Assembly (NCBI RefSeq): GCF_000177375.1
Contig: NZ_ADFR01000004.1
Location: forward strand, 1 to 36,066
Source: Bulleidia extructa W1219
GTDB lineage: Bacteria > Bacillota_I > Bacilli_A > Erysipelotrichales > Erysipelotrichaceae
Direction: 5' to 3'
Length of the DNA stretch: 36,066 nt
The position numbers and the translations under genes were made by a program. Positions 1-36,066 of this stretch are shown here, one piece after another. The notes under the pieces are model-generated. The model searched no databases. It worked only from the letters and a program-made list of their open reading frames with translations, and had not been told where the DNA came from. Numbering within the stretch: position 1 is the first letter of the stretch; each line of letters opens with the position of its first letter.

Positions 1-20
1 TAATTTTTCATGGTGAGATT

Positions 21-473
21 ATGAAAGCATATACATATATAAGTCATTCTATTCAAGAAACTTTTTATTTGGGAGAAAAAATAGGAAAACAGGCTTTTCC
101 TGGTTTTTTGCTTTTGTTGGATGGTGATTTAGGTGCTGGAAAAACGGCATTGACAAAAGGTATTGGAAAAGGATTGAACGTTTCAAAAACGATTACCTCG
201 CCTACGTTTAATATTCAAAAAATTTATAAAGGAAGAATAGTTTTAAATCATATCGATGCCTATCGTTTGGAAGGGATGATACAAGATCTTGGTTTTGATG
301 AATATTTTGATGAAGAAGCGGTGACGGTTATTGAATGGAGTCATTTTATGTCGTATTTATTGCCGGATGAATATTTGAATTGTACCGTAACGATTCAATC
401 AGATGATTCTCGTGTATATCATTTTGAGGCAAACGGAAAACAATATGAGAATTTCTTGGAGGAATTACAATGA
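21..473 (+). CDS. tsaE: TsaE, ATPase of the tRNA t6A-modification complex
   Basis: TsaE is the cytosolic ATPase that works with TsaB and TsaD to transfer the threonylcarbamoyl group to A37 of ANN-decoding tRNAs. The 150-residue protein has the family Walker A loop GDLGAGKTALTKG at residues 35-47 and the TSPTFN switch segment about 20 residues later. Length is normal for the family (about 150). The ATG is preceded by a weak GGTGAG site. It overlaps tsaB by four bases (ATGA), which suggests translational coupling, and tsaB, rimI and tsaD follow directly, the usual Firmicutes order. The TAA at bases 1-3 may be the stop of a gene lying outside the window. Confidence 0.95.
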   Translation: MKAYTYISHSIQETFYLGEKIGKQAFPGFLLLLDGDLGAGKTALTKGIGKGLNVSKTITSPTFNIQKIYKGRIVLNHIDAYRLEGMIQDLGFDEYFDEEAVTVIEWSHFMSYLLPDEYLNCTVTIQSDDSRVYHFEANGKQYENFLEELQ

Positions 474-1054
474 TTGTATTATGTTTAGATACGAGTATGC
501 AGTATCTTGTACTTGGTTTAATGAATGAAAAGCAAGTATTGGCTAAAGTACAAAAGGAGATTCCTAAAAGGCAGTCGGAAGAAGTGTTTGTGGAACTAAA
601 TCATCTATTAGATATGGCTAATTTAGAGGTGAATGATATTGAGGCGGTTGTAGTAACCAACGGGCCGGGCTCTTATACAGGAGTTCGTATTGCTTTGACG
701 ATCGCAAAAGTGCTGGCCAGTTTAAGAAAAATTCCTTTTTATACCGTTAGTTCTCTACAATTATTAGCTGGGAAAAATAGTGGTCAAGTCATTTTAGACG
801 CACGTGGAAAAAGGGTGTATACTGCCATTTATGAACAAGGTAACCTTATTGGAGAAGAAACTATTCAACCGATTGATCAATTGAATCGGGAAATTAAATT
901 AATAGGCGATGTACATTTGATTAATCAAGAAAAGTCTACGTTGGATCTTGTGCAACATTTTTATGATTTAAAAGATAAGTGGATTTTGCAGGAAGATGTA
1001 GATCATGTGAAACCTAATTATTTAAAAGCGAATGAGGCTTATTTGATCAAATGA
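470..1054 (+). CDS. tsaB: TsaB, t6A biosynthesis protein (TsaD partner)
   Basis: TsaB is an inactive ASKHA-fold paralogue of TsaD that scaffolds the t6A complex. The 194-residue product starts with the phosphate-1-like segment CLDTS and has the family signature NGPGSYTGVRIALTIAK in the first 90 residues. The C-terminal half is shorter and more divergent than in E. coli TsaB (about 230 residues), as is common in Firmicutes. It overlaps tsaE by four bases upstream and rimI by four bases downstream, so the three are almost certainly translated from one message. Confidence 0.93.
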   Translation: MIVLCLDTSMQYLVLGLMNEKQVLAKVQKEIPKRQSEEVFVELNHLLDMANLEVNDIEAVVVTNGPGSYTGVRIALTIAKVLASLRKIPFYTVSSLQLLAGKNSGQVILDARGKRVYTAIYEQGNLIGEETIQPIDQLNREIKLIGDVHLINQEKSTLDLVQHFYDLKDKWILQEDVDHVKPNYLKANEAYLIK

Positions 1055-1482
1055 TTCGACAAGCGAATGTAGAAGATTTATCTCGTATTGAAGCAATTGA
1101 TCAACGGGCTTTTAAATATGGTTCTTGGTCGAAAGAGAATTATCAGAATGAATTAAAGAATAATCCGTATTCTAATTTATATGTCTATGAAAAAAATGAG
1201 ATTTTAGGATTTATTGATTTCTGGGTGACTTTTGAAATAGGTGATATCACACGCATTGCCGTGGATCCTGAATACCAAGGACAAGGTATTGCGAAAGAAC
1301 TGATCCGCTTTAGCTTAGAAAAAATGAGAAAAAAAAGTTGTGAATGTTGTCAATTAGAAGTCAGAGAGAGTAATCAAACCGCCATCCATTTATATAAGGT
1401 GTGCGGATTTGAAAAAATGAATATTCGTTATCGTTATTATGAAAATCAAGAAGACGCATGGGTGATGAGTCGAATGCTTTAG
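1051..1482 (+). CDS. rimI: RimI-like GNAT N-acetyltransferase
   Basis: A 143-residue GNAT-fold acetyltransferase. The acetyl-CoA loop is visible as VDPEYQGQGIAKELI (motif A, R/QxxGxG/A), followed by LEVRESNQTAIHLYKVCGFE, typical of RimI-type N-alpha-acetyltransferases. In E. coli RimI acetylates ribosomal protein S18; in many Firmicutes the gene sits between tsaB and tsaD as here. The true substrate in this organism cannot be read from sequence. It overlaps tsaB by four bases and lies 10 bases upstream of tsaD, consistent with one operon. Confidence 0.88.
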   Translation: MIRQANVEDLSRIEAIDQRAFKYGSWSKENYQNELKNNPYSNLYVYEKNEILGFIDFWVTFEIGDITRIAVDPEYQGQGIAKELIRFSLEKMRKKSCECCQLEVRESNQTAIHLYKVCGFEKMNIRYRYYENQEDAWVMSRML

Positions 1483-1492
1483 GAGGAAGTTT

Positions 1493-2497
1493 ATGGCAAA
1501 AATATTAGCAATCGAAAGCAGTTGTGATGAAACGGCTTGTGCCATTGTGGAAGACGGACATGTGATATTGAGTAATGTGGTGTCAACTCAAATCGATACC
1601 CATAAGCAATTTGGAGGGGTAGTACCGGAGGTGGCTTCTCGCCTTCATGTTGAAAAAATATCAGTTGTCATCAAAGAGGCTTTAGAAAAAGCGGGGATGT
1701 CGGTTGAAGAGGTAGATGCAATCGCATACACAAAAGGGCCGGGATTGATCGGTTCATTACATGTAGGAGTACAAGCCGCTAAGACTTTGGCTTGGATGTA
1801 CCAAAAACCAATGTTGCCAATGAACCACATGGCAGGACATATTTACGCAAATGCTTTTGTGCAAAAATTAAAATTTCCTTTATTAGCGTTAGTGATTTCA
1901 GGAGGACATAGTCAATTGATTTGGATGAAAGAAGATTATTCTTTTGAAATCATTGGTGATACATTAGATGATGCGGTGGGAGAAGCTTATGATAAAGTTT
2001 CTCGTGTTTTAGGGACGGGATATCCTGGTGGACCGATTATTGATCAATTGGCAAAACAGGGGAAGACACATTATTTTTTAAAAACTCCAAAAACAGAAGG
2101 GGCTTATGACTTTAGTTTTTCCGGTTTGAAATCCTCTGTTCTTCAGTTGATTCAAAGAGAAGAAAAAATGGGTCGCCCTTTAGTGAAAGAAGATGTTGCT
2201 TTTGCGTTTCAAGAGGTAGCGGTTCATTCTTTGGTAGATAAGACAATGGTGGCCGTACGTGATAAAAAACCGGCTATGGTTGTTTTGGCTGGTGGAGTTG
2301 CGGCTAATTCTCGGTTAAGAGAAATAATATTGGAAAGAATGCGTGCTTTCCCGGAAACAGAATTGATTTTACCACCTTTATCAGTATGTACTGATAATGC
2401 GGCGATGATTGGTGCGGCAGCTTGGGTGGCTTGGCAAAGAAAAGAGTTTGGTTCGTGGGAAGATTCAGCCGATTCCAGTATGGAATTGTCTGTTTAG
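1493..2497 (+). CDS. tsaD: TsaD, tRNA N6-threonylcarbamoyladenosine transferase
   Basis: Catalytic subunit of the t6A complex. It transfers threonylcarbamoyl from threonylcarbamoyl-AMP to A37 of tRNA. The 334-residue protein begins AKILAIESSCDETACA, and the metal-binding histidines are seen as H112-M-A-G-H116. The nucleotide-binding segments VISGGHSQLI, GEAYDKVSRVLGTGYPGG and VLAGGVAANSRLR are all present. A strong AGGAGG site lies just upstream of the ATG. Length and motifs are normal. The position behind tsaE, tsaB and rimI supports the call. Confidence 0.96.
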   Translation: MAKILAIESSCDETACAIVEDGHVILSNVVSTQIDTHKQFGGVVPEVASRLHVEKISVVIKEALEKAGMSVEEVDAIAYTKGPGLIGSLHVGVQAAKTLAWMYQKPMLPMNHMAGHIYANAFVQKLKFPLLALVISGGHSQLIWMKEDYSFEIIGDTLDDAVGEAYDKVSRVLGTGYPGGPIIDQLAKQGKTHYFLKTPKTEGAYDFSFSGLKSSVLQLIQREEKMGRPLVKEDVAFAFQEVAVHSLVDKTMVAVRDKKPAMVVLAGGVAANSRLREIILERMRAFPETELILPPLSVCTDNAAMIGAAAWVAWQRKEFGSWEDSADSSMELSV

Positions 2498-2545
2498 TAT
2501 TTCACAAATGAGCCGATTTGGAATAAAATGAAACTGGTGATGATT

Positions 2546-3187
2546 ATGAATGATAAAAATGAGAAGAATGTTCCACGGGCAACGTTGCAACGTTATCCAC
2601 TGTATTTAAAAGCACTACGTAAACTTCAAGAAGATGGTACCAATCGCATCATGTCGCGTGAATTGGCGGAATTAGTTTCGATTGAACCAACCACAATTCG
2701 CCGTGATTTTAGCTTTATTGGTAATCTGGGTAAACAAGGTTATGGTTATGATGTCACTCGATTGATTGAAATTTTCTCCGAAGAACTGGGGGTTAATTTT
2801 GATGAAAAAATCATTCTGGTAGGTGCGGGTAACTTAGGGCGAGCTTTGTTGAACTATAATCACTGGAATCATATTGTCGGAACCATTGTTTGTGCTTTCG
2901 ATTTAGAACCAAGTTCAGAAGAAATTGGTGGTATTCCGGTATATCCATTGAGTGATTTGAATCGATATATGCCAGAAGGAACACGCATTGCGATTTTAAC
3001 TATTTCGCAAGATGTTCAAGAAACGGTTGATTTATTGGTTGATGCTGGAATTGAAGGATTTGTGTCTTTTGCTATGGATCATTTTTCTGTTCCAAGCCAT
3101 GTGTCTGTACGGCATATTGATGTAGTTTCAAAGATTCAAGAACTGGTCTTCGAAACTAATGAAAAGCAACAAAATAAAGGAGTTTAA
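2546..3187 (+). CDS. rex: Rex, redox-sensing transcriptional repressor
   Basis: Rex is a homodimeric repressor that leaves DNA when NADH rises and controls fermentation and respiration genes. The N-terminal winged helix carries PRATLQRYPLYL and TTIRRDFSFIGNLGKQGYGY; the Rossmann domain carries GAGNLGRALL. I chose the ATG at 2546 rather than the in-frame ATG at 2528 because MNDKNEKNVPRAT then matches the start of known Rex proteins and a GGTGAT element lies four bases before it. The resulting 213 residues is the normal length. It sits 48 bases after tsaD and 3 bases before asnS, so it may be read with them. In an organism with Rnf genes nearby it is a plausible controller of them, but I found no complete Rex operator in the window. 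Confidence 0.93.
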   Translation: MNDKNEKNVPRATLQRYPLYLKALRKLQEDGTNRIMSRELAELVSIEPTTIRRDFSFIGNLGKQGYGYDVTRLIEIFSEELGVNFDEKIILVGAGNLGRALLNYNHWNHIVGTIVCAFDLEPSSEEIGGIPVYPLSDLNRYMPEGTRIAILTISQDVQETVDLLVDAGIEGFVSFAMDHFSVPSHVSVRHIDVVSKIQELVFETNEKQQNKGV

Positions 3188-3190
3188 ATA

Positions 3191-4579
3191 ATGCCAGGTG
3201 AAATGAGTATTCGCGATATTTATCGCTTAACAAAATCAGAAGTCGAATTGGAAAAAGATCAAGTTGAATACGTGCAACTACAAGGTTGGATTCGTACCAA
3301 TCGTGCCGGAAAGAACGTATCCTTTATTTCTTTGAATGATGGGACTTATTTTAGTAATGCCCAGATTGTTTATGATGCGAATACTTTGAGTAACTACGAA
3401 GAAGTTTCTAAATATCTAACAGGTACAGCGATCTCGGTGATTGGAAAGTTGATATTGACCCCAGATGCCAAGCAACCTTTTGAAGTACAAGCAAAGGAAA
3501 TTCGCTTAGAAGGATTAGCGGATCATACTTATCCACTACAAAAAAAGCGTCATAGTTTAGAATATTTAAGAGAAATTGCTCATTTAAGACCAAGAACCAA
3601 TACTCTTTCGGCTGTTTTTAGGGTTAGATCGGTATTGGCAATGGCTATTCATACCTTTTTTCAAGAACAAGGATTCGTGTATGTGAACACCCCTATCATC
3701 ACAGGAGCAGATGCGGAGGGAGCTGGAGAAACATTTACTGTTACCACTAATTATGGTGAAAAGATGGAAGAAGATTTCTTTGGTAAGCATGCTAGTTTAA
3801 CGGTGTCGGGTCAATTGCAGGCTGAGGCTTTTGCGCTGGCTTTTCGCGATGTTTATACTTTTGGACCAACTTTTAGAGCAGAGGAAAGTAACACAACAAC
3901 ACACGCTGCGGAATTCTGGATGATTGAACCGGAGATGGCTTTTGCGGATTTGGAATATGATATGGATGTTATTGAAGATATGGTTAAATTCTGTATTGAT
4001 TATGTCATGGAGATGTGTCCGGAAGAAATGAACTTCTTCAATGAACGGATTGACACAAGTCTGTTGGAACGTCTAAATCATGTTCGTTCTACTGCTTTTA
4101 GAAGAATGTCATATACTGAAGCTATTGAAATCTTAAAGAAAGCTGATGTTAAATTTGAAAATAACCAGATTGAATGGGGCATGGATTTAAATACGGAACA
4201 CGAACGTTACCTCACTGATCAAGTGGTGAAAGGGCCTGTTTTCTTGACAGATTATCCAAAGGAAATAAAGGCTTTCTATATGCGTGAAAATGAAGATGGG
4301 AAAACAGTAGCGGCAACAGATTTATTAGTTCCTACAGTAGGAGAACTGGTTGGCGGTTCACAACGTGAAGAGCGTTTGGAACTTTTAGAAAAGAAGATGA
4401 AGGATCTTGGTATGAATCTAGACAATTATCAATGGTATTTGGATTTGCGTCGTTATGGTGGTTGTGAACATGCTGGATTTGGTTTGGGATTTGAACGTTT
4501 GGTGATGTATGTGACAGGAATGAAAAACATTCGTGATGTCATTCCTTTTGCCCGTACACCGAAGAACTTGGATTTTTAG
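3191..4579 (+). CDS. asnS: Asparaginyl-tRNA synthetase
   Basis: Class IIb aminoacyl-tRNA synthetase that charges tRNA-Asn in the cytosol. The 462-residue protein has an N-terminal OB-fold anticodon domain ([19 protein letters not shown]), class II motif 2 ([21 protein letters not shown] region) and motif 3 ([15 protein letters not shown]). The [14 protein letters not shown] form distinguishes AsnRS from AspRS. The ATG is preceded by AAAGGAG at the correct distance, and the gene begins three bases after the rex stop. A compact terminator begins at the last base of its stop codon. Confidence 0.96.
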
Positions 4580-4600
4580 GATGGGTTACCATCCTTTTTT
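4579..4600 (+). terminator. Intrinsic terminator after asnS
   Basis: A perfect 6-bp stem GGATGG / CCATCC with loop GTTA is followed by six T. The first G is the last base of the asnS stop codon, and the ABC-F gene starts only 12 bases later, so that gene depends on readthrough or on a promoter inside asnS. Confidence 0.75.
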
Positions 4601-4611
4601 AGAGGTTAGAA

Positions 4612-6474
4612 ATGTTATATCAAGTTAATAAAGCAAAAAAATCATTTGCCGGAAATGATGTGTTTGAAAATGTTAATTTCATGGTGAAAGGAACGGAAAA
4701 AATAGCGTTGGTTGGTCGCAATGGTTGTGGTAAGACCACTTTTCTACGATGCCTTACCGGTGAAGAGTGTTTTGATGAAGGAACAGTCAACCAACAAAAT
4801 GGCACAAGCATTGGTTATCTTTCACAGAAAGTCTTCGCACGAAATGAAGCAACCGTAGAAGAGGAACTATATCAAATTTTTGATCCTTTATTTCAAATTG
4901 AAAAAGAAATGAATCGGTTAACTATGCGGATGGCACAGGATCATAGTGAAGAAGTGTTAAACAGATACGCTTATTTGCAAGAACAATTCGAACAAAAGGG
5001 AGGCTATACGTGGGAAAGTGAATTAATGTCAGTCTTTACTCGCTTTGGTTTTGTCAAAGAAGATTTAAAGAAAACTGTTAGAACATTTTCGGGAGGTCAA
5101 AAGACAAGATTGGCTTTTGTACGGTTGTTACTGTCAAAACCGGATCTGTTATTATTGGATGAACCAACCAATCATTTAGACGTTGAAGCTATTGAATGGT
5201 TAGAGGGTTATATTAAAAATTATCCGAAAGCTGTTTTAATTGTGTCACATGATCGAATGTTTCTGGACCATACTGTTGAAGTGGTTTATCACATGGAGTT
5301 TGGCTCAATGAAGCGTTACCCGGGAAATTATTCCCATTTTGTACAAGAAAGAGAACATGACTTAGAACGTCAACAAGCAGCCTACGTTCGACAACAGAAA
5401 GATATTGAACGTCTGGAAACTTTGATTGAGAAATTTCGATATAAAGCTAATAAGGCTTCTTTTGCCCAAAGTAAAATCAAATATTTAGATAAGATGGAGA
5501 AAATCGATCCGATTCAAGATACGAAAAGAAATTTCCATGCTCATTTTAAAGCCCGCTTAAAAGGTGGTGAACAGGTATTGACGGTGGATCATTTAAAGAT
5601 TGGTTATGATCGTGTTTTGGAAGAAGTTACTTTTAAAGTCAGAAGAGGGGATCGGATTGCTATCATGGGTCCAAATGGAACAGGAAAATCTACTTTGATG
5701 AAAACTTTAATGGGACGAATTCCTGCTTTAGGAGGTTCCTTCCTGTTTGGGTATCAAATTGAAAAAGGATATTTTGATCAGCAGCTAGCTCAGTTTTCAA
5801 GTGATAAAACGGTTATTGAAGAGGTTTGGGATGAACATCCGGAATTAGACAGAACACAAATTCGATCGGTTTTAGGTCAATTCTTATTTTCGGCAGATGA
5901 TGTTTTTAAAGATGTTCGTATTTTGTCAGGGGGAGAAAAGGTTCGCTTGTCTTTTGTGAAACTCTTATTAGAAGAAGCCAATACTTTATTGTTAGATGAA
6001 CCGACCAATCATTTGGACATTCCTGGAAAGGAAGCCTTGGAATCTTCTTTAAAAGATTTTGATGGTACTATCCTTTTTGTGTCACATGACCGTTATTTTA
6101 TTCAACAGGTTGCGACAAGCATTTTAGAGTTACAAGAAGATGGAGCGGTTTTTTATCCGCAGACGTATGAGGCATACCGGCAACATAAACAAGAGGCTGT
6201 TCAGCCTGTTCAAATACCTAAAAAAATAAAAGAAGTGAAAAAATCTTCTGGTTTATCTCCGGAAGGAATGAGGCGGAAATTGAAGCGTTTGGAAGAACAA
6301 ATTTCTAAAAAAGAAGAAGAATTAGAAGCCATGCGACAACTTCGTTTTGAACCGGAATATTATCAGGATTATCAGAAGATGAATTTGTTAGATATGGATA
6401 TTGATGATATTCATAATGAAATGGCTCATTTGGAAAAAGAATGGGAAGAATTATTGGAAGAAAGTGAATCTTAA
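4612..6474 (+). CDS. ABC-F family ATPase (YdiF-like), probable translation factor
   Basis: A 620-residue protein with two ABC ATPase domains and no membrane segment, the hallmark of ABC-F proteins, which bind the ribosomal E site. Walker A loops are GRNGCGKTT and GPNGTGKST; the signatures are SGGQKTRLAF and SGGEKVRLSF; each is followed by LLLDEPTNHLD. An inter-domain linker rich in K/R lies around residues 240-310. The last 80 residues are a charged coiled coil (RRKLKRLEEQISKKEEELEAM), as in B. subtilis YdiF (about 640 residues). Most such housekeeping members resolve stalled ribosomes; some protect against antibiotics, but nothing here points to a resistance subtype. AGAGG lies just upstream of the ATG. 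Confidence 0.9.
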   Translation: MLYQVNKAKKSFAGNDVFENVNFMVKGTEKIALVGRNGCGKTTFLRCLTGEECFDEGTVNQQNGTSIGYLSQKVFARNEATVEEELYQIFDPLFQIEKEMNRLTMRMAQDHSEEVLNRYAYLQEQFEQKGGYTWESELMSVFTRFGFVKEDLKKTVRTFSGGQKTRLAFVRLLLSKPDLLLLDEPTNHLDVEAIEWLEGYIKNYPKAVLIVSHDRMFLDHTVEVVYHMEFGSMKRYPGNYSHFVQEREHDLERQQAAYVRQQKDIERLETLIEKFRYKANKASFAQSKIKYLDKMEKIDPIQDTKRNFHAHFKARLKGGEQVLTVDHLKIGYDRVLEEVTFKVRRGDRIAIMGPNGTGKSTLMKTLMGRIPALGGSFLFGYQIEKGYFDQQLAQFSSDKTVIEEVWDEHPELDRTQIRSVLGQFLFSADDVFKDVRILSGGEKVRLSFVKLLLEEANTLLLDEPTNHLDIPGKEALESSLKDFDGTILFVSHDRYFIQQVATSILELQEDGAVFYPQTYEAYRQHKQEAVQPVQIPKKIKEVKKSSGLSPEGMRRKLKRLEEQISKKEEELEAMRQLRFEPEYYQDYQKMNLLDMDIDDIHNEMAHLEKEWEELLEESES

Positions 6475-6498
6475 TTTTTTTTGGAAGCGGACTTTTTC

Positions 6499-6527
6499 TT
6501 TAGAAACAGATTGATTTGTGCTATTCT
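6499..6527 (+). promoter_or_regulatory. Predicted extended -10 promoter of pfp
   Basis: TGC-TATTCT at 6519-6527 is an extended -10 element; the -35 position (TTTAGA, 6499-6504, spacer 17) is weak. It lies 34 bases before the pfp ATG, between the ABC-F stop and the AAAGGAGGA site at 6545-6553. Confidence 0.45.
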
Positions 6528-6561
6528 AGAAAAGTAAATGCTATAAAGGAGGACAAAATCA

Positions 6562-8226
6562 ATGTCAGAATTATCACCGCTTCAAAAAGCACGGTATGTC
6601 TATAAGCCAAAGCTTCCTAAGATGTTAAGAAATGGTATTTCAGAAATTTGTGTGAAAGAAGGAGAAGTAACACAAAGTGTAGCGGATCAAGAGAAGATCA
6701 AAGCTTTATTTCCAAACACTTATGGTAAAAAAGAAATTACTTTTGAAAAAGGAGTTAATACATCTCTTTCTAAGAAACAAGTTGTTGGTGTGATTTTATC
6801 AGGTGGGCAGGCGCCTGGCGGACACAATGTAGTTTGTGGGTTATATGATGCTTTAAAGGCAACGAACTCGGACAATATTTTGTATGGATTTAAAAAAGGT
6901 CCTAGTGGATTGATTGAAGATGATTTTGTTGAATTTGATGATGCTTTTATTGATCAATATCGTAATACAGGTGGATTTGATATTATTGGTTCTGGTCGTA
7001 CTAAATTGGAAACAGAAGAACAATTTAAGATTGCTGCGGAAGTATGTGCGAAGCATGGTATCACTGCTATTGTTATTATTGGGGGAGATGATTCGAATAC
7101 AAACGCGGCTGTTTTAGCGGAATATTTCGCAACTCATGGTACGGGTGTTCAAGTGATTGGGTGCCCAAAGACAATTGATGGTGATCTGAAGAATGAGGAT
7201 ATTGAAATTTCCTTTGGTTTTGATACAGCTACCAAGACCTACTCGGAATTAATTGGTAATATTGAACGTGATGCTAATTCGGCTAAGAAATACTGGCATT
7301 TTGTGAAGGTCATGGGGCGTTCAGCTTCTCATGTGGCTTTGGAATGCGCTTTGGAAACACAACCAAATATTTGTTTGATTTCAGAGGAAGTAGCGAAGAA
7401 GAAAATGTCTTTATCACAAATCGCTAATTATATTGCCGATTCAGTTGAAAAACGTTCTGCAAAAGGGATGAATTTTGGAGTGGCTATTATTCCGGAAGGC
7501 GTGGTGGAATTTGTGCCTGAATTTTCGACGTTGATTGCAGAAATCAATGAATTATTGGTCGGAAAAAAAGCTGATGAATTTAATGCTTTAGCCTCTTGGG
7601 AAGAAAAATATGCGTTTATTAAAAAAGGCCTATCGGAAGATTCTTTTAAGGTATTTGATATTTTACCACAAGCGATTCAGCAGCAGTTATTCTTAGAAAG
7701 AGATCCTCATGGCAATGTGCAGGTGTCTTTGATTGAATCGGAAAAATTGTTTTCGGCTTTGGTGAAGGATGTTTTAGCACAAAGAAAAGCTAAGGGTACT
7801 TATAATGGTAAATTTAATGCACTACATCATTTCTTTGGTTATGAAGGACGTTGTGCTTTTCCATCTAACTTTGATGCGGATTATTGTTACTCATTAGGAT
7901 ATAATGCCTTTATGTTGATTCAATATGGTTATAACGGTTATCTATCCAAGGTGTCGAATTTATCGAAACCGGCGGATCAATGGCTGGCTGGTGGTATGCC
8001 CATTACTAAGATGATGAACATAGAAAGAAGACATGGTGAAGATAAGCCTGTTATTAGGAAGGCTTTGGTTGAATTGGATGGTAAACCGTTCAAGTATTTT
8101 GAAGCACATCGCGAGGTATGGGCGGTAGAAACGTCCTACACTTATCCAGGGGCTATTCAATACTATGGACCGGTTGAAGTTTGTGATTTAACGACAAGAA
8201 CATTAGCTTTGGAAAAAGGTGAATAA
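6562..8226 (+). CDS. pfp: Pyrophosphate-dependent 6-phosphofructokinase (long PPi-PFK)
   Basis: Interconverts fructose 6-phosphate and fructose 1,6-bisphosphate with pyrophosphate as phosphoryl donor, reversibly, in the cytosol. The 554-residue length fits the long, plant-beta-like PPi-PFK group rather than the 320-residue ATP-PFK. The donor site reads GGDDSNTNA (residues 174-182). The second aspartate, D177, where ATP enzymes have glycine, blocks ATP and is diagnostic. The motif [10 protein letters not shown] (202-211) has the lysine K203 characteristic of PPi enzymes and the catalytic aspartates D206/D208. A strong AAAGGAGGA precedes the ATG. It stands alone between its own promoter and terminator; pgi, the preceding glycolytic step, is elsewhere in the window at 25776. 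Confidence 0.96.
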
Positions 8227-8228
8227 GT

Positions 8229-8268
8229 AAAAAAGAAGAAAGCCTTGTTTGGGCGATTCTTCTTTTTT
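8229..8268 (+). terminator. Intrinsic terminator after pfp
   Basis: AAAAAAGAAGAA (8229-8240) pairs with TTCTTCTTTTTT (8257-8268). An inner GCC/GGC pairing shortens the loop. It ends in a T run. Confidence 0.75.
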
Positions 8269-8306
8269 GTTTTTGAGTATTGCATTTAGATTGACAATTC
8301 GGGGTT

Positions 8307-8331
8307 AAAATAAAAGACTGGTTTCCCAGTC
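8307..8331 (-). terminator. Terminator of the tRNA-Ser gene
   Basis: On the minus strand GACTGG-GAAA-CCAGTC (8331 down to 8316) is followed by TTTTATTTT. It lies five bases after the tRNA 3' end, so the tRNA is a single-gene unit. Confidence 0.85.
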
Positions 8332-8336
8332 AAAAG

Positions 8337-8422
8337 CGGAGAAGAAGGGATTTGAACCCTTGCACGCTTTCACGTCTGCTGGTTTTCGAAACCAGTCCCT
8401 TCAGCCTCTTGGGTACTTCTCC
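8337..8422 (-). tRNA. tRNA-Ser (anticodon CGA)
   Basis: An 86-nt tRNA. Acceptor strands are GGAGAAG and CTTCTCC with discriminator G. The D arm is CCC-loop-GGG. The anticodon stem CTGGT/ACCAG encloses the loop TTCGAAA with anticodon CGA, reading the serine codon UCG. A long variable arm (ACG-loop-CGT) is typical of class II tRNA-Ser. The T arm is AAGGG-TTCAAAT-CCCTT. CCA is not encoded and must be added after transcription. It is transcribed against its neighbours from its own promoter. Confidence 0.96.
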
Positions 8423-8433
8423 ATAGCCCTAAA

Positions 8434-8461
8434 ATTATAGCACGAAGTTAAAAAATGTCTA
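8434..8461 (-). promoter_or_regulatory. Promoter of tRNA-Ser
   Basis: On the minus strand TAGACA (8461-8456), spacer of 16, then TATAAT (8439-8434), preceded by an extended -10 TGC. The -10 lies 11 bases before the tRNA 5' end. This is the most consensus-like promoter of this stretch. Confidence 0.8.
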
Positions 8462-8703
8462 ATTGGATTTTAAAATTAGGTGTTTATTAAAAAAACTACG
8501 AAAACCAATCATTTTATAGGTAATATACACTCGATAATGAAACCTTGAAGAGTTTATAGAGAAACCGTTTAAGAAAGGGTCGATAGAGTAGAGTGAATAG
8601 CCTATTTTTTAGTTTGAAGAATAAAAAAATGTAAAATAAATGAAAGCATTTTCATAAAAAATGAAATAAATATGAAAAAGTATCCAAAAAAACTTTCAAA
8701 AGA
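8462..8703. other. Non-coding, AT-rich region upstream of oppA
   Basis: About 240 bases between the tRNA promoter and the oppA promoter. I see no credible reading frame, tRNA or known riboswitch core. The one clear element is the ATGAAA-N4-TTTCAT palindrome near its right end, listed separately. Confidence 0.5.
8640..8655. promoter_or_regulatory. Candidate operator palindrome upstream of oppA (cre-like)
   Basis: ATGAAAGCATTTTCAT is a symmetric ATGAAA-N4-TTTCAT element. It fits the CcpA cre consensus TGWAANCGNTNWCA with one mismatch (A for G at position 8). It lies about 50 bases before the oppA -35 box. A sister site with the same arms lies upstream of oppB at 10780-10795. Which regulator binds is inference. 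Confidence 0.4.
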
Positions 8704-8735
8704 TAGACAAGATAATGAAAAAAATTTAATATAAT
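8704..8735 (+). promoter_or_regulatory. Predicted promoter of oppA
   Basis: TAGACA (8704-8709) with either TAATAT (8727-8732, spacer 17) or TATAAT (8730-8735, spacer 20). Transcription would begin near 8740-8743, exactly at a small hairpin AGGCA-CAAT-TGCCT (8743-8756) that sits directly before the ribosome binding site. Confidence 0.6.
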
Positions 8736-8768
8736 CAATGTGAGGCACAATTGCCTTTAGGAGGGATT

Positions 8769-10730
8769 ATGAAGACAATTTTTAAAAAGGGTTTTGCTGT
8801 TGTGGCTGCTATTGCAACGCTCGTTGGTTGTAGTGGAAAAGGTGGCTCTGCAACAACAACATCTGAAGATTTCAATTATATCTATCAAACTGATCCGGTA
8901 ACATTTGACTATTTAACAACTCAACGTCGAGTTGATACACAAGTTTTGGTAAACTTGGTGGATGGTTTGGTTGAAAATGACCGTTATGGTAAGTATGTAG
9001 GTGCTTTGGCTGAAAAAATTGAACATAGCGATGATTATAAGACATGGACATTCCATTTACGTAAGGGTGCTAAATGGTACACCAGTGAACAAGAAGAATA
9101 TGCCGAAACAAAAGCACAGGATTTTGTGGCTGGTTTGCAACACGCACTGGATGCTAAGTCCGGAACTGCATATTTAGTAGAAGGCTTAGTGAAGAATGTT
9201 AGTGAATATGAGAAAGGATTGGTAGGCTTTGACAAGGTCGGAGTGAAGGCTCTGGATGATTACACAGTTCAATACCAACTGGTTAAGCCGGCTACCTATT
9301 TTGATTCTCTGGCTTCTTATTCCATCTTGTATCCGGTGAATCAGAAGTTCTTGGAGTCTAAGGGTAAAGGATGTAAGTTAGGTGCTTATAATGCAAATAC
9401 TTGCTCATTTGGTAAAACCGATCCAAGCTCTATTCTTTACAATGGTGCTTATTTCTTGTCGAACTTTACGACAAAGTCTAAGATTGAATATACGAAGAAT
9501 CCTAACTATTGGGATAAAGATCATGTTTATATTAATAAAGTTAATTTGATTTATGACGATGGACAAGATAGCCATTCTGTGATCAATGGTTTTGAAAAGG
9601 GCAATTATGTACAAGCTGGAATTTCCGGTACTTGGGATCCAAATGAACAGAAATCTTATAAAAACAAGTACGCTGGAAAGGTGACAAGCGGTTTACCGGA
9701 TACCTCAACTTTCAACTTGACATTTAATTATAATCGTAGAGCATATAAGTATTCGAACAAAACGGATGAACAAAAGAAAAATACGCAAGCTGCTATTAGA
9801 AATGTGAACTTCCGTAAAGCTTTCCGTGCCGCCTTTGATCGTGTTTCTTATACAACACAAAGAACCGGATCGGAAGATTTGGCAAAACAGATGATTCGTA
9901 ACACGGTAACAAAAGGTGACTTTGTTAATGTAAATAAAGGAACGTTTGCTCAATCGGTTGCTTCACAATTGAAAGATAAGAATCAAATTCGCGGTGATTT
10001 CAACGATGGTAATGATGCTTTCTATAATCCGGAAATGGTTCAAAAATATATCGAAGCCGCCAAGAAAGATGGTATTAAGTTCCCTGTTACATTGGATTAT
10101 GTAACCCAAGATGTGGACTTGTTTAATGCTTTCGCCGCTTCTATGAAGAGCTCGATTGAAAAGGCTTCTAATAAGCAGATTTTAATTAATGTTCACTCTG
10201 AAAAGAGCCAAGATAAGTACTTAGCTGTTACTTATAATGTTGAAGATGCAAAAGATAATGACTGGGATATTTCAACCGCTACCGGTTGGGGTCCAGACTA
10301 TTTAGATCCTAAATCTTACTTAAATATTTATTCGCCAATCAATGGTGATATGATTAAGTCATTGGGTATTAATGCACAAAACACTTCTTTCTATAAAGAA
10401 AGTGATAAAGCTGCGGCTAATGCGCTTAAGTTGCATGAGTATCAAGCTTTACTGGATAAGGCTGAAGCGATTTCAACAGATTTAAATAAGAGATTTGAAG
10501 CCTATGCCAAGGCTGAAGCTTGGTTGACAGATAATGCTGTTGAAATACCAATTGACTGTTCGCCAATTGTATATAAAGTTTCTAAAGTGAAACCATTCAC
10601 AGCTGAATATTCCGATGCAGGACCAAGTATTGATAAGTATAAGCACATGGTTGTGCAAAAAGAAATTGTAACTACTGAAGAGTATAATAAAGCTAAGGAA
10701 GAATGGCTGAAGAAGCGTTCCGGCAAATAA
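8769..10730 (+). CDS. oppA: Oligopeptide ABC transporter substrate-binding lipoprotein (OppA/AmiA type)
   Basis: Lipid-anchored SBP_bac_5 protein that captures oligopeptides outside the cell for the OppBCDF importer. I start at the ATG at 8769 (653 residues), behind TAGGAGGGA. This gives a clean lipoprotein signal peptide: MKTIFKKGF, a hydrophobic run, then lipobox LVGC with C21. The earlier in-frame TTG at 8751 would put the ribosome site inside the gene. Family features include VTFDYLTTQRRVDTQVLVNL near the N terminus, WTFHLRKGAKW, and a C-terminal GWGPDYLDPKSYLNIYSP. Length matches the streptococcal AmiA type. C202 and C212 are close enough for a disulfide; C597 is single. A terminator follows, so it is probably made in excess over the permease. 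Confidence 0.93.
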   Translation: MKTIFKKGFAVVAAIATLVGCSGKGGSATTTSEDFNYIYQTDPVTFDYLTTQRRVDTQVLVNLVDGLVENDRYGKYVGALAEKIEHSDDYKTWTFHLRKGAKWYTSEQEEYAETKAQDFVAGLQHALDAKSGTAYLVEGLVKNVSEYEKGLVGFDKVGVKALDDYTVQYQLVKPATYFDSLASYSILYPVNQKFLESKGKGCKLGAYNANTCSFGKTDPSSILYNGAYFLSNFTTKSKIEYTKNPNYWDKDHVYINKVNLIYDDGQDSHSVINGFEKGNYVQAGISGTWDPNEQKSYKNKYAGKVTSGLPDTSTFNLTFNYNRRAYKYSNKTDEQKKNTQAAIRNVNFRKAFRAAFDRVSYTTQRTGSEDLAKQMIRNTVTKGDFVNVNKGTFAQSVASQLKDKNQIRGDFNDGNDAFYNPEMVQKYIEAAKKDGIKFPVTLDYVTQDVDLFNAFAASMKSSIEKASNKQILINVHSEKSQDKYLAVTYNVEDAKDNDWDISTATGWGPDYLDPKSYLNIYSPINGDMIKSLGINAQNTSFYKESDKAAANALKLHEYQALLDKAEAISTDLNKRFEAYAKAEAWLTDNAVEIPIDCSPIVYKVSKVKPFTAEYSDAGPSIDKYKHMVVQKEIVTTEEYNKAKEEWLKKRSGK

Positions 10731-10737
10731 AAATGAA

Positions 10738-10768
10738 TGAGGGGAGTTTGAAAGAAACTTCCCTTTTC
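10738..10768 (+). terminator. Terminator or attenuator after oppA
   Basis: GGGGAGTTT (10741-10749) pairs with AAACTTCCC (10755-10763) with one G-T wobble and is followed by TTTT. The T run is short, so partial readthrough into oppB is plausible. Confidence 0.6.
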
Positions 10769-10779
10769 ATATAAGAAAA

Positions 10780-10795
10780 ATGAAAAAGTTTTCAT
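10780..10795. promoter_or_regulatory. Candidate operator palindrome upstream of oppB (cre-like)
   Basis: ATGAAAAAGTTTTCAT has the same ATGAAA-N4-TTTCAT arms as the site upstream of oppA, and again differs from the cre consensus at one core position. It lies about 90 bases before the oppB ATG. I could not assign a confident promoter for oppB; TAAACT with an upstream TGC at about 10848 is the best -10 candidate. Confidence 0.4.
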
Positions 10796-10882
10796 GTAAT
10801 TTCTTGAAAAAAATATCAAAAATAGAGTGAAAATGATCAAAGGTTATGCTAAACTATAACAGATATAAGAAAGGGTGAGATT

Positions 10883-12355
10883 ATGGGCCGTTATATTATA
10901 GGAAGATTAATTCGTTCGGCGTTCTCGGTTATTGCGGTTGTAGTGATTGCATTAACGTTGGTTTATACACAAATTGACCGATCGAAAGTTTTCCAGCAAG
11001 ATCCAACATGGGTGAAATTAAAAGATGAAGACTCTAAAACACGTTATATGAATGGTGTTTATCAACGCTTAGGCTACTTAGATTTCAAAGAGCAAAATGA
11101 TGTTTGCCGAGGAAAGGACAGCGGTTGTATGACCGTTGGTTCTAAGGAAGCGAAAACGGCGTTTGAGGAATTAAAAAATAAAGGGTATACCGTAAAAACT
11201 TATAACTCAGGATTATACTATGCGACAAAAGAGTATAGTATTTTAGATTTGGTTAAAAACTGGTTTGGTCATTTAGTTGAGGTAGATCATCCATGGCGTA
11301 TTTCGGATGAACATAATCCTAATTTAGAAAGAAAAATCTATATTGAAAATGATTACAACGGATTACCAGCAATTAAAGGTTCTGGAACGGTTCATAAGTA
11401 CCTCTTATATTTTGATAATAAATTTCCGTTTGTTCATCAAAATTTCATTAATTTGAACTTTGGTGTATCCTATCCGACTTTCGGTGGAGTTGGTGTAAAA
11501 GATGTGTTAACTCAAACGCAGGGTTCGAGCAAACAATTGCCGGTTGTCTTTGAAACGGGCAAAAAAGCGAATAGTGCTCTTCAATTGCACACTTGTAAGT
11601 ATAAGTCAACGGATACGATAGATGATTTAGATAGAGGCCGTTTCTTTGACAATTATGCCAATTGTGAAAATTTGCATAAGGATCCATCGATGATTGGAAC
11701 TTCTATGACCATGGGAGTTATTGCCTTGATTATCACCTATCTTATTGGTATTCCTGCCGGTATGGCCATGGCTGCTCATAAGGATAAATGGCAAGATAAA
11801 CTGGGGACGGTGTATATTAATGTTATGTCGGCGGTGCCATCTCTTGCATTTATTTATTTTGTGCAGTTTATTGGTATGAAGTTTGGATTGCCGGATAAAT
11901 TTCCAACTTTAGGGGCTCATAATGTGCGTTCTTACATTATGCCTGTCTTGATTTTGGGGTTATTATCAACAGGAGGCATTATGATGTGGATGAGGCGATT
12001 TATGTTAGATCAGGCAAGCTCGGATTATGTTAAATTTGCCAGAGCTAAAGGCTTATCACAAAGAGAAATCTTCCGCAAGCATATTTTAAGAAATGCGTCG
12101 ATTCCATTAGTGAATGGAATTCCGGCAGCGGTGATTCTAACGATCTCCGGCGCAGTGATTACGGAAACAGTATTCGCTATTCCGGGTATGGGTAAGATGT
12201 TACCGGATTCTATCAAGGCCTATAATAATCCAATGGTTATTGCTATTACCTTTATTTTAACGACTCTATCGATTCTTTCGTTGTTACTAGGCGACTTATT
12301 GGTAACGGTTGTTGATCCTCGTATTCAATTGACTTCGAAAGGAGAAAGCCGCTAA
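10883..12355 (+). CDS. oppB: Oligopeptide ABC transporter permease with large external domain (OppB/AmiC type)
   Basis: Membrane permease of the peptide importer. At 490 residues it is much longer than ordinary OppB (about 310). After TM1 (about residues 12-29) there is an external domain of about 240 residues, followed by the usual BPD_transp_1 core from about residue 272. The EAA loop that contacts the ATPases reads SDYVKFARAKGLSQREIF. This architecture matches streptococcal AmiC. The external domain has four cysteines, C75, C82, C238 and C261, enough for two disulfides. Its stop overlaps the oppC start by one base (TAATG). A GAAAGGGTGAG site precedes the ATG. Confidence 0.93.
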   Translation: MGRYIIGRLIRSAFSVIAVVVIALTLVYTQIDRSKVFQQDPTWVKLKDEDSKTRYMNGVYQRLGYLDFKEQNDVCRGKDSGCMTVGSKEAKTAFEELKNKGYTVKTYNSGLYYATKEYSILDLVKNWFGHLVEVDHPWRISDEHNPNLERKIYIENDYNGLPAIKGSGTVHKYLLYFDNKFPFVHQNFINLNFGVSYPTFGGVGVKDVLTQTQGSSKQLPVVFETGKKANSALQLHTCKYKSTDTIDDLDRGRFFDNYANCENLHKDPSMIGTSMTMGVIALIITYLIGIPAGMAMAAHKDKWQDKLGTVYINVMSAVPSLAFIYFVQFIGMKFGLPDKFPTLGAHNVRSYIMPVLILGLLSTGGIMMWMRRFMLDQASSDYVKFARAKGLSQREIFRKHILRNASIPLVNGIPAAVILTISGAVITETVFAIPGMGKMLPDSIKAYNNPMVIAITFILTTLSILSLLLGDLLVTVVDPRIQLTSKGESR

Positions 12356-13272
12356 TGAATGATGAATTATTTACGTTCGTTGATCTTGATTCTAAAGCAT
12401 CCGAACATATTTCCAGTCCTCATTATTCTTATTGGAAATCGGTTTTTCGTAAATTCTTTTCCAGTAAGACCGCTATTTTCTTTTTAGCTTTGTCGTTGAT
12501 CGTTATCTTGATGGCTTTGATTTATCCATCTGTCTCTGGTTTTAATCCAGCAGTAAAAGCCTATGTTAATGATTTTTCAAGACGTTTCATTAAGCCAAAC
12601 GCTACTTTCTGGTTTGGGACAGATACGGTCGGTGATTCCTTGTTTGATTCGGTTTGGTTAGGAACAAGAACTTCCTTGAACTTAGCCATTATTGCTACAA
12701 TAATTACCAATGTTATCGGGGTTATCGTAGGAGCTTTCTGGGGTTATTCCAAAAAGCTAGATATCTTTATGTTGGAACTCTATAACATTATTGCGAATGT
12801 TCCATTTACATTGGTCGTCATGGTTTTGATGTATGTTATCGGTCAAGGTTTCTGGCAATTGATTTTTGCCTTGACGGCTACTTCTTGGTTAGGAACTGCT
12901 TATTCCATTCGTATTCAAGTGATGATGATTCGTGATCGTGAATACAATTTGGCCTCCCGTTGTTTGGGAACACCTACACCGAAAATTATTCGTCATAATG
13001 TATTGCCTTATTTAGTGTCTGTTATCGTGACACAGGTATCACGTGATGTGCCTAATTATATTTCTTATGAAGTATTCCTGTCATTTTTAGGAATTGGGTT
13101 GAGTGCAAATGATGTGTCTTTAGGACAATTGATTTCAAAATATTCCACTTTTATGACTTCGGCTGCGTATTTATTCTGGATTCCTGTCTTTATGTCGGCT
13201 ATCATTTCGGTATCGCTTTATATTGTTGGTCAGACATTAGCGGACGCTTCTGATCCAAAAACCCATATGTAA
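12355..13272 (+). CDS. oppC: Oligopeptide ABC transporter permease (OppC/AmiD type)
   Basis: Second permease subunit, 305 residues. There is a cytosolic N-terminal extension of about 35 residues, TM1 (AIFFLALSLIVILMALIY), an external segment with FWFGTDTVGDSLFDSVWLGTR, typical of OppC, then the BPD_transp_1 core. The EAA loop is visible as YNLASRCLGTPTPKIIRHNVLP. Length equals AmiD/OppC. It is coupled to oppB by a one-base overlap and is 12 bases from oppD. Confidence 0.93.
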   Translation: MNDELFTFVDLDSKASEHISSPHYSYWKSVFRKFFSSKTAIFFLALSLIVILMALIYPSVSGFNPAVKAYVNDFSRRFIKPNATFWFGTDTVGDSLFDSVWLGTRTSLNLAIIATIITNVIGVIVGAFWGYSKKLDIFMLELYNIIANVPFTLVVMVLMYVIGQGFWQLIFALTATSWLGTAYSIRIQVMMIRDREYNLASRCLGTPTPKIIRHNVLPYLVSVIVTQVSRDVPNYISYEVFLSFLGIGLSANDVSLGQLISKYSTFMTSAAYLFWIPVFMSAIISVSLYIVGQTLADASDPKTHM

Positions 13273-13284
13273 GGAGGAAAAATC

Positions 13285-14391
13285 ATGTCAGAAATGAAAA
13301 TGAATTTAGACGTTTCTTTAGATAGTGGGAATAAGAAAGCGGTCTTGAGTGCTCGTGATATTGTGGTTAAGTTCCATGTTCGTGAACGGATTTTAACGGC
13401 TATTCGTAATGTGTCTATTGATTTATACGAAGGAGAGACATTGGCTATTGTTGGCGAATCCGGTTCTGGGAAATCGGTTTTCACTAAGACTTTTACAGGT
13501 ATGTTAGAAGCCAATGGTTTTATTCCTCAAGGACGCATTATGTTTGAAGGAAAGAATTTATTAGATAATCAGAATGATAAAGAATGGGAAGCTATTCGTG
13601 GTAAAAAGATTGCAACCATTTTCCAAGATCCGATGACTTCTTTGAATCCGATTCGTTCAATTGGTTCGCAAATTACGGAAGTGATTGTTAAACACCAGGG
13701 TAAGTCAATGAGTGAAGCTCGTGCAGAAGCTGTAGATTTGATGAAGAAAGTCGGGATCAATAATGCTGAAAAGCGTTTTGATGAATATCCATTTCAATAT
13801 TCCGGTGGCATGCGCCAACGGATTGTTATTGCGATTGCTTTGGCTTGTCATCCAAAAATTTTGATTTGTGATGAACCGACTACCGCATTGGATGTGACCA
13901 TTCAAGCTCAAATTATTAAGTTGATCAAAGAATTATCAGCAGAGTATCATTTCACAACGGTTTATATCACACATGACTTAGGGGTTGTCGCCAATGTAGC
14001 GGATAAGGTGGCGGTAATGTACGCCGGTCAGATTGTTGAATATGGAACGGTTGAAGAGATTTTCTATGATCCAAAGCATCCATACACTTGGGCTTTGTTG
14101 AGCTCATTACCTCAGTTGGGAATTAAAGGGCAAGATCTCTATGCTATTACCGGCACTCCGCCAAGCTTATTTGAAGAAATCAAAGGAGATGCCTTTGCTC
14201 CACGTAATCCATATGCGATGAAGATTGATTTTGAGCAAGAACCGCCAATGTTTGCTGTAACCAATACACATTTAGCTAAAACTTGGTTGATGGATCCTCG
14301 AGCTCCGAAGGTTGAAAAGCCGGAAGCGATTCGTAATTTGCATGAACGCTTATTAAGTACATTAGGAGAAGGAGGAATTTATCATGGCTAA
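13285..14391 (+). CDS. oppD: Oligopeptide ABC transporter ATPase (OppD/AmiE type)
   Basis: Cytosolic ATPase energising peptide import. The 368-residue protein has Walker [10 protein letters not shown]-loop [11 protein letters not shown], signature [15 protein letters not shown], and Walker [15 protein letters not shown]. The C-terminal oligopeptide-transporter extension lacks the cysteine cluster that in many OppD/DppD proteins binds Fe-S (none of the usual CxxC is seen after residue 280). An AAGGAGG site lies before the ATG. It overlaps oppF by eight bases. Confidence 0.94.
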
Positions 14392-15322
14392 TACAGATAA
14401 AGAAGTATTGATTTCAGCCAAGAATCTTGAGGTTACCTTCGGCTCTGGTCACAATAAATTTGTTGCAGTCAAAGATGTTAATTTTGATGTGTATCGGGGA
14501 GAAACATTTTCTTTGGTTGGAGAATCCGGATCAGGTAAGACGACGGTAGCGCGTGCTTTGATTCGTATTAATCCATTAAGTAATGGAGAAGTTATTTTTG
14601 AAGGAAAGAAAATTTCAGGAAAAATTTCTAAGGAATTGGATCACGAAGTGGTCAAGAAAATTCAAATGGTTTTTCAAGACCCGGCGGCTTCTTTAAATGA
14701 ACGTGCTACGATTGATTATATTGTTTCTGAAGGGTTATCTAACTTCCATTTGTATAAAAATGAAGAAGATCGTCGTAAAAAAGTTGTCAATGCTTTGACA
14801 GAGGTGGGTCTTCTGGAGGAACATTTATCTCGTTATCCACATGAATTTTCCGGTGGGCAGCGTCAGCGCATTGGAATTGCTCGTGCTATCATTATGGAAC
14901 CTGAATTGTTAATTGCAGATGAACCTATCTCAGCTTTAGATGTATCCATTCGTGCTCAAGTCTTGAATCTATTGAAGAAGTTACAAAAAGAAAGAAATTT
15001 GACAACGGTCTTCATTGCGCATGACTTATCGGTGGTTCGCTTCATCTCAGATCGTATTGCGGTGATTCATTTGGGTCGTATCGTAGAATTGGCGGAAACA
15101 AATGAGTTGTTCCGCAATCCATTGCATCCATACACACAATCGTTATTAGGGGCTGTTCCAATTCCAGACCCACAAATCGAAAAGAATAAAGTGGTTCCTG
15201 CTTATTCAACGGATTCTCATCATTATGAAACAGACAAACCAAGTTTCCAAGAAATTAAACCCGGTCACTTTGTTTGGGCAAATAAGACAGAAATGGATGA
15301 GTATCGCAAGAAATTAAAATAG
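14384..15322 (+). CDS. oppF: Oligopeptide ABC transporter ATPase (OppF/AmiF type)
   Basis: Second ATPase of the heterodimer, 312 residues. It has Walker [10 protein letters not shown]-loop [15 protein letters not shown], signature [15 protein letters not shown], and Walker [15 protein letters not shown]. The C-terminal region [16 protein letters not shown] is the standard oligo_HPY segment. Its ribosome binding site AAGGAGG lies inside the end of oppD, so translation is coupled. Last gene of the operon; a strong bidirectional terminator follows. Confidence 0.94.
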
Positions 15323-15325
15323 AAA

Positions 15326-15364
15326 AAAAGACTTAAATTCGAAAAATTCAAGTTTAAGTCTTTT
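15326..15364 (+). terminator. Terminator at the end of the opp operon
   Basis: A perfect 12-bp stem AAAAGACTTAAA / TTTAAGTCTTTT (15326-15337 with 15353-15364) with A and T runs on both sides, so it can stop transcription from either direction. Confidence 0.85.
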
Positions 15365-15387
15365 AATTTAAGCTTTTTATGGAAGAG

Positions 15388-15412
15388 AAAATAAAAGATA
15401 GCTCCTATCTAT
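15388..15412 (-). terminator. Terminator of the small membrane protein gene
   Basis: On the minus strand GATAG-GAG-CTATC (15409-15397) is followed by TTTTATTTT, 24 bases after the stop of the minus-strand gene. Confidence 0.65.
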
Positions 15413-15435
15413 AAAAAGTAATAGTCATAAGATAC

Positions 15436-15765
15436 TTAGTAAAAGAAATGCAATAACATACATAAAAGCAACACAACATATGAAGCATAAAGAATAGAAT
15501 TTGGAATATTTTTTCTTCTTTCTTCAATGTCTTTACGATATTGTTTGAAATCATGGTGTTTCCATTTTCGGTAGCTTAAGAAAGCGTAGTCACCTTTTAG
15601 CCAAGAAAGACGAAAAATTCCAATTGCAAAATAAAGGAAGCCGATAATGGTTAATGTATTTAGAAAATGTAGGAAACTTTTTTGGAAGCAAAGGGAAAAG
15701 AGAGCGATGGAAATAGATAACCCAACCCATATCCAAGTGTTTCGGTTCTGATAAGCTTTTAACAT
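15436..15765 (-). CDS. Small membrane protein, DUF3899-like
   Basis: A 109-residue protein of unknown function. Predicted membrane helices lie at about residues 10-27, 34-52 and 90-108, with a basic, tyrosine-rich cytosolic loop between the second and third (GDYAFLSYRKWK, then YRKDIEERRKNIPNS). The layout of two helices, a GDFxxxSY-like loop and a last helix resembles DUF3899 proteins of Firmicutes; I recognise this by pattern only. The gene is the only minus-strand gene between opp and sepF. There is no Shine-Dalgarno sequence, and a TATAAT ends nine bases before the ATG, so the mRNA may be leaderless. Confidence 0.7.
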   Translation of the reverse strand: MLKAYQNRNTWIWVGLSISIALFSLCFQKSFLHFLNTLTIIGFLYFAIGIFRLSWLKGDYAFLSYRKWKHHDFKQYRKDIEERRKNIPNSILYASYVVLLLCMLLHFFY

Positions 15766-15774
15766 GTTAGTGGT

Positions 15775-15803
15775 ATTATAAAAGAAAAAAACAAGAATGA
15801 AAA
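15775..15803 (-). promoter_or_regulatory. Predicted promoter of the DUF3899-like gene
   Basis: On the minus strand TTTTCA (15803-15798), spacer of 17, TATAAT (15780-15775). The start codon lies nine bases past the -10 box, which leaves room for only a base or two of 5' leader. Confidence 0.5.
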
Positions 15804-15815
15804 GAGTTTCTCGAA

Positions 15816-15845
15816 TTGTATTCTAATAAAGAAAACTGGTATAAT
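15816..15845 (+). promoter_or_regulatory. Promoter of the sepF operon
   Basis: TTGTAT (15816-15821), spacer of 18, TATAAT (15840-15845) with extended -10 TGG. It lies 27 bases before the sepF ATG and diverges from the promoter of the minus-strand neighbour about 40 bases away. Confidence 0.7.
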
Positions 15846-15872
15846 CTAGAGGAAGGATAAAAGGGATATTGT

Positions 15873-16283
15873 ATGGATTTTAATAAACTTAAGAATTGGA
15901 TTGCACCAATAGATGAAGAAGAGGATGAAGAGGCTTTGGAAGTCAACACACAAGAAATGGAGACAATTTCTCCGGTGAGTAAATATGAGACAACTAAGTC
16001 GGATATAAAGAAAGTGGCAGGTGATACGCAAGTGGTTTTATTTGAACCTCGTGATTTTAGCCAAGCAGAAGAGGTTGGCAAGCATTTAAAAGAACGTCGT
16101 GCAGCTGTGGTCAATTTACATAAGTTACCAAGAGATGCGGCTCAGCGGATGATTGATTTCTTAACGGGTGTGGTTTATGCAGTGGATGGATCAATTCAAA
16201 AAATTGGGCATAATGTTATCCTTTGTACGCCAAAAAATGTGCCGGTTGAAGGAGCGATTAATTTAAATAATGATGAAGACTAA
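15873..16283 (+). CDS. sepF: SepF, cell-division protein
   Basis: SepF binds FtsZ and anchors and bundles it at the division site. The 136-residue protein has an N-terminal amphipathic membrane-binding stretch (MDFNKLKNWI), an acidic linker, and the conserved SepF core: FEPRDFSQAEEVGKHLKERR, then AVVNLHKLPRDAAQRMIDFL and VYAVDGSIQKIGHNVI. The order sepF-ylmH-divIVA-ileS is the classic Firmicutes division cluster. Its 3' end overlaps ylmH by 14 bases. Confidence 0.95.
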   Translation: MDFNKLKNWIAPIDEEEDEEALEVNTQEMETISPVSKYETTKSDIKKVAGDTQVVLFEPRDFSQAEEVGKHLKERRAAVVNLHKLPRDAAQRMIDFLTGVVYAVDGSIQKIGHNVILCTPKNVPVEGAINLNNDED

Positions 16284-17010
16284 GGATTTTGATACCTTAG
16301 TGGCTCATTTACACGATTTACAGCAAAAAAGTGAATTGTGGAATACTCCTGTTTGTTCAGGTTTTTTAGAAGAAGCTGAACAGATGAAGATATTTCCTTT
16401 ATTCCCCGAAAGTGATGGTGTTCATTATTTTGGTGGATATGAGGAGGCTATGAAGAAAAAAGTCATCTTCTTACCAATGGGAGAGGGTGGCTTTTCTGAT
16501 GTTGTTTGTTTGAAAGCTAAAATTAACCAGAAATTTCGTAAGATTGGACATAAAGATGTATTAGGGGCTTTGATGGCTTTGCAAGTGGAGAGAAGCTCCT
16601 TTGGTGACTTTTGGGTAGAAGAAGGGGCTGTTTATCTATATACCAGTGAAGATATGGTCTCCTTTTTTGAACGATATTTCACACAAGTGAACCAATTACG
16701 AATTCATTGGGAAAGGCTAGAGAACTATCCCGTTTATAAACGAGCTTTTCAAGTTTTTGAAGTGGTTGTAGCATCTAATCGCCTTGATGCTATGGTGGCA
16801 GCTTTAATGAAAACTTCTCGTGAAAAAGCGAAGCGTCAAATTCAAGCCGGTCAAGTATTCTTGAATCATGAAATGATTGAAGAAGCCAGTAAATTGTGCC
16901 ATAATGGGACTACGATTTCTATACGTGGCTGTGGGAGATTTCAATTTATGGAAATGATTCGACAGACGAAAAGCGGTCGTTTGGTTGCGAGTATGAAGCA
17001 ATATATTTGA
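16270..17010 (+). CDS. ylmH: YlmH-family S4-domain RNA-binding protein
   Basis: A 246-residue protein with the YlmH N-terminal domain (RNA-binding and linker) and a C-terminal S4 domain: NRLDAMVAALMKTSREKAK, then QIQAGQVFLNHEMIEE. In Firmicutes YlmH binds the ribosome and is linked to rescue of stalled 50S-peptidyl-tRNA complexes; the gene is found beside sepF and divIVA. A second ATG lies directly after the first, and either could be used. GAAGGAG inside the end of sepF is 15 bases upstream, a long spacing, so coupling to sepF translation is likely. Confidence 0.92.
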   Translation: MMKTKDFDTLVAHLHDLQQKSELWNTPVCSGFLEEAEQMKIFPLFPESDGVHYFGGYEEAMKKKVIFLPMGEGGFSDVVCLKAKINQKFRKIGHKDVLGALMALQVERSSFGDFWVEEGAVYLYTSEDMVSFFERYFTQVNQLRIHWERLENYPVYKRAFQVFEVVVASNRLDAMVAALMKTSREKAKRQIQAGQVFLNHEMIEEASKLCHNGTTISIRGCGRFQFMEMIRQTKSGRLVASMKQYI

Positions 17011-17021
17011 AAGGAGAGTCC

Positions 17022-17489
17022 ATGGATCAGCAAGCAAGATTTCGAAAAGCTAAAAATGGCTATGATCGTTTTGCGGTCGATGAAAAGCTGGAAGAAATGG
17101 AAGCGAGTTTATCCGTGTTGACGAGAAAATTGGAGTTATACCAGAACAGTATGGTTGAACTTCAAATGGAGAATGATCAATTGCATCAGGAATTAACGTT
17201 TCTTCAAAATAAGAGTCAAGAAGCAGAGATTCAAGCCAATCAAATTAAATCATTGGCGCTTAATGAAGCCACGAAAATCATCAATACAGCTCATGAAAAT
17301 GCGGATATGATGATTCAAGAAACGTTAGCGAACGCTCATTCGGTTTTAAGACAATTAACTGCTCTTTACGAAGAAGCTGGTGTTGTTAAAAAGGAAATGA
17401 AGGAACAGTTGATGCGTATCAATCAGGAATTAGATGCATTTAAGCTTCCGGACTTACCGGATCGAGGATGGTTAAAAAACTTTGAATAG
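17022..17489 (+). CDS. divIVA: DivIVA-family polar/septal coiled-coil protein
   Basis: DivIVA recognises curved membrane at septa and poles and recruits division or growth factors. I start at the ATG at 17022 behind AAAGGAGAG (17010-17018); the in-frame TTG at 17007 would swallow that site. The 155-residue product has the N-terminal lipid-binding motif FRKAKNGYDRFAVDEKL followed by a long coiled coil (heptads through about residue 135). It is shorter than B. subtilis DivIVA by only a few residues. The ylmH stop lies 11 bases upstream of the start. Confidence 0.9.
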   Translation: MDQQARFRKAKNGYDRFAVDEKLEEMEASLSVLTRKLELYQNSMVELQMENDQLHQELTFLQNKSQEAEIQANQIKSLALNEATKIINTAHENADMMIQETLANAHSVLRQLTALYEEAGVVKKEMKEQLMRINQELDAFKLPDLPDRGWLKNFE

Positions 17490-17700
17490 ATGATTACGAT
17501 GAACAGGACAAGCCGACTTGTTGAAAATATAGAGAGTCTTTGGTTGCTGGAAAAAGGCAAGAAAACAAGAAAAGGATATCACCTGGGAGTAAACGTGATT
17601 CTGCGTTAAGGAAAACAATGAAGGGTATGGTCTTTGACCATAAACTAAGGTGGTACCGCGTTCAATTAACGTCCTTAGAGGCAAGGGCGTTTTTCTTTTG
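17490..17700 (+). ncRNA. T-box riboswitch, isoleucine-specific, controlling ileS
   Basis: A tRNA-sensing leader. Stem I carries the AGAGAGTC (17531-17538) and GGTTGCTGG apical elements. The specifier is ATC (17578-17580) followed by ACC, reading tRNA-Ile. The T-box sequence AAGGTGGTACCGCG is at 17647-17660. The antiterminator pairs CTAAGG (17645-17650) with CCTTAG (17673-17678). The competing terminator pairs ACGTCCTT (17669-17676) with AAGGGCGT (17683-17690), then TTTTCTTTT. Uncharged tRNA-Ile would favour readthrough into ileS. The leader follows divIVA directly; I see no clear promoter of its own. Confidence 0.94.
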
Positions 17701-17715
17701 TAAAGGAGGTAAAGG

Positions 17716-20442
17716 ATGGATTACAAAGAAACTTTAAATATGCCAAAAACTGATTTTGAAATGAGAGGAAATTTGGCGAAGAAAGAACCGAATATTTTAA
17801 GAAAGTGGGAAGAAAATAACCACTATCAAGCTATCTTAAAGCATCACGAAGGACAGCCTTCCTTTATTTTGCATGATGGCCCTCCTTATGCGAATGGTAA
17901 TTTACATGCCGGAACGGCTATGAATCGTTCTATTAAAGATTTTATTGTGAGAAGTCATGCCATGTTGGGCTATTACACACCTTTTTTCCCGGGCTGGGAT
18001 ACACATGGTTTGCCAATTGAAAATGCCATTCAGAAATTAGGGGTCGATCGTAAAAGTATTTCAGTCGCTGAATTTCGGCGTAAATGTGAGGAATTTGCTC
18101 ATAGTCAAATCACTACACAAATGGAAACAGAAAAGCGATTAGGACAAATTGCGGATTATGAACATCCTTACATTAGCTTACAAAAGGAATTTGAAGGCCG
18201 ACAAATCCGTACTTTTGCTAATATGGCTTTAAAGGGAATGATCTTCCAAGGTTTAAAACCGGTGTACTGGTCTCCTTTCAATGAAACGGCAGTAGCGGAT
18301 TCAGAAATCATTTACAAAGATGTCAAGGATTCTACCATCTATTTGAAATTTCCAATTGCGGATGGTAAAGGCTTGTTAGATAGCGAAGATCATTTTGTGA
18401 TCTGGACAACAACTCCTTGGACCATTCCTTCAAATGAAGCAGTATCGGTTCATCCGGATTTAGTCTATGCTGAAGTATTGACAGATGTGGGTAAATTAGT
18501 AATTCTTGAAAAGTTTGTCGAAAGATTATTGGCAAAGTTCCAACTAGAAAATAAAGGTATCTTGAGAACTTTTAAGGGATGTGAATTGGAAGGTGTTACT
18601 TATCACCATGTGGTGTTAGAGAAAGATTGTCCTTGTTTATTAGGAAATCATGTAACGGATGAAGATGGTACGGGGGTTGTTCATACTGCCGGTGGTCATG
18701 GCTTGGATGACTATTTAGTTTGTCAAAAGTATGGGATTGCACCAATTTGTTCGGTGGATGCTCGTGGCTATATGAATGAAGAGTCGGGAAAATACGAGGG
18801 GATGTTTTTTGAAGATTGTTCAAAGGCTATTATCCATGATATGCATGAAAAGGGCTTGCTGTTGTCGGTGGAAAATATCACTCACTCATACCCACATGAT
18901 GATCGGTTGAAAAAGAAAGTTATTTTTAGAGCGGTGAAACAGTGGTTTTGCTCAATTGATCAAGTGCGTGAACAGGCATTAACAGAAATTGATTCTCAAA
19001 TTAAGTGGCATAATTCCTTTGGTCAAAAGCGGATGCACAATATGATTGCAGAACGTGGGGACTGGTGTATATCTCGACAACGTTTATGGGGTGTTCCAAT
19101 TCCGATTTTCTACAATGAAGATGGTAGCCCAATTATGGAACGGGAAGTCTTTGACCATCTTGCTGAGTTAGTGGATGAGTTTGGTTCTAACGTTTGGTTT
19201 GAAAGAGAAGCGAAAGATTTATTACCACAAGGGTATACGAATCCTGCCTCTCCAAATGGTTTCTTTACTAAGGAAAAAGACATTATGGATGTTTGGTTTG
19301 ATTCGGGTTCTTCTTGGAATGAATTGATAGCTCGTGGCTATGATTATCCATGCGATCTTTATTTTGAAGGATCTGATCAATACCGCGGTTGGTTTAATTC
19401 ATCGTTGATTGTATCCACGGCAGTTCATGGAACAGCTCCCTATAAGGAAGTGTTAAGTCACGGATATGTGGTGGATTCCAAGGGAGAAAAGATGTCTAAA
19501 TCAGTTGGCAATGTTGTTAATCCGTTGGACATTATCCATGTGAATGGGGCTGATGTATTCCGACTTTGGGCCATGGCTTCAGATTTCAAGGAAGATTTGA
19601 AATTGGGTGATAGTAATATTAAACAAACTTCTGAGCAATATCGTAAGATTAGAAATACATTCCGTTTCTTATTGGGAAATATTTCAAATGATGATTTTGA
19701 TCCACATAAAGAGCTGGTTTCTTTTGAACAATTAGAGAAGGTGGATCAACAGGTATTGATTTTATTGAATGATTTAGTCAAACAAGTTCGTAAGGATGTA
19801 GAGGGATATAATTACTTAGCAGTGAATAAGGAATTGATGTATTTTATGGTTAATGTGCTCTCTTCTTACTATTGTGATTTCACAAAAGATATTCTCTATG
19901 TGTCAGCGAAAGAGGATAAACGTCGTCGCCAAGTTCAGACGGTGTATTGGACTTGTACAGATACCTTGGTGAAGTTATGGGCTCCTTTCTTGGTGTATAC
20001 CGCAGAAGAAGTTTGGACTCATTTTTCACACTTGGGGTATGAATCGGTTCATTATGAAGAATTCCCATCAATTCAAACTTATGAGAAAGAAGAAGAATTA
20101 AGAGAAGACATCAATCGTTTATTAAATATACGTTCTTTGGTAACGAAAGCCATTGAAGAAGCGCGCCATGACAAAATAGTGGCTTCATCTCAAGAAGCGA
20201 AAGTTATTTTGACTCTTTCGAAAAAGGATAAGGACTTATTAGTGAAGAACTTAGAATCTTCAGTGGCACAATGGCTAATTGTTAGTCAAGTGGAACTGTG
20301 TGAGGGTGAACAGAAAGTAGAAGTGATGAAAGCTGGCGGTCATAAGTGCCCACGTTGCTGGAATTATGACGAGAATGTGGACGGAGATGGATTATGTCCT
20401 CGTTGTCATCGGGTGATGGAAGGATTCAAAAAGATTAAATAA
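17716..20442 (+). CDS. ileS: Isoleucyl-tRNA synthetase
   Basis: Class Ia synthetase charging tRNA-Ile, 908 residues. Features in order: N-terminal catalytic motif PPYANGNLHAGTAMN, with HAGT at residues 64-67 in place of the usual HIGH; the CP1 editing domain with VIWTTTPWTIPSN and GTGVVHTAGGHGLDD; KMSKS at 592-596; an anticodon-binding helical domain; and a C-terminal zinc knuckle with C878, C881, C894 and C897 (CPRC...CPRC). The bacterial IleRS1-like C-terminal zinc finger and overall length are normal. The signature histidine H67 is replaced by threonine. AAAGGAGG lies seven bases before the ATG, downstream of the T-box terminator. Confidence 0.96.
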   Translation: MDYKETLNMPKTDFEMRGNLAKKEPNILRKWEENNHYQAILKHHEGQPSFILHDGPPYANGNLHAGTAMNRSIKDFIVRSHAMLGYYTPFFPGWDTHGLPIENAIQKLGVDRKSISVAEFRRKCEEFAHSQITTQMETEKRLGQIADYEHPYISLQKEFEGRQIRTFANMALKGMIFQGLKPVYWSPFNETAVADSEIIYKDVKDSTIYLKFPIADGKGLLDSEDHFVIWTTTPWTIPSNEAVSVHPDLVYAEVLTDVGKLVILEKFVERLLAKFQLENKGILRTFKGCELEGVTYHHVVLEKDCPCLLGNHVTDEDGTGVVHTAGGHGLDDYLVCQKYGIAPICSVDARGYMNEESGKYEGMFFEDCSKAIIHDMHEKGLLLSVENITHSYPHDDRLKKKVIFRAVKQWFCSIDQVREQALTEIDSQIKWHNSFGQKRMHNMIAERGDWCISRQRLWGVPIPIFYNEDGSPIMEREVFDHLAELVDEFGSNVWFEREAKDLLPQGYTNPASPNGFFTKEKDIMDVWFDSGSSWNELIARGYDYPCDLYFEGSDQYRGWFNSSLIVSTAVHGTAPYKEVLSHGYVVDSKGEKMSKSVGNVVNPLDIIHVNGADVFRLWAMASDFKEDLKLGDSNIKQTSEQYRKIRNTFRFLLGNISNDDFDPHKELVSFEQLEKVDQQVLILLNDLVKQVRKDVEGYNYLAVNKELMYFMVNVLSSYYCDFTKDILYVSAKEDKRRRQVQTVYWTCTDTLVKLWAPFLVYTAEEVWTHFSHLGYESVHYEEFPSIQTYEKEEELREDINRLLNIRSLVTKAIEEARHDKIVASSQEAKVILTLSKKDKDLLVKNLESSVAQWLIVSQVELCEGEQKVEVMKAGGHKCPRCWNYDENVDGDGLCPRCHRVMEGFKKIK

Positions 20443-20444
20443 AG

Positions 20445-20476
20445 AAAATCGCTAGTGAAATACTAGTGATTTTTTA
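20445..20476 (+). terminator. Terminator after ileS
   Basis: AAAATCGCTAGT pairs with ACTAGTGATTTT (loop GAAAT; one G-T wobble), followed by T residues. Confidence 0.8.
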
Positions 20477-20524
20477 CTTTGAAATAAGACTTGTTTATGA
20501 GAGTGGTTTTTCCTGAAAATGATA

Positions 20525-20535
20525 TATGATATGAT
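20525..20535 (+). promoter_or_regulatory. Tentative -10 region for flavoprotein reductase 1
   Basis: Two overlapping TATGAT hexamers lie 27-37 bases before the ATG. No good -35 box is seen (TTTTTC at the right distance). A GGGAGGATAG ribosome site follows. Confidence 0.3.
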
Positions 20536-20561
20536 GGTACCACTGATAGGGAGGATAGAGA

Positions 20562-22409
20562 ATGAAGAAGTTTTTATCAGTCGTCTTGTTGGCTTTTACT
20601 TTGATTTTGAGTGGTTGTGCACCAAAGTCTGGTTTTAGTTTCAAGGCAGGTACTTATACGGGTACTGCAAAAGGAAGAAATGGTGATGTGACAGTTGAAG
20701 TCACGTTGAGTGAAAAAAAGATTGAAAAGGTTGTTGTCACAAAGCAAGATGAAACGAAGGCTATTGCTCAAGCAGCTTTGGAAAAAATTCCTAATGCTAT
20801 TGTTAAGAATCAATCATTAGCCATTGATGCTGTTTCAGGAGCTACTTTGACAAGCAAAGCGATTTTAGCAGCTTCTGAGGAAGCCATTAAGTCTTCTGGT
20901 GCTGATGTGAGTGCTTTAAAGAAAGTCTCAAAGAAGGCTGTTAAGAAAGAGGAAACCTTAGATACAGATGTGGTTATCGTAGGTGCCGGTGGGGCTGGAT
21001 TGACAGCAGCTATTGCTGCGAAAAAAGCTGGTAAGAATGTGATTGTTTTAGAAAAAAGAGCGATTTCTGGTGGAAATAGTATGTTATCTACAGGTGGGAT
21101 GAACGCAGCTAAAACAAAGCTTCAAGATAAGAACAAGTTTAAAGAAGGTGCCGGTGTTGAAAAAACGTTGAAGAAAGCTGAAAAATACCCTGAATTGAAA
21201 TCTTTGGCAAACCAAGTGAAAGCAGAATATGCAGAATATCAAAAGAAACCAAATGGTTATTTTGATTCGATTCATTTATTTGTTTTAGATACATTGGTTG
21301 GCGGTCAAAATAAGAATAACCGTACTTTGGTGGAAACGTTAGCTAAGAATAGTGCATCAGCTATTGATTGGTTGAAGGAAAATGGAGCTGACTTATCCCA
21401 AGTTGGATCTTTTGGTGGAGCTAGTGTCAAGAGAATTCATAAGCCGGTTAACAAAGAAGGAAAGACCATTGCGGTTGGCTCTTATTTAGTTCCTATTCTT
21501 CAAAAGAAAGCTGAAGAACTTGGGGTTAAGATTATTTACGAAGCACCAGTCAAGGAAATTTTAATGAAAGATGGTGCTGCTGTTGGTGTTAAAGCTGATG
21601 GATATAAAGTAAATGCAAAATCGGTAGTTCTTACAACAGGCGGTTTTGCCGGTAATTCTGAAATGGTTGAAAAGCTCAAACCTGAGTTAAAGGGTATGGC
21701 TACAACCAATACTTCCGGTATTGTAGGAGATGGTATTAAGATGGCAGAAGCTATCGGTGCTAATACGGTGGATATGAATCAAATTCAAATTCATCCGACA
21801 GTTGAATATGAGTCAAAATCTTTGATTACAGAAGGTCTTCGTGGAGATGGGGCTATCCTAGTGAATTCGGAAGGTAAGCGTTTCTTTGATGAAGTTGGTA
21901 CACGTGATGCAGTATCACAAGCTGAATTAAAACAAAAAGGTGGTTTTGCTTGGTTGATAGTGGATCAAAGAATGGTTGATAAGTCTAGTGTTATTGCCGG
22001 CTATATCAAAAAGGGCTATACCAAGACCGGTAAGACGGCTGAGGAATTGGCAAAAGCAATTGGGGCAGATGAAGCGAACTTAGTGAATACATTAAAAACA
22101 TGGAATAAGTATGTGGCTAATAGGAAAGATCCTGAATTTAACCGTACAAGTTTTGCGAAGCCTTTAGATAAGGCTCCATACTACGCTATTAAGGTAAGCC
22201 CTGGTGTGCATCATACAATGGGTGGTATTCAAATCAATGAAAAAGCGGAAGTCTTAAATAAAGAAGGCAAGGTGATTGCGAATTTATTCGCTGCTGGTGA
22301 AGTGACAGGCGGTGTTCATGGTGCAAATCGTTTAGGTGGTAACGCCGTTGCTGATTTTGTTGTTTATGGCCGTATTGCTGGAACAAATGCAGCCGGTAAC
22401 GCTAAATAA
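20562..22409 (+). CDS. Extracytoplasmic flavoprotein reductase lipoprotein 1 (FMN_bind + FAD_binding_2, fumarate-reductase-like)
   Basis: A 615-residue secreted lipoprotein (signal peptide, lipobox LSGC with C19). Residues about 28-112 form an FMN_bind domain whose motif DAVSGAT (89-95) is the ApbE target; FMN would be linked to T95. From about residue 135 there is a FAD_binding_2 fumarate-reductase-type domain with dinucleotide loop GAGGAG (141-146). The fumarate/urocanate-reductase catalytic set is visible: H411 in IHPT, R427 in LRGDGAILVN (the proton-donor arginine position), H550/H551 in HHTMGG, and R590 in GANRLGGN. There are no haem-binding CxxCH motifs. It is expected to reduce fumarate or a similar unsaturated acid outside the membrane with electrons from a quinone or Rnf-type donor; the exact substrate is inference. 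It is a single-gene unit. Confidence 0.88.
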   Translation: MKKFLSVVLLAFTLILSGCAPKSGFSFKAGTYTGTAKGRNGDVTVEVTLSEKKIEKVVVTKQDETKAIAQAALEKIPNAIVKNQSLAIDAVSGATLTSKAILAASEEAIKSSGADVSALKKVSKKAVKKEETLDTDVVIVGAGGAGLTAAIAAKKAGKNVIVLEKRAISGGNSMLSTGGMNAAKTKLQDKNKFKEGAGVEKTLKKAEKYPELKSLANQVKAEYAEYQKKPNGYFDSIHLFVLDTLVGGQNKNNRTLVETLAKNSASAIDWLKENGADLSQVGSFGGASVKRIHKPVNKEGKTIAVGSYLVPILQKKAEELGVKIIYEAPVKEILMKDGAAVGVKADGYKVNAKSVVLTTGGFAGNSEMVEKLKPELKGMATTNTSGIVGDGIKMAEAIGANTVDMNQIQIHPTVEYESKSLITEGLRGDGAILVNSEGKRFFDEVGTRDAVSQAELKQKGGFAWLIVDQRMVDKSSVIAGYIKKGYTKTGKTAEELAKAIGADEANLVNTLKTWNKYVANRKDPEFNRTSFAKPLDKAPYYAIKVSPGVHHTMGGIQINEKAEVLNKEGKVIANLFAAGEVTGGVHGANRLGGNAVADFVVYGRIAGTNAAGNAK

Positions 22410-22415
22410 GAATGG

Positions 22416-22441
22416 AAAAGTCAGTTCTCACTGACTTTTTT
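22416..22441 (+). terminator. Terminator after flavoprotein reductase 1
   Basis: Perfect stem AAAAGTCAGT / ACTGACTTTT with loop TCTC, ending in six T. Confidence 0.9.
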
Positions 22442-22493
22442 GATACAATCAAAAGAAAGAGAAAATTTTAAATAATTTAAATAATAAGGTATT

Positions 22494-22515
22494 AAAAAAG
22501 CCTCATTTGAGGCTT
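22494..22515 (-). terminator. Terminator of metK
   Basis: On the minus strand AAGCCTC-AAAT-GAGGCTT is followed by a T run. The metK stop codon TGA (22505-22503) lies within the hairpin. Confidence 0.8.
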
Positions 22516-23600
22516 ATTTTTTTGAATTGTTCCCAAGGAAGATAGGGTTTGCCGAAGTGACCGTAATTGGTGGTTTGGGTATAAATTGGTCTTTCTAAGT
22601 CTAATTCTTGAATCATATTTTTCACCGAGAAATCAAAGTTCTTTTGAACAATGGCTTCTAATTCTTCATCGTTATAACGGGATGTACCAAAACTGTTTAC
22701 ATTGATAGAAATTGGCTTTGGCTTTCCAATCGCATAAGATAATTCAATTTGACATTTTTTAGCCAAACCATTGGCCACAAGATTTCGACAAACATATCGA
22801 GCGTAATAAGCGGCACTACGATCCACTTTAGTTGGATCTTTAGAAGAAAAACACCCCCCACCAATAGGAGCATAGCCACCATAAGTATCCACGACAATCT
22901 TTCGGCCGGTGGTTCCAGAATCTCCCCAAGAGCCTCCTATGACAAAGGAACCGGACGGATTAATGAAGAACTTGGTGTCTTTATCTATCAATTCTGGATT
23001 GACCACATGGGCAATCACTTGTTCCTGAATCAAATTTTTTAGCTTTTCTTGTGTTAAGCTTTTACTGTGTTGAGTTGAAATAACAATAGTTTCAATCCTG
23101 GTTAGTTTGCCATCTTCGTACTCTACTGTCACTTGAGTCTTACCATCTGGTCCTAATAGAGTTGGATGTTGACGGCGAACTTGTTCCAAACGTTTCGCTA
23201 ACATATGAGCGCAATCAATCGCAAAAGGCATATAAGATTTGGTTTCATCTGATGCAAAGCCAAACATAATTCCCTGATCACCAGCGCTATATTCTTCGTG
23301 CGCAACAGCAGAATTGATTTCGGCTGATTGTTTATTTACCTTAAGGATTACATGGTATTCTTCCGGATAACCAATGTCTTTTAAGACTTTCTTGGCAATG
23401 CCTTCATAATCAATCTTGGCACTTGTTCCAGCTTCTCCATAAACGAAGATGGTATCGTCTTTGATGGTCGCCTCGACAGCCATGTGGGCTTTTGGATCTT
23501 GGGTCAAAGCCGCATCTAAAATGGAATCCGCAATCAAATCACAGATTTTGTCCGGGTGTCCGGAAGTCACGGATTCGGATGTAAAGTAATATTTTGCCAT
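22503..23600 (-). CDS. metK: S-adenosylmethionine synthetase
   Basis: Makes S-adenosylmethionine from methionine and ATP in the cytosol. The 365-residue protein starts AKYYFTSESVTSGHPDKICD (ATP and methionine site). It has GDQGIMFGFA and later GGSWGDSGTTGRKI with the glycine-rich loop, then GGGCFSSKDPTKVDRSAAY, all MetK signatures. It is slightly shorter than usual (380-400), mainly in loops. The ribosome site AAAGGAG (minus strand, about 23616-23610) is inside a hairpin of the upstream SAM leader. The start is supported by the conserved N terminus. Confidence 0.96.
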   Translation of the reverse strand: MAKYYFTSESVTSGHPDKICDLIADSILDAALTQDPKAHMAVEATIKDDTIFVYGEAGTSAKIDYEGIAKKVLKDIGYPEEYHVILKVNKQSAEINSAVAHEEYSAGDQGIMFGFASDETKSYMPFAIDCAHMLAKRLEQVRRQHPTLLGPDGKTQVTVEYEDGKLTRIETIVISTQHSKSLTQEKLKNLIQEQVIAHVVNPELIDKDTKFFINPSGSFVIGGSWGDSGTTGRKIVVDTYGGYAPIGGGCFSSKDPTKVDRSAAYYARYVCRNLVANGLAKKCQIELSYAIGKPKPISINVNSFGTSRYNDEELEAIVQKNFDFSVKNMIQELDLERPIYTQTTNYGHFGKPYLPWEQFKKISLK

Positions 23601-23607
23601 AATAAAA

Positions 23608-23750
23608 AGCTCCTTTCCTATGTCTTACATGAGTAGTGAAAGAGCTTATAAATCTTTTCTCTTTCTTCATCGTTGTCAGCTGTACCACCTTGCCGATGCA
23701 GGTTGGTATGAGATCATAGAGCTGACTCTCTTCCTCATTCTTGATAAAAG
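23608..23750 (-). ncRNA. SAM riboswitch (S-box-like, compact, P4-less) controlling metK
   Basis: The minus-strand leader reads like SAM-I in order. P1 strand CTTTTATC (23750-23743) pairs with GATGAAG. P2 has ATGAG and CTCAT arms around a hairpin AGAG-TCAG-CTCT. J2/3 is ACCAACC; P3 has the TGC-ATCG-GCA tip and AAGGTGGTA, the equivalent of AAGGTGCTA. The P2 loop GTCAGC can pair with GCTGAC downstream (pseudoknot). P4 is absent. The expression platform holds AGCTCTTTC (23646-23638), which can pair either with AAGAAAGAG, whose GAAAGAG core is at 23665-23659, or with GAAAGGAGCT (23617-23608), which contains the metK ribosome site and is followed by TTTTTATT. SAM would favour the second, off, form. 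The family call is by pattern, not by covariance search. Confidence 0.78.
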
Positions 23751-23758
23751 ACTTTTAT

Positions 23759-23787
23759 TTTATAGCATGTAAAAAATGGACTGTCAA
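23759..23787 (-). promoter_or_regulatory. Promoter of metK
   Basis: On the minus strand TTGACA (23787-23782), spacer of 17, TATAAA (23764-23759) with extended -10 TGC. The best promoter in the window; the SAM leader begins shortly after. Confidence 0.88.
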
Positions 23788-23809
23788 ATGAAGTGTTCTA
23801 CGTTATAAT
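23781..23809 (+). promoter_or_regulatory. Promoter of the AI-2E family gene
   Basis: CTGTCA (23781-23786), spacer of 17, TATAAT (23804-23809). Its -35 box occupies almost the same bases as the metK -35 box on the opposite strand. Confidence 0.65.
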
Positions 23810-23826
23810 AAGCAAAAGGAGTGCTT

Positions 23827-24975
23827 ATGAATTGGAAAAACATAAAACCGGAAACAAAAGAATTGATACGAGCAATTACGATTTCCGGGATGATATTGAT
23901 TGTATTTTATTTTGCAATTAGCTATATACCGCTTCTTGCGCAATTATGGTCTAATGTTGTTAGGGCTTTAATGCCATTTGTATTTGGCTTTGTGTTCGCT
24001 TTTTTGTTGAACCCTATTCGAAAAATCGTGGAATACAATGTATTAAAATCGGTTCACTGGAGTGCCAGGATTAAAAGGGTATTTGCCAGTTTGGTATCTA
24101 TTTTGGTGTTTTTATTGGTGTTAGTGGCTTTCTTTGCTATTTTGATTCCTCAATTATATGCCAGTGTCCAAACGTTTTCGAGTGCGTTCCCTAGGTATAT
24201 GCAATCAGGATATCGGTATTTGGAAAGTTTACCGCTGAATCTCAATGAAGTATGGAAATACCTTAATGAAGCCTTACAAACGTTTGTGCAATCTTTGCAA
24301 AGGTGGTTAACATTAAATAGCGCCGGTGGATTGAGTCAGTTGTACTATTCGGCGGTATCGTTTGCAAGAGGTATTTTAGATTTCTTTATTGGTGTGATTA
24401 TTGCTTTTTATATTTTGTTGGATGAAGAAAAGTTGAAGTCACAATTGCGCAAAGTGGTGTTTTCAGTCATTCCTTTTAAAAGGGCTACCAGCTTTTTTAA
24501 GGTATGTCGCATGATTATTGATAATTTTAATAATTTTATTGCCGGCAAAGCCTTGGATTCTTTGATTATTGGTATCATTTGTTATGTGGGATGTTTAATT
24601 TTAGGGATTCCATATGCCCCATTGGTATCGGTGATTGTTGGCGTTACTAATATGATTCCGGTGTTTGGACCATTTATCGGTGGTATTCCATTAACCATCA
24701 TGGTGGCTTTGATTCATCCGTTGCGAGGATTAACTTTAGGCATCTTCATCTTTGTTTTACAACAAGTGGATGGCAATATCATAGGACCAAGAATTCTAGG
24801 TTCCGCAGTTGGTCTACCTTCTATTTGGGTCATGTTTTCTATTATTGCCGGTGGAGCGTTATTTGGGATTGTAGGAATGGTGATTGGTGTTCCACTATTT
24901 TCGGTGATTTATATACTGGTTCGTAATAAGACAAACGAACGTTTGGAAGAGAAAAAAATCAAATTAAAAGGCTAG
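23827..24975 (+). CDS. AI-2E family transporter / permease
   Basis: A polytopic membrane protein of the AI-2E transporter family (PF01594). I start at the ATG at 23827 behind AAAAGGAG, giving 382 residues; the in-frame GTG at 23821 overlaps that site. Membrane segments appear at about residues 13-33, 38-60, 75-98, 150-175, 205-235, 240-270, 275-305 and 320-350. The family signature region GVTNMIPVFGPFIGGIPL is followed by a second helix pair containing QQVDGNIIGPRILG. Members have been tied to autoinducer or ion export; the substrate here is unknown. It is divergent from metK. Confidence 0.88.
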   Translation: MNWKNIKPETKELIRAITISGMILIVFYFAISYIPLLAQLWSNVVRALMPFVFGFVFAFLLNPIRKIVEYNVLKSVHWSARIKRVFASLVSILVFLLVLVAFFAILIPQLYASVQTFSSAFPRYMQSGYRYLESLPLNLNEVWKYLNEALQTFVQSLQRWLTLNSAGGLSQLYYSAVSFARGILDFFIGVIIAFYILLDEEKLKSQLRKVVFSVIPFKRATSFFKVCRMIIDNFNNFIAGKALDSLIIGIICYVGCLILGIPYAPLVSVIVGVTNMIPVFGPFIGGIPLTIMVALIHPLRGLTLGIFIFVLQQVDGNIIGPRILGSAVGLPSIWVMFSIIAGGALFGIVGMVIGVPLFSVIYILVRNKTNERLEEKKIKLKG

Positions 24976-24991
24976 TGATTTAGCCTTTTTT
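24966..24991. terminator. Bidirectional terminator between the AI-2E gene and nfu
   Basis: AAAAGGCTA pairs with TAGCCTTTTT (loop GTGATT). The AI-2E stop codon TAG (24973-24975) is inside the hairpin, and the nfu gene on the minus strand ends three bases away, so one hairpin serves both. Confidence 0.8.
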
Positions 24992-24993
24992 GT

Positions 24994-25296
24994 TTAGTAA
25001 TAAGGGGTAAATTCTGTATATGGATCTGGTTCAAGCATTTTAACGTCTTTTACTTCAGGAACTTCATCCATTAAAATGGCCTTGATACCATCGTTTAAAG
25101 TGATATCAATGATACCACAGCCTTGACACGCGCCGGTCATGGAAATAATGACTGTTCCGTCATCAAAACCAACCAATTCACAATCACCTCCATCCGCTTG
25201 GATATAGGGTCTGATTTTATCTAAGGTGTGTTGAATTCTTTTTAAAAGTTCTTTTCTTTCCGAGTCAAGTGCAATTTTATCAATAACATCGGGCAT
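24994..25296 (-). CDS. nfu: NFU/NifU C-terminal domain Fe-S scaffold protein
   Basis: A 100-residue stand-alone NifU C-terminal domain that carries or delivers Fe-S clusters. The cluster ligands are C57 and C60 in ACQGCGIIDITLNDG; the upstream segment YIQADGGDCELV is also typical. Fe-S enzymes such as RnfC nearby are possible clients. The ATG at 25296 is directly preceded in frame by a stop, so it cannot start earlier. Its GAGGAG site is 13 bases upstream, and an out-of-frame ATG lies closer to that site (see findings). Confidence 0.93.
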   Translation of the reverse strand: MPDVIDKIALDSERKELLKRIQHTLDKIRPYIQADGGDCELVGFDDGTVIISMTGACQGCGIIDITLNDGIKAILMDEVPEVKDVKMLEPDPYTEFTPYY

Positions 25297-25378
25297 ACGT
25301 TATCATTTTCTCCTCTTTAATACGTATATATCCTACTCTTAAGTTTTTTGGATTGTCCACTGAAGTGATTGGCGGTTG

Positions 25379-25387
25379 TGCTATACT
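25379..25387 (+). promoter_or_regulatory. Extended -10 promoter of the S1-domain gene
   Basis: TGC-TATACT at 25379-25387, 20 bases before the ATG; no clear -35 box. Confidence 0.5.
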
Positions 25388-25407
25388 TATTAGCGATAGG
25401 GGTGAAA

Positions 25408-25779
25408 ATGGAATATAAAGTCGGGCAAATTGTAGAAGGAAAAGTCACTGGTTTACAGCCTTATGGAGCTTTCGTGGCTATTGATAAGAATCTAAGTGGA
25501 TTGATCCATATATCGGAAATTTCAGATGGCTTTGTGAAGAATATTCATTCTTTTGTAGAAGTCGGTCAAGTCGTTAGGGTAAAAATCATTGATTTAGATG
25601 AAAAAAGCAATCAGGCAAAACTCAGTTTGAAAGCTCTTCAAAAGCGGCGTTTTCATCAACGTCATTCAAGTTTAAAAGACGATAAACCAAGTTTGCCTCT
25701 GATGAGAATGGGATTTCACAGTATTGAGGTTCAATTGGATAAATGGATTGAAGAAGCTAAAAGGGAGATGGGATTATGA
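25408..25779 (+). CDS. S1-domain RNA-binding protein (GSP13/YugI/CvfD-like)
   Basis: A 123-residue protein. Residues 1-75 are an S1 domain (VGQIVEGKVTGLQPYGAFVAI, then LSGLIHISEIS and VKIIDLDEKSNQAKLSLKAL), followed by a basic tail. This matches the small S1 proteins of Firmicutes such as general stress protein 13 and CvfD, which bind RNA or the 30S subunit. I start at the ATG at 25408, just after GGGGTG and after the extended -10 element; the in-frame upstream ATG at 25369 would put the promoter inside the gene. It overlaps pgi by four bases (ATGA). Confidence 0.88.
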   Translation: MEYKVGQIVEGKVTGLQPYGAFVAIDKNLSGLIHISEISDGFVKNIHSFVEVGQVVRVKIIDLDEKSNQAKLSLKALQKRRFHQRHSSLKDDKPSLPLMRMGFHSIEVQLDKWIEEAKREMGL

Positions 25780-27056
25780 TGAAATTAGATGTCAATCATG
25801 CGAATTTAAAAGAAGATATTTTTTCTTATCAAGAAAAAATCAATAAACTGCACCAAGCTATTATGAATCAAACAGGAGCCGGGAATGATTTTATGGGTTG
25901 GGTTCATTGGGCTAAGAATTATGATCGTGACGAATTTGCACAAATTAAAGAAGTGGCAGCGAAGGTAAAGGATAAGGCGGAAGTATTAGTAGTTTGTGGT
26001 ATCGGAGGATCTTATTTGGGAGCTCGGGCTGCTATTGAGATGATTCAAGGATTATATTCTGATAATAAGACGGAAGTTATTTTTATTGGGAATACTTTTT
26101 CTTCGACCTATGTTGCACAAGTGTTGAAATATATTGACAATAAATCGGTTGTTTTGAATGTGATTTCGAAGTCCGGAACCACGACAGAAACAGCGCTTTC
26201 CTTTCGCTTGTTGAAAGAATTCATGGAAAAGAAGTATGGCAAAGAGGAATGTAAGACACGAATTATTGCAACAACGGATAAGCAACGAGGTACTTTAAAG
26301 ACTTTAAGCAATCAAGAGGGTTATAAAACGTTTGTGATTCCAGATAATATTGGCGGTCGTTTTTCTGTTATTACCTCAGTTGGATTGGTTCCAATGGCTA
26401 TCATGGGGATTGATATTGATGAAGTCTATGATGGATTAGTGAAAGCGTATGAGGAGTTAAATACAGCGAATTTGCACGATAATCCAGCGTATCAATATGC
26501 GGTTAGTCGTCGTATCTTACAAAATCAAGGCTATAACGTAGAGATGTTTGTGACTTATGAACCTCAACTAGCTATGTTGGCTGAATGGTGGAAACAGCTA
26601 TTAGGAGAAAGTGAAGGGAAAGATGGTCGGGGTATTTTGCCGGATTCAGCTAATTTTTCAACGGATTTACATTCTTTAGGACAATTTATTCAAGAAGGGA
26701 AGAAAGTTTTATTTGAAACGATTCTTCATGTAAATCAACCACAAAAAGAAGTCTTGGTTCCATATGATGAGCAAAATTTAGATGGTATGAACTATTTGAG
26801 CGGTAAGAGTGTTGACTGGATCAATAAGATGGCTGAACAGGGCACCTTAGAAGCTCATGCGGAAGTTGGTAAAGTGCCAAATGTGGTGATTTCTATAGAA
26901 GATATGTCGGCATATAGTTTTGGTTATCTGTGCTATTTCTTCTTTTTGGCGACTGCGATGACTTGTTATATGATTGATGTTAATCCTTTCAATCAGCCTG
27001 GAGTAGAAGTGTATAAAGCAAATATGTTTCGATTATTAGGTAAACCGGTGAAATAA
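25776..27056 (+). CDS. pgi: Glucose-6-phosphate isomerase
   Basis: Interconverts glucose 6-phosphate and fructose 6-phosphate in glycolysis. The 426-residue length is that of the short Firmicutes Pgi. Signatures seen are GIGGSYLGARAAIEM, the phosphate loop SKSGTTTETALSFR, GGRFSVITSVGLVPM, and GKDGRGILPDSANFSTDLHS before the catalytic histidine. A second ATG at 25779 is also possible. It is translationally coupled to the S1 gene. It feeds the PPi-dependent phosphofructokinase encoded at 6562. Confidence 0.96.
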   Translation: MMKLDVNHANLKEDIFSYQEKINKLHQAIMNQTGAGNDFMGWVHWAKNYDRDEFAQIKEVAAKVKDKAEVLVVCGIGGSYLGARAAIEMIQGLYSDNKTEVIFIGNTFSSTYVAQVLKYIDNKSVVLNVISKSGTTTETALSFRLLKEFMEKKYGKEECKTRIIATTDKQRGTLKTLSNQEGYKTFVIPDNIGGRFSVITSVGLVPMAIMGIDIDEVYDGLVKAYEELNTANLHDNPAYQYAVSRRILQNQGYNVEMFVTYEPQLAMLAEWWKQLLGESEGKDGRGILPDSANFSTDLHSLGQFIQEGKKVLFETILHVNQPQKEVLVPYDEQNLDGMNYLSGKSVDWINKMAEQGTLEAHAEVGKVPNVVISIEDMSAYSFGYLCYFFFLATAMTCYMIDVNPFNQPGVEVYKANMFRLLGKPVK

Positions 27057-27075
27057 ACGGAAAGGTAGGATATAG

Positions 27076-28437
27076 ATGAATGACAGACATAACAGTCAAT
27101 ATATCCGTATGACAAAAACGCCTGTTAACCGATTGATCATTTCTTTAGCCATACCGACCATCATCTCGATGTTAGTGACCAATATTTATAATATGGCGGA
27201 CACTTATTTTGTAGGAACAATCAATACTTCGGCTACGGCTGCGACAGGGATTGTGGTTGCTATCATGTCTATCTTGCAGGCCTTGGGTTTTATGTTTGGT
27301 CATGGGGCAGGCTCGAATATTTCTCGATTATTGGGAAGTGAAAATAAAGAAGGAGCTCGTGAATACGGGGCGACTTCTTTTTGGCTTTCTATTTTGGTGG
27401 GCATTTTAAGTATGATTTTCGGATTATTGTTTTTGGATCCGATGTTACGGTTAATGGGGTCTACGGAAACGATTCTTCCGTATGCTCGTATTTATGGCTG
27501 GTATATATTGATTGCGGCACCGGCTTTTACAGCTTCTTGTGTTTGTAATAATATTCTTCGTTATGAAGGAATGGCTTTTTTTGCGATGATTGGGTTAACC
27601 TTTGGAGGAGTTTTAAATATCTTCGGTGATTATCTTTTGGTGCATATTTTTCATATGGGAATTGGTGGAGCGGGATTAAGTACAACGATTTCTCAGTATA
27701 TTTCTTTATTAATTCTAATGTTGCCTTTTATTCAAGGGAAAACGCAAGCAAAATTAGGTCTGCAATATTTTAAGGGAAGGCGTCAAAATATTAAAAATAT
27801 CTTGACCTGTGGGATTCCATCTTTGGCAAGACAGGGATTAAATTCGATTTCAACCATGGTGTTAAATGGTTCGGTAGCGATGTATGGAGATGCGGCGGTG
27901 GCGGCAATTTCAGTTGCGACTCGAGTGGTGAATCTGATGTTTTGTATTGCGATCGGAATTGGTCAAGGCTTACAACCGGTGGCAGCGTTTAACTATGGGG
28001 CTAAATACTATTCTCGAGTGAAAGAAGGACTGAAGTTTTCTTTGATGATTGCTTCTTCTTTGATGCTGGCTCTTGCTTTCATTACTTTCTTTCATGCGGA
28101 AACTTTAGTACATTTGTTTCGAAATGATCCGGAAGTGATTGCTATTGGGAAAGTAGCTTTGCGGTTTCTTTGTGTTAGTTTTGTGTTTATGCCACTAGCT
28201 TCGTTTGGAGCAATGATGTTTCAAGCAATTGGAGAAAGTGGAATTGCCACCATTCTTTCGGCATTGCGTAGTGGCGGAGTTTTAATTCCTGTGATTGTAT
28301 TATTTTCATCTTTGTGGGGTTTAAAAGGATTGGAAATGGCACAAGCTGTATCTGAAATTTTGAGTGGGCTTTTTTCTATTCCCTTTATTTTTCGTTCCGT
28401 TCATCGTTTCCCTAAAGACCATTATGGAGAGTCATGA
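27076..28437 (+). CDS. MATE family multidrug/metabolite exporter
   Basis: A 453-residue, 12-helix membrane exporter that uses a Na+ or H+ gradient. The N terminus reads TPVNRLIISLAIPTIISMLV then NIYNMADTYFVGTI, the MatE signature; the second half repeats the fold (GIPSLARQGLNSISTMVLN). The mid-protein GHGAGSNISRLLG segment is typical. It lies 19 bases after pgi and may share its message; AAAGGTAGG precedes the ATG. The substrate cannot be told from sequence. Confidence 0.93.
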   Translation: MNDRHNSQYIRMTKTPVNRLIISLAIPTIISMLVTNIYNMADTYFVGTINTSATAATGIVVAIMSILQALGFMFGHGAGSNISRLLGSENKEGAREYGATSFWLSILVGILSMIFGLLFLDPMLRLMGSTETILPYARIYGWYILIAAPAFTASCVCNNILRYEGMAFFAMIGLTFGGVLNIFGDYLLVHIFHMGIGGAGLSTTISQYISLLILMLPFIQGKTQAKLGLQYFKGRRQNIKNILTCGIPSLARQGLNSISTMVLNGSVAMYGDAAVAAISVATRVVNLMFCIAIGIGQGLQPVAAFNYGAKYYSRVKEGLKFSLMIASSLMLALAFITFFHAETLVHLFRNDPEVIAIGKVALRFLCVSFVFMPLASFGAMMFQAIGESGIATILSALRSGGVLIPVIVLFSSLWGLKGLEMAQAVSEILSGLFSIPFIFRSVHRFPKDHYGES

Positions 28438-28460
28438 AATCATAGTCACTGAGAAGGCTT

Positions 28461-28488
28461 TTGGTTTAAGATATGACAGGGATATGAT
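28461..28488 (+). promoter_or_regulatory. Tentative promoter of brnQ
   Basis: TTGGTT (28461-28466), spacer of 16, TATGAT (28483-28488). A second TATGAT overlaps it. Moderate match only. Confidence 0.35.
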
Positions 28489-28523
28489 ATGATAAAAAAA
28501 GTTTCAGAAAAGGGAGAGATGAG

Positions 28524-29855
28524 TTGAAAACAAGGTTGAGTATAAAAGAGACAATTATTGTGGCATCCATGTTATTTGGATTGTTTTTTGGGGCTGGCAA
28601 TTTAATTTTTCCTGTGAGTATGGGGCAACAAGCGGGATCAATGAGTATTTTGGCTACGATTGGGTTTTGTGTAACAGGGGTTGGGTTACCTTTGTTGGGG
28701 ATTGTGGCTTTAGCAAAAACAAATAGTAAAGATGTATTTTCCATGAGTTCTTTGGTGGGCTCTAAATTTGCTTATTTTTTTACTGTTTTATTATATTTGT
28801 GTATTGGGCCTTTATTTGCGATACCGCGTGCTGCTACGGTGTCTTTTCAGGTTGGTATTGTTCCTTTATTAAAAGAGAATATACAATGGGTTTTAGTGCT
28901 TTTTTCATTTTTGTTTTTTGTGGCTGTTCTTTATTTCAGTTTACGACCATCCAAGATTTTGACGTGGGTTGGTAAACTATTAAATCCCTTATTTTTATCC
29001 TTTCTTTCGATATTGATGCTAGCTGCGCTTCTTTTTCCTATGGGGAAAACGGCGAGTGTTTTACCGAGTGGCAAGTATGTACACCAGGCCTTTTTTACGG
29101 GTTTTTTAGAGGGTTATAATACCATGGATGCTTTAGCTTCTTTAGCTTTTGGTATTATTTTGATTGATGTGATTCGTAATCTTGGTATTAAAAAAGGGGA
29201 TGATATCGAAAAAGCTACGGTGAAATCTGGATTCATATCGTCATTTTTCATGTTTTTAATTTATTTTATCTTAACACTTATGGGAGCGCAGTCGGTGAAT
29301 CAGATTGGTATTAGCTCGGATGGGGGTATTGCTTTATTTGCAATCGCAAAAAATTATTTTGGTCTTGCTGGTGGGATTCTTCTTGGTTGTATCATCACGA
29401 TTGCTTGTTTGAAGACTTCGATTGGTTTGGTGACGTCTATTTCAGAAACTTTCACTAAACTATTTCCAAAGTTTGGTTCGTATCGAAAATGGGCTTTTAT
29501 CTTTTCGATTGTTTCTTTTGTGATTGCGAATGCCGGTTTAAATGTCATTATGAAAGTATCTGTTCCTTTTTTGATGTTTTTATATCCATTGACGATTGTG
29601 CTGATTCTATTGGGGTTAATGGGTAAATATTTTGGATATCGAAAAAGAGTTTTTGAAATGACCATGTTTTTTACAATCTTGGTCAGCGGATTGGATCTGG
29701 TGATTGCTGTCTTGGGCTTTTTCACACAATCAGGAGTGGTCTATTCTACTCTAATAGCCATTAGTCACGCATTACCATTTTCTGACATTGGGATGAGCTG
29801 GATTGTGTTTGCGATGACGGGATTTATCATTGGACTTGTTTGGAAGAAAGCGTAG
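28524..29855 (+). CDS. brnQ: BrnQ branched-chain amino acid carrier, TTG start
   Basis: Cation-coupled importer of Leu, Ile and Val in the cytoplasmic membrane, 443 residues and about 12 helices. The N-terminal family signature MLFGLFFGAGNLIFPVSMGQQAGS is clear, and GYNTMDALASLAFGIILI marks the central region. The start is a TTG at 28524: it gives MKTRLSIKET, matching the family N terminus, with AAGGGAGAG at 28510-28518. The ATG at 28519 is out of frame and stops after two codons. Isoleucine import and the Ile-sensing T-box of ileS are in the same region but not linked. Confidence 0.92.
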   Translation: MKTRLSIKETIIVASMLFGLFFGAGNLIFPVSMGQQAGSMSILATIGFCVTGVGLPLLGIVALAKTNSKDVFSMSSLVGSKFAYFFTVLLYLCIGPLFAIPRAATVSFQVGIVPLLKENIQWVLVLFSFLFFVAVLYFSLRPSKILTWVGKLLNPLFLSFLSILMLAALLFPMGKTASVLPSGKYVHQAFFTGFLEGYNTMDALASLAFGIILIDVIRNLGIKKGDDIEKATVKSGFISSFFMFLIYFILTLMGAQSVNQIGISSDGGIALFAIAKNYFGLAGGILLGCIITIACLKTSIGLVTSISETFTKLFPKFGSYRKWAFIFSIVSFVIANAGLNVIMKVSVPFLMFLYPLTIVLILLGLMGKYFGYRKRVFEMTMFFTILVSGLDLVIAVLGFFTQSGVVYSTLIAISHALPFSDIGMSWIVFAMTGFIIGLVWKKA

Positions 29856-29868
29856 CTTTCTTTTTTTA
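29845..29868 (+). terminator. Terminator of brnQ
   Basis: AGAAAGC-GTA-GCTTTCT plus a seven-T run. The brnQ stop codon TAG (29853-29855) straddles the loop and the 3' arm. Confidence 0.8.
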
Positions 29869-29943
29869 TGTATCTTAATAGAAAGGGGTTACATTTTGTG
29901 AAAAAAGGAACTATCATGGAAGTATATATGGGAGGTCTAATAG

Positions 29944-31923
29944 ATGAAGAAAGTAAGTAAAACTTTATTATCCGTACTTCTTGCAGCATCTGTTTTGGGA
30001 TGTTCAAAAAGTGCCACTACTTCTTCCAAGATGAAAGCCGGAACGTACACAGCCAGTGAAATGGGTATGAACGACAAGGTGGAAGTCTCTGTTGAAGTGG
30101 ATGAAACAAGCATTAAGAGTGTTAAAGTAACGAAGCATTCGGAAACTCCTGGCATTGGTGGAGAATTAAAAGACAATAAAGGTCAGGTAGTTCGTGCGGG
30201 TGGAATGGCTCCCGTGGAATTGATTCCAAAGGAAATTGTGAAGAATCAAAGCCTGAAAGTAGATAACGTAACAGGGGCGACGATTACTTCAGCAGCAGTG
30301 ATTCGTGGTGTGGAGAAAGCCATTAAAGAGGCTGGAGGTAATCCGGATTCTTTTAAGAAAGCGGTTTCGTATGAAACTCGTAAAGATGTGTCTGCGGATG
30401 TCGTTGTTCTTGGAGGCGGAGGTGCTGGTTTGGCGGCTGCCTTAGAAGCGGCGCAAAAAGGAAAGCGTGTTGTCATTGTTGAGAAATCAGGTGAAATTGG
30501 CGGCGATACTTTGGTTTGTGGAGCTATTTATAATGCTCCGGATAAAGAATTACAATCCAAAGCGATAATGAGTGCTTCTGTTAAGACCACGATTGAAAAA
30601 GCTTTAAATGAAAAACCGGTGAATGAGTCACATAAAGCTTTGCAGGCAGAAGTTCGGAAACAATGGAATGCCTATAAGGCAAATGGAAGAAAAGACTTGT
30701 TTGATACAAAAGAATGGTATGCTTTACAAACCTGGATTAATGGAGATAAAGTAGCTAATCTTGATTTAGTGAAAGTGTTATGCTATCAATCCTATGAGGG
30801 AATGGTTTGGATTAAGAAGATGGGAATGTCTTTCAAGGGTACGATCAGTCAAGGGGCCGGTTCTTTGTGGCAAAGAACACACACTTCTACCATGCCTATG
30901 GGAACAGGATTTATGTCTGTTTATGCAAAACAATTGGAAACTTTAAAGGATAAAATCACTTTCTTGAATGAAGCGACCGCTTCGAAATTGATTGTGAAAG
31001 ATGGAAAAGTAGTCGGTGCAACGGTTGTTGACAATCATACGAAGAAAGAATTTAAAGTGAATGCGAAGGATGGCGTTATCTTAGCTACAGGCGGTTTTGC
31101 GGCCAATTCTAAGATGGTTCAGGAATACAACAAGTCCGGTAAGTGGCAAGATCTTAGCAAGGTTGCTACCACCAATCGCTTCTCTGCTTCCCAAGGAGAT
31201 GGTATTAAGATGGCGAAAGAGGCCGGGGCTTCTTTGACGGACATGGATCAAATTCAATTGTTGTATTTGGGAAATACGAAAGATGGACAAATTACCAAGT
31301 ATCCACCTCGTAATGCTTCAGGAACCGACCAACTGATTTTTGTGAATAAAGAAGGTAAGAGATTTGTTCGTGAAGATGGTCGTCGTGATGAAATTTGCTT
31401 AAATGTTTTGAAACAAAAGGATGCGACATTCTATGTGCTTGAATCGGCTGATGGTGCTGGGTATAAAGACGTGAAGGATCCTAACTGGCGTTCGGCGGAT
31501 GGATTTACTTTCCAACATTTAGTGGAACACGGTTATGTTGTCACGGCAGATACTTTAGAAGAGTTGGCTCAGAAATTGAAAATGAATCCGGCCGACTTAA
31601 AGGCTACAGTGGATCGTTTCAACGCATCCGTAGATTCTGGAAAGGATGAATTTGGTAGAACATTATACTCAACTAAGTTGACGAAAGGTCCATGGGTTGC
31701 AACACCTAGACAAGCTTGTATTCACCATACAATGGGTGGTGTGACCATTGATGCTAAAGGACACGTTCTAAATGAATCGAAGACTCCTATCGCCGGTTTG
31801 TATGCGGCTGGGGAAGTGACTGGCGGTATTCATGGTGGAAACCGTTTAGGCGGTAACGCGGTGGTAGATACAGTTGTCTTTGGTAAATTGGCAGCGGATA
31901 CTTTAGTGGCTGAACACAAGTGA
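29944..31923 (+). CDS. Extracytoplasmic flavoprotein reductase lipoprotein 2 (FMN_bind + FAD_binding_2, divergent active site)
   Basis: A 659-residue paralogue of the protein at 20562: lipobox VLGC with C20, FMN_bind domain (about residues 30-130) with flavinylation motif DNVTGAT (107-113, FMN on T113), then a FAD_binding_2 domain with GGGGAG at 157-162. H594/H595 in HHTMGG and R634 in GGNRLGGN are kept. The IHPT histidine of reductase 1 is replaced (QLLYLG; L440 and Y441), and the RGDGA proton-donor arginine is missing from its place, with four extra residues before the LIFVN strand; R456 in PPRNAS is the nearest arginine. A different electron acceptor from fumarate is likely; urocanate- or cinnamate-like acids are candidates only. 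GGGAGG precedes the ATG. ApbE and Rnf genes follow. Confidence 0.88.
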   Translation: MKKVSKTLLSVLLAASVLGCSKSATTSSKMKAGTYTASEMGMNDKVEVSVEVDETSIKSVKVTKHSETPGIGGELKDNKGQVVRAGGMAPVELIPKEIVKNQSLKVDNVTGATITSAAVIRGVEKAIKEAGGNPDSFKKAVSYETRKDVSADVVVLGGGGAGLAAALEAAQKGKRVVIVEKSGEIGGDTLVCGAIYNAPDKELQSKAIMSASVKTTIEKALNEKPVNESHKALQAEVRKQWNAYKANGRKDLFDTKEWYALQTWINGDKVANLDLVKVLCYQSYEGMVWIKKMGMSFKGTISQGAGSLWQRTHTSTMPMGTGFMSVYAKQLETLKDKITFLNEATASKLIVKDGKVVGATVVDNHTKKEFKVNAKDGVILATGGFAANSKMVQEYNKSGKWQDLSKVATTNRFSASQGDGIKMAKEAGASLTDMDQIQLLYLGNTKDGQITKYPPRNASGTDQLIFVNKEGKRFVREDGRRDEICLNVLKQKDATFYVLESADGAGYKDVKDPNWRSADGFTFQHLVEHGYVVTADTLEELAQKLKMNPADLKATVDRFNASVDSGKDEFGRTLYSTKLTKGPWVATPRQACIHHTMGGVTIDAKGHVLNESKTPIAGLYAAGEVTGGIHGGNRLGGNAVVDTVVFGKLAADTLVAEHK

Positions 31924-31928
31924 TTTTA

Positions 31929-31995
31929 AAAAGATGCTTTACTGTAAAAAAGTGGCTATCAAAGAAGTTTGCTACACACAGTAGCATCTTTTTTT
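31929..31995 (+). terminator. Long terminator hairpin after flavoprotein reductase 2
   Basis: AAAGATGC (from about 31930) pairs with GCATCTTT (31984-31991), with ACTGT/ACAGT and an inner GTGGC/GCTAC stem, then a T run. It is unusually long (about 65 bases) for this genome. Confidence 0.65.
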
Positions 31996-32124
31996 ATGAA
32001 TTTTTAAGCCTATATCGCATCAGATTTTATAAAAATAAAGTGATTAAGAAATGTGTTTTTTAGTCGCCTTTTTATCGTATAGATAATAGAATAGAGAAAA
32101 ATATAAATTGGAGAAGAAACGAAT

Positions 32125-32301
32125 ATGAAAAAATTAATAAGAAGTGAAGATAGAAAGTTATTGGGAGTATGTGGTGGTATTGCAGAATATTTTGAGTTGG
32201 ATCCTACTATTGTCAGATTGCTTTGGGTTCTTTTCTGCTTACTGGGTGGAAGTGGAATTTTAGCTTATATTATTGCGGCACTGATTATGCCTGAACGATA
32301 A
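32125..32301 (+). CDS. PspC-domain small membrane protein
   Basis: A 58-residue PspC-domain protein: MKKLIRSEDRKLLGVCGGIAEYF, then LDPTIVRLLWVLFCLLGGSG and a hydrophobic C-terminal helix ending IMPER. The motif GVCGGIAEYFxxDPTIVRL is diagnostic. Stand-alone PspC proteins are single-domain membrane proteins linked to envelope stress; the role here is unknown. GGAGAAG lies eight bases before the ATG. It ends in a convergent terminator shared with apbE. Confidence 0.92.
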   Translation: MKKLIRSEDRKLLGVCGGIAEYFELDPTIVRLLWVLFCLLGGSGILAYIIAALIMPER

Positions 32302-32375
32302 AAGATATCCGGAAACCGAAAGAAATATAAAATGATATTTCGTGGATTAGAGATAATATCGCTTATTTTTATATT

Positions 32376-32409
32376 AAAAATAGTGTTGGATTATACCAAC
32401 ACTATTTTT
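32376..32409. terminator. Bidirectional terminator between the PspC gene and apbE
   Basis: Perfect 14-bp stem AAAAATAGTGTTGG / CCAACACTATTTTT with loop ATTATA; A and T runs on both sides serve both converging genes. Confidence 0.92.
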
Positions 32410-32440
32410 GAACTGTTGATCATCAGCTTATATATATTGT

Positions 32441-33562
32441 TTACTTACTAAAGGTTAATTGATCTTTTAGACCATCGGTATATGAAATGGCGTATTGACC
32501 TACCATCGTATAATTCTTGTCTTGTACTTTATCGGGATTCATCACCCACACAACATGGATTTTTTGACCGGTTTCTTTCTTGACTCTTTCCACTAATTTT
32601 TTACCATCTTCAATGCTGAGGGTAAATAGACTGGTGCTCATTGCATCCGCTAAACCGGAGTCGGCGGTTAAAATAGTGACGGAACGGTATTTATTAGCAG
32701 GAAATAATGTTTTCGGATCAATAATATGAGAGTAAGTTTTGCCATCGGAAGCGATGTAATAACGTTCGTAATCCCCTGATGTCACAAAAGAAAAATTGCC
32801 TTGTTTTTTAAACGCTACTAAACCATTGGTTAGTTGTCCTTTTGGATCGGTAATGCCAATAGACCAAGGCTCGTTATTTGGTTTTGAACCAATGGTGCGA
32901 ATGTTACCGCCTACATTGATATATCCCGATTGAACTCCCCGTTTTTCCATGGCTTTTGCAACCAACTCAGTTGCCATTCCTTTACCGATAGACCCTACAT
33001 CCAAGCTAACTTTAGGATCGGTGATGAAGACAGTCTTTTTTTCTTCGTTAATCTGAATTTTATCCCAACCGCGATGTGCTTTGGTGGCTTCTAATTCTGC
33101 TTTTGATGGAAGAGCTCCTTTTTTGCCTTGTTTGTTTAATTCGATGCCTTCTTCTCGATATTGGTGCCAAAGTTTTAAAGTGGCTCCCATTGTGATATCG
33201 AATTCTCCATGGGATAATTCATAAAACTTTTTGGCTTCTTTCAATAAATCAATAATAGCCTGGTCCACAACAACAGCCTTTTTACCTGCTTCATCATTGA
33301 TGGTTTTGATGTTATTAAGACCAGGATAATTATGATAAATATCAAATAAATTGTTGTAATATTTGAGGAGTTTGGCACTTTCATTAAAGTTATTTTTAGC
33401 CTCTTCTTCTTTTTTCTTAGTATTCTCCAAGTAAGCATAGACGGTATCAAACCCAGCATCATAACTAACGTTTTTATAGGTAGTTACTTTGGGATTGGAG
33501 CAAGCGGCGAATAGAGCCATGCTTAAGAGGATTACTAGCTTTTTTCTACGTAATTGATTCAT
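32441..33562 (-). CDS. apbE: ApbE-type FAD:protein FMN transferase, lipoprotein
   Basis: Transfers FMN from FAD to threonine in D-x-x-S/T-G-A-T motifs of exported or membrane proteins. The 373-residue protein has a lipoprotein signal (MNQLRRKKLV, hydrophobic run, lipobox FAAC with C21), so it acts outside the membrane. Conserved ApbE segments are GEFDITMGATLKLW, VSLDVGSIGKGMATEL, SGYINVGGNIRTIG, TSGDYERYY, YSHIIDPKTLFPA and ADAMSTSLFTL (Mg/FAD site). Candidate clients in this window are the two reductase lipoproteins and RnfD. No Shine-Dalgarno sequence precedes the ATG, and an extended -10 (TGATACACT) ends eight bases before it, so it may be leaderless. It is divergent from rnfC. Confidence 0.94.
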   Translation of the reverse strand: MNQLRRKKLVILLSMALFAACSNPKVTTYKNVSYDAGFDTVYAYLENTKKKEEEAKNNFNESAKLLKYYNNLFDIYHNYPGLNNIKTINDEAGKKAVVVDQAIIDLLKEAKKFYELSHGEFDITMGATLKLWHQYREEGIELNKQGKKGALPSKAELEATKAHRGWDKIQINEEKKTVFITDPKVSLDVGSIGKGMATELVAKAMEKRGVQSGYINVGGNIRTIGSKPNNEPWSIGITDPKGQLTNGLVAFKKQGNFSFVTSGDYERYYIASDGKTYSHIIDPKTLFPANKYRSVTILTADSGLADAMSTSLFTLSIEDGKKLVERVKKETGQKIHVVWVMNPDKVQDKNYTMVGQYAISYTDGLKDQLTFSK

Positions 33563-33613
33563 ATAGGACTAGTGTATCACATTCTAAGAGGCAAGGTATA
33601 AAAACTTGAACTG

Positions 33614-33622
33614 TGGTATAAT
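33614..33622 (+). promoter_or_regulatory. Extended -10 promoter of rnfCD
   Basis: TGG-TATAAT at 33614-33622, 33 bases before the rnfC ATG; the -35 region (AGGTAT) is poor. A GGGGAAAGGA ribosome site follows. Confidence 0.6.
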
Positions 33623-33655
33623 ATTAGGCGAATTCGGGGAAAGGACTTAGATATT

Positions 33656-34972
33656 ATGTCGATTTTTAAAGGGCCTATGAAGAGTCATTTAAATGGCCAT
33701 AAAGAGTTAACAACATCAGTGGTTGTTAATCATTCGATTGATCCTAATGATGTATGGGTGCCGATTGCCAGCGGTCCGACAGATATGACATTATGTGTCG
33801 AGATTGGATCGGAAGTGAAAATTGGTACAAAACTAGCAGAAAGAAATGATCATTTTTATCTTCCTGTATTCTCGCCAATATCCGGTACAGTGACAGAAGA
33901 AAAGAAAATGGTAGGAGGAGATGGTCGTCTTCACAAACACTTGCATATTGTGAATGATCATAAGAGTGAGTCTGTCCAATCATTCGTGCCTCTTGATTAC
34001 ACCAAAGCCAGCCGTGAAGAGTTATTAGATTTCGTGAAGAATGCAGGAATCATGGGTCTTGGTGGAGCCGGTTTTCCAACCTATGTTAAATATATGAAGG
34101 TGGATGGCATTGATATGTTGATTATTAATGCAGTCGAATGTGAACCCTTCTTAACAGCTGATTATAAGGCTATGGAAGAAAATATGGATTCTTTCAAATT
34201 AGGTGTTTTGGCTCTTTGGAAGTTATCGGCGGCTCCTAAGGCTGTGGTGGCTATTAAGGAAGATAAAAAAGAAATGATTGCCAAGTTGGAAGAAGCTTTT
34301 GTGGAAAGTGGAGTTGAGATTAAGGCGGTTCCTGATATGTATCCGATGGGATATGAAAGAACATTAGCTTACCAACTTACGAAGAAAAATTATGATCGGT
34401 TACCAAGTGAAATTGGCTTAATTGTTAATAATGCGAATACGGCCATTGCTTTAGGGAAAGCATTGGTTACCGGTATGCCAATTACGCATAAATATGTAAC
34501 GGTTTCCGGAGATGCTGTTAAGAAACCTCAAACTGTCTATGTTCCAGTAGGAACGATTTCTGGTGAGTTGTTAAAAGCGGTTGGTGGTGTAAAGGAAGGG
34601 ATTGAAGATATTTTGATGATCAATGGTGGTCCGATGATGGGGCGTGCCATTCCAAATAATCAATGGTCTATTTCTCAAAGCACCAATGGCGTTACAGTCA
34701 TGAAACATATTAAAGAAGAGGCTATCAATTGTCTACGTTGTGGAGCTTGTGTGGATCATTGTCCGATGGGGTTAGAACCAGTGCGTATTGCGGATGAGCA
34801 TAAAGTGGTAGATTATGATCATTTAGTCAAGCTAAGAGTAACGGATTGCATTGAATGTGGTTTATGTACGTATGTTTGTCCCTCTAAGATTGATATGACC
34901 GAAAAGATGCGTCGTGCTAAGACGTTTGTTGGGGCAAAGATGAAAGCTGCTAAAGGGGGAAATAAGGTATGA
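33656..34972 (+). CDS. rnfC: RnfC, Fe-S/NADH-binding subunit of the Rnf complex
   Basis: Peripheral cytosolic subunit that carries NAD(H)/FMN and two [4Fe-4S] clusters in the ferredoxin:NAD+ oxidoreductase. The 438-residue protein has the RnfC N terminus, the NuoF-like loop GLGGAGFPTYVK and NAVECEPFLTADY, an SLBB-like region, then two ferredoxin motifs: C359-C362-C365-C369 and C398-C401-C404-C408. Length fits the clostridial type. Overlaps rnfD by four bases (ATGA), the usual RnfCD order. Confidence 0.95.
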   Translation: MSIFKGPMKSHLNGHKELTTSVVVNHSIDPNDVWVPIASGPTDMTLCVEIGSEVKIGTKLAERNDHFYLPVFSPISGTVTEEKKMVGGDGRLHKHLHIVNDHKSESVQSFVPLDYTKASREELLDFVKNAGIMGLGGAGFPTYVKYMKVDGIDMLIINAVECEPFLTADYKAMEENMDSFKLGVLALWKLSAAPKAVVAIKEDKKEMIAKLEEAFVESGVEIKAVPDMYPMGYERTLAYQLTKKNYDRLPSEIGLIVNNANTAIALGKALVTGMPITHKYVTVSGDAVKKPQTVYVPVGTISGELLKAVGGVKEGIEDILMINGGPMMGRAIPNNQWSISQSTNGVTVMKHIKEEAINCLRCGACVDHCPMGLEPVRIADEHKVVDYDHLVKLRVTDCIECGLCTYVCPSKIDMTEKMRRAKTFVGAKMKAAKGGNKV

Positions 34973-36066
34973 AATTCTTGTTTAATCCTGCTCCTAACTA
35001 TCGAACAAAACGTTCCACTGATAGCATTATGATGGATGTTGGCCTTGGGTTACTGGTGGTTTTAGCCTATGCCATCATTTGGTATGGATTTAATAATGGT
35101 TGGAATTATAGCTTGCGAATTGGGCTGATGGCCATGATGACTTGTACAACGGCTATTTTGACAGAAGCCATCTATTTTAAAGTGATGAAGAAGGATGTTA
35201 AGAATTCTTTGAAACATTCTTATGTTTGGATCACAGCGTTAATTATTACCCTGATCACTCGTATCAATGTTAGTTATTATGCGTTGATCATCGCGACCAT
35301 CATTGCAGTATTATTTGGCAAATTAATTTTTGGCGGGTTTGGTCAAAATATTTTCAATCCGGCAGCGTTTGCAGAAGCAATTATCATGAATTCCTTTGCG
35401 GCGAGTGTATCGGAAGATTTTATGACGGGAGCTACCCCGATGGCTACTTTGTCTAGTCTTAATTGGGTCATTCGTAGTTCTGCATTTGAAGCGGTTTTAC
35501 AACCATTTAACGGTTTTGTAGGCATGTTTTTAGGTAATTATTACAGCACAATCGGAGCCAGTTTTGCGTTAGTCATTTTATTAGTAGGTGGATATTTGAT
35601 TTATCGAAAAGCGATTGATTGGAGATTGACCTGTACCTATTTAGCGGCTATCTTCTGTATGAGTTTGATCACCGGTTTATTTCATGGTAATGCCATTAAG
35701 TTTGCGATAGTTAATGTGCTTGGTGGCGGTGTTGTTTTTGGAGCGGTGTTCATGTTAACAGATCCGGTAACTTCGCCAGTCAGCCCGGCTGGTAAGTATG
35801 TGTTTGCAATAGGAGCGGCTACATTAACTTTATTAATTCGCTGGAAAGCTAATTTACCGGATGGTGTATTATTTTCTATCTTGTTGATGAATATGTTAAC
35901 ACCGGCCATTGATAAGATGGTTGATGGAAGCCAAGTGAAAGATTTCAAGCGGATTTGGCGTCATGCAGCAATCGTAATTGGCATATGTCTTCTTTTACCG
36001 GTCTTAGTTGGTGCCGGTCTTAAAGAAAAGAAAGTGCAGGCACAAGGACCAAAAGCCACTGAAAAG
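34969..36066 (+). CDS. rnfD: RnfD, flavinylated membrane subunit of Rnf (runs off the window; possible fusion to an RnfG-like part)
   Basis: The frame is open from the ATG at 34969 to the last base (366 codons, no stop). It begins FLFNPAPNYRTKRSTDSIMMDV, typical RnfD, and has about ten membrane helices. The covalent FMN site is DFMTGAT with T156. The signature GGGVVFGAVFMLTDPVTSPVSP is present. After the conserved RnfD end (NMLTPAID, near residue 308) the protein goes on with a basic stretch (KDFKRIWRH), a further helix (AAIVIGICLLLPVLVGAGL) and a polar tail. An extra helix there is not expected for RnfD alone and looks like the N-terminal anchor of RnfG. The rest lies outside the window. Confidence 0.9.
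   Translation, partial: MKFLFNPAPNYRTKRSTDSIMMDVGLGLLVVLAYAIIWYGFNNGWNYSLRIGLMAMMTCTTAILTEAIYFKVMKKDVKNSLKHSYVWITALIITLITRINVSYYALIIATIIAVLFGKLIFGGFGQNIFNPAAFAEAIIMNSFAASVSEDFMTGATPMATLSSLNWVIRSSAFEAVLQPFNGFVGMFLGNYYSTIGASFALVILLVGGYLIYRKAIDWRLTCTYLAAIFCMSLITGLFHGNAIKFAIVNVLGGGVVFGAVFMLTDPVTSPVSPAGKYVFAIGAATLTLLIRWKANLPDGVLFSILLMNMLTPAIDKMVDGSQVKDFKRIWRHAAIVIGICLLLPVLVGAGLKEKKVQAQGPKATEK

Follow-up and report, generated by a model that had tools for sequence, protein, structure and literature searches.

The window, by which we mean the whole stretch of 36,066 nucleotides of Bulleidia extructa W1219 that was analysed, carries the methionine adenosyltransferase gene metK on the minus strand, and all elements described here for positions 23608-23750 lie on this strand upstream of the gene. 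The closest named relatives of its product are from Solobacterium and other Erysipelotrichaceae, with 71-75% identity. A likely sigma-A promoter was read from the sequence, having been missed by a strict scan that accepts only a -10 box ending in T. This promoter puts the start of the metK transcript at about 23752, which is the likely position, so that the 5' strand of P1 would lie at the extreme 5' end of the RNA. A promoter-like site on the plus strand (23781-23809) overlaps the inferred metK promoter and would serve a divergent membrane-protein gene (23821-24975) that is similar to YtvI/AI-2E transporters. Further away, a T-box leader (17490-17679, plus strand; RF00230, 101.9 bits) is located directly 5' of ileS. 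The features of the metK leader are the following:

22503-23600, minus strand: metK, methionine adenosyltransferase (TIGR01034, 475.8 bits, cutoff 309.4)
23601-23617, minus strand: 3' arm of the off hairpin, with the metK Shine-Dalgarno (SD) sequence and a U-tract at 23608-23601 (sequence, leaders of the genus)
23622-23626, minus strand: AAGAC box in the loop of the off hairpin, complementary to the 5' strand of P1 (found in all 25 leaders of the genus)
23638-23647, minus strand: switching strand AAGCUCUUUC, 5' arm of the off hairpin (covaries with the SD arm)
23659-23665, minus strand: putative antisequestor or antiterminator strand GAAAGAG, overlapping the end of P1 (7 bp with CUCUUUC)
23664-23750, minus strand: SAM-I aptamer without P4, 87 nt (RF00162)
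23749-23743 with 23671-23665, minus strand: P1 stem (sequence, alignment)
23665-23671, minus strand: P1 3' strand (alignment)
23672-23680, minus strand: long-range pair G23680-C23672 in the place of SAM-I U64-A85, closing the would-be P4 stretch (covariation)
23675-23679, minus strand: 3' strand of PK-1, CUGAC (covariation)
23684-23707, minus strand: P3 with the putative SAM-binding core ACCAACC / GGUGGU (alignment, core check)
23708-23738, minus strand: P2 with kink-turn and P2b (three-base bulge 23718-23716, then G.A and A.A)
23722-23726, minus strand: 5' strand of PK-1, GUCAG, in the P2 loop (5 of 5 pairs covary, 99% paired)
23743-23752, minus strand: GUCUUUUAUC, containing the P1 5' strand, at or near the 5' end of the transcript and complementary to the box before the SD
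23759-23787, minus strand: likely sigma-A promoter (TTGACA 23787-23782, spacer of 17 nt, TATAAA 23764-23759)

The SAM model of Rfam 15 (RF00162) matches positions 23664-23750 on the minus strand with 48.2 bits (E = 3.2e-8; gathering score 44.4), and this is the only SAM-I match in the whole 1.42 Mb genome. Since Rfam already catches these RNAs, the element as such is not unknown. The whole model (1-108) is matched, with only a few bases left in place of its P4 segment. The aptamer shares P1, the kink-turned P2, P3, PK-1, the core bases G11, A45, A46, U57, G58, A6, U7, A87 and U88 and the position before metK with SAM-I, but differs from it in having no P4, in a PK-1 of five pairs, in a covarying Watson-Crick or wobble pair in place of U64-A85 and, in the genus of the window, in an off hairpin merged with the SD. 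In SAM-I, P4 has been described as carrying the receptor for the P2 loop (PMC3651934, PMC4316175). In the window, the two sides of the closing pair are separated by no more than the five-base pseudoknot strand and about 2 nt, too little to accommodate P4.

A survey of the family gave SAM-I matches in 201 of 272 genomes. Among 91 aptamers that were retrieved, the distance from the end of P3 to the end of P1 is 20-22 nt in 73, to which the window aptamer belongs, and at least 30 nt with an evident P4 in the other 18; a few of the 73 were re-trimmed, their cmsearch ends having overrun or fallen short. The covariation alignment comprised 71 distinct P4-less aptamers and was scored on the named structure, which forms standard pairs in 97.1% of the cells and shows two-sided changes at 18 of 25 pairs. 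Its covariation score is 0.524; shuffles gave 0.207, with none of 500 reaching the observed value, and slid partners did not exceed 0.116. PK-1, between the P2 loop and J3/4, P2, P3, P1 and the long-range pair all covary, and PK-1 is paired in 99% of the cells with two-sided changes at all five pairs. The original prediction, which had proposed a SAM-I type of about 90 nt with no space for P4 before the P1 3' strand and had named covariation of P2, P3 and the pseudoknot as one of its checks, is thus borne out on each of these points, whereas its six-base pseudoknot requires a correction: both strands are present (GUCAGC, 23726-23721; GCUGAC, 23680-23675) and the inner five pairs GUCAG/CUGAC covary, but the leading G pairs with the C at 23672 instead. 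This pair joins J3/4 to the base before the P1 3' strand and occurs as G-C in 53, G-U in 13, A-U in 3 and C-G in 2 of the RNAs, with no mispair among the 71. We take it to be the positional counterpart of the SAM-I U64-A85 contact, in the numbering of the T. tengcongensis structure. Pairing of position 64 with a C of P2b was considered as well and rejected, because position 64 changes together with position 85 and the P2b base stays C.

Downstream of the aptamer, AAGCUCUUUC has two alternative partners, as had been predicted, namely GAAAGAG (23665-23659) beside P1 and GAAAGGAGCUU (23617-23607), which holds the SD AAGGAG (23615-23610) and is followed by UUUUUAUU before the AUG at 23600. Nearly all metK leaders retrieved from the genus have the same layout, with GAAAGAG at the end of P1, CUCUUUC, the AAGAC loop, the SD, a U-run and the start codon, and one (L129) has an altered yet still complementary version of it. 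When the arms were permuted among 25 leaders of this genus, the native combinations of the CUCUUUC arm and the SD arm gave a summed energy of -272.5 kcal/mol as opposed to a permuted mean of -210.8 (sd 8.8), and none of 20,000 permutations was as low. The outer pairs of this sequestor change together (AAGCUC/GAGCUU, AAUCUC/GAGAUU, ACCUC/GAGGU, AACUC/GAGUU, AGUC/GACU), and the stem over the SD region that had been postulated is supported by covariation. In almost every leader of the genus CUCUUUC is also complementary to the antisequestor strand, and this candidate second stem of GAAAGAG and CUCUUUC is conserved, though too nearly invariant for covariation to bear on it.

We consider it highly probable that the element is a P4-less SAM-I-type riboswitch which represses metK when SAM is plentiful by means of a terminator and an SD sequestor merged into one hairpin. 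With SAM bound, P1 would keep its own 3' strand, leaving CUCUUUC free for the SD region, and the resulting hairpin with its U-tract could stop transcription and would also hide the SD of any message that reaches full length. When SAM is absent, the P1 3' strand and its GAAAGAG extension would take CUCUUUC and leave the SD open, and the freed P1 5' strand could pair with the AAGAC box. In the aptamer, PK-1 and the pair between J3/4 and P1 would fill the place of P4. As metK encodes SAM synthetase, the gene would be under feedback control by SAM.

The platform can also be read as purely translational, with the same aptamer, a hairpin that hides the SD and a U-tract that is nothing but an A/T-rich spacer. 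With its bulge and its loop of about 20 nt, the off hairpin is weak for a terminator, the spacer from the SD to the AUG is short, and a terminator scan, which allows loops of 3-8 nt only, found none. However, almost every leader of the genus has a U-run of at least four immediately after the SD arm, and in sister genera an ordinary terminator is found at the same position with a separate SD downstream. We hold control by translation alone to be unlikely, but to deserve serious attention. The arrangement in the sister genera also marks the merging of the two functions as a feature of the genus of the window. Hiding of the SD on SAM binding is known from the Xanthomonas met riboswitch, likewise of the SAM-I type, which differs in being a typical SAM-I RNA with P4 that also reads tRNA (PMC7270179).

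For the merged terminator and sequestor, nearest-neighbour energies in the window are -15.9 kcal/mol for the off state, -12.3 for the on state and -16.3 for the on state with the AAGAC pairing, so that the two states are balanced only if this pairing is included. When the 3' part was left to fold freely, the sequestor prevailed although the antisequestor strand was included (SD 3% open), and the on state must consequently depend on the folding order or on the extra pairing. The AAGAC box is complementary to GUCUUUU of the P1 5' strand. A long-range pairing of the 5' region with the SD may occur in Bacillus metK leaders. Several other genera have a box directly before the SD and outside the terminator that is complementary to their own P1 5' strand, with compensating changes (leaders L136, L155, L161, L169 and L235). 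A permutation test on P1 5' strands and pre-SD boxes, carried out with the terminator arms left out, gave pairing at least as good as the native in 108 of 50,000 permutations across 21 genera (p ~0.002), a signal that falls to about 5% without the three strongest genera. In the window, the pairing is weak (-5.6 kcal/mol) and its own partner ranks 12th of 21, and for some relatives the transcript may begin only within the complementary stretch, which calls for caution. The second exchange, between the P1 5' strand and the AAGAC box, is proposed tentatively. Complementarity of the P1 5' strand to the terminator arms, as seen in other leaders, was set aside as a trivial result of the three-strand exchange.

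With regard to the ligand, the bases of the SAM-I core are invariant in the 71 P4-less RNAs including the window, except A46 with 93%. The bases that contact SAM in SAM-I are G11, C44, A45, A46, C47, U57, G58, A6, U7, A87 and U88. A changed ligand, such as SAH or another SAM-like compound, would fit the altered periphery and the position of a sister subtype before genes without an obvious link to methionine, but the conservation of the SAM-contacting core and the location of the window copy before metK make it very improbable.

The kink-turn signature is kept, with the three-base bulge, G at 1b in 70 of 71, A at 2b in 71 of 71 and A at 1n in 70 of 71 RNAs; position 2n of the window is A instead of G, an exchange with which folding has been demonstrated in SAM-I (PMC4316175). 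Position 64, a U in SAM-I, is G in 66, A in 3 and C in 2 of the 71 RNAs. A J3/4 uridine has been counted among the marks separating SAM-I from SAM-IV (PMC7270179). Of these marks, the window RNA has the kink-turn and the lack of an extra pseudoknot; it does not have P4 nor, if position 121 of that study corresponds to U64 as we infer, the J3/4 uridine, and is thus classed as a variant of SAM-I and not as a standard member.

Membership in the SAM-IV or SAM-I/IV families, for which the base at position 64 and the absence of P4, also known from SAM-IV (PMC6890682), could be cited, is very improbable. SAM-IV (RF00634) shares a PK-1 of about five pairs, but has P5 and PK-2 and no standard kink-turn (PMC6890682), and a search of the genome with its model at E up to 10 found nothing. 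SAM-I/IV (RF01725) shares the clan and the core, but keeps P4 and is without PK-1 and the P2 internal loop (PMC6890682, PMC2864571), and its score of 27.8 bits is below the cutoff of 41.1. The window RNA has both the kink-turn and the P2 internal loop, and no signal of PK-2 was obtained between the P3 loop and the 3' flank, where permuted combinations were at least as good in 95%. That the element is a degenerate, non-functional SAM-I remnant, as its Rfam score barely above cutoff might suggest, has hardly any probability and is refuted by the strong covariation and the uniform length of 73 aptamers from many genera.

Searches with a covariance model built for the P4-less form covered the family and other families of the class. 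High-scoring matches of about 81-98 nt were found throughout the family of the window, and also in several other families, including genomes of 0.8-0.9 Mb; the sequences retrieved from other families share the short tail. The P4-less aptamer is located before metK in dozens of relatives, whereas metK leaders of other lineages, mostly Clostridia, kept P4 in 47 of 47 parsed cases, and a Fictibacillus metK leader (L079) contained no such riboswitch. The metK subtype GGUGGU..GCURACANCGAU occurs in 20 of 395 genomes of the class, in this sample only in the family of the window, and the reversed-pattern control gave 0. The P4-less form is a widespread trait of the lineage, shared by numerous related gut bacteria and their relatives with small genomes, and not a one-off. 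A description of SAM-I RNAs that naturally lack P4 was not found among the open-access papers searched; an earlier description elsewhere is possible.

We put forward, as a proposal that may well prove wrong, that the P4-less RNAs stand between SAM-I and SAM-IV as a widespread and structurally distinct branch of the SAM clan, with PK-1 and the pair between J3/4 and P1 taking over from P4, and that the metK subtype in its on state hands both P1 strands to new partners: the antisequestor would receive the 3' strand, and the box beside the SD the 5' strand. A large natural set of RNAs working without P4 would reveal the minimal SAM-I core that still functions, demonstrate that the P2-loop receptor does not depend on P4 and connect SAM-I with SAM-IV, and such RNAs offer short, easily tested constructs. 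The platform would combine a terminator, a cover of the SD and possibly both strands of P1.

A second P4-less subtype, CAUAAAGAG...GACAAGC...GCAGCAACC...GGUGCUAANGCUUG, has a compact CCAUC/GAUGG terminator (L190-L217, L027, L116, L147). The genes downstream of it, which have no evident connection to methionine, are priA, gltX, those for MoxR-like AAA ATPases and an ECF transporter S component, and many that encode small proteins lacking a Pfam match. P4-less SAM-I copies in the genomes of 0.8-0.9 Mb (L200, L201, L203, L204, L209) are located upstream of unknown proteins, and the downstream reading frames read UGA as Trp; for reduced, Mollicute-like genomes of this type, regulation by SAM-I seems unusual. 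Tandem SAM-I matches about 70-80 nt apart were observed in two genomes, at 14418-14503 and 14571-14666 on contig C50 of genome G261, where a copy of P4-less length stands beside one with P4, and at 1889981-1890082 and 1890160-1890261 on contig C1 of genome G394.
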